Shown here piece after piece: positions 1 to 64,000 of a stretch of DNA of 64,000 bases; position 1 is the first letter of the stretch; each line of letters starts with the position of its first letter. The notes under the pieces were generated by a model. The model saw only the letters and a list, made by a program, of their open reading frames with translations. It ran no database searches and was not told the DNA's origin. The stretch is from Chitinophaga polysaccharea (lineage in GTDB: Bacteria > Bacteroidota > Bacteroidia > Chitinophagales > Chitinophagaceae), in assembly GCF_007829335.1 (NCBI RefSeq), contig NZ_VIWO01000009.1:62001-126000 (forward strand), read 5' to 3'. Made by a program: the position numbers and the translations under genes.

Positions 1-2694
<2,694 letters not shown>

Positions 2695-2718
2695 TAAGAA
2701 AGGTAAATATATTAAAAG

Positions 2719-4305
2719 ATGAAAAAAGTGATTGTTTTGATGTTCCTGCTTTTTGCCGTTGCAGAAACATTGGTGGCACAAAGAGGAAAAGATAAGCAAC
2801 CAGCGGCGTCTGAGCGGATCATTAATATTGACTTCAATAAAACAGCCGGTAAGCTCAATACCCAATTTAACGCATGTGTGGGGGCAGGCCGGGCGAATGA
2901 AGGGCTTCGGGCAGACTGGCAGCAGCAGCTGGCTTATGTAAGAAAAGAATGTGGTTTCCGGTACATCCGTATGCATGGCCTTTTAACAGATGATATGGCA
3001 GTATATACAGAAGATAATAAAGGGAATCCGGTGTATAACTACATGTACATTGACGTGTTGTTTGATTTTTTACAAAGTATTGGTATGAAACCATTTGTTG
3101 AACTTGGTTTTATGCCTTCCGCGCTGGCCAGCGGTGGTAAAACAATTTTCTGGTGGCGGGGCAACGTCACTCCGCCGAAGGATTACGAAAAATGGGCAGC
3201 GCTGGTGAAGGATCTTACCCGGCATTTTACGGAGCGTTATGGCGCCGATGAAGTAAAGACCTGGTACTTTGAGGTTTGGAACGAGCCTAACCTGGATGGA
3301 TTTTGGGCGGGGAGCCAGAGCGACTATTTTAAATTATATACCTACAGCGCAAAGGCAATCAAAAGTGTTAATCCATCTTATCGCGTAGGAGGGCCGGGAA
3401 CGGCGGGAGCAGCCTGGGAACCGGAAATGATTGCCTACTGCAATAAAAATAATGTGCCTATTGATTTTATAAGCACCCACGCATATGGGGTAAAGCAGGG
3501 ATACCTCGACGAATTTGGCCACTCAGGGACGGTGCTCGATAAAAATCCCATGAGCATCAGTGGTGATGTGCTTCAATCGCGGAAAGAAATTGCCGGCTCC
3601 GCTATGCCTCAGTTGGAACTTCATTATACTGAATGGAGCGCTTCCTACACCCCGGCAGATCCTATCCACGACAGCTACCACGAAGCGGCGTTTGTGCTGC
3701 AAAAGTTAAAACAGGTGGGCAACGCTGCCAATTCCATGTCGTATTGGGTGTTTACGGACATCTTCGAAGAGCCCGGACCCCGCTTTACGCCTTTCCACGG
3801 AGGATTTGGCATGTTGAGCACGCAGGGTATCAACAAACCGGTATTCTATGCTTATCAATTTTTGAACAAGCTGGGAAACATTGAATTGGTAAATAACGAT
3901 GTTGCTTCATGGGGGTGTAAGGATGCCGCCGGAAATATGCAGGTGCTGGCGTGGGATTTTACCAATACTCATCCCGGGGACTCCGTACACAATCAGCAAT
4001 ACTACATTCGTGATCTTCCTTCAAAATCCAAAGGAAAATTGAAGATTAATATTGCAAATGTTCCGGATGGCACCTACGCACTTGAAATTTATAAAGTTGG
4101 ATACCATGTCAACGATGCCTATTCTACCTATCTCTCCATGGGAAGGCCTGCACAGCTCAACAGGCAGGAAGTTGAACAAATAAAGAAACAAAACGATGGA
4201 TCGCCCGTTGCCAGGGAAATTGTTACTGTAAAAGCCGGCAGCTTTACAAGAGAACTGGAGATCCGTGAGAATGATGTCTTCTTGCTGAATATTATCAGAT
4301 TATAG
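2719..4305 (+). CDS. GH39 family glycoside hydrolase (beta-xylosidase-like)
   Basis: Secreted enzyme of 528 residues with a cleavable signal peptide (MKKVIVLMFLLFAVAETLVAQ). The GH39 barrel shows the acid/base Glu in FEVWNEPNL (E189) and the nucleophile Glu in HYTEWS (E305), then the family-typical segment with HGGFGM and GINKPVFYAY. The C-terminal 120 residues form a beta-sandwich. GH39 enzymes are retaining exo-enzymes acting on beta-xylosides, alpha-iduronides or related sugars; beta-xylosidase is the likeliest activity given two GH43 genes and a GH127 gene downstream, but this is inference. The ATG at 2719 is the only start that gives an intact signal peptide. A terminator-like hairpin follows at 4321. 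Confidence 0.85.
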   Translation: MKKVIVLMFLLFAVAETLVAQRGKDKQPAASERIINIDFNKTAGKLNTQFNACVGAGRANEGLRADWQQQLAYVRKECGFRYIRMHGLLTDDMAVYTEDNKGNPVYNYMYIDVLFDFLQSIGMKPFVELGFMPSALASGGKTIFWWRGNVTPPKDYEKWAALVKDLTRHFTERYGADEVKTWYFEVWNEPNLDGFWAGSQSDYFKLYTYSAKAIKSVNPSYRVGGPGTAGAAWEPEMIAYCNKNNVPIDFISTHAYGVKQGYLDEFGHSGTVLDKNPMSISGDVLQSRKEIAGSAMPQLELHYTEWSASYTPADPIHDSYHEAAFVLQKLKQVGNAANSMSYWVFTDIFEEPGPRFTPFHGGFGMLSTQGINKPVFYAYQFLNKLGNIELVNNDVASWGCKDAAGNMQVLAWDFTNTHPGDSVHNQQYYIRDLPSKSKGKLKINIANVPDGTYALEIYKVGYHVNDAYSTYLSMGRPAQLNRQEVEQIKKQNDGSPVAREIVTVKAGSFTRELEIRENDVFLLNIIRL

Positions 4306-4320
4306 AGATATCGGTTACCG

Positions 4321-4346
4321 GTCAGGAGTAGCACTCCTGGCTTTTA
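4321..4346 (+). terminator. Hairpin terminator after the GH39 gene
   Basis: CAGGAGT-AGC-ACTCCTG forms a perfect 7-bp stem, extendable by two pairs, followed by CTTTTATATT. It sits 16 bp after the GH39 stop codon and probably ends the GH42/GH39 transcript. Confidence 0.6.
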
Positions 4347-4526
4347 TATTATTCCAGTTTTGCCAGCCATGTTGTTACGGGCAGTTATCCCTGCCTAAAG
4401 TATTTGGGAATAATATGGTTTTGCAAAGAAACATGCAGATTCCCATATGGGGGCATCATCCAAAAGTAAAAAGGGGCGGAACTTTACTGATTCTATTTTA
4501 GGCAGTTTTTTTATTCGAAAAATAAA

Positions 4527-4539
4527 TGTTAAAATGACA
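4527..4539 (+). promoter_or_regulatory. Palindromic operator-like site 1 (TGTTAAAATGACA)
   Basis: A 13-bp imperfect palindrome of the form TGTYA-N3-TRACA. With its flank it makes an 18-bp string (ATAAATGTTAAAATGACA) that recurs exactly, on the opposite strand, at 7739-7756. A third relative lies at 9182-9200. All three precede genes of the same polysaccharide locus. The regulator that binds it is not visible in the window. The 180 bp between the 4321 hairpin and this site show nothing else. Confidence 0.55.
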
Positions 4540-4634
4540 TTTTAATTTTTTAAGATTGCACTCCATTGGTTATTAATAGCAGCGTAGGTATAGATGTCAA
4601 CAAGCAGGAGCTATTTTGGGGCAGGCGTGTTTTC

Positions 4635-6071
4635 TTGAAATTTTTACGAATAAATCCGCACATCTTGAATAGAAAAATTGTCATATTTACCTGGTTATAT
4701 GGGGTCACTCTTTTGGTATTGTCTTCCGTAGCTGTTATAGCACAGTCAAACCCTTTCGGTAAGGCCCTTATCCCGGACATGATTGCAGATGCCAGTATCC
4801 AGGAGATAGATGGCACGTTTTATTGTTACGCAACAACCGATGGCTATGACGCGGGGCTTAAGACCTCCGGGCCGCCTGTGGTATGGAAGTCAAAGGACTT
4901 TGTGCATTGGAGTTTTTCGGGGATTTGTTTTCCATCGGCAGCAGGGCAGTTATATTGGGCGCCGAGTAAAGCCATTGCTGCGAATGGGAGGTATTACCTG
5001 TACCCTACAGTTAATGGGTTTATGTATGCGGCTGTTTCCGATTCACCAGAAGGGCCTTTCCATCTTGCACAAGGACCTGACACGTTTATAAAACCGTATT
5101 CGGCTAATACTTTGCTGAAGTCGCAATCGCCCCATGCCCCTGCTGGAATAGACGCGGAAGTTTTTATAGACGACGACAAAAAAGCTTATTTATTCTGGCA
5201 ATTAAGACATGCAGCCTGGCTGCATGAAGATATGGTAACTGTTGACACCAATGTGGCTACCATTCAAACGCCGCATAGCGGTTATTCTGAAGGACCTATC
5301 TTTTTTAAACGGAAAGGCATCTATTATTTTCTCTATACGCTTGGGGGCGATGAAAAGTACCAATATGCGTACGTTTCAGGTAACCTGTCGCCGCTCGGCC
5401 CTTTTGATACGCCTAAAGGAAACGATATTATTGCGGCCACCAATTATAAACGCCAGATTTTCGGCCCTGGACATGGTTGTGTTTTTAACGTGCCGGGCAC
5501 AGATGATTATTATTTTGTTTATCTGGAATATGGGAGGGGCAGTACCAACAGACAAACGTATGTCAATAAGTTATACTTCACAAGTGATGGCGCTATCCAG
5601 CCTGTTGATCTCACTATGGAGGGGGTTGGGGCGCTTCGTAAAATAAAGTCCGACGCTCCCAGGAAAATTAAGTATGCTTTTGCGTCCAGTATCCGTACCG
5701 AATTAAAAATCAACCCGGCAAAAGATTCCTCATTTCAGCGGGTCGAGTATTTTGCGCCCTCGTTTGCTTTTGATGGCGCAAATGGCTCCCGGTGGATGGC
5801 AGCACAGAACGATACCACCTGTTGGTTAGTAGCAGATTTGGGAAAAGTTGATCAGATAAAACGTAGCGACATTTACTTCGTTCGCCCTACAGCCGGGCAT
5901 TCATATATGCTGGAATCATCTGTTGACGGGAAACACTGGACTACCTGTGGCGGCCATCATGACGCAAGGATACAGTCTCCCCACACCGATATATTTAAGC
6001 TCAAGGCACGCTATCTCCGTGTCAGGATTACAGAAGGGGTAAAAGGTGTCTGGGAATGGAATATCAACTAA
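4635..6071 (+). CDS. GH43 family glycoside hydrolase with C-terminal F5/8-type-C-like domain
   Basis: Five-bladed propeller enzyme. The GH43 triad is visible: the base Asp in PDMIADAS, the pKa-modulating Asp in GIDAEVFID and the acid Glu in YSEGPIFF. The C-terminal 130 residues (from about FASSIRTELK) look like a discoidin/F5-8C galactose-binding-type sandwich with DGANGSRWMA and WNIN. There is no in-frame ATG before the signal-peptide-like stretch. The frame is open from a TTG at 4566, but the TTG at 4635 (MKFLRINPH..., then a hydrophobic core ending VIAQ) gives the best signal peptide; a TTG at 4665 is also possible. Activity is probably alpha-L-arabinofuranosidase or beta-xylosidase on hemicellulose, subfamily not assigned. 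It abuts the next GH43 gene with no gap. Confidence 0.8.
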   Translation: MKFLRINPHILNRKIVIFTWLYGVTLLVLSSVAVIAQSNPFGKALIPDMIADASIQEIDGTFYCYATTDGYDAGLKTSGPPVVWKSKDFVHWSFSGICFPSAAGQLYWAPSKAIAANGRYYLYPTVNGFMYAAVSDSPEGPFHLAQGPDTFIKPYSANTLLKSQSPHAPAGIDAEVFIDDDKKAYLFWQLRHAAWLHEDMVTVDTNVATIQTPHSGYSEGPIFFKRKGIYYFLYTLGGDEKYQYAYVSGNLSPLGPFDTPKGNDIIAATNYKRQIFGPGHGCVFNVPGTDDYYFVYLEYGRGSTNRQTYVNKLYFTSDGAIQPVDLTMEGVGALRKIKSDAPRKIKYAFASSIRTELKINPAKDSSFQRVEYFAPSFAFDGANGSRWMAAQNDTTCWLVADLGKVDQIKRSDIYFVRPTAGHSYMLESSVDGKHWTTCGGHHDARIQSPHTDIFKLKARYLRVRITEGVKGVWEWNIN

Positions 6072-6083
6072 GTGGAAAAAATA

Positions 6084-7685
6084 ATGATGAAGATCAGAAT
6101 ATTTATAACACTGCTGTTTTTTACATTACTGCCTTTTACTGTATTGGGCCAGCAAACCGGCAAATGGGGAGACCAGGGGAACGGAACTTATATAAACCCT
6201 GTCATACCAGCTGATTTTAGTGACCTGGATGCCATACGGGTAGGAGATGATTTCTATGCCATATCCTCCACCATGCAGTATTCACCAGGTATGGCCGTTT
6301 TGCATTCGAGGGATCTTGTCAACTGGAAAATAATCAGCCATGTGGTTAGCGACCTGACACAAATTAGTCCTGATCTGAACTGGAACAAAATGGACAGTTA
6401 CGGAAAAGGTATCTGGGCAGGTGCTATCCGTTATTACAAAGGAAAATTCTGGGTGTATTTTGGTACGCCTGATGATGGATTTTTTATGAGTACTGCAGAA
6501 AATGCAGCCGGCCCATGGACACCGCTGCATCAGGTGTGGAAGGTATCCGGTTGGGATGACTGTTGCCCTTTCTGTGACGATGATGGACAGCTGTATTTTA
6601 TGGCTACCAACTTTGAAAATGATCCAAAGAATAACAGGAAGTATAATATACATCTCTTTAAAATGCCCCCCGATGGTAAAAGCTTATTGATGGAGTCGGA
6701 TAGTATTATTCATCAATCGCCGGGTAGTGAGGCAAATAAGTTGTTCAAAATAAACGGGTTTTACTATCATTTGTTCAGTGAGGTGAAGGCTGAGGGACGT
6801 GTGTTGATGATGAAACGTTCAAAAAATATCCTGGGGCCTTGGGAAACGAGGCAATTGAATCACGTAAACAAGGCGCTGGATAAAGAACCTAACCAGGGGG
6901 GACTTATACAGTTGACCAGCGGGAGGTGGTATTTTTTTACGCATCATGGCACCGGCGATTGGGAAGGTAGGGCTGCCAGCCTGCTGCCGGTTACGTGGCT
7001 GGATGGCTGGCCGGTTATCGGAGAACCGGGAAAAGATAGTATTGGCTCAATGGTTTGGAAAGCTCCTAAGCCCATTAATATTCCAAATATTGAAAAAGGC
7101 AAATCTGCTAATGATGATTTTAATGTACAGGTTTTACAGCCGCAATGGGAGTGGAACTATCAGCCAAGAGCTGATAAATGGTCGTTGACCGAACATAAAG
7201 GCTGCCTGCGATTACATGCTTTTATGCCGGTAAATCAAACAGGCGGCAATATCCTGTTGAAAGCAGGTAATATGATCACCCAAAGAAGCTTCCGCACCGC
7301 CTCATGTGAAGTGACTATTAAGCTGGACATCCGGGGCATGTGCAATGGCGGGCATGCAGGGCTGACCCATTTTTCAACGGCAGGTACCTCCTGTATTGGG
7401 ATAAAGCAGTTTGATAGCTCCCGGTATTTAACCTATACGAGTGAAAATAAGGATAGTATCGGGCCAGCAGTGAAAGATAATATGGTGTGGCTGCGGTCAG
7501 TATGGGATTTCCAGGGGATTAACAGATTTTTTTATAGTGTGGATGGTAAATTGTTTTTACCATTCGGAGCGAAAAACCAACTGACCTGGGGAAGCTATCG
7601 TGGCGACAGGATTGGCATCTTTAATTTTAATACAGCGCAGGAATGTGGCTTTGTGGACATCGATTTTTTCCGTTACAAGTATTAG
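6084..7685 (+). CDS. GH43 glycoside hydrolase (beta-xylosidase/arabinofuranosidase type) with beta-sandwich tail
   Basis: Signal peptide ending VLGQQ, then YINPVIPADFSDLDAIRVGDDFY, whose first part holds the base Asp. Next come PFCDDDGQLYF with the middle Asp and SPGSEANKLFK with the acid Glu, a pattern typical of the GH43 group that includes beta-xylosidases with a C-terminal concanavalin-like sandwich. That tail occupies roughly the last 190 residues (from NIEKGKSANDDFN). The frame also opens with a GTG at 6072, directly after the previous stop, but the ATGs at 6084/6087 give a normal signal peptide and are preferred. It is translationally close to the upstream GH43 gene, so the pair is likely one operon for side-chain and xyloside removal. 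Confidence 0.85.
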   Translation: MMKIRIFITLLFFTLLPFTVLGQQTGKWGDQGNGTYINPVIPADFSDLDAIRVGDDFYAISSTMQYSPGMAVLHSRDLVNWKIISHVVSDLTQISPDLNWNKMDSYGKGIWAGAIRYYKGKFWVYFGTPDDGFFMSTAENAAGPWTPLHQVWKVSGWDDCCPFCDDDGQLYFMATNFENDPKNNRKYNIHLFKMPPDGKSLLMESDSIIHQSPGSEANKLFKINGFYYHLFSEVKAEGRVLMMKRSKNILGPWETRQLNHVNKALDKEPNQGGLIQLTSGRWYFFTHHGTGDWEGRAASLLPVTWLDGWPVIGEPGKDSIGSMVWKAPKPINIPNIEKGKSANDDFNVQVLQPQWEWNYQPRADKWSLTEHKGCLRLHAFMPVNQTGGNILLKAGNMITQRSFRTASCEVTIKLDIRGMCNGGHAGLTHFSTAGTSCIGIKQFDSSRYLTYTSENKDSIGPAVKDNMVWLRSVWDFQGINRFFYSVDGKLFLPFGAKNQLTWGSYRGDRIGIFNFNTAQECGFVDIDFFRYKY

Positions 7686-7738
7686 AATACTTATTTCCAG
7701 GCAACCTGCCTTAACAGTTTACCGTATACGTTAAATAT

Positions 7739-7756
7739 TGTCATTTTAACATTTAT
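7739..7756 (-). promoter_or_regulatory. Palindromic operator-like site 2
   Basis: Reads TGTCATTTTAACATTTAT on the + strand, the exact reverse complement of ATAAATGTTAAAATGACA at 4522-4539. It ends 15 bp before the ATG at 7772. The short gap from 7686 holds no terminator that I can see. Confidence 0.55.
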
Positions 7757-7771
7757 CTAATTGAAAAACCT

Positions 7772-8986
7772 ATGAAACTAATGAGAATGAGTACCATTGG
7801 GGGAGTACTTTTATTTTTTATCGTAACATCCTGTAGAAAGGAAATGGCTGACGCCACGGGAAAGCAGCCATTAAACAATCATGATACGGTATTTGTGCAT
7901 CCGGGATTATTGCATAAACAAGCTGATTTCGACCGCATGAAAAGCAAGGTGGAGGCGGGAGCAGAGCCATGGGTTTCCGGTTGGAACCGCCTGACCTCCA
8001 ACTCACACAGCGGGCTTGGCTGGCAGCCCAACCCGGCAGATACCGTTTATCGGGGTAGTGATGGTGTTCATCGTGAAAACTACGGGCAATTATATAACGA
8101 TATTGCGGCGGCTTATGCAACGGCTTTGAGATGGAAGGTTTCAGGCGATAAGTTATATGCGGAGAAGTCCATACAAATCATGAACGCGTGGTCGGCCAGG
8201 TTGAAACGCATCAACGGCAACAATGATGCAAACCTGGCAGCAGGATTATATGGCTATCAGTTTGCCAATGCGGCGGAAATAATGAGAAGTTATAGTGGTT
8301 GGGCTCCTGCCGATTTTAGGAGATTCCAGCAAATGATGCGGAATGTTTTCTATCCCATGAATCACTCCTTCCTCACAAGAAGGGAGAGGTGTATGAGCCA
8401 TTTCTACGCAAACTGGGATTTATGTGTTATGAACTCCATCCTCGCTATAGGCGTTTTGTGCGACGACCGCGATCTATATAATGAAGCGATCAACTATTTT
8501 AAATATGGCGCAGGAAATGGCGCCATCTCCAATGCTGTTTATTTTATTCATCCCGACGGCCTGGGGCAGTGGCAGGAGAGTGGCCGCGATCAGGGGCACA
8601 CTACGCTCGGCATTGGTTTGATGGGAACATTTTGCGAAATGGCCTGGAACCAGGGAGACGATATGTATGGTTATGATAATAATCGCTTTTTGAAAGGGGC
8701 AGAATATGTGGCGGCCTATAATCTCGGCGACTCGGTTTCTTTTAAACCTTATGCCAATTGCGTGGGCGTTGTACAAAACGTTATCAGTAGCGGCAGCCGG
8801 GGCAATACCCGTCCCGTTTGGGAATTGGTGTATAACCACTATGTAAACCGCAAAGGGTTGGCCGCTCCAAATTGTGCGCGATTTGCGCAAAAAGTACGGC
8901 CGGAGGGCGGCGGAGGAAATTATGGGCCTAACAGCGGAGGCTATGACCAACTTGGCTATGGCACATTAACCTTCTCATTGAAATAG
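7772..8986 (+). CDS. Alginate-lyase-superfamily lipoprotein (putative polysaccharide lyase)
   Basis: 404-residue lipoprotein with a lipobox Cys (VTSC, C21), so it is probably anchored in a membrane facing the periplasm or cell surface. The body matches the alpha/alpha-toroid fold of the alginate lyase superfamily (PF05426 type): FVHPGLLHKQADFDRMK near the N-terminus, YNDIAAAYATALRWK, a central NWDLCVMNS and WQESGRDQGHT in the second half. Family members cleave uronate-containing polymers by beta-elimination. In a locus with GH42, GH43 and GH127 the substrate is more likely a glucuronan- or pectin-like side chain than alginate. The PL family is not assigned and the activity is unproven. It has its own operator-like site upstream and a strong hairpin downstream. 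Confidence 0.7.
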   Translation: MKLMRMSTIGGVLLFFIVTSCRKEMADATGKQPLNNHDTVFVHPGLLHKQADFDRMKSKVEAGAEPWVSGWNRLTSNSHSGLGWQPNPADTVYRGSDGVHRENYGQLYNDIAAAYATALRWKVSGDKLYAEKSIQIMNAWSARLKRINGNNDANLAAGLYGYQFANAAEIMRSYSGWAPADFRRFQQMMRNVFYPMNHSFLTRRERCMSHFYANWDLCVMNSILAIGVLCDDRDLYNEAINYFKYGAGNGAISNAVYFIHPDGLGQWQESGRDQGHTTLGIGLMGTFCEMAWNQGDDMYGYDNNRFLKGAEYVAAYNLGDSVSFKPYANCVGVVQNVISSGSRGNTRPVWELVYNHYVNRKGLAAPNCARFAQKVRPEGGGGNYGPNSGGYDQLGYGTLTFSLK

Positions 8987-9040
8987 ACAGATATCCTAAG
9001 TAACCTGCCAATCAATCGCGGGAAGAGACCAATAATATTA

Positions 9041-9091
9041 AAAGTAAAATACCAGTATGGGAAAGTCTTCCCGTACTGGTATTTTACTTAT
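9041..9091 (+). terminator. Strong hairpin terminator
   Basis: AGTAAAATACCAGTATGGGA and TTCCCGTACTGGTATTTTACT form a stem of about 20 bp with one G-U pair and a short loop; the A- and T-runs at its two edges allow termination in both directions. It follows the lyase-like gene. Confidence 0.75.
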
Positions 9092-9181
9092 CTGCCGGGA
9101 GAACATTCACGGCAGGATTTCTCTTTGCCGGTAACGCTTCAAACAGAATTATTCAACATTTACTTTGAATAAATAAAATTT

Positions 9182-9200
9182 AATTGTTAATTTGACAATT
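9182..9200 (+). promoter_or_regulatory. Palindromic operator-like site 3
   Basis: AATTGTTAATTTGACAATT, with AATTGT/ACAATT arms, contains TGTTAATTTGACA and so fits the TGTYA-N3-TRACA pattern seen at 4527 and 7739. It ends 15 bp before the GH127 start codon, the same distance as the site in front of the lyase-like gene. Confidence 0.5.
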
Positions 9201-9215
9201 ATTCCACGTGCATAT

Positions 9216-11540
9216 ATGAAAAAACTGTTCATTTGGCTGCTGGCATATATTCCTGTTAATGTAGCAGCTCAGTCCACTCAATTACAAACATTTGCTTCCG
9301 GCGAGGTCCGGCTGCTGCCAGGGCTTTTCCTGGATGCCCAGCATACAGATGAAAAATATATTTTGTCCCTGGATCCCGACCGTCTGCTGGCTCCTTTTCA
9401 GAAGGATGCAGGAATCGCTGTAAAGAAAGAAAATTATAGGAACTGGGAGAACTCCGGGTTGGATGGCCATATAGGAGGACATTACCTTTCGGCGCTTTCA
9501 TTGATGTATGCTGCTACCGGAAAGCAGGTGTATCTACAACGGCTACATTATATGCTGAACCAGTTGGAACAGTGCCAGCTAAAGAACGGCAATGGTTACC
9601 TGGGAGGAATTCCGGATGGTAAAAAGCTCTGGAAGCAGGTAGAGGATGGCAGGGGAGATGCAGTTACCAAAAGATGGGTACCCTGGTATAACGTACATAA
9701 AACCATGAACGGCCTATTGGATGCCTGGACACTGACAGCCAGCACACAGGCCCGCGACATGCTGCTACAGCTTTGCCACTGGAGCAGGGAGGTGACCAGG
9801 AACCTCAGCGAGGAACAGATGCAGCTAATGCTGCAAACGGAATTCGGAGGAATGAACGAAATTTTTGCTGCGGTTGCAGCGCAAACCGGCGACACTACCT
9901 GGCTTTATATGGCCAGGCGTTTTACCCACCAGCAATTACTTGAGCCGCTCCGCAGGCATACCGATACGCTTACCGGCTTACACGCCAATACCCAGATTCC
10001 CAAAGTGGTTGGCTTTATGCGAACAGGGATAGTAGGTCAGGATACTGCATTGGAAGATGCTTCGGCATTCTTCTGGAACACGGTGGTAACACATAGAAGT
10101 ATCTCCATAGGAGGTAATAGTGTACGTGAACATTTTCATGCTGCCGATAACTTCCGGGCGATGTTGGAAAGCCCTGAAGGACCTGAAACCTGTAACAGCT
10201 ATAACATGCTGAAACTAACCAGGCTGCTTTTTTTGCATCATCCTGACCGTAAGTTTATCGACTACTATGAGCGCACACTCTATAATCATATCCTTTCCTC
10301 CCAGCATCCCAATGGAGGTTTTGTATATTTTACTCCCATACATCCTATGCACTACCGGGTGTATTCTACTCCTCAGAATACGATGTGGTGTTGTGTGGGA
10401 ACAGGCCTGGAAAATCACGGGAAATATACGGAACTGATCTATGCCCATTCAAAAGATTCGCTTTATGTAAACCTGTTTATTCCTTCAGTATTACAATGGA
10501 AACGCAAATCGTTGAAGCTGGTACAGGAAACCCGGTTTCCAACGGAAGATGGTTCATCATTGAAGCTCAATTTAAAAAAGCCCGAACTATTAACGATAGG
10601 GGTGCGTGTGCCGGAATGGGTGAGCAATAAAATGTCTGTTACTGTTAACGGCCGTCCTGTTGATCCGGCTCTAGGTACGTCTGGCTACGTATTTGTTCGC
10701 CGTACATGGAAGAGCGGCGATGTAATAAAGATCCATCTTCCTATGGAAGCACGTACAGAAGGTTTGCCGGACAGCACTCACTGGGTTTCTTTTTTGTACG
10801 GTCCAATCGTACTTGCTGCGGCTACAGATACGCTCAATATGCCTGGTTTATATGCAGATACCAGTCGCTGGGGCCAGATTGCACACGGGAACCTGCGTTC
10901 AATGTCAGCAGCCCCGCTGCTGGAACTGGAGGGGCCGGGCCCCGTTACTTTGCAAAGTACGGGCAGGCCGCTGGAATTTGCGGTGAATAATTTCATCTCC
11001 GGGGCAGCCTTTAGAGACCTCAAACTGGTACCATTTTATAAAGTACACGACAGCCGGTATATGCTCTACTGGCCATATGCTGGCCGGGCGGAACGCAGCA
11101 AATTGCCGGTACAACAGGGAGAGGAAACACTACACTTAGACAGCCTGACAGTTGACAGGGTGTATGCCGGTGAACAACAGCCTGAGGCTGACCACCAATT
11201 TGAGGACGGAGGCAGCACTACCGGTGTTTTGGGGGACCAGCATTTCAGAGTTGCACAACATTGGTTTGCTTATACCCTGCAAGCGCCAGCAGCCCGGGGA
11301 TATCGGTTGTACATCCGTTACCGTTATACTAATGCCGGCGATTGCGGAAGTATTGTTATTGGAGATAAAAGCCTGGTAGAATTATGTGGACAGGCTAACC
11401 ATGATATGACTGATCAAATCGCAGTCGTGGATATCGCTGGTGAACTGGTTTCCTCGGATACGGTAAAAGTAATTTTTAAGGCAGCCTCGGGCAGCACTAC
11501 GCCATGCATCATGGAGGTTAGGCTACTAAAGGTATTATAG
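9216..11540 (+). CDS. GH127 beta-L-arabinofuranosidase-like protein
   Basis: Secreted 774-residue protein (signal peptide ends NVAAQS). The GH127 (formerly DUF1680) signature is complete: GPETCNSYN supplies Glu324 and Cys326, and MWCCVGTG supplies Cys392 and Cys393, corresponding to the zinc-coordinating Glu-Cys-Cys-Cys site of HypBA1-type enzymes, in which a Cys is the nucleophile. The toroid occupies about residues 40-440, then beta-sandwich domains and a C-terminal tail. Known members release beta-L-arabinofuranose from arabinosylated glycans; related families act on other sugars, so the substrate is a family inference. The start ATG at 9216 is chosen over an upstream TTG at 9192, which lies inside the operator-like palindrome. 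Confidence 0.85.
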   Translation: MKKLFIWLLAYIPVNVAAQSTQLQTFASGEVRLLPGLFLDAQHTDEKYILSLDPDRLLAPFQKDAGIAVKKENYRNWENSGLDGHIGGHYLSALSLMYAATGKQVYLQRLHYMLNQLEQCQLKNGNGYLGGIPDGKKLWKQVEDGRGDAVTKRWVPWYNVHKTMNGLLDAWTLTASTQARDMLLQLCHWSREVTRNLSEEQMQLMLQTEFGGMNEIFAAVAAQTGDTTWLYMARRFTHQQLLEPLRRHTDTLTGLHANTQIPKVVGFMRTGIVGQDTALEDASAFFWNTVVTHRSISIGGNSVREHFHAADNFRAMLESPEGPETCNSYNMLKLTRLLFLHHPDRKFIDYYERTLYNHILSSQHPNGGFVYFTPIHPMHYRVYSTPQNTMWCCVGTGLENHGKYTELIYAHSKDSLYVNLFIPSVLQWKRKSLKLVQETRFPTEDGSSLKLNLKKPELLTIGVRVPEWVSNKMSVTVNGRPVDPALGTSGYVFVRRTWKSGDVIKIHLPMEARTEGLPDSTHWVSFLYGPIVLAAATDTLNMPGLYADTSRWGQIAHGNLRSMSAAPLLELEGPGPVTLQSTGRPLEFAVNNFISGAAFRDLKLVPFYKVHDSRYMLYWPYAGRAERSKLPVQQGEETLHLDSLTVDRVYAGEQQPEADHQFEDGGSTTGVLGDQHFRVAQHWFAYTLQAPAARGYRLYIRYRYTNAGDCGSIVIGDKSLVELCGQANHDMTDQIAVVDIAGELVSSDTVKVIFKAASGSTTPCIMEVRLLKVL

Positions 11541-11761
11541 CGCGCCATTCTAATTTCAAATACGTGATCACGTAAGTATTGGTTGAGCCACTGCAGCAGG
11601 TTCTTTAAGGAGAAAGAGGAATCAGGAAAGTGTAGAGAAGCGATTGGAGAAACGCTTTTTCAACACACTTTTCGCTGCAGTGAGCTTGCCAATATTTTCC
11701 TGCCAGGATGGTAAATACTCATGCATATACAAACAGTATATTAAGATAATTTAATCCCTCC

Positions 11762-11792
11762 ATTGTAGTGGCAAATAAGATGCTTATCTTTA
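11762..11792 (+). promoter_or_regulatory. Bacteroidota-type promoter of the Crp/Fnr gene
   Basis: ATTG, 19 bp, then TATCTTTA: close to the TTTG-N19-21-TAnnTTTG pattern of Bacteroidota primary-sigma promoters. The ATG of the regulator starts 5 bp after the -7-like box, implying a very short or absent leader. The rest of the 256-bp gap after GH127 shows no other feature. Confidence 0.45.
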
Positions 11793-11796
11793 GCCA

Positions 11797-12375
11797 ATGA
11801 GCCACGATGTTTTCTTTCAGAAAATAAAAACGTACGTTGATCTCTCACCGCAAGCCGAAGCAGCGTGGGCTGCTTTGCTTCGCGAAAATACGTACAACAA
11901 GGGCGACAATTTCATCACCGAAGGCCAGACACCTAAAAAAGTGGCTTTTATTGTAAAGGGCTTAATGTATCAATATTACGCTGCCGAAAACGGTGATATG
12001 ATAATTAAATATTTCTTCCCTGAGAACCGAATTGCCGGTTCCATGACAGCTGCTCTCACGCAGTCTCCCAGTGATTTCACCATAAAAGCCCTGGAGGATA
12101 CAGCTGTGCTCGAATATAATTTCATGGAGTTTAAAAAACTTGTGACGATTTATCCCGATATCGCCGCTTTTTATATCCGTTATATGGAGCAGCACTGGAT
12201 AATCGAGAAGGAGCCCTATGAAGTATCACTACGGTATGAATCAGCTAAAACCAATTACGATAATTTTCTCCGCAAATACCCCGGTTTAGTGAAAAGGCTA
12301 AAGAAACATCATATCGCCGCCTATCTCGGTATCACCCCCACCCAGCTAAGCCGGATATTTTTTGCGAATAAATAA
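11797..12375 (+). CDS. Crp/Fnr-family transcriptional regulator
   Basis: 192 residues. Residues about 20-115 form a cyclic-nucleotide-binding-type beta roll (KGDNFITEGQTPKKVAFIVKG, then GDMIIKYFFPENRIAGS). The C-terminal part contains a short winged-helix segment (HHIAAYLGITPTQLSRIF). There is no Cys cluster for an FNR-like iron-sulfur centre, and the ligand-contacting Arg of true CRP is not recognisable, so it may not bind cAMP. This is the common single-gene Bacteroidota type. It may act on the VOC genes just downstream, which is only an inference from position. Confidence 0.8.
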   Translation: MSHDVFFQKIKTYVDLSPQAEAAWAALLRENTYNKGDNFITEGQTPKKVAFIVKGLMYQYYAAENGDMIIKYFFPENRIAGSMTAALTQSPSDFTIKALEDTAVLEYNFMEFKKLVTIYPDIAAFYIRYMEQHWIIEKEPYEVSLRYESAKTNYDNFLRKYPGLVKRLKKHHIAAYLGITPTQLSRIFFANK

Positions 12376-12464
12376 AGATTTTTCGCCTTTCTCAACATAT
12401 GTAAATTTTGGGGGAAAAAGGTTGCCACAACTTTGCTTTAGTAAACAATCAAAAAATTTAAATC

Positions 12465-12868
12465 ATGGCAACAAAAATTTTCATCAATCTGCCAGTTAAA
12501 GACCTGGAACGGTCAAAGGCATTTTTCATTGGGCTGGGCTACAGCTTTAATCCACAATTTACTGACGACAAGGCGGCCTGTATGGTGGTTAGCGAGCACA
12601 TTTATGTAATGATGTTGATAGAAAGTTATTTTAAAACATTCACAAAAAAGAGTTAAGCAACGCACATCAGGCAACTGAAGTATTGCTGGCACTTGATGCG
12701 GCTTCCCGTGAGGAAGTGCAGCAAACCATTATAAAAGCAACTGAACTTGGTGGCTCTATTTATGCTGAGCCGCAAGACCACGGATGGATGTACCAGCATA
12801 GCTTTGCAGATCCGGATGGACATCAATGGGAAATTGTTTATATGGACGCAACGAACATACCCAATTGA
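12465..12868 (+). pseudogene. VOC (glyoxalase/bleomycin-resistance) family gene with a frameshift
   Basis: The N-terminal half (MATKIFINLPVKDLERSKAFF...) ends at a stop at 12654. The C-terminal half (ELSNAHQATEVLLALDAAS... to DPDGHQWEIVYMD) continues in the -1 frame. Together they match the intact neighbour at 12961 along its whole length, about 135 residues. The shift falls on a run of six A followed by G (12644-12650). One extra A would restore the frame, and equally a -1 slip on A-AAA-AAG would join the halves. It may be a disrupted paralogue, a sequencing error in a homopolymer, or a genuine recoding site; the first two are more common. Confidence 0.7.
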
Positions 12869-12960
12869 AGTGAAGGCAAACTATAAATACGCTGCACCTA
12901 CCGTAAAGAAACCTAACTATTTATTATCGCAAACTTTATTCACCAGAAAAAATTAAAACA

Positions 12961-13380
12961 ATGGCAAAACAAGTATTTATCAACTTACCCGTAAAAGACC
13001 TTCAACAATCATTGGACTTTTATACGGCTTTAGGCTTTGCTAACAATCCTCAATTTTCAGACGACGCCGCTAAATGCATGGTATGGAGTGAAAACATTTT
13101 CGTGATGATAATGACACATGAAAAGTTTAAAACTTTTGCAACTAAGCCATTAGCAGACACAAAATCAAATTTAGCAGGACTTTTTTCATTATCGTTAGAC
13201 AGCCTGGACGAAGTGAATAATTTAGTAACAAATGGATTGAATGCAGGAGGAATTGAACCAAACGAGTTGAGAGATTACGGTTTTATGCAACAGCGCACCA
13301 TTGAAGATTTAGATGGGCACACCTGGGAAGTTTTCTACATGGATATTACTAAATTCCCAACTCAACAATCAAACGAATAA
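12961..13380 (+). CDS. VOC family protein (glyoxalase/bleomycin-resistance fold)
   Basis: 139 residues with two beta-alpha-beta-beta-beta modules. It opens with QVFINLPVKDLQQSLDFYTALGF and ends with DLDGHTWEVFYMDITKF, where the conserved Asp-Gly-His and the Glu of the last strand are typical of VOC metal sites. Such proteins bind or transform small molecules; no specific substrate can be assigned. It is a tandem paralogue of the broken copy 90 bp upstream (NLPVKDL, NPQF, DGH.WE all shared), which suggests a local duplication. It is followed directly by a strong terminator. Confidence 0.85.
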   Translation: MAKQVFINLPVKDLQQSLDFYTALGFANNPQFSDDAAKCMVWSENIFVMIMTHEKFKTFATKPLADTKSNLAGLFSLSLDSLDEVNNLVTNGLNAGGIEPNELRDYGFMQQRTIEDLDGHTWEVFYMDITKFPTQQSNE

Positions 13381-13425
13381 AAAATACCGGTAACGGAGAG
13401 GCTCATTAATACTGACATAGAGCCA

Positions 13426-13467
13426 CAAAAAAGGCCTTGTAATTTATCGAATTACAAGGCCTTTTTA
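13426..13467 (+). terminator. Intrinsic terminator after the VOC pair
   Basis: AAAAAGGCCTTGTAATT and its complement AATTACAAGGCCTTTTT form a near-perfect 17-bp stem with a short loop and a T-run, followed by AGG. Its A/T symmetry would also work from the other strand. Confidence 0.85.
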
Positions 13468-13499
13468 GGTATCACTTAAGAGAATTATCGAACCGGGAG

Positions 13500-13778
13500 A
13501 TGGAAGATTTGACGCTTATTTTTAAGCTAAAAACATTAATGGGATTAAAACCCAATAAGCTATTTCAAGTCTCAGAAACGAATGTCGTTGAGGTAGTTAA
13601 AAAGAATATTTTGAGGCAAAAACCTTCATTCCGGTGGATAATACACTGTGAGGTAATGAATGATCATCAAGCTATTAAGGCAGAGGAGAAGGCATACGAA
13701 CTAACACCTAAATTAAGAGATATCATGCAGAAGGAGATAGACGATAACTATTCCGTATCAAAGAAGAAGTGGGGATGA
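13500..13778 (+). CDS. Small hypothetical protein
   Basis: 92 residues, Lys/Glu-rich, no signal peptide or membrane segment, and no family that I recognise. The ATG at 13500 is the first in the frame, directly after a GGGAG that could serve as ribosome-binding sequence. The last bases overlap a 25-codon ORF in an ATGA arrangement. It lies between two strong terminators, so if expressed it forms its own unit. It could also be a chance ORF or the remnant of a larger gene. Confidence 0.4.
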   Translation: MEDLTLIFKLKTLMGLKPNKLFQVSETNVVEVVKKNILRQKPSFRWIIHCEVMNDHQAIKAEEKAYELTPKLRDIMQKEIDDNYSVSKKKWG

Positions 13779-13852
13779 TTATTGAGACCGAAATAGACCG
13801 TATTTATAATACCCCAGAGTTAGCCCATCTGCTTGTTCCAAGAAGTGAATAA
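13775..13852 (+). CDS. 25-codon ORF overlapping the upstream stop (ATGA)
   Basis: Encodes MIIETEIDRIYNTPELAHLL followed by VPRSE. The start overlaps the stop of the 92-residue ORF by 4 bp, the arrangement seen in translationally coupled genes. It is too short for homology judgement and could be spurious. Confidence 0.25.
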   Translation: MIIETEIDRIYNTPELAHLLVPRSE

Positions 13853-13915
13853 TATAATTATATAATTAGATAATTAGGGCAATCTCTGAGGTTATATCCG
13901 GATTTTTAACTATTT

Positions 13916-13954
13916 AAAAAGGCTGTCTCAGAAATAATTTGAGACAGCCCTGTT
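13916..13954 (-). terminator. Bidirectional intrinsic terminator between convergent genes
   Basis: GGCTGTCTCA and TGAGACAGCC form a perfect 10-bp stem with a 9-base loop. The + strand has AAAAA before and CTGTTTT after, so on the - strand the stem is followed by TTTTT. It lies 27 bp past the stop of the T9SS cargo gene and is the probable end of that transcript. Confidence 0.8.
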
Positions 13955-13980
13955 TTGAATTGAAAAGAGCTTGTTAACCT

Positions 13981-15405
13981 CTACATGGAGTGAGAAATCA
14001 CCACAACCTTAGCCGATTTTTCTTTGCCTGAAATTACCTGTAGGATATAAGTACCTTCTCGGACATCCTGTACCCCCATCCTGATTTGTTGTGTACCGAT
14101 AGGCAGCTTCATGCTTTTGATTTCCCTGTAATTCAGATCATAGAGTATCACAACCCCATTGACAACTGCTTTGGCTACTTTACTGGTGGCCTCACCATCT
14201 GAAAGTTGTATGTTAAGCTGACTGGTCGCAGGGTTAGGACTAACCGTAAATGGCAGGCCATTGATATCCAGGTCCCCTGTCCGCCTGAAATATCCACTCC
14301 ATCCGCACTGATTCCGGTATTCTACCATCATATTCACAGCGCCCGGTAACGGTTGAAATCTGGGCTTGTTCATGCGCACATCTATAGCGCTTTTGCTCGC
14401 ATTGGAATTGATGATAACACCGCCACCTATAGTCCATTTACATTCAAGAATACCCTGGCTACCTGAAGCCAGGTCAACAGAAAATGGATAAATCTGCCCG
14501 GCAGCGAAATGCATTCCGTTGACTTCAAATCCTCCAATCCCGGTAATGGGTGGAATACCGACAGCGATACTTTGGCGTACCGTGTCACTGTTGCCGCATC
14601 CGCTGCTGGCCACCACACGGATAATATCAGAATAATTTCCACCGACTGAAGATACCTGTACGCTGTTGCCACTGGCGCCGGCAATAGTAACAGGAGCTGC
14701 TAGTCCATTAATCCGGATATTGGCATTGGTGGCCGTCCAGGTATAAGATGTCGCATCAGGATAGGCAGGCACGCTGAATGTTGATGTACTACCGTCACAA
14801 ACATCGGCTCCCGTGATAGCACCCAACTTCGGCTTAGGCCTGGAAATCGGGACTTGGCTGATCCGCGTTTTGTTACAGCTGTCATGTTTGGCAATCAATG
14901 CCACTATACCCTCAGCGCCATTATTAATATCGATGATAAACTGGTTGGCAGAAACCCTCGTAACCGGCCAGCCGGCATCATTGCTTACATCAAAGGAATT
15001 CGCATTAACAACACTCCCGAAGGTAACGGTAGTGGTTCCCCTGAATGAACAAGGAAAGGACCTGGTCATAGAAACACTCTCCCAGGGATCTCCAATGGCA
15101 AACACAGTTATCGCTTGTGAAGTGTCTGTAAAAAGAGTGTTATCAGTCCAACGTATTTTGGCAACGACACGCGGTTTTTTGCCTACGTTCTCTGTGCTAG
15201 GAAACCTGATATAGCATTGAGAACCTTGAGGTTCAACGACCCCAAGTCCATCAATCACGGTATAATCAATAGTGTAGTACGGTCTGGTGGTAGAATACCA
15301 ATAACTATATTTCTGATCAGGACATATTTGGAACAATCCCATTACCTGGGCATGTAAGGAAACTGCAAAAAAAATACTGATGCACAAAACAGATAGAAAT
15401 TTCAT
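13981..15405 (-). CDS. Secreted protein with type IX secretion C-terminal sorting domain
   Basis: 474 residues with a clean signal peptide (MKFLSVLCISIFFAVSLHAQ). The middle consists of several beta-sandwich segments of PKD/Ig character, with paired Cys residues (e.g. GADVCDGSTSTF, SSGCGNSDTV, YRNQCGWSGYF). The last 85 residues have the layout of a T9SS type A sorting domain: VSPNPATSQLNIQL, a central LYDLNYREI, then GTYILQVISGKEKSAKVVV. Such proteins cross the outer membrane through the type IX system and are often anchored at the surface. No catalytic domain is recognisable, so it may be an adhesin or structural surface protein. It stands alone, convergent with the small ORFs at 13500. Confidence 0.8.
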   Translation of the reverse strand: MKFLSVLCISIFFAVSLHAQVMGLFQICPDQKYSYWYSTTRPYYTIDYTVIDGLGVVEPQGSQCYIRFPSTENVGKKPRVVAKIRWTDNTLFTDTSQAITVFAIGDPWESVSMTRSFPCSFRGTTTVTFGSVVNANSFDVSNDAGWPVTRVSANQFIIDINNGAEGIVALIAKHDSCNKTRISQVPISRPKPKLGAITGADVCDGSTSTFSVPAYPDATSYTWTATNANIRINGLAAPVTIAGASGNSVQVSSVGGNYSDIIRVVASSGCGNSDTVRQSIAVGIPPITGIGGFEVNGMHFAAGQIYPFSVDLASGSQGILECKWTIGGGVIINSNASKSAIDVRMNKPRFQPLPGAVNMMVEYRNQCGWSGYFRRTGDLDINGLPFTVSPNPATSQLNIQLSDGEATSKVAKAVVNGVVILYDLNYREIKSMKLPIGTQQIRMGVQDVREGTYILQVISGKEKSAKVVVISHSM

Positions 15406-16303
15406 GTTGTTTGAAGGATTTTTAGATAATAAAATGAATAGGATTATTATCGTTCCGGATAACAGAACAATAGTGGATTTTCATATCAAGCGATAAAGGA
15501 TTAACGGAAAATAGTAGTACTTGAAATCATAGATATTTTTTTAGATTAATGATAATGAAAACAGATATTGGTTATTGAGAACGGGCACAAAAGAGTCGCC
15601 GCATATCGGGCAGACAGGTTACACAGCACAAAATATAGAAGCAAGTTAATCATTACAGGCCGACTACAAAAATAAATCCGACACTTGACATTTTTACAAA
15701 CGCCGCCGAAAAAAAGACGGAAGGTTCTGTGTAAGACGTATTCAGGCGCATTCATATCATTGTCAGCAATGGACGTAGTTTGCTCTGGGCAGGAAACAAC
15801 ACTATAAGTAAACTTTAAATACCCTTAAAATAAAATTTCAAAAATTAAACACAGATAACTATGTTAACTGGTACAGGGAGTTATTGTACAAACGGGAATT
15901 TGCAATAGGTAATGAATGGCGAATCGCCAGGTATATAAATACAGGTGGGACTTATACGCACCTTACACGCGTAACAATGAAATTAGAAGAATCAAGTACT
16001 GTGGATCGACGTTTATATTTTATCGATTTAGCCGGGGTTGAAGGAGGTTAGGAAAATGCTTAGAAACTTGATAGTTTCGCTGGACCTATATTAAAGGCGC
16101 TATCAGAGCTACTTTTCACGGTTTTAAATGCATGTGTAAATCAATTAGTTACAAGGCCCTTTTATGCCAGGAACAGGAATTGAACCTGCACGCCGTCGAT
16201 AATATCCTCACACTGTTAACAATCTTCCTGGTAAGATATTTGCACCAGATATAGTATTGTAATATTGCATACCTTGCGGCGTCAAAATCCACACCTCAAA
16301 ACA
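15406..16303. other. Long intergenic region of about 900 bp
   Basis: AT-rich and without a convincing gene on either strand; the longest ORF (15546-15755, - strand) has no start context or family resemblance. The only recognisable piece is a tRNA-like fragment at 16165-16196. It may contain the promoter of the T9SS cargo gene near 15420 and decayed coding sequence. Confidence 0.5.
16165..16196 (-). pseudogene. tRNA-Leu 3' fragment (T-arm and partial acceptor)
   Basis: GCCAGGAACAGGAATTGAAC continuing into CTGCACGCCG on the + strand matches the 3' part of the intact tRNA-Leu at 17575 at about 28 of 33 positions, in the same orientation. On the - strand the T-stem GCAGG/CCTGT is kept, while the loop reads TTCAATT instead of TTCGATT. 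The remaining tRNA body is absent. It may be a decayed tRNA gene or the residue of an integration or duplication event. Confidence 0.55.
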
Positions 16304-17550
16304 ATGAAAAGACCTGATACTGTACCCGAAGGCGCCGTCCATAATGACACGGACAAAGAATGGTTGCTTGGCGAAGCCAATGAAAACAACCAACGCATCG
16401 GTCATTGGAAAATATGGCATACAGAAGGCTACCTCTGGGTATCCATCAACTACCGTGATGGTATCCCTCCTTATCCTACCCAACGTTTTCACCCCGATGG
16501 TACTATATCACAAGATGGTGAATGGTATGGCGGCGCTAAATATGTAGGCCCGGTACGACTGATAAAAAGTGATCATCCTACTTCTGAATATTTCCCTCCC
16601 GGTAATGACGATAGTATATGGATCGCGGAATTTGATTATGTAGATGAATACATTTATAATGCCCAGCGTTATTACGACAAAGATAACCGGGAGGTAAGTT
16701 CAGATGGAGATCCGTTGCCGGTAAGACCCCACAATGTATTTGCACGCGCACATTTCGTGCAACCTGCCAGTACAGGAACCAGCTGGATCATGGGCACTGT
16801 TGATACCCGTATCGCCAGGTATATTGGTGAATACCTGGAATGGGATCTGGACGGGAAACTGTTGGTAAAAAGACTTTACAGTACTTCCGGCAAGGTGTTG
16901 GAAGACTATCGATATGAATTCGAAGGGAAGTTAAGTCGCTCTTCTCTGTATGATAAAGACAATCCTCAAGATGCCGAGGATACCTACTACTACAGTGGTA
17001 CAGCCACACCGGTAGCAAAAATCAGCACGGTTAGCCGTAAACAAAACAAAGATGTAATCAGTACCTATTTTGAGAAAACAGGACAGGAACTCTATTCCAT
17101 ACGCAAAGAAGAATTATCTCCTGTTCATAAGCGCAGTTACTTCAACGATGAACTGGTTTGCGAAGGACATCTCTCCTCCGATAAAGGCGGCTTCCCCGAA
17201 AGCGCCGTCTACTATGCTTCAGGAGGCAGCAAACTCATTGACTTCACCAATAACGGAGATGGCACCGGTATACCTGGCGTTTGTACGACCCGGGCGGGCA
17301 AATGTTACGCCAACTTAGCGTAACAGAAGAGCTGGACGATCATTTTCAGTTAATAAGATGGGATGCCTTCTTGCCATCCTGGGGTAGTTATGATGTTAAT
17401 ACAACCAGCACTGATTGGGAAAGCGTAGTCGCCCGCTTTAACCATCACTACGATGAACTGAATGCTAAAATTAAACTGATTGAAGTTATACGACCATATA
17501 AGCCATACTTCATGAATTTGTTGGCAAATAAAAAAGGCTCACGTACGTGA
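16304..17550 (+). pseudogene. YwqK/MORN-like protein gene with a frameshift
   Basis: The first frame (ATG at 16304) runs to a stop at 17321 and contains repeated strand motifs of the MORN/YwqK kind: GHWKIWHTEGYLWVSINYRD, FHPDGTISQDGEW, GEYLEWDLDGKLLVKRLY. Around 17263-17275 the coding signal moves to another frame (WRLYDPGGQMLRQLS...) and continues to 17550, so one base has been lost or gained near GGCACCGGTATACC. The combined product would be about 415 residues, cytoplasmic. YwqK-like repeats occur in antitoxin- and immunity-annotated proteins but also elsewhere; no toxin gene is next to it. It lies between the tRNA-Leu fragment and the intact tRNA-Leu. Confidence 0.6.
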
Positions 17551-17560
17551 GCCTTTTTTA
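17530..17560. terminator. Bidirectional terminator
   Basis: AAAAAAGGCTCACGT-ACGTGAGCCTTTTTT is a perfect palindrome with A- and T-runs at the ends. It can stop the YwqK-like gene on the + strand (it overlaps its last codons) and the tRNA-Leu transcript on the - strand. Confidence 0.8.
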
Positions 17561-17574
17561 TTTGGTAGTTACTG

Positions 17575-17658
17575 TGCCCAGAACAGGAATCGAACCTGCA
17601 CTCCGTTGCCGAAACAAGATTTTGAGTCTAGCGCGTCTACCAATTCCGCCATCTGGGC
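17575..17658 (-). tRNA. tRNA-Leu (anticodon CAA)
   Basis: 84-nt class II tRNA on the - strand. The acceptor stem GCCCAGA pairs with TCTGGGC, the discriminator is A, the T-arm is GCAGG-TTCGATT-CCTGT, and a variable arm is present as expected for tRNA-Leu. The anticodon loop CTCAAAA gives anticodon CAA (17622-17624). The 3' CCA is not encoded. The anticodon stem has one U-U mismatch. It reads leftward into the terminator at 17530. Confidence 0.93.
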
Positions 17659-17902
17659 AATCATTTTATAAGAACTCTCCGCGTCAATTGCGGGATGCAA
17701 ATATAGAAACTCTTTTTTAATCTCCAATATTTTTTTTCATTTTGCCTGATATTTTTCCCAATATTGTGCGCTTTTATTAAAAGTGAAATCTTGTATACCG
17801 GCTACCATAAAGGATTTTAGTATATACAGACTGGATTTATTTTGTCGCATAAAAAATTTACAACCACCTTCCTGGTTCACTAAAATACCGTACATTCAGC
17901 GT

Positions 17903-19114
17903 ATGGAAAGCACGATTCATATAGGACTTATCAGGGAGGAAAAACTGCCGCACGACAATAGGGTGGCGTTTACACCCAAACAATGCGTTTGGATACAACA
18001 TCACTTCCCACAGGTACGCCTATACGTACAGCCATCTCCCTGGCGCTGCTTCAAAGACGAAGAATATGAGAAGGCCGGTATTTACCTGCAGGAAGACCTT
18101 TCCCACTGTTCCATCCTGATGGGCATCAAAGAAGTGCCGGTAGCGAAATTAATAGGGGGAAAAACTTACCTGTTCTTCAGTCATACGAAAAAGAAGCAGC
18201 CGCATAATCAGCAAATGCTGCAAGCCATCCTGGAAAAGAGCATAACACTCATCGATTACGAATGCCTGGTACATGCCGATGGACAGCGTATCCTGGGCTT
18301 TGGCTTTTTTGCCGGCGTAGTTGGCGCGCACAACGGCCTGATGGCTTACGGCGAGAAAACCAGGCAGTTTCATTTTAAACGGGTACATACCTGTCACGAT
18401 TTCCAGGAGCTGATCAGCCATTATTTTGGAATTAAACTGCCTCCAATGAAAATGGTGATTACCGGCTCTGGACGCGTGGCTGCGGGAGCCCTGGAAATTA
18501 TGGGGTTGCTCGGTATCAAGTACATTCCACCGGAGGAATATCTGATCAATAAGTACAGCTACCCGGTATATACCCAGCTGAAAGCGGGGGAGCTGTACCT
18601 GCGTAAGAATGATAAAACATATAGCAGAAGCGACTTTCACGCACATCCGGAGGAATACGAATGCCGTTTTCTTCCTTATGTTACCGTGAGCGATATTCTC
18701 ATGAACGGTATTTACTGGGACCATAACATTCCTCCGCTCTTCCAGGCGGATGATCTGAAAAAAGATAATTTCCATATCCAGGTGATTGCAGATATCACAG
18801 ATGATACCAATGGCTCTGTGCCTTGCAACCTGGGCGACAGCACCATTGAACAGCCGGTATACGGCGTAAACCGGGATACCATGGAGCAAACAGCACCCTA
18901 TCTTCCGGGCACTGTCGATATGATGTGCGTGAGCAATTTACCCAATGAATTACCCCGGGATGCCTCGCAATATTTCGGCGACCAACTGATGAAATACGTG
19001 TTTGAAGAATTATTGAAAGCCGATAACGAGATGATCCGGAAAGCCACCATCGTGGATAAGGGCCGCCTGACGCCAACTTTTCAATACCTGGAAGACTATG
19101 CCAGGAGTATTTAA
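17903..19114 (+). CDS. NAD(P)-dependent oxidoreductase of the alanine/saccharopine dehydrogenase type
   Basis: About 403 residues from the ATG at 17903 (MESTIHIGLIREEKLPHDNR). The opening matches the alanine dehydrogenase/PNT N-terminal domain (REEKLPHDNRVAFTP, with the substrate-binding Arg/Lys region). Near residue 190 is the dinucleotide-binding glycine pattern GSGRVAAGALEIMG. The second half resembles lysine-forming saccharopine dehydrogenases (LYS1-like), with IADITDDTNGSVPCN and PNELPRDAS. It probably catalyses an NAD(P)-linked amino-acid or imino-acid oxidoreduction in the cytoplasm; saccharopine dehydrogenase is possible but unproven. An upstream TTG-type frame extension from 17783 carries no conserved sequence and is not used. 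Confidence 0.75.
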   Translation: MESTIHIGLIREEKLPHDNRVAFTPKQCVWIQHHFPQVRLYVQPSPWRCFKDEEYEKAGIYLQEDLSHCSILMGIKEVPVAKLIGGKTYLFFSHTKKKQPHNQQMLQAILEKSITLIDYECLVHADGQRILGFGFFAGVVGAHNGLMAYGEKTRQFHFKRVHTCHDFQELISHYFGIKLPPMKMVITGSGRVAAGALEIMGLLGIKYIPPEEYLINKYSYPVYTQLKAGELYLRKNDKTYSRSDFHAHPEEYECRFLPYVTVSDILMNGIYWDHNIPPLFQADDLKKDNFHIQVIADITDDTNGSVPCNLGDSTIEQPVYGVNRDTMEQTAPYLPGTVDMMCVSNLPNELPRDASQYFGDQLMKYVFEELLKADNEMIRKATIVDKGRLTPTFQYLEDYARSI

Positions 19115-19142
19115 TAAATCGCACCTCAGCAAGAACAGCACA

Positions 19143-19276
19143 ATGAAGCGACCTATAACACTGCTGTTGGCAAGTTGTCTGCTATTGGCCACCTATTTGG
19201 TGCAGGCACAGCTACAAACCCGTACCGCCTGATCGCTCATCGTGGTGGGGTAGTTTTTTTAAAAAATAGATAGACC
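19143..19276 (+). pseudogene. Remnant of a glycerophosphodiester phosphodiesterase gene
   Basis: The ATG at 19143 opens a good signal peptide (MKRPITLLLASCLLLATYLV, then QAQLQ) that stops after 29 codons. In the next frame the sequence continues as NPYRLIAHRGGVV, the N-terminal catalytic motif (IAHRGG) of the GDPD family, and then breaks off at a stop at 19274-19276, inside the TetR operator palindrome. The rest of a 250-300-residue enzyme is missing. So one frameshift and a large 3' deletion are present, with the junction coinciding with the start of the TetR cassette. The assignment rests on a short but characteristic motif. Confidence 0.5.
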
Positions 19277-19288
19277 TATCTATTTTTT
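19261..19288. promoter_or_regulatory. TetR-type operator, copy 1 (upstream of tetR)
   Basis: AAAAAATAGATAG and CTATCTATTTTTT form perfect 13-bp arms around a central AC. The core AAATAGATA-N4-TATCTATTT is shared with the sites at 19928 and 20917. It lies 37 bp before the TetR start codon, where it could mediate autorepression. Confidence 0.8.
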
Positions 19289-19324
19289 GAAAAACTTTTA
19301 TACCTTAGCAGCTCAAATAAGGTT

Positions 19325-19885
19325 ATGAAGGAAAAAGTAAAAGTAAGAGACCGTATCCTGAACGTGGCCACCGATTTGTTTTATCACCAGGGATTTAACC
19401 AAACGGGGATTAACCAGATCATTGCCGAGGCCGACATTGCCATTGGCTCCCTGTATAATCACTTTCCTTCTAAAAACGACTTGCTGCTGGCCTACCTGAG
19501 GAAGCAGGAAGAGGAGTGGTTTGACGGCCTGGAGAAATTCACCCAGGGTATCAGTCAGCCCCGCGAAAGAATACTGAAGTTTATCGACTACCGGATTGCA
19601 CAGCAGCAACCGGACTTCTACGGTTGCCCTTTTATCAAAATCATTGCGGAGATAGGAACGCAGGACCAGCAGGTACAACAGTTGGTGGAAGGCCATAAAA
19701 ACAGGCAACGTATGCTGTTGCAAGGGCTCTTTCAGCAATTGGACTACGATGGCCCGGTGGATAAGAAACTGCTGGCGGATAACTTCTTCTTAATGGTGGA
19801 AGGAGCCACGGTAAACGCCACTATCTCGAGGAACATCAAAGCGCTGGAAGGCGTCAAAAAATTTATAAAGAAAATGATGGCCTGA
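19325..19885 (+). CDS. TetR/AcrR-family transcriptional regulator
   Basis: 186 residues. The N-terminal helix-turn-helix is typical (RDRILNVATDLFYHQGFNQT, then GINQIIAEADIAIGSLYNHF and PSKNDLL), followed by an all-alpha ligand-binding domain with a Cys-Pro in FYGCPF. Such proteins repress efflux and detoxification genes until they bind a small ligand. Here its role is well supported by three copies of one palindrome in front of this gene, the hydrolase and the MFS transporter. It ends in its own terminator, so each of the three genes seems to be transcribed separately under the same repressor. The inducing ligand cannot be predicted. Confidence 0.9.
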   Translation: MKEKVKVRDRILNVATDLFYHQGFNQTGINQIIAEADIAIGSLYNHFPSKNDLLLAYLRKQEEEWFDGLEKFTQGISQPRERILKFIDYRIAQQQPDFYGCPFIKIIAEIGTQDQQVQQLVEGHKNRQRMLLQGLFQQLDYDGPVDKKLLADNFFLMVEGATVNATISRNIKALEGVKKFIKKMMA

Positions 19886-19888
19886 TTT

Positions 19889-19915
19889 ATCAGTCCCGGT
19901 ACCGGGACTTTTTTT
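19889..19915 (+). terminator. Intrinsic terminator of the TetR gene
   Basis: AGTCCCGGTACCGGGACT is a perfect 18-bp palindrome (stem AGTCCCG, loop GTAC) followed by seven T, 4 bp after the stop codon. Confidence 0.88.
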
Positions 19916-19927
19916 AATGCTAAAAAT

Positions 19928-19949
19928 AAATAGATATATCTATCTATTT
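19928..19949. promoter_or_regulatory. TetR-type operator, copy 2 (upstream of the hydrolase)
   Basis: AAATAGATA-TATC-TATCTATTT: 9-bp arms identical to copies 1 and 3 with only the 4-bp centre differing. It lies 23 bp before the hydrolase ATG and just after the TetR terminator. Confidence 0.8.
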
Positions 19950-19972
19950 TGTTTATCATCAAATTAATAAAT

Positions 19973-20902
19973 ATGATACCTCGCGATGAAACCTTTAGGG
20001 GGACCTTTCCCTTTGCGCCTTATTTCAGCACGGCGCCTGGCTTTAATATGCACTACGTGGATGAAGGTAAAGGACCGGTAGTGCTTTGTTTGCACGGAGA
20101 GCCCACCTGGGGTTACTTATTCAGGCACCTGATCCGGGAGCTTTCGGATACCCACCGGGTCATTGTTCCAGACCATATGGGATTTGGAAAGAGTGAAACG
20201 CCGGCAGGCCGTACGTACTGGCTGCAGGACCACATCGATAACCTGGAAAGGCTGGTGCTGGACCTCGATTTGCAGGATATTACCCTGGTGATGCATGATT
20301 TTGGCGGCCCTGTGGGAATGGGCCTGGCAGCAAGGCATCCGGATCGTATATCCCGGGTAGTAAGTGTAAATGGGCCCGTTGCTTTTGGGCAAGCCGGTTT
20401 GCCAGCTGCTTTGGAAGCCAATGCCCAGGAGTCGCCCTGGTTCTGCTGGATATTGCAGGCCGCGAAGGAGGAACGACTGGAAAGCGTACTCAATGAAAGC
20501 GGTTACAACATCCTCAGCACGCTGAAGCTAAATGGATTTGAACGTAACGAACTCATTACGCCCACCTGGCTGGAAGCTTATGGCGCTCCTTTTTCAACTC
20601 CGGCCGACTGCGCCGGCGTGCTGGGATGGGCAGCAGGATTTGCCGCCGGAGTCCATCGGTTTGAACAACCGGACATGGTGGCGTTGGAAAAGATCAGTCG
20701 TTTGCCGGCACTCGCCATCTGGGGAACCGCCGATCACACCCTGCAGGGGAAATATTTTCTCCCGCTATTCCGGTCGCTGTTCCCGGAAGGCGAGGTGTAT
20801 GAACTGCCTCAAGCCGGGCACTATAGCCTGGAAGATGCGCCTGATGCAATAGGGGAGCTGATTGGCCGGTTCCTGGAAGCGACCACTGTTTCCGTCATTT
20901 AA
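19973..20902 (+). CDS. Alpha/beta hydrolase of the haloalkane dehalogenase/epoxide hydrolase group
   Basis: 309 residues from the ATG at 19973 (MIPRDETFRG...). The order of motifs is that of haloalkane dehalogenase-like enzymes: oxyanion-hole HGEPTWGYLF, Asp nucleophile in LVMHDFGGPVG, a cap domain, then an acid in AIWGTADHTL and the catalytic His in QAGHYSLEDAPD. The nucleophile is an Asp, not a Ser, so the chemistry is ester-intermediate hydrolysis. The residue after it is Phe, where typical dehalogenases have Trp for halide binding, so dehalogenation is uncertain. Its TetR operator and neighbouring exporter suggest it modifies or clears the compound sensed by the TetR protein. Confidence 0.75.
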   Translation: MIPRDETFRGTFPFAPYFSTAPGFNMHYVDEGKGPVVLCLHGEPTWGYLFRHLIRELSDTHRVIVPDHMGFGKSETPAGRTYWLQDHIDNLERLVLDLDLQDITLVMHDFGGPVGMGLAARHPDRISRVVSVNGPVAFGQAGLPAALEANAQESPWFCWILQAAKEERLESVLNESGYNILSTLKLNGFERNELITPTWLEAYGAPFSTPADCAGVLGWAAGFAAGVHRFEQPDMVALEKISRLPALAIWGTADHTLQGKYFLPLFRSLFPEGEVYELPQAGHYSLEDAPDAIGELIGRFLEATTVSVI

Positions 20903-20916
20903 TTTTTTTTATTTAT

Positions 20917-20938
20917 AAATAGATAGATCTATCTATAT
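20917..20938. promoter_or_regulatory. TetR-type operator, copy 3 (upstream of the MFS transporter)
   Basis: AAATAGATA-GATC-TATCTATAT. The inner 18 bp ATAGATAGATCTATCTAT are a perfect palindrome, and one outer base differs from the other two sites. It ends 8 bp before the transporter ATG, a position where bound repressor would block initiation. Confidence 0.8.
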
Positions 20939-20946
20939 AATTATTT

Positions 20947-22413
20947 ATGAAACAAAAAACGTCCCGATGGTTTTCCATGCTTATCGTATCGTCCGCCATT
21001 TTCCTGGCGGTGATCGACATATTTGTAGTGAATGTAGCACTGCCGGCTATCCAGAAAGGACTGCACGGTACCAATGGTGAATTGCAGCTGGTGATTGCCA
21101 TTTACCTGCTGGGATATTCCTGTTTGCTGATTACCGGGGGCCGGTTGGGTGACTATTACGGCCGGAAGAAAATCTTTATAGCTGGTATGTTGCTCTTCAC
21201 GGTTAGCTCCTGCTTTTGTGGACTGGCACAATCGACGGGACAACTAAACGTTGCCCGTTTTTTCCAGGGCATCACGGCCGCTGTTATGACTCCCCAGGGC
21301 GTTTCCTATATCCAGGTATTATTTCCGGAAGAAAAGGAACGGATGAAGGCCATTGGCATTTATGGCATCATTGCCGGCTCGGCCTCTGTTATTGGCCAGT
21401 TCCTCGGAGGGTTATTGCCAGACACACATTTTGCGATGGAGGGCTGGCGGTTGATATTCTTCATCAACGTACCGGTGGGCATTGTGGCGGTGATTTTCGC
21501 CGGACTTTTCTTAAAAGAAACGCCCCGTAACACTTCGCTGAAATTTGACTATGAAGGTGTATTGCTGCTTACCCCCGCGTTGTTCTGCCTGGTTTTTCCG
21601 GTAATACAGGGCCGGGAACTCGGGTGGCCGGCCTGGAGTGTGGCAATGCTCCTGGCAGCGGTACCACTTTTTTACCTGTTTTACATCCACCAGCGGAATA
21701 AGCCGGCAGGGGGAAAAGAACCATTGATTAATATGCAGCTGTTTCATTATAAGGACTTCCGCATCGGTTTGTTCGCATCCCTGTTTTATTTCCTGGTACA
21801 GGAATCTTATTTCCTGATCACGGGTGTATTCTTTCAAAATGGCCTGGGCATTCCTTCTTATACTACCGGTAGCTATTTTGTATTCCAGGGAATCGGTTAT
21901 GTAATAGCGTCTATTTTATCGGTAAAACTGATCCCCTCATTTGGCAAGAAGGTACTGGTGGCGGGCGTGGTTATCATGATTAGTGCTTTCGTACTGCATA
22001 TTCTTTTCCTGGATAATCTGCAGGCCGGGCCATTCACATTTGCTGCCATCCTGTTGCTATACGGCATTGGATGTGGCGCTGTACTCCCTTCTTTACTGGC
22101 CTTCTCCCTTAAAGGTATTCCGCATGAATTTGCGGGAGCAGCATCCGGCTCTTATTACACCGCTCAACAATCTGCTATTGCTATGGGCGCTGGTATTGTA
22201 GGAGGCGTTTTCTTCTGCTTCACGGGAGAGAATCCTTCTTTGCAGGAGTATGTTATGGCCTACCGCGCCGCCGCTATATTGAGTATTGCGATGCTGGTCA
22301 TCGTGATTGGTTTCCTGGTGATATTACCCGACAGCCACACCAGTACTACCAGGAAAGTGCGGAAGGCGAAAATGCCCATTAATCCGCAATCCTTCCATCT
22401 ACCAGGTGAATAA
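20947..22413 (+). CDS. MFS drug exporter, DHA2-like (14-TM EmrB/QacA type)
   Basis: 488 residues, very hydrophobic, consistent with 14 membrane helices. Motifs include VIDIFVVNVALPAIQ in the first helix (the Asp-Val-Ala-Leu-Pro pattern of DHA family members) and GGRLGDYYGRKK in the loop between helices 2 and 3. A long central loop and LSFALKG-like later segments fit QacA/EmrB-type proton-driven exporters. Under the shared TetR operator it most likely exports the inducer or a product of the hydrolase. Its last 35 bp overlap the end of the convergent ABC ATPase gene. Confidence 0.85.
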   Translation: MKQKTSRWFSMLIVSSAIFLAVIDIFVVNVALPAIQKGLHGTNGELQLVIAIYLLGYSCLLITGGRLGDYYGRKKIFIAGMLLFTVSSCFCGLAQSTGQLNVARFFQGITAAVMTPQGVSYIQVLFPEEKERMKAIGIYGIIAGSASVIGQFLGGLLPDTHFAMEGWRLIFFINVPVGIVAVIFAGLFLKETPRNTSLKFDYEGVLLLTPALFCLVFPVIQGRELGWPAWSVAMLLAAVPLFYLFYIHQRNKPAGGKEPLINMQLFHYKDFRIGLFASLFYFLVQESYFLITGVFFQNGLGIPSYTTGSYFVFQGIGYVIASILSVKLIPSFGKKVLVAGVVIMISAFVLHILFLDNLQAGPFTFAAILLLYGIGCGAVLPSLLAFSLKGIPHEFAGAASGSYYTAQQSAIAMGAGIVGGVFFCFTGENPSLQEYVMAYRAAAILSIAMLVIVIGFLVILPDSHTSTTRKVRKAKMPINPQSFHLPGE

Positions 22414-23050
22414 CCTTATCAGAACGACGGGCAAAGTCATCGTCATGTGTTACGGTGAGGATGGTTTGTCCCCGTTCTGAAGAGAGCTGGCGAAAAAGAT
22501 CAAAGACAATCGCCGCATTCTGGCTGTCGAGATTGCCAGTCGGCTCATCGCCCATGATGATCAGGGGCTCGTTGATCAGTGCCCGGGCAATGGCTACACG
22601 TTGTTGTTGCCCCCCGGAAAGCAGCGATGCGCGCTTGTTGGCTTGCGCATCCACACCCAGTAACTGCAGCAGGTCCATCGCCCGGTGCTCTATTTCAGCG
22701 GGGGGATAACGAGCCAGTTTTAATGCGGGCAGCATCACGTTGCGGAGCGCCGTGAATTCGGGTAACAGGTAATGAAACTGGAACACAAATCCGATATGAT
22801 GATTCCGGAAGTCGGCCAGCCACCGGTTGCGTTTGCCCTGCATTTCCTCGCTGTTAATGCGGATACTGCCTTCAAAATCGGTATCCATGGTAGACAACAA
22901 GTATAGCAGGGTAGATTTACCACTACCCGATTTCCCGGTGATGGAAACGAAATGGCCCTTTTCAATGTCCAGGTCTACGTTATTTAGCACCTGCATTTTG
23001 GTGGGCTGGTAAAAGTATTTATTGATGTTCCTAACTTCTATCAGGTTCAT
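22379..23050 (-). CDS. ABC transporter ATP-binding protein (LolD/MacB-like)
   Basis: 223 residues with every ABC element: Walker A GKSGSGKST, Q-loop in VFQFHYLLPE, signature LLSGGQQQR, Walker B LIIMGDEPTGNLD and the switch His in VTHDDD. The combination of DEPTGNLD with a separate MacB-type permease marks the LolD/MacB branch, which drives mechanotransmission across the periplasm rather than classic import. It is the last gene of a - strand operon (TolC, adaptor, permease, ATPase), 2 bp after the permease stop. The 3' end overlaps the MFS exporter gene by 35 bp in convergent orientation. Confidence 0.9.
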   Translation of the reverse strand: MNLIEVRNINKYFYQPTKMQVLNNVDLDIEKGHFVSITGKSGSGKSTLLYLLSTMDTDFEGSIRINSEEMQGKRNRWLADFRNHHIGFVFQFHYLLPEFTALRNVMLPALKLARYPPAEIEHRAMDLLQLLGVDAQANKRASLLSGGQQQRVAIARALINEPLIIMGDEPTGNLDSQNAAIVFDLFRQLSSERGQTILTVTHDDDFARRSDKVIHLVDGRIAD

Positions 23051-23052
23051 GG

Positions 23053-24315
23053 TTATCCTCTTAATATAGTGATCGGATCTACCCGCGCGGCTTTGCGCGA
23101 AGGCAGGTAACCGGCAAGGGTAGTGGTAAGCATCCCGAAAGTGAAGCCGGTAACGTAATACACGGCGCTGAAACTTACAGGCAGATGGTCCAGCGTAATC
23201 ATCACATCGCTCTTATAAGGCATTTTGGAAATGCCGTACGCCGCCAGGAATCCGAATACCAGGCCCATTAAGGCGCCGGTGATCCCAATCATCAGCGCCT
23301 GTACCAGGAATATCCAGCGGATGTCTGTATCGGAAAACCCCATGGCTTTAAGGATGGCTATATCTTTCATCTTTTCATAGATCATCATGGTAAGGATGTT
23401 GAAAATACCAAAGCCGGCTACCAATAGGATAGTAACGGCTACGCCATATACAATCATTTTACGGAGGGCATCGCCTTCGAGCAGGGCGGAGTTGTCCTGT
23501 TTCCAATCGGAACCATGAAAGCCGTATTTAGCCTGCAATTCCGGTAACATGGCGGGGGCCAGCTCCATATCATGCAGTTTTATTTTGATGTCGGTGATAT
23601 AGGATACCGGTACTTCCAGGAACCGTTGTACGGTATGCAAACTCGCATAGCTTTGTTGTTTGTCGATGTCGGTAAGCCCTGTCTTAAAGATGCCGGCTAC
23701 TTTTACAGAAAAGTTGTTGCCTTTGTCGGTCGTCACTTCGAGGCGGTCGCCAGTTTTAACATTGAGTCGCCTGGCCAGTCCAATGCCAACCACCAGGCTG
23801 TTGGGCAGGGTAGCCAGCTCTTTGAAGCTGCCCTCTACCAGTTTGGCTTGCAGGTTAAACAGGGCATTTTCCTGTTCGAAGCGAATACCGTTGATGGTGC
23901 CATTAATGCTACTGGAGCCCAGGCGATAAAAGACCTGGGTACTGACAGCGCCGGAAACGGCGGCTACGCGCGGGTCCTGCTGTAATGCCTGTACCACCTG
24001 CGGGCCATCTTTCAGGTTGAGCAGGATGTCTTTTGGTTTAACATGGCTGACCAGGTTGATGTTACCGGGATAGGTCCTGTCGATAATGTTAGCGGGCGCC
24101 GTTTGTATTTCGTTGTATAGCCGCAGGTGAGGCGATTGTTCAAACGCTACCGCCTGTACGAAATCATTGGAGCCTTGTATGAAGCTGACCATAAAAATGA
24201 AGACGGTAATCCCAAAGGTGACGCCGGCAGTGGCGATCAGCGTTTGTTTCAGCCGGGCGCGCATATGGGTGAATGCGATGGTGGCGGCCAGTTTGATATT
24301 GGTAATTAGTTTCAT
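23053..24315 (-). CDS. ABC transporter permease (MacB/FtsX type)
   Basis: 420 residues. An N-terminal helix (IAFTHMRARLKQTLIATAGV) is followed by a large periplasmic domain (about 45-285) and three C-terminal helices forming the FtsX-like core, ending PSRKAARVDPITILRG, the classic C-terminal signature of the family. It should pair with the ATPase encoded just downstream. Its start overlaps the adaptor stop by 4 bp (ATGA), showing tight translational coupling. With adaptor and TolC genes in the same operon, it probably drives tripartite export of a drug, peptide or lipid from periplasm or inner membrane to the outside. Confidence 0.9.
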   Translation of the reverse strand: MKLITNIKLAATIAFTHMRARLKQTLIATAGVTFGITVFIFMVSFIQGSNDFVQAVAFEQSPHLRLYNEIQTAPANIIDRTYPGNINLVSHVKPKDILLNLKDGPQVVQALQQDPRVAAVSGAVSTQVFYRLGSSSINGTINGIRFEQENALFNLQAKLVEGSFKELATLPNSLVVGIGLARRLNVKTGDRLEVTTDKGNNFSVKVAGIFKTGLTDIDKQQSYASLHTVQRFLEVPVSYITDIKIKLHDMELAPAMLPELQAKYGFHGSDWKQDNSALLEGDALRKMIVYGVAVTILLVAGFGIFNILTMMIYEKMKDIAILKAMGFSDTDIRWIFLVQALMIGITGALMGLVFGFLAAYGISKMPYKSDVMITLDHLPVSFSAVYYVTGFTFGMLTTTLAGYLPSRKAARVDPITILRG

Positions 24316-25409
24316 GGTGCTTCTTTTAAGGCGATGATATCACCTGCTTTCAAGCCGGATTTAACTTCTATCCAGTCGCCGTTGCGGATGCCGGCAACAA
24401 TCGCGGTTTTCTGTATTGCTTGGCCTTGCTGCAGGTACACGCTGTCGCCTTTCAAGAGGTAATTGGCTGGTACTACCAGCGCTGTTACGTGTTCCCGTAT
24501 AACAATATTGGCCTCCACAGACGATTGCGGGTAAAAGAGAGCGGTATCCTGTACGGCGGCTTCCACCTGGAAGCTGCGGCTTTCCTTTTGTAGCAGCGGA
24601 ATAATTTTATTGATGGTCGCTGCAAACTGTTTGTCTTTGTAAACATCGGTTTCGAAATACACTTGCTGGCCGCTATGTATTTTGCTGATGTCCCGTTCAT
24701 CTACCAGCAGTTCCAGCTTGAATGAGCCGGGTTGTCCTACCATTACTACGGGGTCATTGAGCTGCGCCAGTTCGCCGGGTTTCAGGTATACCTTGTATAC
24801 GCGTCCACTCACGGGGCTTTTCAGCACTTTGCCTTCGCGTTCTTGTGCGGTGGCGGTTAGCTGTTGCCGGGCCTGCAGCAACTTGGCGGAAAGGTCGTTT
24901 TGCATCGTATAGTACTGATCCTGTAAGGTTTTATATTGTGTAGCGCTGGTGGCGGCCTGTATCCTGGCTTGTTCCGCCTCTTTCTCTGATACCGCCTTGC
25001 TTTGTGCCAACTCCGTATAGCGGTTGGCGTTAACCGCATCTTGTTCCTGCTGGGTTTGGGCCAGTGCAATTCGCTTTTTCAATTCCGTTAGCGGAGCGGA
25101 GTTTTCCTGTGTATTGGCGCCGGCCAGGGCCACCTGCCGCTGCAGGATGTCCACCTGTTCCAGTTGACCGGGCGTGCCTAACACTGCCAGCACCTGGTTT
25201 TGCCGTACGGTGTCGCCTTCTTTTACCAGCACTTTCAGCAGCAGGTCAGCGGAATTGGCTTTCAGGAAATAGTAGGCTTCGGGCATAATTTCCCCGGACG
25301 CATATACGGCTTCATTCAAGGTGCGGGCCTGCACCGTATAGGTAACCGTTTTCGATTTGCAGGCAATGAACAGTATAGTCATTCCTGTTATAGTGAGCCA
25401 TGTTTTCAT
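24312..25409 (-). CDS. Efflux periplasmic adaptor lipoprotein (HlyD/MacA family)
   Basis: 365 residues with a lipobox (ILFIACKSKT, Cys17), so it is lipid-anchored. The order is that of membrane-fusion proteins: a biotinyl-lipoyl half near ANSADLLLKVLVKEGDTVRQ, a coiled-coil hairpin (about 80-170, rich in Gln/Ala/Lys), the second lipoyl half at KSPVSGRVYKVYLKPGE, and a beta-barrel with LELLVDERDISKI. It would bridge the FtsX-type permease and the TolC-like channel. It is embedded in the operon, 8 bp after TolC and overlapping the permease start. Confidence 0.88.
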   Translation of the reverse strand: MKTWLTITGMTILFIACKSKTVTYTVQARTLNEAVYASGEIMPEAYYFLKANSADLLLKVLVKEGDTVRQNQVLAVLGTPGQLEQVDILQRQVALAGANTQENSAPLTELKKRIALAQTQQEQDAVNANRYTELAQSKAVSEKEAEQARIQAATSATQYKTLQDQYYTMQNDLSAKLLQARQQLTATAQEREGKVLKSPVSGRVYKVYLKPGELAQLNDPVVMVGQPGSFKLELLVDERDISKIHSGQQVYFETDVYKDKQFAATINKIIPLLQKESRSFQVEAAVQDTALFYPQSSVEANIVIREHVTALVVPANYLLKGDSVYLQQGQAIQKTAIVAGIRNGDWIEVKSGLKAGDIIALKEAP

Positions 25410-25417
25410 GCAGATCG

Positions 25418-26749
25418 TTATTGATGTTGCAAATAGTTGAGTTCAGTGTAGTGTTTGAAAAAGTCGGTACGCGCGTCGTTGAGCTTTACCTCGGCATCAT
25501 ACAGGTCTTGTTGTATTTCCTTCAACTGTATCATATCGATTATTCCTTTATTGATCTTCTGCCTGCTGAGGGTTTCATTTTCCTGTGCCAGCGCAATGTT
25601 TTCTTTTAGTACCTGTATATCGCCAGCTGCTTTTTCCAGCAGTAGTTTTTCCTGGCGGTATTTCTTTTCCTGTGCTGCTTCGTATTGTTTGAACCGGCTG
25701 GAACTCGCCTGCCATTGGGCTTTCATGCTGCGTGGTTTGGCAGAGATGTTGGACCACGACAGCGGGAAACGCAATTCCACCCCAGCAAAGCCAACAGTAA
25801 ACCAGGGCGAGCGGGTGACGAAGTTGATTTGATCGCCAAATCCCAGTTGCTGATAAGAACCTTTCAGGTGTAAGCTGGGATATAATGAAGCTTGAATGTG
25901 GCGGTATTGTTGCGCCGCGATGGATACTTTCAGTTGCTCCGCCTCATAATCGGGTAGCTGGGTGGCGTTATAATTAGGAATGTCCAGCGGCGGCAAAGGA
26001 TCTGCAGATTGTGTGTGCAGCAGGCTGTCTGGCGGAAAGCCCATCCAGAATTTCAGATCAAGCCAGGCTTCCTGCAATGATGCCGTGGCCTGTTGTACGG
26101 CTAGCTGCCTGTTTTTCAGCAGGGCGGCCGATTGATTGAAAGCAATTTTATCTGTCAGGCCTTTATTAAACTGTAGCAGTACCAAGTCATGGATTTGCTG
26201 GTAGTTGCTGTACAGTTGTTGCGTTACCGCCAGGTAGTCTTGCTGCAGCTGTGCGCTATAGTAGGCCATACGTACATTCTTTCGCAGCAGCCGTTGTAAG
26301 GAGTGATATTCGCTGTTGGCGGCCTGTTGCTGCAGCTTTGCCAGGCGGATGTTTTGCCAGGTTTTTACATCTACCAGGAGCAGGCTGGCTTCTGCGCCGT
26401 AGTTGCCCATCCAGGGGGTACCCATGCGTACCGGTACAAAGGTGCCGGGAGGCCGGCCTACCAGTTCTCCGGGAAATACCTGTACTGGTATTTTCCAGTA
26501 GTTGTTGACAGCTGCGGTAATGGTGATGTCGGGGAGAAGGGCTGCCGCCGCCGCTTTCCGGTCTTGCGTTGCCGCATCGGCCGATTGCGCTTTGACAAGC
26601 AGTTCTTGGTTATGGGCGCTGGCATAGTCAAGACATTGCTGTAAGCTGAGGGTAGTGGCAGGTTGACCCGTGTCTTTCTCCGGCATGGTTTGTCCCGCCG
26701 CTACCCGGATCTGGGCAGCCAGCAACAGAAAAATAATCCCTGTTTTCAT
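25418..26749 (-). CDS. TolC-family outer-membrane efflux protein
   Basis: 443 residues with a signal peptide (MKTGIIFLLLAAQIRVAAGQ). The two homologous halves of the TolC fold are visible: LQQCLDYASAHNQELLVKAQ at about 35-55 and the matching second half near QQYRHIQASLYPSLHLKGSY, with long amphipathic helices in each. It is the first structural gene of the efflux operon, 64 bp downstream of the MarR/GbsR-like regulator. Just upstream (26770-26785) is a small inverted repeat, AGTTC-T-GAACT, which might be a second operator. Confidence 0.88.
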   Translation of the reverse strand: MKTGIIFLLLAAQIRVAAGQTMPEKDTGQPATTLSLQQCLDYASAHNQELLVKAQSADAATQDRKAAAAALLPDITITAAVNNYWKIPVQVFPGELVGRPPGTFVPVRMGTPWMGNYGAEASLLLVDVKTWQNIRLAKLQQQAANSEYHSLQRLLRKNVRMAYYSAQLQQDYLAVTQQLYSNYQQIHDLVLLQFNKGLTDKIAFNQSAALLKNRQLAVQQATASLQEAWLDLKFWMGFPPDSLLHTQSADPLPPLDIPNYNATQLPDYEAEQLKVSIAAQQYRHIQASLYPSLHLKGSYQQLGFGDQINFVTRSPWFTVGFAGVELRFPLSWSNISAKPRSMKAQWQASSSRFKQYEAAQEKKYRQEKLLLEKAAGDIQVLKENIALAQENETLSRQKINKGIIDMIQLKEIQQDLYDAEVKLNDARTDFFKHYTELNYLQHQ

Positions 26750-26813
26750 CTTAAGTAGTTATTATTCTTTTAGTTCTGAACTTAAAGAACCAGGCGCGAC
26801 AAAAAAAAAGCCG

Positions 26814-27278
26814 CTATGGGTGGGCTTTGTTGAGTGCGATGGTCCGTTTCCATCGTTCCATTATCAATGGTAATTCTACCAGCATCATTTTATAGAGCAG
26901 GGCTACTGCTTCCAATTCCTCATTCAATGTGTCATCGGTGTGGCGGATAGACCTGATTTCATCCAGGATGCCGAAAAAGACCTTGATCCTGTCGGTCATG
27001 GTCTGCTCATTGAAGATGCCGGCCAGGTTGACCGAAAAGTAGCGTTTTCGCTGGCCTCCCACGGTTTTAGATGTGATCATTTTAGTGGATTCCAGCATTT
27101 TAATGGCATTAGATACCGCGCTTTTACTCACGCCGAAATACTCAACTATCTGTTCAAATGTAGCCTGGTGGTCTTTACACAACAAGAGATAAATGTAAGT
27201 CCGTGCGGCTACCGGTGTAAGGCCCAGACCTTCCATGGCAACGCTCAGTTGCTCAATCTTATCCCTGTGTTTTTCCAA
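26814..27278 (-). CDS. MarR/GbsR-like winged-helix regulator
   Basis: 154 residues. The winged helix is clear: LTPVAARTYIYLLLCKDHQA, then TFEQIVEYFGVSKSAVSNAI and KMLESTKMITSK, followed by QRKRYFSV as the wing and a C-terminal helical dimerisation region. The GbsR subgroup regulates osmolyte transport in Bacillus, but Bacteroidota members commonly precede efflux genes, as here. It is the first gene of the - strand efflux operon, so it probably controls its own expression and that of the four genes after it. A candidate operator with 12-bp arms lies upstream at 27311. Confidence 0.85.
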   Translation of the reverse strand: MEKHRDKIEQLSVAMEGLGLTPVAARTYIYLLLCKDHQATFEQIVEYFGVSKSAVSNAIKMLESTKMITSKTVGGQRKRYFSVNLAGIFNEQTMTDRIKVFFGILDEIRSIRHTDDTLNEELEAVALLYKMMLVELPLIMERWKRTIALNKAHP

Positions 27279-27310
27279 TGATGCTGTTTTTACTGGACAA
27301 AGTTGGAAAA

Positions 27311-27346
27311 ATAAAATTGGTTTTCCAAAAAGAGAACCGATTTTAT
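27311..27346. promoter_or_regulatory. Inverted repeat upstream of the efflux regulator
   Basis: ATAAAATTGGTT and AACCGATTTTAT are 12-bp arms with one mismatch, separated by 12 bp, starting 33 bp upstream of the regulator start codon on the - strand. Position and symmetry fit an autoregulatory operator. Between this site and 27529 I see no gene. Confidence 0.5.
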
Positions 27347-27528
27347 TTTAAGAATCCTACAGGAAGAAAAGGTAAATGTGCTGTATCATCTTCCATAAGG
27401 CTTATGTACAATGCCCCATAAGTATATGCAGATATTTACAACAGGCTCGTCAACGAACGAAGTAGATATTTTTCAGAAAGCAGTGATAAATGGCGTCGTT
27501 ATTGTTTCCCGGTTTTTAAAAACAGCTT

Positions 27529-27675
27529 ATGAAAGCAATTGTTCTGCTGGCCACGCTAAAAAAGGAAAGGCTTTCGACTCTGGTAAATAGCAGGGGAGCT
27601 GGGAGTGGCGGGCGGTGGAAAAGCAAACGCCCCGCTGTATGCAGAGGCGTTTTTTCGTATATGCTTGCTGTTTAG
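27529..27675 (+). pseudogene. Possible 5' remnant of a flavodoxin-like gene
   Basis: A 48-codon frame opening MKAIVLLATLKKERLSTLVN, which recalls the first strand and phosphate loop of flavodoxin/FMN-reductase proteins, then low-complexity residues and a run through a terminator hairpin. Without the rest of a fold this is a weak assignment; it could be a chance ORF. Confidence 0.2.
27622..27656. terminator. Hairpin terminator
   Basis: AAACGCC and GGCGTTT pair around a 14-base loop, followed by TTTTCG. It stands between the fragment at 27529 and the end of the MBL-fold gene and could serve either strand. Confidence 0.55.
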
Positions 27676-27682
27676 AAGTACT

Positions 27683-28444
27683 TTATTGTAGTATTACTAC
27701 CGCTCCATCCCGGGGTATAGTCAGTTTCCCTTCCGGTACGTTCAACGCATTTGCTTTTTGGCGTAGGGATTCCCGGGTAGTCAGGCAGTGGTCAATGGCT
27801 TCCATGTGTACTGCAATTATTTTAGCATGACCGGTTCCTTTTATCAGCTCCATGGTTTGGCTTTCTTCCATGAGGATGGGCGTGTTTTCATAACCCGGCA
27901 TAACGGCGCCACCGGAATTAATCACCACATAATCTGGCTGAAAGGTCTGGAGGTACCCCGCTATTTCCGGGATCCAGATGGTATCGCCGGCAATGTAAAT
28001 GGTAGGTTCGCCCGCAGCGCTTAATACAAACCCGCTCACGGTACCCATTTTAAGGAGTACTTCGCCGCTGCCGTGTTCACCGCCTGTTCTCTGGATGGTA
28101 ATACCCTCCCAGGTGATAGTATCGTGTATAGTGATGGCACTGGTGAATTTTGCGTCCCGGAAGTAAGCTTCATCAGCGGGCTGGTTGATCAGCGGCAGGG
28201 CTTTATCTAAGGCTTCACTGGCAGCTGCATCGAAATGATCCCGGTGGGTATGTGTTACCAGTACCAGATCGGTGTCGCGGATGATGTCTGCTATGGGCAG
28301 CGGAAGTTCTACGGTAGGGCTTTTCACCTTTCCTGCAATAGAGCCCAAACCTGATTTGGGAGCAAACATAGGATCGACCAATATCTTCTTCCCGGCATAA
28401 TGGATCACCAATGTAGCGTTTCTTATTAACTGTATGCTCGACAT
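27683..28444 (-). CDS. MBL-fold metal-dependent hydrolase (UlaG-like)
   Basis: 253 residues. The metallo-beta-lactamase metal site is present: THTHRDHFD (HxHxDH), an Asp in YIAGDTIW and late His residues in VHMEAIDHC. The opening MSSIQLIRNATLVIHYAGKK and LVDPMFAPKSG are typical of the UlaG/L-ascorbate-6-phosphate-lactonase-like branch, used widely for unassigned cytoplasmic hydrolases. No substrate can be given. It lies 87 bp downstream of an AraC regulator on the same strand, so that protein may control it. Confidence 0.85.
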   Translation of the reverse strand: MSSIQLIRNATLVIHYAGKKILVDPMFAPKSGLGSIAGKVKSPTVELPLPIADIIRDTDLVLVTHTHRDHFDAAASEALDKALPLINQPADEAYFRDAKFTSAITIHDTITWEGITIQRTGGEHGSGEVLLKMGTVSGFVLSAAGEPTIYIAGDTIWIPEIAGYLQTFQPDYVVINSGGAVMPGYENTPILMEESQTMELIKGTGHAKIIAVHMEAIDHCLTTRESLRQKANALNVPEGKLTIPRDGAVVILQ

Positions 28445-28531
28445 ATCAAATGATTTTATACGTCAAAGATACAGGCTCCGGTTGGCTTGCCGGCTACCCA
28501 AACAGCACATGAAGCTACCATTTTGATAAGC

Positions 28532-29434
28532 TTATACAACGGTGTTTTGATAACTGGCCATAAACTCGCTGGTGGTCAGGCCTGTTTGAGATTTAAAGAA
28601 CCGCATCAGGTGATGGGGCTCAGAGAAGTGTAGCTTGTCTGCAATTTCCGCTACGGTGAGCCTTTCGTGCAGGAGGTAATTTTGGACTTCCGCCAGCAGC
28701 CGGTGTTTCATCAGTTGAGTGGCGGTTACGTTGAATTGGGCCTGCACGGCTTTATTCAATGAAATCCGGCTAATCCCCATCAGTGCAGCGTATTCACTGA
28801 TCCGCTGTTTTTCATGGATATGTACTTCCAGCAGCTTCCTGAACTGGTAGGCATAGTTGTTTTCTGTTTTTTCTATAGGAAGATGATGTTGATGGGCATA
28901 TTGCCTGTTTAATTTTTGCAGCAGGTAATACAATAGCGACCGGATGATATGCACGCTATCCGGTTTGGTAGCAGTAAGTTCTGTTTTTATTTCCTGCAAG
29001 ATATGGCAGGCCCTGTCCATTTCATCGGCAGGGATGGTCATGTTCAGTGGGTAGTCCAGCTGGTAAAAGTAAAGCAGGCGATAGGTGAACAGCTTGTCTG
29101 CAAAAAAATCATTCAGGAAGTCTTCCTGGAAGATTAGCGTGGTAAAATCCGGATCTTCCAGGGCCACGGGCCATTGTCTTTTCTGGAAGGGGGAAATGAA
29201 AATGACGGTATTGTCCCCTATATCAACTTGTCGCTGATCCAGCAATAGCCGGCCTTTGGCTTTCTTAAAGAAAGATATTTCGAAGAAATCGGTGTTATAG
29301 GTATTGTTATTGGTCCAGCGCCTTTGCTGTTGCTTGCCGCCAAGCACATTCAGGAGAAAGTCGACGCCGCACTCCGTTTTTTGGAACAAGATAGTTTTTA
29401 AAGGTGCTTGCATAGTTGTTGGTCCGGTCGCCAA
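28532..29434 (-). CDS. AraC-family transcriptional regulator
   Basis: 300 residues with an N-terminal cupin-like sensing domain (FFKKAKGRLLLDQRQVDIGD, then VIFISPFQKRQW) and a C-terminal double helix-turn-helix (EYAALMGISRISLNKAVQAQ, then LTVAEIADKLHFSEPHHLMR and FFKSQTGLTTSEF). ATGs at 29434 and 29413 are both plausible starts; the second gives MQAPLKTILFQK. It is a lone regulator whose probable target is the MBL-fold gene immediately downstream. Confidence 0.88.
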   Translation of the reverse strand: MATGPTTMQAPLKTILFQKTECGVDFLLNVLGGKQQQRRWTNNNTYNTDFFEISFFKKAKGRLLLDQRQVDIGDNTVIFISPFQKRQWPVALEDPDFTTLIFQEDFLNDFFADKLFTYRLLYFYQLDYPLNMTIPADEMDRACHILQEIKTELTATKPDSVHIIRSLLYYLLQKLNRQYAHQHHLPIEKTENNYAYQFRKLLEVHIHEKQRISEYAALMGISRISLNKAVQAQFNVTATQLMKHRLLAEVQNYLLHERLTVAEIADKLHFSEPHHLMRFFKSQTGLTTSEFMASYQNTVV

Positions 29435-29481
29435 ATGTAAGGAAATATCACGGTCGCGGGAGGCGATATTGATTAGGTAAT

Positions 29482-29511
29482 TTTGTATTGTAAAAAATAT
29501 TTATATTTTTA
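29482..29511 (+). promoter_or_regulatory. Bacteroidota-type promoter of the DUF898 gene
   Basis: TTTG, 18 bp, TATTTTTA, in a very AT-rich stretch 34 bp before the start codon. It fits the TTTG/TAnnTTTG layout closely; the AT richness makes a chance match possible. Confidence 0.4.
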
Positions 29512-29544
29512 CTTCATTAATCTATATCATTTTAATCCTTATCT

Positions 29545-30513
29545 ATGGAACAACAGTATAGCCCTTCGGGGACTGTAGCAAGCGCTCCTTCTTTAAGCTT
29601 TAAGGGGAGCGGATCTTCTTATTTTGGTATCCTGATCGTAAACATGTTGTTGTCGGTGGTTACACTCGGATTTTATTATCCCTGGGCCCGGGCGGCACGC
29701 CTGCGTTATCTTTATTCCTCTACGGAAATGGAAGGTTCCCGTTTTGCCTGGAATGGCACGGGGAAGGAAATGTTTATTGGCTTCCTGAAGGCGCTGGGTA
29801 TTCTTTTGGTCATTGGTTTGCTGGTGGGTCTCTTTGCCTGGATGAAAGTCCCTTTCCTGGGGGTACTGGTATACCTGGCAGCTATCGTGTTTGTGGTGCC
29901 CGTAGCCATTCATGGCGCTAACCGTTACCACTGGTCCCGGACTACCTGGAGGGGTATCCGTTTCGGATACCGCGGCAACCGGAACGAGTTTGTAAAATTG
30001 TTTATTAAGGAAATGTTGCTCACCATCGTTACCCTGGGCTTTTATGGTTCCTGGATGTTGATGAATATCCGCAATTACGTAGTTAGCAATATCCGTTTTG
30101 GAAGCGGGGAGTTTTTATACGAAGGTGATGGCTGGGAGTATTTCAAGATAAACCTGAAAGGATATTTCCTGACTATTATCACCCTGGGTATTTACAGCTT
30201 CTGGTGGCAGGCAGATATTTTCCGCTACAGTATTGATCATACGCGTTTGCTGCATGGCGATAAAGTGTTTAACTTCCGTTCTACCGCATCTGGTAGTGCT
30301 TTTGCCGGGCTGCTGATTTTGAATGCCTTGTTGTTGATTTTCACGTTGGGCATCGGGTATGCGTGGGTACAAACCCGTACCATCAAGTTCCTGATGGAGA
30401 ACGTGGAAATAGAAGGTAATATCGCACTGGATGAGTTGGCGCAAACAGAAGAGGAATATAAAAATGCAACCGGCGAAGACCTGGCAGATATGCTGGATCT
30501 GAGCATTATTTAA
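29545..30513 (+). CDS. YjgN/DUF898-family membrane protein
   Basis: 322 residues with about seven membrane helices. The family pattern repeats three times: helix, then TLGFYYPWARAARLRYLYSS, TLGFYGSWMLMNIRNYVVSN and TLGIYSFWWQADIFRYSIDH, each with an aromatic-rich turn after TLG[FI]Y. The function of DUF898 proteins is unknown; they sit in the inner membrane. The gene is 6 bp upstream of an M48 peptidase gene, a pairing that implies a shared role, perhaps in membrane-protein quality control, which is inference. Confidence 0.85.
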   Translation: MEQQYSPSGTVASAPSLSFKGSGSSYFGILIVNMLLSVVTLGFYYPWARAARLRYLYSSTEMEGSRFAWNGTGKEMFIGFLKALGILLVIGLLVGLFAWMKVPFLGVLVYLAAIVFVVPVAIHGANRYHWSRTTWRGIRFGYRGNRNEFVKLFIKEMLLTIVTLGFYGSWMLMNIRNYVVSNIRFGSGEFLYEGDGWEYFKINLKGYFLTIITLGIYSFWWQADIFRYSIDHTRLLHGDKVFNFRSTASGSAFAGLLILNALLLIFTLGIGYAWVQTRTIKFLMENVEIEGNIALDELAQTEEEYKNATGEDLADMLDLSII

Positions 30514-30519
30514 TTACGA

Positions 30520-31596
30520 ATGTTTACAGGACAATTTTACAATCACCAGGTGGCCAAATCTACCACTATTACTGTATTGATAGTAGAGGCAGGTTTGTTA
30601 CTACAGGTGCCGGGCGCAGAAGAAGGCGTCATCCAGCCGGTATATTGGTTGTTTGCCGATATGCAGCCGGACCTGGTCGACCGCAGCTTTATCCGCATTA
30701 TCCATCGGGGAGCGGATGCCGGTACGCTGGAAGTAAACGATCCGGCGTTTGTAAAAACGTTCCTGCAATATTATAAGCCGTCGCGAATTACCCGTCTTGA
30801 GCAGCTGGTGGTTCGTGGCGGTCTTAAATGGAGCCTGGGTATTGTACTGGTGATGATAGCCCTTTTGCTGGTTGGTAATTTCGTGGTATTACCCTGGTGC
30901 GCCGGTATCGCGGCGGAGCGGTTACCGCATTCCTTCGACCGGCAGCTGGGAGAAATGGCGCGTAACAGCAATCCCGAACCGGTGGATACGGCGGCCAGCG
31001 CCCTGCTGACCGCCTTCGCCCGGCAAATACAATGGGATACCCGGGATACCCTCACTTTTGTGGTATCCCGCCGGGATATAGAAAATGCGTATGCCCTTCC
31101 GGGCGGATATATGGTGGTATATACCGGCCTGCTGAAAAAACTGAAAACGCCGGAGCAACTGGCCGCATTATTATCCCATGAAGTGGCCCACGTTACCTGC
31201 CGGCACTCCATCCGCGCCCTCTGCAGCAATATGAGCAGTATGCTGCTCATCAACCTTATTTTCAGTGGAGGAGGTACGCTTACCGGGCAGCTGTTTTCCA
31301 ATGCGGCATCACTCAATAGCCTGCGCTATTCCCGTAAATATGAAGAACAGGCCGACCTCACCGGGCTGGCTACCCTCCGGGAGAACCACATTAACCAGCA
31401 AGGCATGCTGGCGCTGATGGAAGCATTGCAACAACTGGATCACCAGCATCATATCCCGGAGTTTATCAGCACACATCCGCTCACAGATCACCGCGTGCGC
31501 TATGTACAGCAACAAATTGCCGAACATCCGGCTACCGCTATGCAACATCCTGCTATGGCAACGCTGTTTCAACAATTAAAGGAGGCTTCCCGTTGA
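30520..31596 (+). CDS. M48-family zinc metallopeptidase, membrane-associated
   Basis: 358 residues. The zinc motif HEVAH (His220, His224) sits in LAALLSHEVAHVTCRHS, and the third ligand is probably Glu275 in SRKYEEQAD, which together are diagnostic for M48. Upstream, one membrane helix (about 110-130, LGIVLVMIALLLVGNFVVLP) and a preceding cytoplasmic-like domain suggest a membrane-tethered protease. The loop ALPGGYMVVYTGLL is the typical BepA/HtpX-like segment. It is co-directional with, and 6 bp from, the DUF898 gene; translation is probably coupled. Confidence 0.9.
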   Translation: MFTGQFYNHQVAKSTTITVLIVEAGLLLQVPGAEEGVIQPVYWLFADMQPDLVDRSFIRIIHRGADAGTLEVNDPAFVKTFLQYYKPSRITRLEQLVVRGGLKWSLGIVLVMIALLLVGNFVVLPWCAGIAAERLPHSFDRQLGEMARNSNPEPVDTAASALLTAFARQIQWDTRDTLTFVVSRRDIENAYALPGGYMVVYTGLLKKLKTPEQLAALLSHEVAHVTCRHSIRALCSNMSSMLLINLIFSGGGTLTGQLFSNAASLNSLRYSRKYEEQADLTGLATLRENHINQQGMLALMEALQQLDHQHHIPEFISTHPLTDHRVRYVQQQIAEHPATAMQHPAMATLFQQLKEASR

Positions 31597-31742
31597 GCTA
31601 TACCGGTATCGGGTATACGAAATATGCAAAGGAGTAAAATTTCCCGTAATTTGTAGCATACCTGGATACCTGGTATGCTGGGCATTTGACCGGAACCGGC
31701 TTACCCGCCGGTACATCTACGCCGGGTTTTAAGACACCGCAG

Positions 31743-32120
31743 TTACTTTTTCTTTACAGCTGTTTTAGCCGCCAGTGATTCCTTTACCCGGAACTTGACA
31801 ATTTTAGTAATGAGACCTAACGGCATGGGGGCATTCAGCGGAAACTGTATCGTGCCTTTCCCTGCACGGTAGGGGGCTATTTCTTCTTTAAATGCTTCTG
31901 TACCGCTGGGCGTAGGATAGAAGCCGATGTGATTTTTAAACGCGGCGAAATGTACCAGGTTACCCTGTAGCCGGAATGTGGGAATACCATATCGGATAGC
32001 TTCTTCCGCATCCGGCGCGGCTTTTCTTATTGTGGCCCGGATTTCTTCCAGTATGGTTTGTATGCTCTTGGGAAAAGTAGCAATGTATGCATCTATGGTA
32101 TCGAAATTGGCGTTATTCAT
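31743..32120 (-). CDS. DUF1801-family protein (YdhG-like)
   Basis: 125 residues from the ATG at 32120 (MNNANFDTIDAYIATFPKSI). The family hallmarks are IRKAAPDAEEAIRYGIPTF, LVHFAAFKNHIGFYPTPSG and the late KGTIQFPLNAPMP. DUF1801 proteins are small cytoplasmic alpha/beta proteins that include a proposed iron chaperone; the function here is unassigned. The upstream in-frame extension is rejected because it has no conserved sequence. The gene stands alone. Confidence 0.88.
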   Translation of the reverse strand: MNNANFDTIDAYIATFPKSIQTILEEIRATIRKAAPDAEEAIRYGIPTFRLQGNLVHFAAFKNHIGFYPTPSGTEAFKEEIAPYRAGKGTIQFPLNAPMPLGLITKIVKFRVKESLAAKTAVKKK

Positions 32121-32209
32121 GGCGGGTGAGAATTTGACCTGTAGCAAATTTACATAGGGATTGCCGGAACAAGGCGGTGTAAAAGCGACAGTATCTGGGG
32201 CAGATGCGA

Positions 32210-32252
32210 CATCCCCATTTCAGGTCGCGGGTTCGGCTGGCGCTGTCAGCAT
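32210..32252 (+). other. Possible degenerate tRNA 3' end
   Basis: CAGGTCGCGGGTTCG followed by GCTGTCAGCA reads like a T-arm and acceptor 3' strand whose second T-stem half has decayed (GCTGGC where a tRNA would pair). The - strand translation contains SRTRDL, the string that complements of tRNA genes often give. No complementary 5' acceptor is visible, so this is weak. Confidence 0.25.
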
Positions 32253-32280
32253 AAAAACAAAGCAGGTGTATTCGGAAATA

Positions 32281-32312
32281 ACATAGCGTGGCTGTGAAAG
32301 CCGCGCTATGTT
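32281..32312. repeat. Strong 12-bp hairpin in the DUF1801/PAS-LuxR intergenic region
   Basis: ACATAGCGTGGC and GCCGCGCTATGT pair over 12 bp with one G-U and a 7-base loop. There is no T-run on the + strand. It lies within a 430-bp divergent gap (32121-32553) that otherwise holds only the tRNA-like piece and promoters. Confidence 0.5.
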
Positions 32313-32553
32313 TGGGGAACATGACAAGAATGACGGAGAAGGGCGGTTTTTCGAACTCAACTTTATAATGATAAACCATCAGCTGATAAAGAAGTATGGT
32401 TTATGGGGTACCGGATAAAAGGCCTTTCAGCGTTTGTCCTGCTATTATTAATAGCTTGTATTACAGCGGCAAAAGTATCATAGTATTCATGACTGGTCAA
32501 CTGCGTAAATTCGCAGGTTCTCATTTTCTTTGTTACTTTTAGGGCAAAAAAAC

Positions 32554-33294
32554 ATGCAATCCGACAGGTTGGACTTAGGAAACTATTCAAAGACTTTTAT
32601 CACAGACGTACCGGCTGACCTCAACAGTCCGGAGGCAAAGGAATTTAAGAAAACCATCCGGCGCTTCCCGGATGAGGCGATCTATATTTATTCGTTTAAG
32701 GAAAACCGCATGTTATATGCCGATGGTTGGGAGGACTTACTGGGGTACCGGGATGATGAAATTACCATGTTAACGATCGTGAATATCACGGCGCCGGAAT
32801 ATGCCCCGTTTTCCAATGAGTTGAACGACAAGGCATTAATGTTCCTGCACAACAAAACCACCGACCTGGAACAATACAGTTTTACGATCGAGTTAAAAAA
32901 GATTCATAAAAACGGTACCCACGTCCCGTTGATTTCCAAAGTGGGTGTGTTTAAAGCAGAGCAGGGCCACGTTTCCAGTATCATTGGGCACTCGCAGCGG
33001 AATGAAAGTATCAAGCTGGGTAACGTGATGCGCTATGCCGCCTATGGCCCCGAAAAATCGGAGTTTGAAGATGAGCTCAATAAGCAGTTGTTCCGGCACT
33101 ATGCCATTTCAGAGAAGGAAAAGGAAGCCCTCTCCCTGGTGGCAGAAGGATATTCCTTTAAAGAGATAGCTGCCCGCTTCGGTGTTTCCCAGTCGGCCAT
33201 CGAAAAAAGGATTATCCCGATGTATAGGAGGTTTGAAGTGAAAAGCCTGACGCACCTGATCAGTTTCGCCTTTGCCAATCATATCCTGCCTTAG
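32554..33294 (+). CDS. PAS domain-LuxR-type helix-turn-helix regulator
   Basis: 246 residues from the ATG at 32554. Residues about 35-155 form a PAS fold (FPDEAIYIYSFKENRMLYAD, then GWEDLLGYRDDEI), and residues 190-245 a LuxR/GerE helix-turn-helix (ISEKEKEALSLVAEGYSFKE, then IAARFGVSQSAIEKRI). There is no receiver domain, so it is not a classic two-component regulator; the PAS presumably senses a ligand or redox state in the cytoplasm. It converges with the ATPase gene downstream and overlaps it by 4 bp. A paralogue with the same layout is encoded at 54095. Confidence 0.85.
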   Translation: MQSDRLDLGNYSKTFITDVPADLNSPEAKEFKKTIRRFPDEAIYIYSFKENRMLYADGWEDLLGYRDDEITMLTIVNITAPEYAPFSNELNDKALMFLHNKTTDLEQYSFTIELKKIHKNGTHVPLISKVGVFKAEQGHVSSIIGHSQRNESIKLGNVMRYAAYGPEKSEFEDELNKQLFRHYAISEKEKEALSLVAEGYSFKEIAARFGVSQSAIEKRIIPMYRRFEVKSLTHLISFAFANHILP

Positions 33295-34343
33295 CATACA
33301 GGTGTTTCGGCTAATTCCAGGTTAAGGGAGAGCATTTTCTCTTTTTCTACGCCTATACTGTGCAGCATATTTTTCCATCTTTCAGATAATTTCCTGGCAT
33401 CATCGTCATCGCCCAATACCCAGATCACGTTGGTTTGTTTGAGCACCGTGCGGTTAATATCATTGGTAGAAAAGGTATCTACAAAGCTGAGAAAACGCTC
33501 GGGGCTGATCAGTTCTTCTTTGATGGGGTGCCCGGGATTAATATCATCGATCACCAGTATAGAAGCCCGGCGCCAGGTCCAGAGGGTGTCGGCGGTAGCG
33601 TGTTCGTCCTGTTCAAAGAACATGCAATACAGTTTCATGGCTGAGGTGTATACGGCCGCATGGTGGCGGATAGATAACTCAGTGGCAATGGCCACGCTGA
33701 GGCTGGTCTTGCCGCTTCTCTTAGGGCCAAACAGGAACAGGTGCATGCCCTGTACTTCGTTATCCAAAAACCGTTGTACAATGGCCACATCGTTATCCGG
33801 TATTTTTTCCGTATTCCATTGGCTGAGGCGGAACTGGAAGGGGTAAGCCGGCGTTTGCAGGTACATTTTGGTGAGATACCAGTAATAAGCGGGGTACATC
33901 ATACCAATCGCCAGCACAATAGCTATCGTCAGCGCCGTATTGGTAGGAGCGCAACAGAGCGAAGCCGTGAACGCGCCGAACCAGAAGAACAGCAGATCGG
34001 TAACGGTATCGAATGCAATATTGCCCCAGGCTGGTTGAAATACATAGGCCTTTTTTACATCACCACGTTTAGAGAGCAGTAGAGGTCCCAGGAAATTGAA
34101 GGTTTCAAAAAGCAACCATATCGCGCTTATCACCGAAGCGGCCAAGAGCGCGGCGCTGGTATCTGTCATCCTTTTTTTCAGGAAAAGAAAGAACAGGAAA
34201 GTAGGAATAAAGCCCAGCGAGAAATGACCGAACTGGTTGGCCAACCAGGAATACGTAAGCGTAACACCCCGGTAGGAGTCTTTACCAATCAGGTCGGCCA
34301 GCAACTGCCGGTACATATTTTTACTCGTAATAGCACGCTTCAT
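33291..34343 (-). CDS. Membrane-anchored P-loop ATPase of unknown function
   Basis: 350 residues from the ATG at 34343 (MKRAITSKNMYRQLLADLIG). The first half has about four membrane helices (e.g. FSLGFIPTFLFFLFL, LLAASVISAIWLLFETF, TVTDLLFFWFGAFTASL, IAIVLAIGMMYPAYYW). The second half is a cytoplasmic NTPase with Walker A FGPKRSGKTSL, Walker B ASILVIDDINPG and a sensor-1-like NVIWVLGDDDD, resembling the AAA+ domain of DnaC/IstB-like or STAND-type ATPases. I do not recognise the fusion as a named family. The upstream extension to 34526 lacks conserved sequence. It diverges from the DUF2461 gene across 155 bp. Confidence 0.65.
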   Translation of the reverse strand: MKRAITSKNMYRQLLADLIGKDSYRGVTLTYSWLANQFGHFSLGFIPTFLFFLFLKKRMTDTSAALLAASVISAIWLLFETFNFLGPLLLSKRGDVKKAYVFQPAWGNIAFDTVTDLLFFWFGAFTASLCCAPTNTALTIAIVLAIGMMYPAYYWYLTKMYLQTPAYPFQFRLSQWNTEKIPDNDVAIVQRFLDNEVQGMHLFLFGPKRSGKTSLSVAIATELSIRHHAAVYTSAMKLYCMFFEQDEHATADTLWTWRRASILVIDDINPGHPIKEELISPERFLSFVDTFSTNDINRTVLKQTNVIWVLGDDDDARKLSERWKNMLHSIGVEKEKMLSLNLELAETPVC

Positions 34344-34498
34344 GTATACAAATAGGAATAAGGAATGCAATAATAGCCGGCAAAGATAAAAATACTTTGA
34401 TGAGAAGGCGGTTTCTCTCCCTAAAAAAATCGACTTTTGTAACGGCCCGGCGTAGGCGCATACCCGTGATACGCAGGGAATAAAATTATAGACGCTAT

Positions 34499-35200
34499 AT
34501 GGCAAAACGTGCAACAGTAATACCACAGATCACCCCGTCTTCCTTTAAATTTTTACAGCAGCTGAAGGCAAATAATAACAGGGAATGGTTTAATGAACAT
34601 AAAACAACGTTTATCCAGGAACAAGACGCGGTGGCGGCTTTCGCAGATGCGCTGCTGGAGCAGTTGTCGACCCACGACCTGATTGAAACGCCCTCCGGCA
34701 AAAAGAGCTTGTTCCGCATTTACCGGGATACCCGTTTTTCACAAGATAAAACGCCTTATAAATCCCATTGGAGCCTGGCGTTCAGGCGGGCCACCAAGCA
34801 ACGCCGGGGCGGATATTATATGCAGCTGGAACCGGGTAACAGCTTTATTGCCGGCGGCTTTTTTGGCCCTGTAGCCGACGACCTGAAGAAGATCCGGGAT
34901 GAAATAGCCTTTGATGCGGCGCCACTACGGAAAATATTGAAAAGCAAGACATTTACCTCGCTGTTTGGCACTTTACAGGGCGAGCAGTTGAAAACCGCCC
35001 CCAAAGGCTTTGACGCAGATCATGAAGCCATCGACCTGTTAAGGTATAAGCAGTTTTTGCTTATACGCAATTTTTCTGATAACGAGGTATTGAGTGAATC
35101 TTTCCTGGCAGAGGCTAACCGTACTTTCCAGGGCATGCGGCCTTTCTTCGACTATATGAGCATGGCGCTAACGGCCGATGCTAATGGTGAGGAAGCATAG
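34499..35200 (+). CDS. DUF2461-family protein
   Basis: 233 residues. Diagnostic segments are FLQQLKANNNREWFNEHKTT, FRIYRDTRFSQDKTPYKSH and YYMQLEPGNSFIAGGFFGP, all conserved in DUF2461 proteins, whose biochemical role is unknown. Predicted cytoplasmic, no signal peptide. The gene starts close to a divergent membrane ATPase gene and is followed by a hairpin at 35209. Confidence 0.9.
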   Translation: MAKRATVIPQITPSSFKFLQQLKANNNREWFNEHKTTFIQEQDAVAAFADALLEQLSTHDLIETPSGKKSLFRIYRDTRFSQDKTPYKSHWSLAFRRATKQRRGGYYMQLEPGNSFIAGGFFGPVADDLKKIRDEIAFDAAPLRKILKSKTFTSLFGTLQGEQLKTAPKGFDADHEAIDLLRYKQFLLIRNFSDNEVLSESFLAEANRTFQGMRPFFDYMSMALTADANGEEA

Positions 35201-35208
35201 TTTTTTAT

Positions 35209-35231
35209 GCGGGAGATCAAAAATCTCCCGC
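35209..35231. terminator. Hairpin after the DUF2461 gene
   Basis: GCGGGAGAT and ATCTCCCGC form a perfect 9-bp stem with a 5-base A-rich loop. The + strand has no T-run after it (AATCATCC), so termination strength is uncertain. Confidence 0.5.
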
Positions 35232-35352
35232 AATCATCCTATATTTATAGGGAATACCTATACCCATGAATGATTTTGTAGCAAATCTTTCTGTTAGGCA
35301 GGCCAGGCATGGAATCACATTTTTATAACCGATCACCTCAATACATTTTTAT

Positions 35353-35733
35353 ATGGGATTTTTTTCGGGGCTGCTGGGCAATGCCGGAGCCGTAGATCCG
35401 CAAAAATTACAACAGGAATATGGTAAATTACTGATAGATACCGAGAAGATCGAACTTGGCTTTAAGCTGATCAGGGACATGTTTATATTTACCAACAAGC
35501 GACTCATACTGATCGATAAGCAAGGGCTGACCGGTAGCAAAACGGAGTACCGTAGCATTAGCTACAAAAGCATTTCCCGGTTCAGCGTGGAGTCTGCCGG
35601 TACATTCGACCTGGATGCAGAGCTGAAGATCTGGATTTCCGGGGAGCAGCAGCCGAGCATTACAAAACAGTTTACCAAATCAGTAGACGTGTACGAAGTG
35701 CAGCGCGTGCTGGCCTTTTATGTACTGGGTTAA
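35353..35733 (+). CDS. PH-domain-like protein (bacterial PH, bPH_1 type)
   Basis: 126 residues. The pattern of a short N-terminal glycine-rich segment (MGFFSGLLGNAG) followed by DMFIFTNKRLILIDKQGLTG and YRSISYKSISRFSVES is typical of the bacterial pleckstrin-homology-like family, in which FTNKRL is the most conserved motif. These are small cytoplasmic proteins of unknown role. It precedes two related small membrane proteins in the same direction, with a 9-bp gap to the first. Confidence 0.85.
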   Translation: MGFFSGLLGNAGAVDPQKLQQEYGKLLIDTEKIELGFKLIRDMFIFTNKRLILIDKQGLTGSKTEYRSISYKSISRFSVESAGTFDLDAELKIWISGEQQPSITKQFTKSVDVYEVQRVLAFYVLG

Positions 35734-35742
35734 TAGCAGCTT

Positions 35743-36066
35743 ATGGAAAATGAATCCTCCTCTATTTTTGAGCATGATTTTTTCGCGGCCACGGCTATAC
35801 GCCGTCGGATTATATCCTGCCTGTTCATCTGGATGGAAAAGAAAGCAGCTATTCTCCTGGCACTTATTGTGACGGCCATTTCTCTGAGTGCACAATGTGC
35901 AACAATCATTTACCTGCGGAGCCTGACGCCATCTTTTTCGGGCCAGGCAACTGGTGCTGTCGCCATCATGCTGGAACTTCCTTTCCTCGTGATGCTGATA
36001 AAAATAAAGAAGGACTGGGAAACCATGGCGTTTTCAAAAAGTGAACTGGATAGTAAAAGTCTCTAG
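35743..36066 (+). CDS. Small membrane protein, internally shortened paralogue of the next gene
   Basis: 107 residues with two membrane helices. The first 21 residues (MENESSSIFEHDFFAATAIR) align with MENEPSSIFDEEFLTETTIR of the next gene, and the C-terminal half (KKAAILLALIVTAISL) aligns with its KKPGILLALIVAGISI. The intervening 50 residues, containing the paralogue's first helices, are missing. So this copy seems to be an internally deleted tandem duplicate; it may no longer be functional. Confidence 0.6.
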   Translation: MENESSSIFEHDFFAATAIRRRIISCLFIWMEKKAAILLALIVTAISLSAQCATIIYLRSLTPSFSGQATGAVAIMLELPFLVMLIKIKKDWETMAFSKSELDSKSL

Positions 36067-36116
36067 TATTAATAGTAACAGGGGAACCGGTATACTCCTG
36101 TTTTAATTCTTAAGAT

Positions 36117-36590
36117 ATGGAAAACGAACCATCCTCCATTTTCGACGAAGAGTTTTTAACGGAAACGACTATACGTCGCCGCGACCTGTTGTCCAGGCCA
36201 TTAAAGCGATATGTCTGGTGGATCCTGGTACTTGGTAGCCTGGGTATACTCCGCACTATGAAGGAGCTTTATAGGGTTATTGGTGATCCTGACCGGGAAG
36301 AACAGGTAATTGGGCAAGCATTGATCCTGGCATCCCTGGTTTTATGGGTCTTATCAAGTTTACTCATTTTAAGGGAAAAGAAACCAGGAATCCTGTTGGC
36401 ATTGATCGTTGCCGGCATTTCAATATTACTACAGCTTTTTAATATCGGAAGCGTTCTTTTGTGGCCAGGTGATCATCTTAATCCCGTGATTTCCGCCATT
36501 GGCATCACTGTAATTAGCCTGGCGCTGGAAATACCTTATGCCATTATGTTATGGAAGGTCAGAACGAAATGGGAAGCCATAGATAGATAA
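36117..36590 (+). CDS. Small membrane protein of unknown family
   Basis: 157 residues with four predicted membrane helices (WWILVLGSLGILR, ALILASLVLWVLSSLLIL, ILLALIVAGISILLQLF, ISAIGITVISLALEIPYAIM) behind an acidic N-terminal tail and an IRRRDLL basic stop. I do not recognise a characterised family. It is the longer, presumably intact, member of a tandem pair with the gene at 35743. A small hairpin (AACAGG/CCTGTT, 36077-36104) lies between the two. Confidence 0.6.
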   Translation: MENEPSSIFDEEFLTETTIRRRDLLSRPLKRYVWWILVLGSLGILRTMKELYRVIGDPDREEQVIGQALILASLVLWVLSSLLILREKKPGILLALIVAGISILLQLFNIGSVLLWPGDHLNPVISAIGITVISLALEIPYAIMLWKVRTKWEAIDR

Positions 36591-36598
36591 CCTTTGCC

Positions 36599-36931
36599 TT
36601 ATTCTTCCACCACATGATACCGGTCTTCTTCCACCAGTATTACCGGCTGTGGCACTAATTCCTGCCCTGGTTCCACCTCTGCTACGGTATCTATCATGGT
36701 TGTTTCCAAAAAAGAATCGCGGGTGGGGGAGGTAGCGGCATGTACGGCCGGGTGTTTGGGCGTATAGTCGTTGGCGGTACTATTCAAAAAATCCGCTGGA
36801 ATGCTTTCCTGTAGTACGGTATCGCTGGTAGCATGATATTCAGGAGTCGCGAGGATGCTTTTCCGGTGAGCTGAAAATTTACAAGCGGTGGCTGTCAATA
36901 ATATACAAACAACGATAGGAAAGAGGCGCAT
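36599..36931 (-). CDS. Small putative lipoprotein
   Basis: 110 residues with an SPII signal (MRLFPIVVCILLTATACKFS, Cys17) and then a hydrophilic, Thr/Pro/Glu-rich tail with no predicted domain. The tail ends in acidic residues (ILVEEDRYHVVEE). It probably sits in the periplasm or on the outer membrane; no function can be assigned. It converges with the small membrane protein gene, 8 bp apart. Confidence 0.6.
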   Translation of the reverse strand: MRLFPIVVCILLTATACKFSAHRKSILATPEYHATSDTVLQESIPADFLNSTANDYTPKHPAVHAATSPTRDSFLETTMIDTVAEVEPGQELVPQPVILVEEDRYHVVEE

Positions 36932-37061
36932 GGGGTAGTTTCCATTTTGTCACTAAGATATAAAAAAATATTGCATTTGTAAAGACTCTTGTAAACAAGA
37001 CAGGTTTATCTCGTTAATCGCGCGAATGATGGTAACTTGCATAAAATAGTGGAGGAGTTAT

Positions 37062-38036
37062 ATGAGTATTGCCATTTTAGATGACTACCAGCATGTTATC
37101 CAGGGGCTGGAATGTTTCAATATGCTCGATGAGCAGGAGGAAGTACTTATTTTACATACCGCAGAAAAAGATCCGGCCCGCCTTGCCGCCGCCTTGGATG
37201 GCGTAGAAGTGCTGGTGCTGACCCGCGAAAGAACAGATATTAACGAAGCATTGTTGTCCCGCTTACCTCATTTAAGACTGATTAGCCAAACCGGTAAGAT
37301 TTCCCGGCATATAGACCTTGACGCATGCAACAAATACGGGGTGGCCGTAGCGGAAGGTGTAGGTTCTCCTATTGCGCCGGCGGAACTAACCTGGGCCCTG
37401 ATCATGAATGTACTTCGCCAGATTCCCGCCGCCATTGAGGGGATGAAGCATGGGAAATGGCAGGTGAATATGGGACAGTCGGTACATGGGAAAACCATTG
37501 GCATCTGGGGATATGGTAAGATCGGTAAAATGGTGGCTAACTATGCGAAGGTATTTGGCGCGCGTGTATTGGTATGGGGAAGCGAGGCTTCCCGGGAAAA
37601 AGCGCTGGAAGATGGTTTTGATAAAGCTGCCAGCAAGGCGGCCTTTTTTTCCCAGGCCGATGTAATCACTCTGCACCTGCGCCTGAATGAATCCACCACC
37701 GGTATTGTCCAGGAAATTGACCTGGATATGATGAAACCCACCGCGGTACTGATTAATACCGCCAGGGCGGAATTAATAGCGCCGGATGCGCTGCCGAATG
37801 CATTGAAAAAGGGCCGGCCCGGGTTTGCCGGTATCGATGTATATGAAGAAGAGCCGGTATATAACCCCGATGACGAACTACTGAAAATGCCCAATGTAGT
37901 ATGCACCCCGCATATTGGCTATGTAGAAAAGAATGGATACGAATTATATTTTGGGGCAGCCTTTGAAAATGTGATCAACTTTCTCCAGGGTACCCCTACG
38001 CATATTGTAAACCCGCAGGTATTGCGCCAACCGTAG
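37062..38036 (+). CDS. D-isomer-specific 2-hydroxyacid dehydrogenase
   Basis: 324 residues. The two-domain layout is clear: an N-terminal flavodoxin-like substrate domain interrupted by the nucleotide-binding domain with TIGIWGYGKIGKMVANYAKV (glycine-rich motif GxGxxG). Catalytic residues follow family rules: an Arg in INTARAELI, a Glu in GIDVYEEEPV and a His in TPHIGYVEKNG. The opening MSIAILDDYQHVIQGLECF matches the subgroup often annotated as D-2-hydroxyacid dehydrogenase or phosphoglycerate dehydrogenase-like. It oxidises or reduces a 2-hydroxy/2-oxo acid with NAD(H); the exact acid is unknown. It converges with the haemoglobin gene, 3 bp apart. Confidence 0.9.
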   Translation: MSIAILDDYQHVIQGLECFNMLDEQEEVLILHTAEKDPARLAAALDGVEVLVLTRERTDINEALLSRLPHLRLISQTGKISRHIDLDACNKYGVAVAEGVGSPIAPAELTWALIMNVLRQIPAAIEGMKHGKWQVNMGQSVHGKTIGIWGYGKIGKMVANYAKVFGARVLVWGSEASREKALEDGFDKAASKAAFFSQADVITLHLRLNESTTGIVQEIDLDMMKPTAVLINTARAELIAPDALPNALKKGRPGFAGIDVYEEEPVYNPDDELLKMPNVVCTPHIGYVEKNGYELYFGAAFENVINFLQGTPTHIVNPQVLRQP

Positions 38037-38039
38037 CTA

Positions 38040-38516
38040 TCAGGGCTGATAGGGGCCGCCGGGTTCTCCCCAACCCCACTTAGGCATGGGTTCATGAGGG
38101 TTCATGGTAAGGTTGGGATCCTGGGAATTGATGACGGCTATCCGGGTGCCCCATTCCACATAGGCCACAAAGGCCGACCGGAATTCCGGATCTGCCGGCA
38201 GTTCCAGCTCATCGGCGGTGGCTACCAGCAGCTGTACCCATCTTTTCCGGTGTTCCTCCGTGAGATGCCGGCCCAGGTGCTTCGTTACCATTGCCGCATG
38301 CGACCCTTCGTTACTGCTATATATTTTAGGTCCTCCAAATACTTCCGCAAAGAAATGCGCCACATGCACCTGGTGGGTGGGCGACATATGCCTGAAGATA
38401 GGTTCCAGTAAATCGTCTTTCAATACCTTGTCGTAAAATGCCACCATCAATTTTTCAAATACCGGCATCCCGCCCGCCCATTCATAAAGCGATGGGACCT
38501 GTTTATTCGTTTCCAT
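38040..38516 (-). CDS. Group II truncated haemoglobin-like globin
   Basis: 158 residues from the ATG at 38516 (METNKQVPSLYEWAGGMPVF). The short globin core shows LYEWAGGMPVFEKLMVAFYD, FRHMSPTHQVHVAHFFAEVF with the heme-ligating region near HMVTKH-type residues (AAMVTKHLGRHLTEEHRKRW) and a trailing tail PMPKWGWGEPGGP, typical of the trHbO/group II set. These proteins bind oxygen, NO or peroxide and are usually linked to respiration or detoxification. The upstream extension to 38621 is rejected as non-conserved. Confidence 0.88.
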   Translation of the reverse strand: METNKQVPSLYEWAGGMPVFEKLMVAFYDKVLKDDLLEPIFRHMSPTHQVHVAHFFAEVFGGPKIYSSNEGSHAAMVTKHLGRHLTEEHRKRWVQLLVATADELELPADPEFRSAFVAYVEWGTRIAVINSQDPNLTMNPHEPMPKWGWGEPGGPYQP

Positions 38517-38865
38517 ATCGTTTGGTTTAACAATAAATGATAAAGCTACCATCGTTGCACGACGAAAGCAACAACTTACCAAAAAGTAAGTGCAATAAGA
38601 AAAGAATATTCCGGTCAGCATTTTTGTTTGTTGGGGAGAAGAAGGGCCAGGCTAACGCCAACGATACTACGTTTTATGCCATGGGTACGCGAGAAAATTT
38701 TTCCCGGAAACCAGGGAAGCGGGAATTATATAGGATAAACACATAAAAGAAACGATGTGCCTCCTTAAGCGCTAATTTAATATTAACAGCAAGCCCGGCA
38801 TTGACAATTTGTATCCCGCTGCCGTATATTTGAGGGGGATATTCACAGGCAGGTAAAATTATAAG
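38517..38865. other. Intergenic region of 350 bp without a recognised feature
   Basis: I see no gene, tRNA or clear hairpin. The ORFs across it have no conserved features. It must contain the promoters of the divergent globin gene and the small + strand gene. Confidence 0.4.
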
Positions 38866-39153
38866 ATGGATTTTAATCAGTTTAAGCAATCCTTGCAACA
38901 GGCGCGTCCACCGGAACATATTTCTGTGTTCCTGGAATCATTATGGTACGATGGCAAAGGTGATTGGGCCAGGGCCCACGACCTGGTCGACGATTTGCCC
39001 GGAACGACTGCCGCTCGTGTGCATGCCTACTTACACCGGGTGGAGGGCGACCTTGGCAACGCGGACTATTGGTACCGCCAGGCCGGAGAAAAACGTCCTG
39101 CCTGCTCCCTGCAGGAAGAGTGGGAGCTGCTGGTGCACCATTTTATAAAGTAA
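38866..39153 (+). CDS. Conserved small hypothetical protein
   Basis: 95 residues, soluble, Trp/His-rich: SLWYDGKGDWARAHDLVDDL, then RVEGDLGNADYWYRQAGEK. The layout of paired helices and the DWARAHDL/NADYWYRQA pattern suggests a short helical-repeat (TPR-like) fold; similar proteins occur in Bacteroidota without assigned function. It lies alone, 140 bp before the SARP-like regulator. Confidence 0.6.
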   Translation: MDFNQFKQSLQQARPPEHISVFLESLWYDGKGDWARAHDLVDDLPGTTAARVHAYLHRVEGDLGNADYWYRQAGEKRPACSLQEEWELLVHHFIK

Positions 39154-39197
39154 CATCTCCTACATTTTACGGGTACTTTCTACATTTGTGATTGATT

Positions 39198-39221
39198 ATT
39201 AGTGTATAGAAAAACACTAAT
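39198..39221. promoter_or_regulatory. Inverted repeat ATTAGTGT/ACACTAAT upstream of the SARP-like gene
   Basis: ATTAGTGT and ACACTAAT are perfect 8-bp arms separated by 8 bp, about 70 bp before the start codon at 39293. The core TTAGTG is the same as the heptamers repeated downstream of the gene at 41858 and resembles those at 42301, so it may be an autoregulatory site, though as an inverted rather than a direct repeat. Confidence 0.5.
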
Positions 39222-39292
39222 TATTTGTATATTCCACGAAGCCCGGATCAGTTTATTATTGAATCGTTAGTTATTTTAGCCTTTAGCGGAGT

Positions 39293-41827
39293 ATGTGGAA
39301 ATTTATCCTTTTACTGTCCTTATCTGTTCTTCTTTTTATACCTGCTGATTATGCGCAGTCTTATGGACTTCGCTTTTCCAGCCATGAAGCAGTACAGGAA
39401 AAACGTACCTCGCTGGATCTTACCTCCACCGGTTCACTGTGTATTAAAAAGAATACCTCGCTGTCGTTCGACCTCAATTTTCTCCCTTATAAAGAAACAT
39501 ACTTTGGCTATGTAGTGCGCATCATTACGGATAGTCACCAGAATATAGACCTGGTATACAACCAGAAAGAACGCACTTTTAACTTCCTGATCGGCGAAAA
39601 TTATTCCACCGCTTTCGTGGTGGATTCCGCTGCCCTGTTTGGCCAGTGGACCCGTATCGGGATTGCATTTGATGTGACGGGCCGCCAGGCTGCTGTTTCG
39701 GTCAATGGCCGCACCATTGCCCATGGCCCCGTGAAATTACCCGCGGGTACGTGTATGCACGTGTTTTTTGGCACCAACACCTACGAGGGGTTTCAAACAG
39801 TAGATATTCCGCCAATGAACCTCCGGGATATCCAGGTAAGTGAGGAAGGACAGGTTAAATACAAGTGGCCCCTGTCGGAAAATGATGGGCAGATAGCCGT
39901 GGACGTGATAGCCGGGAAAAAGGCTGCCATCCGGAATGCCGACTGGATTGGGCCTAAACACCGGCAATGGCGCATGCTGCAAAGCTGGGAAATAAACGGT
40001 AACCCCAGTGTGGCTTTCGATCGGGACAACGAAGTACTGTATGTGGTGTCGCGCGACTCCCTGTATGACATCTCGTTTAAGCAGGAGTTGAAACAAGCCC
40101 TGAAATTATCACAGCCACTGGATTCTCTCATGCCAGGCAACCAGTCGGTATTCAATCCTTTTAATCATCGCCTGTATAATTATTATATAGATCATCAGAA
40201 AGCAGGCACCTATGATACGGTAGCCCGCAAATGGGATGTGAGCTATGCGCCAGACCTGCTCACGGTTTTCTGGCAGGCCAATAAGTTCGTATCCCGTACC
40301 GACTCCTCCCTGTATGTATTGCTGGGATACGGACAATTACAATATAAAAACAAAGTACAGCGGTACCGGTTTGCCGATAAACAATGGGATTCCGTTGCTA
40401 CTACCGGCGAGCGGATGACGCCACGTTACCTGGCGGCGGCAGGCGCCACGCCCAATGGCGATACCACCTATGTGCTGGGAGGATATGGCAGTAACAGCGG
40501 TAACCAGGTGGTGAACCCCCGCCATTACTACGACCTGGTGCGGTACGTGGTAAAGGACCGGGCGTTTCATAAAATATACCAGTTGCCCGACCCGCCCACA
40601 CAATTTTGCTTTGCCAACAGCCTGGTACTTGATACCGACCATAAAACCTGGTATGCGCTGATTTTCCCCGACGACAAATTCAATACTACGTTACAGCTGA
40701 TTCGCGGGTCGCTGGAAATACCCGGGTATACACCGCTGGCGGGGACTATTCCCTATTCTTTTCACGACATCAAGTCATTCGCCGATCTCTATTATTGTAA
40801 AGACAGTAAGCAACTGGTGGCGGTAACCCTGTATACGTCGAAAGATAACGTGACTACCGTGAAGGTATATACGCTGGAGTTTCCGCCGGAATTGCTCACA
40901 ACCGATGCGGCTTTGCCAGTATCATCGCCATTCCGTTGGTACTATTTACTGGCGCTGCCGGTCTTGGGACTGCTGGTATGGTGGTGGAAAGCCCGTCGCC
41001 GGCAGCCGGTTACGGTGCAGCCTGTGGTGACAGCACCGGGAGAGAAGGTAGTGATGCCGGAGCCTCTACCGGAGCCGGAAATGGAGTTATTACCCGAACC
41101 TGATAAACGGGGACATATCTTTTTCTTCGGGCCATTTGAAGTACAGGATAAAGAAGGGCAGGACGTTACCAAATTCTTTACGCCGTTGTTGAAGGAATTG
41201 TTCCTCCTGATCAGCATTCATACCCTGCGTACTGGCAAAGGCATTTCATCGGAAAGGCTGTATGCCACCCTTTGGCGCGATAAGTCGAACAAGGAGGCGC
41301 AGAATAACCGTTCGGTGAATATGGTAAAGCTGAAAGCGATCCTGGATAAGTTGGGCGCCTGCGCATTTGTGAAGGAGGCCGACCGCTGGAGCTTACAATA
41401 TGCGCCTTCCGATATCCGGATGGACCTGGCCGATTTCCAGCAGCTGTTGCAGGCGCCGCGCCCATTCAATAAGGACCGGGTACGGGAGCTGCTGGGTATC
41501 CTGCGCCGGGGCGCTTTCCTGCCTGATGCCAATTACACCTGGCTGGAAGATATTCAGTCGGAGATTTCCAACGCTGCGCTGACAATGTTGACCGATGCCG
41601 CGGAGCAGTTCCCCGCCGATGCCGAGTTCCTGATCGAAATAGCTGATAGTATCTTCCTCTTTGACCCGGTAAATGAAGAGGCGTTGCGACTCAAATGCAG
41701 CAGTCTAATTTCCCTCGGTCGTCATTCACTGGCAAAAGCAGCCTTCAATAAATTCACCAAAGAATACCTCCATATGTACGGAGAAGAGTTCCCGCAGGTG
41801 TTCACCGACTTCTCCGGTGATAAATAA
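39293..41827 (+). CDS. Transmembrane one-component regulator: LamG-like and Kelch-like sensor, SARP/BTAD output
   Basis: 844 residues. A signal peptide/first helix (MWKFILLLSLSVLLFIPADY) leads to a concanavalin/LamG-like domain (about 20-190) and then a beta-propeller-like region (about 215-530) with Kelch-type strands such as PNGDTTYVLGGYGSNSGNQV. One membrane helix (about 548-566, FRWYYLLALPVLGLLVWWW) is followed by a Pro/Glu-rich linker and a cytoplasmic winged helix of OmpR/SARP type (about 610-700, with SSERLYATLWRDKSN and NRSVNMVKLKAILDKLGA), then a helical BTAD domain (700-844). So it joins extracytoplasmic carbohydrate-type sensing directly to DNA binding, without kinase or receiver. 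It lies next to a SusC/SusD/GH92 locus, which it probably controls. Confidence 0.75.
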   Translation: MWKFILLLSLSVLLFIPADYAQSYGLRFSSHEAVQEKRTSLDLTSTGSLCIKKNTSLSFDLNFLPYKETYFGYVVRIITDSHQNIDLVYNQKERTFNFLIGENYSTAFVVDSAALFGQWTRIGIAFDVTGRQAAVSVNGRTIAHGPVKLPAGTCMHVFFGTNTYEGFQTVDIPPMNLRDIQVSEEGQVKYKWPLSENDGQIAVDVIAGKKAAIRNADWIGPKHRQWRMLQSWEINGNPSVAFDRDNEVLYVVSRDSLYDISFKQELKQALKLSQPLDSLMPGNQSVFNPFNHRLYNYYIDHQKAGTYDTVARKWDVSYAPDLLTVFWQANKFVSRTDSSLYVLLGYGQLQYKNKVQRYRFADKQWDSVATTGERMTPRYLAAAGATPNGDTTYVLGGYGSNSGNQVVNPRHYYDLVRYVVKDRAFHKIYQLPDPPTQFCFANSLVLDTDHKTWYALIFPDDKFNTTLQLIRGSLEIPGYTPLAGTIPYSFHDIKSFADLYYCKDSKQLVAVTLYTSKDNVTTVKVYTLEFPPELLTTDAALPVSSPFRWYYLLALPVLGLLVWWWKARRRQPVTVQPVVTAPGEKVVMPEPLPEPEMELLPEPDKRGHIFFFGPFEVQDKEGQDVTKFFTPLLKELFLLISIHTLRTGKGISSERLYATLWRDKSNKEAQNNRSVNMVKLKAILDKLGACAFVKEADRWSLQYAPSDIRMDLADFQQLLQAPRPFNKDRVRELLGILRRGAFLPDANYTWLEDIQSEISNAALTMLTDAAEQFPADAEFLIEIADSIFLFDPVNEEALRLKCSSLISLGRHSLAKAAFNKFTKEYLHMYGEEFPQVFTDFSGDK

Positions 41828-41857
41828 AAAATAATTTTCCCGGTTTTAATACCAGCG

Positions 41858-41887
41858 TTAGTGCTTTATTAGTGCCTTCATTAAGGG
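41858..41887 (+). promoter_or_regulatory. Direct-repeat array A: three TTAG-type heptamers at 11-12 bp spacing
   Basis: TTAGTGC (41858), TTAGTGC (41869) and TTAAGGG (41881) start 11 and 12 bp apart, one helical turn. A TTGCAGG box begins 19 bp after the last heptamer start (41900), followed by TAAC. The array is 30 bp downstream of the stop of the SARP-like gene, oriented toward susC. SARP regulators are known to bind heptameric direct repeats with an 11- or 22-bp period near promoters, which fits, but binding here is inferred. Confidence 0.6.
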
Positions 41888-41912
41888 ACGGCTACTAATT
41901 TGCAGGTAACAA

Positions 41913-41948
41913 ATGAATAAGACAAGATTCCACGTCTTGGGCACTTAG
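41913..41948 (+). CDS. 11-codon leader-like ORF
   Basis: Encodes MNKTRFHVLGT, starting 6 bp after the TTGCAGG box of array A and ending 23 bp before the terminator hairpin at 41972. Its first codons include a small hairpin (AAGAC/GTCTT, 41919-41938). It may be a leader peptide, or the region may be the body of a short non-coding RNA; chance is also possible at this length. Confidence 0.25.
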   Translation: MNKTRFHVLGT

Positions 41949-41971
41949 GCCGTTTTTATTACAAATGATAG

Positions 41972-42005
41972 CATGCTGGTGAGGTAGTTCACCGGCATTT
42001 TTTTT
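41972..42005 (+). terminator. Intrinsic terminator between the SARP-like gene and susC
   Basis: TGCTGGTGA and TCACCGGCA form a 9-bp stem with one G-U and a 6-base loop, followed by eight T. It would end transcripts from the regulator gene or from array A, about 390 bp before susC, so susC must use a later promoter or be subject to read-through control. Confidence 0.85.
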
Positions 42006-42397
42006 ACGGGTACCCACCTGAACCCGCCTACGAAAAGAACGAAACCGGAATAGCAGGTCAGTTAAAGTGAAATAAAATAGATATTTTTCAAAATATTGGT
42101 TATTAGCATATTATGAATGTTAGTTGTTAGATAACTTTCACTGTATTTAATATTTTACTTTAAGTGACAGACACCTGCGCCGCGGCCTCCATATATAGGA
42201 ACGCCATCCCGGGCACGCGTCTGCGGGACGATGTTTATGACCAACGAAATAGCCCGCCTTCTTATCTCTCTCCCAAAAAAAAATTAAGAAAATGCCTCCA
42301 TTAATGCTCCTGTTAGTTCCTTATTAGCGCTGCCGTTAGCCCCCTGGAGCTTACTTGCAGGGTATTATTTTTTATCAATCGAAATATCAATCACGTT
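42006..42397 (+). promoter_or_regulatory. susC upstream region with direct-repeat array B
   Basis: The first 290 bp are AT-rich without a gene. At 42301-42342 four heptamers TTAATGC, TTAGTTC, TTAGCGC and TTAGCCC start at 42301, 42313, 42324 and 42336 (12, 11 and 12 bp apart). As in array A, TTGCAGG begins 19 bp after the last heptamer start (42355) and is followed by GTATTA. The susC ATG is 43 bp downstream of that box. This is the probable promoter and activator region of the SusC/SusD/GH92 locus. Confidence 0.65.
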
Positions 42398-45397
42398 ATG
42401 AAAAGAGTGCTATTGCTGATGCTCCTTGCATCAGGTCTGCTACAGACCTATGCTCAAAAGCAGTTGACAAAGGGTAAAGTGCTGGATGAAACCGGCCATC
42501 CGCTACCCGGCGCCACTGTACGGGTAAAAGGGACTACCATCTCCAGCCCCACAAATGCCCAGGGCGAATTCCAGGTTAATACCGGGGAAACATCCAACCC
42601 GGTTTTGATCATCTCCTACATTGGATACATTACCGCGGAAGCGCCGGTTACCGGAAACGGTGCGGTATCGGTGCAGCTGAAAACTGATCCCCGCTCTTTA
42701 AACGACGTGGTAGTAGTAGGTTATGGTACCCAAAAGAAAAGAGATGTTACCGGCGCTACCAGCTCCATCAAGGCAGTAGACATTGCCAAACGCCCGCTGG
42801 TAAGAGTAGAGCAGGCCTTGCAGGGCACTACCTCCGGTGTAACGGTGCAAAGCGGCAGCGGTCAGCCGGGAAAAGGACTGAGTGTACGTATCCGCGGCGC
42901 CAGCTCCGTGAGTGGCGGTAACGACCCGCTCTATGTAATCGACGGTTACATTGGCGGCAATATTGAATCGGTAAGTCCCGCCGACATTGCCTCCGTGGAA
43001 ATCCTGAAAGACGCTTCCGCTACTGCCATCTATGGCTCCAGGGGGTCCAATGGCGTAGTGCTCATTACCACCCAATCGGGCAAAGAAGGGAAGCCCCGGG
43101 TCAACTTCAGCTCCTGGCTCAGCAAAGCCAGCATCCCCAAAAAACTGAGTTTGATGAACGCCTTTCAATTTGCGGAACAGGTAAATAAATATACCCTCGC
43201 AAAAGATAACAGCGCTACGCCTCCCTTCAGCGATGCCGACCTGAAAGGCTTTCAGAACAATCCCGGCACCGATTGGCAGGATGCCATCACGCAGGAACCC
43301 TGGATCCAGAATTACCAGGTAAGCGTTTCCGGCGGATCGGCCAATGTGAAATATTTCTTCTCCTACAATCATCTCGATCAGCCAGGTATCCTCATTAACC
43401 AGTGGTATAAAAGAAATACCCTGAGAGCCAATATGGATGCAAAGCTCAACGACCGGATGAACCTGAAGGTCAACATCACCGCCGTATTGCCTCAGACACA
43501 CAATACGGACTACTCCGGCGATATCACCGATCCATTTGCGCAAGCGTATCAATACGATCCCACCGTGCCGGTAAAAGATGCCAGCGGGAACTATACCCCT
43601 GGTTCTCCCCGGGCTTCCAACCAGTATAACCCGGTAGCCAACGCTATGAACCGGTCGGTAGATGTAAACACCACCAACGTTACGGCTACTGGCATATTCA
43701 CTTATCGCATCCTGGATCACCTCACCTTTACGTCCAACAACAGCTACGAGCTGCAGTCGCAATTGAGCCAGTCGGTGTTCCCCCTGGCAACCAATGAAGG
43801 CAACGTGAAAAATGACTATGCACAGGCTGAAACCAATCGTTACCGCAGCTGGCAAAACAGTAACTTCCTCACTTATACCAACCGGTTTGGCGATCATGCG
43901 CTCACGGTAACTGCCCTGTTTGAGCAGGCCTCCAAAACTAACACCAACGTAAAGGCACAGGCGAAGAATTTGTCGAGTTACAATAACGGCTATTATAACC
44001 TGGGTCTGGGTGGTACACAGCTTACCACCAGCGGATACTGGGCAGATGCGCTCATCTCTTATATGGGCAGGGTGAACTATGCCTATAAGGATAAATACCT
44101 GTTGACCGCCGCGGTTCGTACCGATGGCTCGTCTCACCTCACGCAGAAATATTCCACGTTCCCCTCCGTGGCCTTGGGTTGGGTGATCAATAAGGAGCGC
44201 TTCATGGAGCAGTCGCGCGTGGTGACGGGCTTGAAGCTACGGGCCAGCTACGGACAAACCGGTAACCAGGCCGTTCCAGCCTATGCTACCATTGCGCAGA
44301 TCAACAGTGGTGGTCCCGCTTATTATTTCGACGGCTCCACGCCTTCTGTATCTACGCCGCTGGGAACACCGGTATCACAAAGCCTGCAATGGGAAAAGAA
44401 TACCACCTATGATGTAGGGATCGATGCGGAGTTGTTCCGCGGCCGCCTCACCTTCACCGCCGATGCCTATAACCGCCAGATCACCGACCTGCTGTACAAC
44501 GTTCCCAATGCCAGTTATTATGGTGGCGGCAACTACCAGAAGAACCTCGGCAGCCTGGAAAATAAGGGATTAGAGTTCAGTATCGGGGGCATGCCGGTAG
44601 CTGGTAATAAATTCAAATGGACCAGTAACTTCAATATTTCCTTCAATCGCAATAAGGTATTGAACCTGGGCGGTATCGATAATGTGATCGTCAATAATAT
44701 AGGCTCCGCACAAAATGGCGCCGCCATTCTGAAAGTGGGGCAGCCGCTGGGTTCTTTCTTCGGATATAAATTCCTGGGCACCTGGAAAACAGCGCAGGCC
44801 GCGGAAGCCGCCTTGTATAATGCCAAACCTGGTGATGCCCGGTACGAAGACCTGGATAACAGCCACTCCTATACGTCGGCCGACTTGCAGGTAGTAGGTA
44901 ATGGTACCCCGAAGTTTGGTTTCGGGTTTATCAATGATTTCAGCTACGGCAACTGGAGCATGAATGTAATGTTCCAGGGCACCCACGGCAACCAGATCTA
45001 TTCTTTCACTACGCCGTATACCCTCGGCGGGCTGGGAGATGCCCGTCATGCAACGTCTACGGAGGTGCTGCATATGTGGACGCCGGAAAATCAAACTAAC
45101 GTGCCTACCTATACCAGCAACAGCTTCCTGACCAGCAGCCGTTGGGTATATGATGCCAGCTATATTAAGCTGAAAAACATATCGCTTACCTATACTTTCC
45201 CGGAGAGGATCCTCAGCAGGATCCATGTCAACAGCCTGGATATTTACGTGAGCGCGCAGAACATCTGGACTGTCACCAACTACCCCGGGTACGATCCGGA
45301 AGTAACCAATGCCACCAACGCCATTACACAAGGGTTGGAAACGGGCACTATTCCTAACCCCAAAACATATACGGTGGGATTGAGACTAGGCTTATAA
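42398..45397 (+). CDS. susC: SusC/RagA-family TonB-dependent transporter
   Basis: 999 residues with a signal peptide (LLMLLASGLLQTYAQ). The order is a CarboxypepD_reg-like sandwich (about 25-105, KGKVLDETGHPLPGATVRVK), the plug with VVVGYGTQKKRDVTGATSSI, LYVIDG and VEILKDASATAIYGSRGSNG, then the 22-strand barrel ending TYTVGLRLGL. There is no STN domain, so signalling through an anti-sigma factor is not expected; the SARP-like regulator upstream is the likely control. It forms the import channel whose lid is the SusD protein from the next gene, 47 bp on, and imports large mannan-derived oligosaccharides if the GH92 gene reflects the substrate. Confidence 0.93.
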   Translation: MKRVLLLMLLASGLLQTYAQKQLTKGKVLDETGHPLPGATVRVKGTTISSPTNAQGEFQVNTGETSNPVLIISYIGYITAEAPVTGNGAVSVQLKTDPRSLNDVVVVGYGTQKKRDVTGATSSIKAVDIAKRPLVRVEQALQGTTSGVTVQSGSGQPGKGLSVRIRGASSVSGGNDPLYVIDGYIGGNIESVSPADIASVEILKDASATAIYGSRGSNGVVLITTQSGKEGKPRVNFSSWLSKASIPKKLSLMNAFQFAEQVNKYTLAKDNSATPPFSDADLKGFQNNPGTDWQDAITQEPWIQNYQVSVSGGSANVKYFFSYNHLDQPGILINQWYKRNTLRANMDAKLNDRMNLKVNITAVLPQTHNTDYSGDITDPFAQAYQYDPTVPVKDASGNYTPGSPRASNQYNPVANAMNRSVDVNTTNVTATGIFTYRILDHLTFTSNNSYELQSQLSQSVFPLATNEGNVKNDYAQAETNRYRSWQNSNFLTYTNRFGDHALTVTALFEQASKTNTNVKAQAKNLSSYNNGYYNLGLGGTQLTTSGYWADALISYMGRVNYAYKDKYLLTAAVRTDGSSHLTQKYSTFPSVALGWVINKERFMEQSRVVTGLKLRASYGQTGNQAVPAYATIAQINSGGPAYYFDGSTPSVSTPLGTPVSQSLQWEKNTTYDVGIDAELFRGRLTFTADAYNRQITDLLYNVPNASYYGGGNYQKNLGSLENKGLEFSIGGMPVAGNKFKWTSNFNISFNRNKVLNLGGIDNVIVNNIGSAQNGAAILKVGQPLGSFFGYKFLGTWKTAQAAEAALYNAKPGDARYEDLDNSHSYTSADLQVVGNGTPKFGFGFINDFSYGNWSMNVMFQGTHGNQIYSFTTPYTLGGLGDARHATSTEVLHMWTPENQTNVPTYTSNSFLTSSRWVYDASYIKLKNISLTYTFPERILSRIHVNSLDIYVSAQNIWTVTNYPGYDPEVTNATNAITQGLETGTIPNPKTYTVGLRLGL

Positions 45398-45444
45398 GTG
45401 ACCAAGGAAAAGCAAAGGATTACATTTTTCTAAAAACTACGATT

Positions 45445-47004
45445 ATGAACTTGAGATATTTAATGCCCCTGGCGGCAGCGGTGGTAATGGGAACGGCCTC
45501 CTGTGTGAAGCTGACAGAGGACCCGAAAGGAAATTTAACTACTACCAATTATTTCGCTACCCAAAAAGACCTGGACGCCGCGGTGAGCGCTATTTACCAG
45601 CGGCTGAGTGTAGACGGCGCCTGGGCCTTTACCAATAAAAGCACGTCTTATTTTGGAGCAGATGACCTCACTACCGATAAGGGCCTGAACAAGCAGGACT
45701 TCCGCGAGTTCGACAAGCTGGAAGGTACCAGCACCAATGAAAGCCTGAAGGCGCAGTGGAATGGCCCATGGAGCGCCATTTACCAGGCCAACAACGTATT
45801 GCTCAATTACCAAAAGGTACCTACCACCGATGCCAACAGTGTGGATGCCCGCAACCACTCGGCGGGGCAGGCCTATTTCCTGCGGGGCCTCTGTTATTTT
45901 ATGCTGGTAAGGACTTTCGGCGCCGTGCCTATTGTAGACAAGCAGGCAGAAATATCTGTGGTACCGCCAAGAGCAGACGTAGCGCATATTTATGAATTTA
46001 TTGTGAACGACCTGAAACAGGCCACTACATTGTTGCCGGCCAAATGGTCGTCTGGCACCGATGTGGGAAAGGCTACCAGCCTGGCAGCAAGGGCATTGCT
46101 GGCTAACGTATACCTGACCATGGCAGGTTGGCCCCTCCATCAAACGGCCAACTATGCGCTGGCGGCTACCGAAGCAGATGCGGTGATCCAGGCCAGGCAA
46201 TACACACTGATGGATGACTACCTCCAGGTGTTCAGAACCAACAATAATGCGGAAAGCATTTTCGGGATACAGTTTAATGTAGGCGGTAATGCGCCTAACC
46301 GCTCTTTTGGGTCTACCAGTGTACCATTGGAAGAAACTGCACTGGATGGTTCCGGCGGCTGGGACGATTTTTACCCCGAGGTCAATTTTTACCTGAATGC
46401 GCCCAAATGTAAACGTACCGACGAAACGTTTTATACCACTATTAAGCTCCGTAATGCCGATAATAAAACGTACACGCTGGTGAATTGGGATAATTCACTG
46501 ACCAATGCCCGGCATCCTTATTATAAGAAGTTCCGTTATGGCGTAGGGGATGGGGTACAGGAAACAGACAACACCATTATACAAATTAAGCCCAGCACCA
46601 ATAAAACCACAGACGTGATCCGTTATGCCGAAACGCTACTCACTTATGCAGAAGCGGCCGCTATGTCGGAGGGAAATCCTTCTGCCAAAGCCTATAGTGC
46701 GGTAAATGAAGTGAGGCAGCGTGCCGGGTTACCGCCTTTAACACAAGGCTTGCCGGCAGCAGCTTTCCGCGATTCGGTAGTATATGAAAGAGCCTACGAG
46801 TTTGCCGGCGAATTTGGTCAACGCTGGTTTGATATTGTGCGGTTGCAGCTGTTGCCCAAAGTGTTGGCAGCCCGCAGCACTACCGCAGAACAAAATAAGA
46901 TCAACAGCAATTCGCTCACCAACCCGGGGCCCCGGTACCTGGCCCCGATACCGTTTGGTGATCTGAGTCTCAGCCCCGGCTGGACTCAGAATCCGGGTTA
47001 CTGA
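45445..47004 (+). CDS. susD: SusD/RagB-family glycan-binding lipoprotein
   Basis: 519 residues with an SPII signal (VVMGTASCVKLTEDP, Cys20). The SusD TPR scaffold is evident (DLDAAVSAIYQRLSVDGAWA, AQWNGPWSAIYQANNVLLNY, GQAYFLRGLCYFMLVRTFGA, then RYAETLLTYAEAAAMSEGNP and the C-terminal YERAYEFAGEFGQRWFDIVR). It is anchored at the cell surface and caps the SusC barrel to capture oligosaccharides. It follows susC by 47 bp and ends before a 16-bp perfect hairpin at 47024. Confidence 0.93.
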   Translation: MNLRYLMPLAAAVVMGTASCVKLTEDPKGNLTTTNYFATQKDLDAAVSAIYQRLSVDGAWAFTNKSTSYFGADDLTTDKGLNKQDFREFDKLEGTSTNESLKAQWNGPWSAIYQANNVLLNYQKVPTTDANSVDARNHSAGQAYFLRGLCYFMLVRTFGAVPIVDKQAEISVVPPRADVAHIYEFIVNDLKQATTLLPAKWSSGTDVGKATSLAARALLANVYLTMAGWPLHQTANYALAATEADAVIQARQYTLMDDYLQVFRTNNNAESIFGIQFNVGGNAPNRSFGSTSVPLEETALDGSGGWDDFYPEVNFYLNAPKCKRTDETFYTTIKLRNADNKTYTLVNWDNSLTNARHPYYKKFRYGVGDGVQETDNTIIQIKPSTNKTTDVIRYAETLLTYAEAAAMSEGNPSAKAYSAVNEVRQRAGLPPLTQGLPAAAFRDSVVYERAYEFAGEFGQRWFDIVRLQLLPKVLAARSTTAEQNKINSNSLTNPGPRYLAPIPFGDLSLSPGWTQNPGY

Positions 47005-47023
47005 GTGTCCTGATTTGACCCGT

Positions 47024-47063
47024 AATAGTTTAATCATGCCTTGTGCATGATTAAACTATTTTG
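47024..47063 (+). terminator. Perfect 16-bp hairpin between susD and the GH92 gene
   Basis: AATAGTTTAATCATGC and GCATGATTAAACTATT pair perfectly around a CTTGT loop and are followed by TTG. The AT-rich stem followed by TT is a weak terminator; it may lower, not abolish, expression of the GH92 gene relative to susCD, or protect the upstream mRNA. Confidence 0.6.
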
Positions 47064-47116
47064 TTAATTCGTTGCGCAGCCAACAGCAATTTCTCTCGGC
47101 ATATAAACTATAGTGA

Positions 47117-49375
47117 ATGAATAAAGTAACGTGGAAGCTGTGCAGCCTTTTACTGCTCACACCTTTTGTATCCTTGCCGGACTATGCCGCCACTGCGGCC
47201 TGCCGCGATTCTGTTCCCGGACCTAAGCAAAGTATCGACCTGGTAGATCCTACCATTGGCAACGTAGGACAACTGCTGGAACCTACCCGGCCCACCGTGC
47301 AGCTGCCTAACCAGCTGATACGGTTTACACCACAGCGGAAAGATTTTATGGACGACCAGATCGATAACTTCCCTTTAACCATTGTATCGCACCGCTTAGG
47401 ACAGGTGTTTGCACTCAAGCCCACCTTACAAACGCCTTCAAAGCAAGCCTGGCAAGCCAGGATGGCGTATGACCATAACCTGGAAGTAAACAAGCCATGG
47501 TATTATTCTACCTGGCTGCTCGACGACGAGATCAACGTGGAGTTTACTGCCGGCAGGAAAACAGGGTATTACCGCTTTCGTTTCCCGCAAAACAAAAGCA
47601 AGTCGCTTTTGCTCGATGTATATAATGAGGGGGCATCGGCCTTTCAATTTTTACCCGGGAACGTGCTTACCGGCATGGAAACCTATAACGGTGACATCAA
47701 GATATACCTGTTTGGCGTATTCAGTGAAGCCGGCACGCCAGGTGTAGTAGAACAGGACCAGTTAACGAACCATACCAGCGTTAGCGGCAAAGGCAGCAAA
47801 GCCTGGATTACTTTCCCGGCCACCACCAGGGAAGTGACTTTTAAGTATGGTATCAGCTACATCAGCGCAGAACAGGCAAAAAAGAACTATGAAACAGAGA
47901 TCAGCAAAAAAGAATTTGATGCCGTAGCTGCCAATGGCAAAAAGGCCTGGTCAGAGGTCCTGTCGCAGGTACAGGTGAAAGGAGGTACACTGGCGCAGCA
48001 GCGGTCTTTTTATACCGCCTTATACCGTTGTTATGAAAGGGCGGTGGATATTACGGAAGATGGACAATACTACAGCGGTTTCGATAAACAGGTGCACCGC
48101 GACAGCCGTCCGTTTTACGTAGATGACTGGTCCTGGGATACCTACCTGGCCTTGCACCCGTTGCGAATGATCCTCAACCCGGCCAGGGAGGAAGACATGT
48201 TGGAATCATATGTACATATGTACGAGCAAAGCGGCTGGATGCCTACTTTCCCGGTGTTGTTTGGCGACCATGCCTGTATGAATGGGTTCCATTCTTCCGT
48301 GGTAATGCTGGATGCCTGGCGGAAAGGGCTGAAGCGATTCAATATTGAGAAGGCCTATGAAGGCATGCGCAAAAATGCTACCGAGGCCACCATGTTGCCC
48401 TGGCGCAATGGCCCCAAAACAGTGCTCGACGATATATACAGGGAGAAGGGATATTTTCCCGCCCTGCATAAAGGAGAAAAAGAAACCGTACCTGAAGTAC
48501 ATGACTTTGAAAAACGACAGGCCGTAGCAGTGACGCTGGGCGGCGCCTACGATGACTGGGCGGTAGCTGAACTGGCGGGCGACCTGCACAAGACCGATGA
48601 TCAGCGCCTGTTTGCACCCAGGGCTAAAAATTATAAAAACCTGTGGAATGCCGACAAAGGATTTTTTCTTCCGAAAGACGACAAAGGCGAGTGGATCGAC
48701 ATCAACGTAAAGTATGATGGTGGCCTGGGTGGCCGCGATTATTATGATGAAAATAATGGGTGGACTTACCTGTGGCAGGTGCAACAAGACATTCCGGGGT
48801 TGATTGGTTTAATGGGAGGGAAGCAGGCCTTCGTTAACCGGCTGGATCAACTGTTCCGCGAACCGCTGGACATGTCGCGGTATACTTTCTGGAATAAGTT
48901 TCCCGATGCCACCGGCCTGGTAGGGCAGTACTCTATGGGAAATGAGCCCAGCTTCCATATTCCTTACCTGTATAACTATGCAGGCGCCCCCTGGAAAACG
49001 CAGCTGCGCATCCGGTTTTTACTCGATGCCTGGTTTAAAGACAATATCTTCGGTATTCCCGGCGATGAAGATGGCGGCGGTATGTCGGCCTTTGTCGTAT
49101 TTTCTTCCATGGGATTTTACCCGGTAACACCTGGCATCCCGGAATATACCATCGGCAGCCCCGTATTTGAAAAGGTAAGTATTGCTTTGCCCAACCAAAA
49201 GCACTTTACTGTAGTGGCGCATAACAGCTCTGTTGTGAATAAATATATCCAGCAGGCAAAGTTCAATGGGCAACCTTTGAATAAGCCCACGTTTACCCAC
49301 CAGCAGCTGGTGGATGGTGGCACACTGGAGCTGTTTATGGGCCCCAGGCCCAATAAGAGCTGGGGCGTGCAGTAA
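47117..49375 (+). CDS. GH92 alpha-mannosidase
   Basis: 752 residues with a signal peptide (VTWKLCSLLLLTPFVSLPDY, then AATAACR). The N-terminal beta-sandwich starts VDPTIGNVGQLLEP, and the (alpha/alpha)6 domain contains DDWSWDTYLALHPL, EPSFHIPYLYNYAGA (Glu610 as probable general acid) and PGDEDGGGMSAFVVFSSMGF (Asp650/Asp652, base, calcium-dependent). GH92 enzymes are exo-alpha-mannosidases, mostly alpha-1,2 but also 1,3, 1,4 and 1,6. The linkage cannot be read here. With the GH76 gene 14 kb on, the likely target is alpha-mannan. It closes the first mannan locus. Confidence 0.92.
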   Translation: MNKVTWKLCSLLLLTPFVSLPDYAATAACRDSVPGPKQSIDLVDPTIGNVGQLLEPTRPTVQLPNQLIRFTPQRKDFMDDQIDNFPLTIVSHRLGQVFALKPTLQTPSKQAWQARMAYDHNLEVNKPWYYSTWLLDDEINVEFTAGRKTGYYRFRFPQNKSKSLLLDVYNEGASAFQFLPGNVLTGMETYNGDIKIYLFGVFSEAGTPGVVEQDQLTNHTSVSGKGSKAWITFPATTREVTFKYGISYISAEQAKKNYETEISKKEFDAVAANGKKAWSEVLSQVQVKGGTLAQQRSFYTALYRCYERAVDITEDGQYYSGFDKQVHRDSRPFYVDDWSWDTYLALHPLRMILNPAREEDMLESYVHMYEQSGWMPTFPVLFGDHACMNGFHSSVVMLDAWRKGLKRFNIEKAYEGMRKNATEATMLPWRNGPKTVLDDIYREKGYFPALHKGEKETVPEVHDFEKRQAVAVTLGGAYDDWAVAELAGDLHKTDDQRLFAPRAKNYKNLWNADKGFFLPKDDKGEWIDINVKYDGGLGGRDYYDENNGWTYLWQVQQDIPGLIGLMGGKQAFVNRLDQLFREPLDMSRYTFWNKFPDATGLVGQYSMGNEPSFHIPYLYNYAGAPWKTQLRIRFLLDAWFKDNIFGIPGDEDGGGMSAFVVFSSMGFYPVTPGIPEYTIGSPVFEKVSIALPNQKHFTVVAHNSSVVNKYIQQAKFNGQPLNKPTFTHQQLVDGGTLELFMGPRPNKSWGVQ

Positions 49376-49386
49376 ATAATGAATAG

Positions 49387-49415
49387 AAAGAGACAGGCGG
49401 AGCCTGTCTCTTTTA
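49387..49415 (+). terminator. Intrinsic terminator after GH92
   Basis: AAAGAGACAGGC and GCCTGTCTCTTT form a perfect 12-bp stem with a GGA loop followed by TTAC, 11 bp after the GH92 stop. It ends the SusC/SusD/GH92 operon. Confidence 0.85.
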
Positions 49416-49430
49416 CTTATCTTCGTTGCT

Positions 49431-49931
49431 ATGAAGATGATCGTTACACTGGAACTGGATACCGCCGCCAACAACTTCTTTAACCAGCTGCGCCAGCAAT
49501 ATTATCCCGCCCATGCCAACCAGGTAAACGCTCACCTGAGTCTATTCTACTGCCTGCCCGACGAGCCGGCCATCCCTGCTACCTTGTCCACCTTTACCGC
49601 TCATACCCCTTTTTCGCTGCAGGTGAGCGGCCTGCAACGCTATCCTAACGGCCTGGCCTATACGCTCACGGCCAACACGCTATTGTCGCTGCACCAGGCA
49701 TTGCAGCAGCATTGGGAACCCTGGCTTATTCCGCGCGACCGTCAGCCTTTGCGCCCGCATATTACCATTATGAATGGAGTCACCGATTTCAAGGCACAGC
49801 AGCTGTATGAAAAATTACAATCGTCGTTTCAGCCTTTTGCCGTACAAGCCACCGGTATAGGATTGTGGCAATACCAGAAAGGTCCGTGGAAACTAAAACA
49901 GTTGTATGCTTTTGATATGCGCGAGAGATAA
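49431..49931 (+). CDS. 2H phosphoesterase family protein (2'-5' RNA ligase-like)
   Basis: 166 residues. The two catalytic His-x-Ser/Thr motifs of the 2H superfamily are present: HLSLFYCLP near residue 35 and HITIMNGVT near residue 104. These enzymes include RNA cyclic phosphodiesterases and LigT-like proteins. In Bacteroidota this subgroup is unassigned. Small, soluble, cytoplasmic. It is not part of the neighbouring glycan operon, being separated by a terminator. Confidence 0.85.
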   Translation: MKMIVTLELDTAANNFFNQLRQQYYPAHANQVNAHLSLFYCLPDEPAIPATLSTFTAHTPFSLQVSGLQRYPNGLAYTLTANTLLSLHQALQQHWEPWLIPRDRQPLRPHITIMNGVTDFKAQQLYEKLQSSFQPFAVQATGIGLWQYQKGPWKLKQLYAFDMRER

Positions 49932-49998
49932 AATGAATGTATGATGTAATTTTTTTATATTTACATCCTCAAAAACCACATACGCGAAATACCTACCT

Positions 49999-50505
49999 AT
50001 GAAACAACGCTACCTATTACTCCTTATCCTATTGATGGGATCCTTCCTTTCGATGTCGGCTCAGCAAAATGTGAGCAATCCCGGCAGCCGGGCCAAGGCG
50101 GCCATCCAGTTTACCAAAATACTGGAAGAAGCGGCCATGGCTTATCCACCGCACCTGTCTTACCTGACGGAGCAGGGTGCTAAAATTGAATCCGGTTTCC
50201 GGATCAGTGAAGATGGTACTTTATCGGTTACTTTCCGGTACCCGGTAGAAAACAGCTTTGCCTTATACCGTCTTACTGCGCCAATCAGCGCCATAAAGAG
50301 CGTATTCTATGACTATTATATAGGACTGGAGTTTGAAGGAGCGGTAGTAAATATCACGGAAAGCGACAAAGGCAGCCGGGAACTGAAAGAAAGCAATAAG
50401 ATGAATCTTTTTCATATTGCCATGCCTGGCGACGGCCCGAATGGCGAACGGCTGAAGGCCCGATTTGAACAAGGATTGCAGGCCTTCCGGGAAAGTTATA
50501 AGTAG
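49999..50505 (+). CDS. Small secreted protein of unknown function
   Basis: 168 residues with a signal peptide (MKQRYLLLLILLMGSFLSMS, then AQQ). The mature part is a mixed alpha/beta domain with RISEDGTLSVTFRYPVENSF and FYDYYIGLEFEGAV, and no catalytic motif that I recognise. It resembles small uncharacterised periplasmic proteins of Bacteroidota. It stands alone; a hairpin follows at 50522. Confidence 0.6.
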   Translation: MKQRYLLLLILLMGSFLSMSAQQNVSNPGSRAKAAIQFTKILEEAAMAYPPHLSYLTEQGAKIESGFRISEDGTLSVTFRYPVENSFALYRLTAPISAIKSVFYDYYIGLEFEGAVVNITESDKGSRELKESNKMNLFHIAMPGDGPNGERLKARFEQGLQAFRESYK

Positions 50506-50521
50506 GGCGGGCACGCAGGAA

Positions 50522-50585
50522 ATAAAGCAGCAAAGGTGCAGGGAACTTATCAACTTCTATGCGGCTTTGCTGCTTTATGTTTTTG
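50522..50585 (+). terminator. Long hairpin, copy 1 of a repeated palindrome
   Basis: ATAAAGCAGCAAAG and CTTTGCTGCTTTAT pair perfectly over 14 bp around a 29-base loop and are followed by GTTTTTG. The arm sequences recur, diverged, in the hairpin at 51614-51670, so the two bracket the small ABC gene pair. Confidence 0.6.
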
Positions 50586-50615
50586 TAGTTTATATTTAAT
50601 GTGTAAATGCGCCAC

Positions 50616-50924
50616 ATGAAACTTTTACTTCATTATCATACATCGCTCAGCAGTTTTAATATTCCCTTTTCATTGTTTGCGGGGGGATTAGGGTATGCGA
50701 TGAATGTGAATACTTTCAGCGGTTATATGACCGGTTTCTTCTTGTCGCTGTTAAGTGGCGGTTTCCTGTTGTCGGTATTTTTTTATGAGCTGAGATATGC
50801 ATCCCGTTATTACTTCTATTATAATAAAGGCTATTCCAAAACGTGGTTGGTAGGGGTATCGTATCTTTTAAACGTTGGTCTGTGGGGTGTTTACCAGTTT
50901 ATCAAATATATAGGACCATGGTGA
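50616..50924 (+). CDS. Small integral membrane protein partnered with an ABC ATPase
   Basis: 102 residues from the second ATG (50616; an ATG at 50607 adds MRH). Three membrane helices are predicted (NIPFSLFAGGLGYAMNV, MTGFFLSLLSGGFLLSVFFY, TWLVGVSYLLNVGLWGVYQF). Its last 7 bp overlap the start of the ATPase gene, showing coupling. It is far shorter than a normal ABC permease, so it may be one of several identical subunits or an accessory. No family is recognised. Confidence 0.6.
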   Translation: MKLLLHYHTSLSSFNIPFSLFAGGLGYAMNVNTFSGYMTGFFLSLLSGGFLLSVFFYELRYASRYYFYYNKGYSKTWLVGVSYLLNVGLWGVYQFIKYIGPW

Positions 50925-51604
50925 GAAATGAATTGTTGGCCGACAGTGTATATAAATGCTTTGGTAGCTGGGAAATATTAACTGATTGTTTTGTGCGTTG
51001 TTATACCGGGGAGGTAGTAGGTATTTTAGGGAGAAATGGTTGCGGCAAGTCAACTTTCCTGAAAATCATTTTTGGCGCCATGGCAGCTGAGCATAAGTAT
51101 GTCAGCATAAACGGCAAAAAGTATGATACGCCGTATAAAACAAAAGGGCTGATGGCTTATTTGCCGCAGCGTGATTTTTTACCGGGTAATCTGACGGTAG
51201 AGGAAGTAATCCGTTTGTATACCGATAGCCGGGAAGAGCGGGAGTGTTTGTTGGAACATGCCTGGATCACTTCTTATCTCCGTCATAAAGTGGATACTTT
51301 ATCCGGTGGGGAATGCCGCTACCTGGAGATATTGTTGCTGGTCAATTCTCCTGCCAAATTCATATTATTGGACGAGCCATTTAATGGATTGGATCCGCTG
51401 ATGAAAGAGCGGGTGGTAGCTTTGATCCAGGCTGCCCGTGCCAGTAAAGGGTTTATTATCACGGATCACGATTACCGTAATATTATTGCCACCAGCGACC
51501 GTATTATTTTAGTTACCAATGGCGTGTTTAAAAATATTAGCGATTTGGAAGAGCTGGAACGCTGGCAGTATTTGCCGCCGGGGCGTGCCGCAGAGCTGGA
51601 GTAG
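50918..51604 (+). CDS. ABC transporter ATP-binding protein with a three-helix partner
   Basis: 228 residues from the ATG at 50918, the start that overlaps the membrane gene; an upstream frame extension to 50843 is not used. Walker A GRNGCGKST, signature LSGGECRYLEI, Walker B FILLDEPFNGLD and switch His in IITDHDYRN are all present, nearest to LptB-like and single-domain exporter ATPases. No conventional permease gene is nearby; the only partner visible is the small membrane protein upstream. Its role is unknown. Confidence 0.8.
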   Translation: MVRNELLADSVYKCFGSWEILTDCFVRCYTGEVVGILGRNGCGKSTFLKIIFGAMAAEHKYVSINGKKYDTPYKTKGLMAYLPQRDFLPGNLTVEEVIRLYTDSREERECLLEHAWITSYLRHKVDTLSGGECRYLEILLLVNSPAKFILLDEPFNGLDPLMKERVVALIQAARASKGFIITDHDYRNIIATSDRIILVTNGVFKNISDLEELERWQYLPPGRAAELE

Positions 51605-51613
51605 CAAGCAAGG

Positions 51614-51670
51614 CAACAAAGGAGTAAAGCAGTTTAAAAATTATTCCTTTGCTGCATTGCTCCTTTATTG
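51614..51670. repeat. Imperfect hairpin, copy 2 of a repeated palindrome
   Basis: CAACAAAGGAGTAAAGCAG pairs with CTGCATTGCTCCTTTATTG at 16 of 19 positions. CTTTGCTGC and TGCTTTATG are shared with the hairpin at 50522. It lies between convergent genes and may act as a bidirectional terminator. Confidence 0.5.
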
Positions 51671-51687
51671 CTTTATGTACCATCTTT

Positions 51688-52440
51688 TCAGACAGCCTTT
51701 GCCTCGGGCAGTTGTTTACTGATATATCCTATGAACGTCCATATTTCCAGGATTTCGTCGATATGCACAGTAGTAGTATCGTAGGCACTGTTGAGCGAAT
51801 GAAGCGACAGCGTCCTGTTTTGCTTAATGTGGTTACCCACTACTTTGAACACTATTTCTTCCTCTCCGCCTTTCAATATCAGTACACAGGCGGTATTGTT
51901 TTTCAGGTGTGACCAGTCTTCCAGGTATTGGGCAATGATATGACTGCCATCGGGAATGGGCTCCATAGAGTCGCCGCTGATGGGAAACATGCGGATGGTT
52001 TTGCCCCTGGGTAATTCCGGTAGCGTGAATTTAGGCAGTGCCGCGATAAATGCCGGGTCGCTAAAGCCGCTGCGGTAGCCTGCTCTGGCTTTGGCTGGCA
52101 CGTATTCCATATTTTCTTCGTTATGTTCATCCACGGTTATGGGCAAAATGCGTATATGCCTGCCCGTGAGGTCTATCTTTTTGCCAGTTTCCAGTTCTTC
52201 CAGCTGGGCCTCCGGGAGCAGCGACAAATCCGTTTTTATGAGCAGGTCCATGTCTACCTGGAAGAATCCGGCAATCAGTACCAGGTCTTCCATCCGTGGA
52301 TTGCGTGTTTTACCGCTTTCCTGTGCGGTGATTTTATTCCTGTTGAGTCCCAGTAAATCGGAGAGGTGTTGTTGTGAGAGTTTCTTTCGTGTCCGTAATA
52401 GTTTTAGATTAGCGGCCCAGAAAAGGGGCTGTTTGTCCAT
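51688..52440 (-). CDS. XRE-family regulator with S24/LexA-like C-terminal peptidase domain
   Basis: 250 residues. Residues 8-65 form an XRE helix-turn-helix (LKLLRTRKKLSQQHLSDLLG, then LNRNKITAQESGKTRNPRME), and residues about 125-235 an S24 autopeptidase-like domain with the Ser in PISGDSMEPIPDG and the Lys region in EIVFKVVGNHI. The layout is that of C1/HdiR-type repressors that inactivate themselves under stress, although many chromosomal Bacteroidota members do not cleave. Upstream are two 10-bp direct repeats at 52449 that may be its operator. Neighbouring genes are not phage-like. Confidence 0.8.
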   Translation of the reverse strand: MDKQPLFWAANLKLLRTRKKLSQQHLSDLLGLNRNKITAQESGKTRNPRMEDLVLIAGFFQVDMDLLIKTDLSLLPEAQLEELETGKKIDLTGRHIRILPITVDEHNEENMEYVPAKARAGYRSGFSDPAFIAALPKFTLPELPRGKTIRMFPISGDSMEPIPDGSHIIAQYLEDWSHLKNNTACVLILKGGEEEIVFKVVGNHIKQNRTLSLHSLNSAYDTTTVHIDEILEIWTFIGYISKQLPEAKAV

Positions 52441-52448
52441 GTATTATA

Positions 52449-52474
52449 TATTTATAATAAATTATATTTATAAT
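52449..52474. promoter_or_regulatory. Direct repeats upstream of the XRE/S24 regulator
   Basis: TATTTATAAT occurs at 52449 and 52465, 16 bp apart, within a very AT-rich stretch 9 bp upstream of the start codon (- strand). ATTATA-TT-TATAAT is also an imperfect palindrome. This would suit autorepression, but AT richness makes chance repeats possible. Confidence 0.4.
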
Positions 52475-52498
52475 TAATAAGGACAAATGTAGGGCTTT

Positions 52499-53635
52499 TT
52501 ACGGATTCTGCGGTTGTAAAAGGCTACTGAGTTGTTGTTTGATAGATTCCCCGTGCAGGTCTTTATTAAAGATCATACCGGTAGAATCGATGAGATAGTT
52601 TTGTGGAAGGGCTTTTACGCTATAGGTTTTAGCGGCGTCGTTTTTATCTCTGGTGGGGTCGGAGAGGTTTGTCCAGGTAAGACTGTCCTGCTGAATAGCT
52701 TCGAGCATATATTTCCGGTCAACCGGCGGATCGAGGGCGATACTGATCACCGTAAAATTTTTGTCTTTGAAGGCCTTGTAGGCATCCCGGATATATTGGT
52801 GTTCGCGGCGGCAGGGTTCGCACCAGGAGGCCCAGAAATCGAGCAGCACTACTTTTCCTTTAAAGTCGGAGAGACGTACCGGTTTCCCGTTGATATCGGG
52901 GACCATAAAATCCGGGGCATCGGAGCCGATGGTAAGATTCCTGGCTCGTTGTATCTCCTCTCCAAAGTCTTTACCGGCGGGGGTACTGCGTACTCTTTCC
53001 GACAGTTTTTTGAAAATAGGTTCTATTTCATCGGGGTTGATTTGTATCCCGGCAATTTCTATCAGGGCCACAAGGCTATAGTAGGAATCGGGATTTTCAG
53101 CGATGTATTTGTGTTGCAGCAATTTTCTGGCTTCGTTGGCCACCTGGTATTCCTGGGTGATTTTAGCCTGTTCAGCAGGGGTGGCGCCGCTCCGGTTATA
53201 TTTTCTGGTAAGCCGCTCCATGGGTTTACGCACGGCTTTCAGGTAGCTATTATAGTTTTTTAGTTCCCCTACAATGGGGGAACTGATGCGGGCGCTGTTG
53301 ATGCTATCGGTGGCGGTTACCCTGGTATCGCCCCGGTCGAGCAGGAATATTTTCAGGTCGGCGTTGGGAGGAAGCTGGTTGGCATCCATACATCCGTTAT
53401 GATGGTCTACCACCAGCATGGCATGTGCGGGTCCGTCTATCGTTCCTTCAAAATGAAATGCCCCGTTGACGGTTTCAGTGGAATCGACCACTAATTTTTC
53501 ATTGATTATTTTATGCAGGTATACTTTAGCGGGTCCATTCTGGCGGGTAAACTTTCCGTTTAGTACGTAGGTTGCAGGCTGTGCGGTCATAAAAATGGGC
53601 CAGCTCAATAAGGCGCAAATTGTTATTTTTTTCAT
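52499..53635 (-). CDS. TlpA/ResA-like thioredoxin-family protein
   Basis: 378 residues from the ATG at 53635, the start with a good signal peptide (KKITICALLSWPIFMTAQ). An N-terminal DUF4369-like beta domain (about 25-120) and a helical linker precede a TlpA thioredoxin domain (about 240-378) with the active-site motif WASWCEPCRREH and the cis-Pro loop VKALPQNYLI. This is the widespread Bacteroidota architecture of periplasmic thiol-disulfide reductases. The partner is unknown. The gene is on the opposite strand from, and divergent to, a small membrane protein gene. Confidence 0.88.
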   Translation of the reverse strand: MKKITICALLSWPIFMTAQPATYVLNGKFTRQNGPAKVYLHKIINEKLVVDSTETVNGAFHFEGTIDGPAHAMLVVDHHNGCMDANQLPPNADLKIFLLDRGDTRVTATDSINSARISSPIVGELKNYNSYLKAVRKPMERLTRKYNRSGATPAEQAKITQEYQVANEARKLLQHKYIAENPDSYYSLVALIEIAGIQINPDEIEPIFKKLSERVRSTPAGKDFGEEIQRARNLTIGSDAPDFMVPDINGKPVRLSDFKGKVVLLDFWASWCEPCRREHQYIRDAYKAFKDKNFTVISIALDPPVDRKYMLEAIQQDSLTWTNLSDPTRDKNDAAKTYSVKALPQNYLIDSTGMIFNKDLHGESIKQQLSSLLQPQNP

Positions 53636-53670
53636 AAGATACTTATCTGCATCCGAAACTATTAACAAAA

Positions 53671-53701
53671 TTTGCTCAATTCGTGTTCGAATCTATTTGT
53701 T
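53671..53701 (+). promoter_or_regulatory. Bacteroidota-type promoter of the small membrane gene
   Basis: TTTG, exactly 19 bp, TATTTGTT, 24 bp before the ATG at 53725. A small palindrome (TTCG-TGT-TCGAA) lies in the spacer. Confidence 0.4.
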
Positions 53702-53724
53702 AATCAGGAATAACAAAAAAAAGT

Positions 53725-54027
53725 ATGGCCAATCATAGTAAATCGCCTCATATACTCAATACCTCTACCAATCTCCTGGGATTTTGCCTGATTGTGTTGA
53801 CTTCCATCAAAGTGGCCCGGTTGAACAATGCCACTATTATTGACGATTGTACCGGGATAGCAGCCATATTACTGATGGCGAGTTGTTTGCTATCCTTCTT
53901 ATCGATGAAAACGCGCCGGGACAAACATGGAGAGCGACTGGAACAAATAGCCGATTATACCTTCCTCGTGGCACTGATATGTGTGAGTATTTCAATTGTT
54001 TTCGTATCTTTTAATATCCTGAGCTAA
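53725..54027 (+). CDS. Small membrane protein of unknown function
   Basis: 100 residues with three membrane helices (LLGFCLIVLTSIKVA, GIAAILLMASCLLSFLS, YTFLVALICVSISIVFVSF) and a short basic cytoplasmic loop (MKTRRDKHGERLEQ). No family recognised. It is followed after 68 bp by the PAS-LuxR regulator. Confidence 0.55.
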   Translation: MANHSKSPHILNTSTNLLGFCLIVLTSIKVARLNNATIIDDCTGIAAILLMASCLLSFLSMKTRRDKHGERLEQIADYTFLVALICVSISIVFVSFNILS

Positions 54028-54094
54028 AAAAGCTGGCTATTTGTTGTACCCGTTCACAACGATAGGTAACGGTTTTCCTGTTTGTAAATTTGAA

Positions 54095-54853
54095 ATGCCT
54101 ATGTATGAAGCAGCCAGAAAAATATGGAAGGTAGTCGCGGAAAACGTGGCGCCGCCGCTGTCGATACCCGAATTGGATATACAAAAAAAGATACTTCCCT
54201 TTTTCCAGGTAGGTGATTGTTATTACTTTATTTTTAATGCCACCAGGGGAGAGTTTGATTATGTACATCCAGGTATTGCGGACATATTGGGCTATAGGGC
54301 AGAGGAATGTACCGTGGCCAAAATAATGAGTTATATACATCCCGAAGACATTGGCTGGTTCCTGGATTTTGAACAGCAGGCAGTAGCTTTTTTCGAATGG
54401 CTGCCTATCGATAAAATACTGAAATATAAAGTGCGCTACGATCTGCGCGTGCGCAAAGCCGATGGGCAGTACCTGCGGATGCTGCACCAAACCACGCCGC
54501 TGCAGCATGGCGAAGATGGCGCCATATTACGTACTTTCGGGGTACATATCGATATTACCCACCTGAAATCATCCGGGCCGCCGGTATTATCCTTTGTGGG
54601 ATTGGATGGAGAGCCGTCTTATTTAAATATAGATATTAAGAAAGGGTTTAGCCCCTCTCATGAAGTGCTGACCCGGCGGGAAAAGCAAGTGCTGGAGCTG
54701 TTGCTGCTGGGCATGTCGAGCCGGAAAATTGCCGATGAGTTAAATATCAGCCGTCAAACGGTAGACAAACACCGCAAGAACATGCTGCAAAAAACAGGTG
54801 TCCATTCTTCCGCCGAAATGGTAGTAAAGGCCCTGAAGGAAGGTTGGGTATAA
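54095..54853 (+). CDS. PAS domain-LuxR-type helix-turn-helix regulator
   Basis: 252 residues if the ATG at 54095 is used. A perfect TAAATTTG -7-like box ends 2 bp before that ATG, which would favour the ATG at 54101. A PAS fold (YYFIFNATRGEFDYVHPGIA, then DILGYRAEECT and IHPEDIGWF) is followed by a LuxR helix-turn-helix (LTRREKQVLELLLLGMSSRK, then IADELNISRQTVDKHRKNML). It has no receiver domain and is a paralogue of the protein from 32554. The PAS domain probably binds a ligand; targets are unknown, although the ECF sigma gene follows at 190 bp. Confidence 0.85.
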   Translation: MPMYEAARKIWKVVAENVAPPLSIPELDIQKKILPFFQVGDCYYFIFNATRGEFDYVHPGIADILGYRAEECTVAKIMSYIHPEDIGWFLDFEQQAVAFFEWLPIDKILKYKVRYDLRVRKADGQYLRMLHQTTPLQHGEDGAILRTFGVHIDITHLKSSGPPVLSFVGLDGEPSYLNIDIKKGFSPSHEVLTRREKQVLELLLLGMSSRKIADELNISRQTVDKHRKNMLQKTGVHSSAEMVVKALKEGWV

Positions 54854-55042
54854 GCCCGCGGCTTGATAAAGCGTATTTTTAACGTTTAAAGAGGACGGGG
54901 GCGTTGTTGTTTTTATTATTCCTTTTATTTATTATTGCTCCCGGAAGGGCGCCAACCAAAATATAGCCCTTACCAGGCAACCAAATCAATACAGCGTTTT
55001 TCTTTTTTTTTGTCCATTTAGCAAAAACGTTTTAGCGCAACC

Positions 55043-55657
55043 ATGAGCATGGATGAAATCAGTGAATGGCAGATGCAGATAGCACGTTATGATGATGAGC
55101 AGGCTTTTTCAAGGCTGTTTCGTCACCAGTACGAGCGGTTGTTGCAGTTTTGTATCCGCTACGTACATGTACGGGAGGTGGCGGAAGAAATTGTGTCCGA
55201 TGTGTTCGTAAAACTCTGGAACCGCCGCAGTGAGCTGGAGAAGGTATCCAATTTACAGGTATACCTTTTCGTAGCGGTCAAGAACCATTCGCTCAACTAC
55301 CTGGAACAATATTCCCATTTACGTATTGTACCGCTATCAGGGTCGGATACAGCGGATCTGTGCAATAGTGTAGACCTGGAGCGGGACCTGGAATGGAAGG
55401 AGATGCGTTTCAAAATGGACCAGATCGTGGCCGCCCTGCCCGCCCAATGCCGGCGTATTTTCCAGCTGATCAAAGAAGACGGCTTTAAATATAAGGAGGT
55501 GGCCGAAATCCTGAATATTTCTCCGAGGACTGTAGAAACCCAGCTGTTCCGGGCTATGCGCCGTTTGAATGAAGGCCTGGGCTCCCTGGGAAAACCAAAG
55601 AATGTGTTGCCTCCCTTGCTGGTATTGCTGGCGCTCTCTTTCCCGGGAATATGCTGA
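55043..55657 (+). CDS. ECF RNA polymerase sigma factor (FecI/RpoE-like)
   Basis: 204 residues. Region 2 (FSRLFRHQYERLLQFCIRYV, then AEEIVSDVFVKLWNRR) and region 4 (ALPAQCRRIFQLIKEDGFKY, then KEVAEILNISPRTVETQLFR) are both clear. With a FecR anti-sigma gene 150 bp downstream and an STN-bearing SusC after it, this is a transenvelope signalling cassette: substrate binding at the outer membrane releases the sigma factor to switch on the susCDE/GH76 genes. The C-terminal tail has a hydrophobic stretch (VLPPLLVLLALSFPGIC), unusual for a sigma factor and possibly a membrane-proximal element. Confidence 0.9.
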   Translation: MSMDEISEWQMQIARYDDEQAFSRLFRHQYERLLQFCIRYVHVREVAEEIVSDVFVKLWNRRSELEKVSNLQVYLFVAVKNHSLNYLEQYSHLRIVPLSGSDTADLCNSVDLERDLEWKEMRFKMDQIVAALPAQCRRIFQLIKEDGFKYKEVAEILNISPRTVETQLFRAMRRLNEGLGSLGKPKNVLPPLLVLLALSFPGIC

Positions 55658-55807
55658 CCCGTATCAACAGCCCCGCTTTGCATCATTGTTTTATCCTTTT
55701 GCTCCGCTTATTACCCTCTCTCCCGAAAAAATTAAAAAAATATTTTCCCTGCCTGTAAGTAATTCCTGCTTCGGTACCTGTCCTTATTCCTGAACAGATT
55801 CCATATT

Positions 55808-56827
55808 ATGATAAACGAAGCGCATTTTGTATTACTGGTCACGCGTAAGCTGGCAGGATCCGCCAGCCCGGCAGAGCTGTCGGAGCTGGAGCAACTGCTG
55901 GTCCAACACCCGGCATTAAAAGAGCGGTACAACCAACTGTGCCACTATTTTAATGATGCCCGGCACCTGGCGGCGGAAGATACAGAACAGGCCCTGCAAC
56001 GTACCTGGGCTAAAATTAAATCGCCTCCCGTGGCGGCGCCCGCGGCGCCGGTAATAATAAAACGCATGACCACCTGGAAATGGGCCGCAGCAGTGGCTGC
56101 AGCCGCCTGTTTGCTCGGGGGAGTTCTCTACTTCTTTAATCAGCCGGCAAAGGTAAACACCCCCATGGCCCAACAATGGTTGAAACGTAAGAATGGCCAG
56201 GCTTCCCGCTCCTTTATTGAGCTGGCAGACGGCAGTAAGATATGGCTGAATGCAGAAAGTATGCTCACCTATCCGCAGCAATTCAACGGCAACAGCCGGG
56301 AAATTTACCTGGAAGGAGAAGCCTTTTTCGATGTAGCCACCAACGCGAAACGACCATTTATTGTGCATCTGAAGAATGGTACCATCAAGGTATTGGGGAC
56401 TTCTTTCAATATCCGCGCTTACGAAAACGAACCGCTTCAAACCGCAGTAGTAACGGGAAAGATCGCCTTTATCCCCCGGTATGAAGATGCCCGGAAAGCC
56501 AGCGATACCATCCTGGTAACCCCGGATGTGAAGATTACCTACACCGCCAGTAGCGGTACCCTGGTGAAAAATAACACCATCGGGGCTGAAGACAAAGCGT
56601 GGACAGAAGGACGGTTGATCTTCAAAAATGCAACACTGGAAGAAATAGGCGCAAGCCTGCAACGCAATTTCAACCGGCAGGTCATCTTCGAAAACAATGC
56701 ACCCAGGCAGTGCCGCCTTACCGGCTCCTTCCATAATAATTCGCTGGAAGACATTATGTATTACCTAAGCAGATCAAAAGCATTCCACTATCGTATCACT
56801 GACTCAACGCTTGTTATCGGGGAATAA
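55808..56827 (+). CDS. FecR-family anti-sigma factor
   Basis: 339 residues. An N-terminal cytoplasmic sigma-binding part precedes one membrane helix (about 92-110, KWAAAVAAAACLLGGVLYFF), then the FecR periplasmic domain with FIELADGSKIWLNAESMLTY, EGEAFFDVATNAKRPFIV, VLGTSFNIRAY and a C-terminal domain ending YYLSRSKAFHYRITDSTLVI, which binds the transporter STN domain. It holds the ECF sigma factor inactive until the SusC-like transporter below is engaged. It lies 54 bp before the STN-SusC gene. Confidence 0.92.
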   Translation: MINEAHFVLLVTRKLAGSASPAELSELEQLLVQHPALKERYNQLCHYFNDARHLAAEDTEQALQRTWAKIKSPPVAAPAAPVIIKRMTTWKWAAAVAAAACLLGGVLYFFNQPAKVNTPMAQQWLKRKNGQASRSFIELADGSKIWLNAESMLTYPQQFNGNSREIYLEGEAFFDVATNAKRPFIVHLKNGTIKVLGTSFNIRAYENEPLQTAVVTGKIAFIPRYEDARKASDTILVTPDVKITYTASSGTLVKNNTIGAEDKAWTEGRLIFKNATLEEIGASLQRNFNRQVIFENNAPRQCRLTGSFHNNSLEDIMYYLSRSKAFHYRITDSTLVIGE

Positions 56828-56881
56828 CAGGTATCTGTAAGCCAACGTCAAACATTTATTCATTTTAATCACCACTACGTT

Positions 56882-59800
56882 ATGAGAAAGGAACTATACA
56901 AGCCTTCTTTTCGCCAGCCTTTCCTATCACTGATTGTTTGTTTATCGTTGCTGAGCGTGCTGGACCTGCGTGCACAGGTGGCCTATGCGGCAGGCCTGCG
57001 GCGGCAGGTACAGCACCAGCCGGCAAAGGAGCGGGAAAGACCGCCAGCGCTCAACTACCTCGTTAGCCTGCAGGTAGAAAATGCCACGCTGGCACAAGTA
57101 CTGGAAAAAATAGAAGCACAAACCTCCCTGGTATTTGTCTATGCCAACGATGATATCAAAGCAGCACAAAAAATATCCCTTACTGTAAAGGATAATAAGC
57201 TGGATGATGTGTTGCAGATGATCCTGCCACCGTTGGAAATCCATTATGAATATATCGCCAATAAAATTATCCTCAAAAAAGGAGATGCCAGCACTATCGG
57301 TGCCCAACAGCAGGAACTGATCATCACGGGCCGCATAGTGGATAGCAAGGGACAAGCCATTCCCGGTGTCAATATCCGTCTGAAAGGGCAGAGCATTGGC
57401 ACCGTTACCAATGCAGAAGGCAACTATACGCTGAAAGTGCCGGCAGTAGCGGCAAACGGGGTACTGATATTTTCTTCTGTCGGGTATACGGCCACTGAAA
57501 TCGCCATCGACGGAAGAACCAGTATCATGGTAACCCTCAGCGCCGACCCAAAAGACCTGGGAGAAGTAGTGGTTACGGCTTATGGACAACAGCAGAAAAA
57601 GCAGGTGACGGCGGCCATCAGCACCGTATCTTCCAAAGACATTACCAGCAGGCCATCGGTAAATATGTTCCAGGCTTTACAGGGACAGGCGCCCAACCTG
57701 ATCATGCAGCAGAATACCGCTGAACCGGGAGCCGCCATGACCATGAACATCCGTGGGGTGGGTAGCTTAACCGGCAACGCACCGCTGGTAATCATTGATG
57801 GTATACAAGCCGGCAACAGCGGCTTGCAGAACCTGAACCCTTATGATGTAGAAACCATCTCTGTATTAAAAGATGCAGCATCGGCCGCTATTTACGGTTC
57901 ACAGGCAGCTAACGGTGTTGTATATATTACCACCAAAAAAGGTAAGAAAGATGAGCGCCCTTCTGTACAATATAATGGCATGTACGGCTGGCAAACGCCT
58001 ACTACACTACCCCGTCAGGTAGAAGCCTGGCAGTACATGACCCTGAAAAATGAAGCGCTGGTGAACTCCGGTAAAACACCACAGTTTTCACCTTCCGATA
58101 TCAAGTACTGGCACGACCGCGGTTCCGAACCTGGTATGCTTTCGGAAATGATCCGGAAATATACGCCGCAGCAAAATCATAATGTCAGCCTGACCGGCGG
58201 TGGTAAAACCAGCAGCTACCTGCTTTCCCTGGGATACCTGGATCAGGGCAACATGCTACAGAATAAATATGTGCCACAGGACTTCTTTTATAAAAGATAC
58301 AATGCCCGCTTAAACGTATCCGTCGACGTGAGTAAATACGTGAAAGTGAGTGGTAATGCAGCTTATACCCGTTCCAATTTCCGTACACAGGTAGCCGACA
58401 TCGGCATGCTGATCCGCGATGCGATGCGCGTACCGCGTATTTACCCGGTAAAAGATACCCTGGGCAACTGGGTAGTGCCGGCCCTCACCAGCAACAGCGT
58501 ATTTGCACAGCTGGCCGATATGGGATATAACCTGAAATCGGTTGATAACCTGATGGGGGGGCTCGATGTGGTGATCACACCCGTGAATCATTTCAGGATT
58601 AATCTGAATGCCTCCGGTAATTATAACATTGAGAATAATACCAGCCGCACCAACAAATTTACCTACGCACCTTATTATACCACGGCTACACCGCCCATGT
58701 ATAACGAGTTGCATCAGAATGAATACAAAGATCTGACCACCAACATCTATGCTACAGCGGAGTATGAAAATACGTTTGGCAAGCACTATGTGAAAGGCCA
58801 GGTGGGCGCGCGTAGCGATGCTATCAATGAAAGCTATGGCCTGAGAGCAGACCGGTTTGGTACCACCAATCTCGATAACGACTGGTCTATCGGCGGTGGT
58901 TATATTCCTAAGCCAGATGGCACTTACGATTACCGGGATATAGGCACGTACAATGATATACGTAATCCGAATTTATATGCGTTGAACTCCTTGTTTGGCC
59001 GTTTGAACTACGCTTACAACGACAAATACCTGGCAGAGTTTACCTGGCGGTATGACGGTTCTTCCAAGCTGGCGCCGGGCCATCGCTGGCAGTTCTTCCC
59101 TGCGTTTTCACTGGGATGGAGACTGACCGATGAAGCTTTTATGGAAGAAGTGAAGAACCGTATCGGTAACTTTAAACTGCGCTATTCCTGGGGACAGGTG
59201 GGTAACTCTAATATTGGTGGTTTCAACTATTTGTCGCGTGTAAGTATCAACAACGCCAACTATTCCTTTAATAACTCTATTGCCCCTGGTAATACCTTTT
59301 CTACTTACAACGACCTGTTGAAGTGGGAAATTTCCACCATGAGCAACTATGGTGTGGACGCCGATTTCTTCAATGGCCGGTTAACTGCTTCCTTCGATTA
59401 TTTTGATAAAATGACCACGGGTATTTACCTGTTCCAGACCGTACCGGGTACTGCGGGTACATCTGCGCCACTGGAAAACGTAGGAAAGGTAGATAACAAG
59501 GGCTGGGAGTTTACCGTGAACTATCGCGCCACTACCGGGGCTTTTCATCACAACTTCGGATTTAACCTGGCCGATAACCTCAACAAGGTAATTAAGTTTG
59601 GACAGGAGTCGGTGCGTGGTTCGGATGTAACCTTTATCATCAAGGAAGGCTACCCGATTGCATCTTATTATGGTTATAAGTCCAACGGTTTATACCAGAA
59701 CCTCGACGATCTGAAGAATGCGCCTAAAGTACCGTTTGCCTATAACCAGCAGGTGATGCCGGGAGATATCAAATACATAGACCGTAACAAGGATGGCGTG

Positions 59801-60364
59801 ATTGATGAAAACGACCGCTATATTTTCGGTAACCCGTTTCCCCGCTACACTTTTGGCTTTACCTACAATGTGAGCTGGAAGAACTTCGACTTTACCATGT
59901 TCTGGCAGGGAGTGGGCAAGCGTTCGCAGTTCCTGCGCGGCGATATTGTAGAGGCCTTCCACAATAATGAAGACCATGCCATGGTACAGCACCTGGATCG
60001 CTGGACGCCCACTAACCCGGATGCGAGCTATCCCCGTTTAACCATTGGATCGGCAGATGCCAACAACTTTGCCTATTCCGACTACTGGCTATTTGACACC
60101 AAATACCTACGCCTGAAGAACCTGCAGATCGGCTATAGCCTGCCGGCGTCGCTGATGAGACGGGCTGGTATGCAGGGCGTGCGGGTATATTTCACCAGTC
60201 AGAACCTGATAACGATTACGCCTAAACGTTTCCGCCAGCTGGGAGTGGATCCTGAGTTTTCCCAATTCGATGATAAGTTGAGCATGTCTAATTACAATCC
60301 TATTGCGGGGCGTAATTACCCGAATGCGGCCACGTTTTCTTTTGGTGTAGATGTAAAGTTTTGA
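56882..60364 (+). CDS. SusC-family TonB-dependent transporter with STN signalling domain
   Basis: 1160 residues. After the signal region comes an STN domain (about 58-118, VENATLAQVLEKIEAQTSLV), then the CarboxypepD_reg-like sandwich (about 140-215), the plug (VVVTAYGQQQKKQVTAAIST, APLVIIDG, ISVLKDAASAAIYGSQAANG) and a barrel ending ATFSFGVDVKF. The STN domain is the docking site for FecR and makes this transporter a ligand sensor as well as an importer. It leads the susC-susD-susE-GH76 operon, with 19 bp to susD. The 999-residue SusC at 42398 lacks this domain, so the two loci use different control systems. Confidence 0.93.
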   Translation: MRKELYKPSFRQPFLSLIVCLSLLSVLDLRAQVAYAAGLRRQVQHQPAKERERPPALNYLVSLQVENATLAQVLEKIEAQTSLVFVYANDDIKAAQKISLTVKDNKLDDVLQMILPPLEIHYEYIANKIILKKGDASTIGAQQQELIITGRIVDSKGQAIPGVNIRLKGQSIGTVTNAEGNYTLKVPAVAANGVLIFSSVGYTATEIAIDGRTSIMVTLSADPKDLGEVVVTAYGQQQKKQVTAAISTVSSKDITSRPSVNMFQALQGQAPNLIMQQNTAEPGAAMTMNIRGVGSLTGNAPLVIIDGIQAGNSGLQNLNPYDVETISVLKDAASAAIYGSQAANGVVYITTKKGKKDERPSVQYNGMYGWQTPTTLPRQVEAWQYMTLKNEALVNSGKTPQFSPSDIKYWHDRGSEPGMLSEMIRKYTPQQNHNVSLTGGGKTSSYLLSLGYLDQGNMLQNKYVPQDFFYKRYNARLNVSVDVSKYVKVSGNAAYTRSNFRTQVADIGMLIRDAMRVPRIYPVKDTLGNWVVPALTSNSVFAQLADMGYNLKSVDNLMGGLDVVITPVNHFRINLNASGNYNIENNTSRTNKFTYAPYYTTATPPMYNELHQNEYKDLTTNIYATAEYENTFGKHYVKGQVGARSDAINESYGLRADRFGTTNLDNDWSIGGGYIPKPDGTYDYRDIGTYNDIRNPNLYALNSLFGRLNYAYNDKYLAEFTWRYDGSSKLAPGHRWQFFPAFSLGWRLTDEAFMEEVKNRIGNFKLRYSWGQVGNSNIGGFNYLSRVSINNANYSFNNSIAPGNTFSTYNDLLKWEISTMSNYGVDADFFNGRLTASFDYFDKMTTGIYLFQTVPGTAGTSAPLENVGKVDNKGWEFTVNYRATTGAFHHNFGFNLADNLNKVIKFGQESVRGSDVTFIIKEGYPIASYYGYKSNGLYQNLDDLKNAPKVPFAYNQQVMPGDIKYIDRNKDGVIDENDRYIFGNPFPRYTFGFTYNVSWKNFDFTMFWQGVGKRSQFLRGDIVEAFHNNEDHAMVQHLDRWTPTNPDASYPRLTIGSADANNFAYSDYWLFDTKYLRLKNLQIGYSLPASLMRRAGMQGVRVYFTSQNLITITPKRFRQLGVDPEFSQFDDKLSMSNYNPIAGRNYPNAATFSFGVDVKF

Positions 60365-60383
60365 TGCCTAAACAATCACATGT

Positions 60384-61991
60384 ATGAAGAAGTTAATTTT
60401 ATCGATACTAGTTGCCGCGGGTTTGTTTGGCTGTCGTAAGCTGGATCAGCCGATTACGCGGGAGTTTACCGAAACCTCCTACTGGCGCAATTCGCAGGAT
60501 GCGTTAGATGCCCTGGCTGCCTGTTATGAGCATTTATCCAAGGATGATTATTTCTTTGGAGACGAAGCGCTGAGCGACAACGCTTATAACAATGGGGGAG
60601 GGCTGCTGAATGTAAATGCCATTGCCAACGGCGGTTATGATGGCGCCAATGGCCGCGTAGCAGATACCTGGTCTTATTACTATACCACTATTCGCCGGTG
60701 CAATACCGTTACCACCAATATAGACCGGGTGCCGGCGATGGACGCCATGCTGAAGCGCCGTATTGTAGCCGAGGCCCGCTTTATCCGCGCCTATGCCTAC
60801 TTCCAGCTGACCGTATCTTTCGGGGATGTACCTTTTTATACGGATCTGATTACGATTGATCAGTCGCGTGTGATTGCCCGTACCGACAAAAACACCGTAC
60901 AGCAGTTTGTATTATCTGAGTTGGCCGATATCCAGAAAGACTTGCCCACCAACACCGACCAGGCGCAGGGCGACCGTGGCCGGGTGACCCGTGGCGCCGC
61001 CATTGCCATGAGTGCCCGTGTACACCTGTTTCGCGGCGAGTGGCAGGGAATAGTGAATGATTGCGAGCAGCTGATCGGTAAGACCAGCAACGGTACTTAC
61101 TCCTTGTTTTCCGGCTATAGCAACCTGTTTACCGTAGCAAATGAATACAACCCTGAAGTGATCCTGGACCTGGAGTATGGTGGTGGCCGCACATACGATA
61201 AGCAACGCCAGTTTTTGCCACAAACCATTGCCGCGTTGAGAAGTGTGCTGGTGCCTACGCAGGACCTGGTGAATGATTATATCATGACCAATGGTAAAGC
61301 CATTACCGAGGCAGGTTCAGGCTATGATGAAAACAACCCGTATGCAAACAGGGACCCGCGTTTTGATGCAACCATCCTGCATCACGGTTCCAGGGTAACT
61401 GACTTCAACGGGGTGCAACAAACCATTTTGACGCAACCGGGATCCGTACCGGCTACCAACACGGTAGATGACCAGGGAGCTTCTCCCACCGGTTATTATT
61501 TCTATAAGTATTACGACCGGTCGGCCACCAATTATTCGTCGGGCTTAAACCTGATCCTGGTTCGCTATGCTGATGTGTTGCTGATGTATGCCGAAGCAAA
61601 GAATGAGTTAGGGCAGATGAATGCCACCATCTGGAACCAAACTATTCAGCCGCTGAGAGTGCGGGCGGGCTTCGCAGATGCCGGCGCTACGCAATTTAAC
61701 GCGGCCCTGAACCAGGACCAGCAACGCGCCGTAATTCGCCGGGAAAGAAGAGCAGAGCTGACGTTTGAGGGATTGAGGATACTGGATATACGTCGCTGGA
61801 AAACTGCCGATGTAGTGATGAATAAGCCGGTGAGAGGGATTAAAGTAAGTTCCGGGGCTTTCAATAAAGATCCCAATGGATATATTATTGTAGAAAACAG
61901 GTTGTTCACCAACCCTAAACACTACCTGTGGCCGGTGCCCACAGTAGAACGCGATCAGAATAAAAATCTTTCACAAAACCAAGACTGGTAA
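60384..61991 (+). CDS. SusD/RagB-family lipoprotein
   Basis: 535 residues with SPII signal (LVAAGLFGCRKLDQP, Cys17). The family opening FTETSYWRNSQDALDALAAC, the TPR scaffold (RRIVAEARFIRAYAYFQLTV), and the C-terminal RRERRAELTFEGLRILDIRR and PKHYLWPVP motifs are typical. It should bind oligosaccharide on the cell surface and cap the STN-SusC barrel. It is tightly spaced within the operon (19 bp upstream, 25 bp downstream). Confidence 0.93.
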   Translation: MKKLILSILVAAGLFGCRKLDQPITREFTETSYWRNSQDALDALAACYEHLSKDDYFFGDEALSDNAYNNGGGLLNVNAIANGGYDGANGRVADTWSYYYTTIRRCNTVTTNIDRVPAMDAMLKRRIVAEARFIRAYAYFQLTVSFGDVPFYTDLITIDQSRVIARTDKNTVQQFVLSELADIQKDLPTNTDQAQGDRGRVTRGAAIAMSARVHLFRGEWQGIVNDCEQLIGKTSNGTYSLFSGYSNLFTVANEYNPEVILDLEYGGGRTYDKQRQFLPQTIAALRSVLVPTQDLVNDYIMTNGKAITEAGSGYDENNPYANRDPRFDATILHHGSRVTDFNGVQQTILTQPGSVPATNTVDDQGASPTGYYFYKYYDRSATNYSSGLNLILVRYADVLLMYAEAKNELGQMNATIWNQTIQPLRVRAGFADAGATQFNAALNQDQQRAVIRRERRAELTFEGLRILDIRRWKTADVVMNKPVRGIKVSSGAFNKDPNGYIIVENRLFTNPKHYLWPVPTVERDQNKNLSQNQDW

Positions 61992-62016
61992 TCCTTCCAC
62001 CTAAAACTGTAATCAT

Positions 62017-63141
62017 ATGCAAAAATATTTAATCATTATACTGAGTGTTTTATTGTTCAGCTGTAAGAGAGATGATTATTCACTCAATACCAATCTGCAG
62101 CCAGTGCCTAAGCTCACAGCGCCGCTGGACAACAAGTACATTAAGCTGCAACCCACTACCAGTGCTACCGTGAGTTTTGAATGGGACCAGGCCCGCGCGG
62201 AAGATGGTTCGCTGGTGATGTACGAGGTGGCTTTTGATAAAGCCGATGGAGATTTTTCATCGCCGGTGGCTAAATATTCATCAGATGGGGGCGGGGTACA
62301 AAACAGGCTGACTTTATCGCATAAAGACCTGAATAGTATCGCGGGCAAAGCGGGTATTGCTTCGCTGGCTACCGGTAAGCTGAAATGGACGGTGCTGGCT
62401 TCCAAAGGCTATAACATCCAGAAAGCGGCGGAGTCGAAAACGATAGAAGTAGAAAGGCCCAATGGTTTTGCGGAAATTCCTACGGATGTATATCTCACCG
62501 GGGAGGCCACAGAAGCGGGCGCCGATTTATCAAAGGCATTGAAGCTGAAGTCTACCGCGCCGGGAGTATACGAAATTTACACTTCTCTCAAAAATGGTAA
62601 ATATCATTTCACCAACCGGAATACCGGTACGCCGAGCACTTATTCCGTAATGGGTACGGCTGTAAAAGAAGGTGGCGAAAGCGAACAAACTGCTGGTACC
62701 AAAGTATATCGTTTGCGCCTGGATTTCAACAATGCCGCTGCTACCGTTACCGAGATCACTTCTATTGGTCTTTGGTTTGCGCCGCTGAACAAGTTCCTGT
62801 TTGAAATCAGTTATGCCGGCAACAGCACCTGGAGCATCAAGAGCCAGCTGATCACGTTTAAGCAGGAATCGTGGGGCCGCGATGAGCGCTATAAGTTCCG
62901 TATAGCCGTTAAAGATAGCGATGGCAATGCCGGCGATGAATGGATAGGGAGTTCCAATGCAGATAACAGTCGCCCTACCAGCGCTACGCCGCTGAGCTAC
63001 TGGGAATTGAAGCCTATCAGCAACAATGACCAGTGGAACTATTGCTACAAATTTGCCACCGAAGCAGATACCAAGAACTGTGATATTAATGTATACTTCA
63101 CGGCGGATAAGAATTACACCCACGAAGTGATCGTTAAATAA
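62017..63141 (+). CDS. SusE-like surface glycan-binding lipoprotein
   Basis: 374 residues, lipoprotein (LSVLLFSCKRDD, Cys16). A SusE-type N-terminal Ig-like domain (KLTAPLDNKYIKLQPTTSAT, then VSFEWDQARAEDGSLVMYEV) is followed by carbohydrate-binding sandwich modules (NGFAEIPTDVYLTGEATEAG onward; DGNAGDEWIGSSNADNSRP). Such proteins lie next to SusD and add a second glycan-binding site. Sequence beyond the first domain is poorly conserved in general, so the ligand is inferred from the GH76 gene next to it. Confidence 0.8.
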   Translation: MQKYLIIILSVLLFSCKRDDYSLNTNLQPVPKLTAPLDNKYIKLQPTTSATVSFEWDQARAEDGSLVMYEVAFDKADGDFSSPVAKYSSDGGGVQNRLTLSHKDLNSIAGKAGIASLATGKLKWTVLASKGYNIQKAAESKTIEVERPNGFAEIPTDVYLTGEATEAGADLSKALKLKSTAPGVYEIYTSLKNGKYHFTNRNTGTPSTYSVMGTAVKEGGESEQTAGTKVYRLRLDFNNAAATVTEITSIGLWFAPLNKFLFEISYAGNSTWSIKSQLITFKQESWGRDERYKFRIAVKDSDGNAGDEWIGSSNADNSRPTSATPLSYWELKPISNNDQWNYCYKFATEADTKNCDINVYFTADKNYTHEVIVK

Positions 63142-63149
63142 AAGTAACT

Positions 63150-64000
63150 ATGAAGCTTATACGATATTCAATGCTATTATTGTCCTTTGCTTATGCTGCG
63201 TGTTTGAAAGAGCCGGTAGATGATGGTCCGGGTCCTGGAGCGGGCAAAGCCCGGTATGTATACAACTGGCCGCAGATAGCTGATTCCTCCCTGCAGGGGC
63301 TGACCAGCAATTTCTGGAACCAGGAGAAGTATTTTAACCAAAACAGTAGTGGCGGCACTACTTTTAATTACTGGCCCAATGCGCATGCGCTGGATGTGCT
63401 AACGGACGCCTATATACGTAAAAATGATCCGGCTATTAAATCACGCATGGATGATTTGCTGGCGGGTATGAAAGTGAAGAATGGTGGTACTTATATCAAC
63501 TATTTCTATGATGATATGGAGTGGATGACGCTGGCCTGTTTGCGCGCCTTTGAAGCTACCGGTGATACCCGTTACAAAGACGTGGCGGTACTGCTCTGGA
63601 ATGATATCAAAGGCGGTTGGGATGATGTATGGGGCGGTGGTATACACTGGAATAAGGACAAATCGAAAAACTACAAAAATACGCCGGCCAATGCGCCTGC
63701 CTGTATCATTGCTTGCCGGATGTACGCTGTTACGCAAAATGCAGATGACATTGCCTGGGCTAAGAAGATCTACGACTGGGAGAAAAGCACCCTGGTAGAT
63801 CCTGCGAGTGGCCTGGTATGGGATGGTATTAACCAGGATGGCAGCGGGCAGGTGACCAAGAACTGGAACTTTACCTATAACCAGGGCGTGTATATAGGTG
63901 CCGGGGTGGAGTTGTACAAGTTAACCGGCCAGAATATCTACCTTAACGACGCCATGAAAACGGCCAACAACACTTTAGGGGGCGGATTTACCAATGCCAA
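63150..64000 (+). CDS. GH76 alpha-1,6-mannanase-like lipoprotein (3' partial)
   Basis: The frame is open from the ATG at 63150 to the window end (283 codons). It starts with an SPII signal (MLLLSFAYAACLKEP, Cys18). The catalytic Asp pair of GH76 is visible in NYFYDDMEWMTLA (Asp121-Asp122), with further family segments WNDIKGGWDDVWGGGIHWNK, NTPANAPACIIACRMY and WNFTYNQGVYIGAGVELYK. GH76 enzymes are endo-acting alpha-1,6-mannanases that cut the backbone of yeast mannan. It is the last visible gene of the FecIR-SusCDE locus and, with the GH92 gene, gives the substrate prediction. About 100 residues of the domain are outside the window. Confidence 0.88.
   Translation, partial: MKLIRYSMLLLSFAYAACLKEPVDDGPGPGAGKARYVYNWPQIADSSLQGLTSNFWNQEKYFNQNSSGGTTFNYWPNAHALDVLTDAYIRKNDPAIKSRMDDLLAGMKVKNGGTYINYFYDDMEWMTLACLRAFEATGDTRYKDVAVLLWNDIKGGWDDVWGGGIHWNKDKSKNYKNTPANAPACIIACRMYAVTQNADDIAWAKKIYDWEKSTLVDPASGLVWDGINQDGSGQVTKNWNFTYNQGVYIGAGVELYKLTGQNIYLNDAMKTANNTLGGGFTNA

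Follow-up and report, generated by a model that had tools for sequence, protein, structure and literature searches.

Which protein reads the two arrays of short direct repeats that lie between a regulator gene and a susC gene in this Chitinophaga DNA? An earlier note on the window (the whole stretch of 64,000 nucleotides that was analysed) had proposed that they form an operator of the kind bound by SARPs. We think that the arrays are probably the operators of the adjoining one-component regulator, a reading to which we give a probability of about 0.84 from sequence comparisons. It is supported by the recurrence of the arrays beside orthologues of the regulator, by distant glycosidase targets, by a structural model that resembles AfsR and EmbR, and by an 8-bp gap between array and promoter element.

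The arrays have the same layout. The spacer between the regulator gene (39293-41827) and susC (start at 42398) is 570 bp long and holds both of them. Putative operator array A (41846-41887, plus strand) has four TTA[AG] units, at 41846, 41858, 41869 and 41881, and putative operator array B (42301-42342, plus strand) has four at 42301, 42313, 42324 and 42336, each with a spacing of 12-11-12. A -7-like promoter element lies 8 bp past the last unit, TAATTTGCA at 41896-41904 for array A and TTACTTGCA at 42351-42359 for array B (both on the plus strand), and TTGCA begins 19 bp from the start of the last unit in both. All seven unit positions and both boxes described earlier are present in the sequence; the fourth unit of array A, at 41846 (TTAATAC), had been overlooked. 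The proposed TTGCAGG box holds for TTGCA, which is conserved, and not for the trailing GG, which relatives do not keep. Similarly, the proposed TTAGNNC heptamer reduces to a TTA[AG] core with a mere tendency to C at the seventh base (22 of 42 arrays at the last unit).

Arrays A and B are the sole chains of at least three TTA[AG] units at 11/12 bp in the 64-kb window on either strand. Among 20,000 first-order Markov simulations of the 570-bp spacer, 378 contained a chain of at least three units and 1 contained such a chain with TTGCA at +19; none had two of the latter. An automated direct-repeat search of the window reported no direct repeats, because the units have just four bases in common.

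Array B stands before genes for a SusC-type TonB-dependent transporter (42398-45397), a SusD-type protein (45445-47004) and a GH92 enzyme (47117-49375), all found by gene scan on the plus strand. A second SusC/SusD pair in the window (56882-61991) has no array of this type, and the arrays are therefore no general trait of susC promoters here. Array A does not sit at the susC promoter; it heads a separate unit whose genes have been lost here.

The C-terminus of the regulator is predicted to have the SARP fold, that is, an OmpR-type winged helix followed by an all-helical BTAD. From the sequence and AlphaFold2 models, the regulator (844 aa, plus strand) has in order a signal-peptide-like N-terminal helix, a beta-rich domain (26-214), a kelch-type propeller (227-529), a hydrophobic helix (547-568) that we take as a membrane span, a linker, and the SARP domain (607-841). 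The full-length model had a pLDDT of 84.2 and a pTM of 0.58, with a propeller resembling kelch domains and low confidence in the linker before the SARP domain. The model of the C-terminal 242 residues, made from 47 sequences, had a pLDDT of 94.2 and contained strands, three helices, a wing and a helical repeat domain. Foldseek against the PDB returned six chains at E<=1e-3 for this model, all of them AfsR or EmbR (E 3e-7 to 1e-4). VIA-align gave Z scores of 15.7 and 15.2 (rmsd 5.4 and 5.5 over 230 and 232 residues), with AfsR and EmbR spanning 14.6-15.7 and the next entry at 8.2. The domain has 22 invariant residues, and seven of these (A67, N69, N70, V73, N74, K77 and L78) sit in the third helix, the recognition helix of the winged-helix fold.

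Attempts to recognize the SARP domain from sequence alone were unsuccessful, and structure was required. The C-terminus of the window regulator had no match in Pfam, to Trans_reg_C and BTAD or any other family, even at E<=10, and none in NCBIfam; the sole PDB matches by phmmer and hmmsearch were to a zinc-finger protein (E 0.12) and to a regulator of the PhoB type (E 0.82). Among the 47 family members, six matched BTAD and six Trans_reg_C at E<=1, with sub-threshold best values of 0.02 and 0.025. The winged helix and BTAD that the earlier note had assigned to this gene were thus sub-threshold by sequence and upheld by the AlphaFold2 model, which matched AfsR and EmbR far above the rest. The closest named homologue of the regulator, from C. 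eiseniae, was 94% identical.

The arrays recurred beside homologous regulators within the genus. We used 79 genomes, 58 of which have a regulator homologue, and 92 oriented loci (L031-L122, with L001-L030 not counted). A strict pattern of three units at 11/12 bp, with T[TA]NNTT starting 8 bp past the last 7-mer, was present in 56 of the 92 loci (68 matches; 1 for the reversed pattern). By best BLASTP-segment identity to the window regulator, an array was found in 11/11 loci at 60% or more, 3/3 at 50-60%, 13/13 at 45-50%, 18/22 at 40-45%, and 11/43 below 40%. This amounts to 27 of 27 loci at 45% identity or more and 29 of 65 below, and it bears out the expectation that the arrays would be conserved next to orthologous regulators. 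The strict pattern was absent from 36 of the 92 loci, 32 of them below 40% identity; among the matches listed, some of these misses had variant arrays, such as the TTTTTTAATC type ending in TTACA, and loci such as L096-L099 had no array. The arrays mostly faced the operon adjoining the regulator, whether downstream or divergent. Common ancestry would by itself account for part of the joint conservation of a regulator and a nearby site.

Conservation extended beyond the genus. Of 293 loci, 80 named ones were kept and the 53 not labelled Chitinophaga were used; 36 of these 53 had an array, with 55 matches against 0 for the reversed pattern. The next gene was gh92 for 13 of the 55 arrays, gh71_99 for 11, susC for 8 and gdsl for 1 (33 of 55 together); 18 others preceded unclassified ORFs, and 4 had no ORF of at least 120 aa within 450 bp. 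Only one of the 55 lay within an ORF of more than 200 aa. Hosts included Mucilaginibacter, in which the element ends in TTTGC, and Niastella, in which it ends in TTGC; a looser scan added Larkinella and one of two Spirosoma loci (TTCGC or TTCGT). Six Pedobacter loci (L172-174, L178, L179 and L187) had no array with an element. Two of the 53 loci, labelled improbably as Beijerinckiaceae (L133) and Williamsia (L154), probably come from metagenome bins with wrong assignments.

The spacing of units and element was narrowly defined. Across the set, arrays had 3-5 direct units with a TTA core, 11-12 bp apart. The likeness to the 11-bp period of SARP sites that had been drawn earlier stands as repeats about one helical turn apart, with a mixed 11/12 period in place of a strict 11; an 11-11 period occurred in 32 of 55 matches outside Chitinophaga-labelled loci and in 2 of 68 genus matches. 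Periods from 9 to 23 bp other than 11/12 gave 0-3 matches, against 68 and 55. With TTGC required, the gap from the last 7-mer to the element peaked at 8 bp (54 matches in the genus, 20 elsewhere), with a few gaps of 9 bp (4 and 6). A further peak, at 19-20 bp (35 and 10 matches), is consistent with longer arrays read one unit early. The GC content of the 8-bp gap was 66%.

The full element is approximately TTA[C/A]TTGCA, starting 8 bp past the last 7-mer, with T-[T/A]-A before TTGCA. We profiled 42 non-redundant arrays that had been picked without requiring the box, a set that includes a few chance chains and in which the scan itself imposes the TTA cores. At positions +15 to +22 from the last unit, the counts were T 32/42, T 28, A 21, A or C 16 each, T 37, T 35, G 25 and C 24. 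The excerpt available from PMC7366714 places TAnnTTTG at -7 and TTTG near -33 in promoters of Bacteroidota. By eye, there was no TTTG upstream of the element at array A or array B, which fits dependence on an activator.

Array A heads a small unit of its own. It is followed by a conserved 68-nt leader (41905-41972, plus strand), which contains MNKTRFHVLGT (41913-41948), an 11-codon stub left from the beginning of a gene that relatives have, and the unit is closed by a terminator-like hairpin with a T run (41973-42005, plus strand). In seven relatives (L034-L039 and L050), array A lies directly before an open frame starting MNKTRFHDYGT or similar. The order in L034 is a GDSL/SGNH-TPR gene, an SxtJ-like gene, a carbamoyltransferase gene, array B and susC (L034:4863-9336). 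The SGNH/TPR and carbamoyltransferase genes had no match in the window's genome, its two nearest relatives, or G065 (the set G000, G014, G058 and G065). We rejected the ATG after array A as the start of a real gene in the window: the frame ends after 11 codons in three species, and it is the leader and hairpin that are conserved. The SGNH-TPR, SxtJ-like and carbamoyltransferase genes are an unusual combination for a glycan-uptake locus; gdsl- and carbamoyltransferase-like genes also occur close to the regulator in other genera.

The hairpin is supported by covariation. In 11 sequences, the hairpin was 97.7% paired and 5 of 12 pairs had changed on both sides; sliding the partner lowered pairing to 26-64%. 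None of 500 shuffles reached the covariation score, and 34 of 500 reached the number of further pair types. The leader and hairpin region had no Rfam family at gathering score. The array-A unit was found in 11 genomes, always beside the regulator, and a 22-bp match to it in G063 was taken as chance. In relatives (L034-L040 and L050), a short MALRPFYYEKKECW-like frame, read by eye, overlaps the covarying hairpin. It could be the leader peptide of an attenuator, and it is possible that the hairpin acts as an attenuator there.

The array, leader and covarying hairpin have been conserved despite the loss of the operon, and array A may therefore drive a small RNA. We favour array A as the promoter of a candidate small RNA under SARP control. 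That array A is instead a dead promoter, left without a function once its operon was lost, is the alternative that survives best, and the missing SGNH/TPR and carbamoyltransferase genes and the 11-codon stub are what such a remnant would leave. We nevertheless regard it as doubtful, because in three operon-less species 86.7% of array A columns and 88.5% of leader and hairpin columns were invariant, close to the 90.0% of array B; the spacer behind, at 64.3%, and the fourfold sites of the regulator gene, at 64.7%, were far less conserved.

Matches elsewhere in the genomes were concentrated near the regulator. Two blind pattern searches of the 79 genomes gave 45 and 32 matches (77 in all), and the reversed patterns gave 0 and 0. 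The stretches within 7 kb of a regulator make up about 0.26% of the sequence and contained 51 of the 77. A match occurred in 44 of 58 genomes having the regulator and in 1 of 21 without it (Fisher p 8.5e-9), an association owed in part to linkage. The 26 distant matches are a more independent test than those beside the regulator. Fifteen of them lay within about 320 bp before a GH71/99-like gene, and two (G043:C17 and G061:C222) lay 30 bp before a GH92 gene, 66 and 69% identical to that of the window. An evident glycan target was missing at 9 of the 26; several of these (in G015, G021, G032 and G066) look like chance. The window's own genome has a third array, on a contig different from that of the regulator (G000:C3:106031-106077), before a gene for a 421-aa GH71/99-like protein (L250:183-1445, minus strand).

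Most close GH71/99-like orthologues away from the regulator had an array. We call the distant targets GH71/99-like partly on a sub-threshold match to PF16317 (20.3 bits against a cut-off of 33); the protein had no match in the PDB or NCBIfam. Thirty of the GH71/99-like places listed were examined for arrays within 400 bp. Among close orthologues (at least 70% identity; within L263-L284) away from the regulator, 10 of 11 had an array of their own, and the eleventh, L272 in G029, a genome in which no regulator was detected, had a four-unit array with one unit reading TTAC, possibly decay after loss of the regulator. Another eleven close orthologues, 7-11 kb from the regulator (L273-L282 and L284), had no array within 400 bp and were taken to sit inside the operon behind the regulator-side array. 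Eight remoter homologues (L285-L292, 42-46% identity) also had no array within 400 bp; seven are within about 9 kb of the regulator, and L288 is in a genome without it (G010).

The arrays could be sites of another DNA-binding protein of the neighbourhood, with the membrane SARP acting elsewhere. Site and regulator are linked, so their co-occurrence by itself is no proof; G029 retains its near-intact array before the GH71/99-like gene with no regulator detected, and genes for an HTH/S24-peptidase protein (51688-52440) and a PAS-LuxR protein (54041-54853) lie about 10-12 kb downstream. We consider this improbable, however: matches were nearly restricted to regulator-bearing genomes (44 of 58 against 1 of 21), the fold predicted in the regulator as a rule goes with direct repeats about one turn apart and an 8-bp gap, and the genes scanned beside the arrays, which were some of the ORFs, included no further regulator. 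That the arrays are an AT-rich promoter context with no specific protein reader is hardly credible: the units have only TTA[AG] in common and those of the TTAA type can be read on the opposite strand too, but reversed patterns gave 0, 1 and 0 matches (79 genomes, 92 loci and 53 loci) against 77, 68 and 55, other periods gave next to none, and the 8-bp gap is GC-rich.

We compared the predicted operator code with that of known SARPs. In actinobacteria such as Streptomyces, SARPs are known as switches of antibiotic clusters. They bind repeats and activate transcription through region 4 of sigma, and their classical sites have a strict 11-bp (or 22-bp) period. The window regulator and its arrays have in common with AfsR, PimR and EmbR an OmpR-type winged helix plus BTAD (here predicted), direct repeats about one helical turn apart, and 8 bp from the 3' repeat to a -10-class element (here TTA[C/A]TTGCA). 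The excerpts available give the 3' repeat as 8 bp from the promoter element (PMC10936776) and the PimR operator as three heptamers with 4-bp spacers, with a second PimR operator that deviates in having 10-bp units (PMC5930380). Unlike the actinobacterial proteins, the regulator belongs to Bacteroidota and is a membrane protein in which a periplasmic part is joined to a C-terminal SARP domain; the sites differ in the TTA[AG] core, the mixed 11/12 period (12-11-12 in the window), the 3-5 units, the glycan-operon targets and the Bacteroidota-type -7 element.

Other membrane regulators share some of these properties. One-component regulators of the CadC/ToxR type are likewise single membrane proteins with an OmpR-type winged helix (the CadC domain had a Z of 7.0); their domain order is opposite to that of the window regulator, and they lack BTAD. 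The HTCS of Bacteroides carry kinase and receiver domains, and the window regulator had no AraC-type, kinase or receiver match in Pfam, its C-terminus modelling as a SARP fold. As described in the portion of PMC3878776 available, the HTCS have an AraC-type DNA-binding domain and share with the present system control of susCD loci and direct repeats, which average 21 bp apart. According to the same portion (PMC3878776), the SusR-like regulators of Bacteroides share with it a membrane anchor, periplasmic sensing, a susCD neighbourhood and direct-repeat sites; SusR has a pair of motifs separated by 67 or 77 bp, and no significant similarity of the SusR DNA-binding domain to other known factors is reported. 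The present arrays, with 3-5 units at 11-12 bp, do not have that arrangement, and the predicted SARP fold is a further difference from the published description of SusR. SusR-like regulators could be distant relatives of the membrane SARP.

The SARP fold and operator ruler are already known from actinobacteria, as are membrane regulators of PULs with direct repeats (SusR-like regulators and HTCS; PMC3878776, in the portion available). What appears new is their combination, which was absent among the matches listed from the open-licence literature, as seen in excerpts; these likewise contained no description of a Bacteroidota SARP operator, and one of them, PMC10100984, mentions SARP and Bacteroidota in a text that treats Streptomyces SARPs.

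Based on these comparisons, we propose that the periplasmic part of the regulator would sense a glycan fragment, probably from alpha-mannan, because the targets include GH92 and GH71/99-like genes. The signal would pass across the membrane, and the cytoplasmic SARP domains would then bind cooperatively, aligning side by side on the DNA with one per unit. The protomer nearest the -7 element, 8 bp away from it, would recruit sigma and RNA polymerase to a promoter with no recognizable -33 TTTG. By analogy, a sigma contact like that of AfsR in Streptomyces is somewhat likely for the predicted SARP domain. Array B would drive susC-susD-GH92, and array A a short RNA that ends at a terminator. In relatives, array A stands before the SGNH/TPR gene, behind which come the SxtJ-like and carbamoyltransferase genes. 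More tentatively, and at slightly less than even odds, transmembrane SARPs may form a further class of PUL regulators across Bacteroidota orders, in which a membrane-held row of 3-5 protomers forms on DNA next to the membrane and adapts the primary sigma of Bacteroidota to promoters lacking a -33 element and from which, here, one array has been kept after operon loss for a glycan-induced small RNA of about 80-100 nt.

If the same fold and operator ruler do serve glycan regulators in another phylum, this activation geometry would be older and more widespread than thought. An operator code legible from sequence would make regulons predictable for this group of PUL regulators, the promoter-regulator pair would be on offer for Bacteroidota genetics, and the orphan array A would yield a candidate small RNA under SARP control.

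Some copies of the regulator gene are broken or truncated (L038, with one internal TAG, and L119, L120, L121 and L122), and arrays remain beside L038, L120 and L122. TTCCAC(G) recurs in 5' leaders of the genus (L043, L057, L208, L246 and the window at 41928-41934), often just before the start codon, and may be a translation-initiation or leader element.
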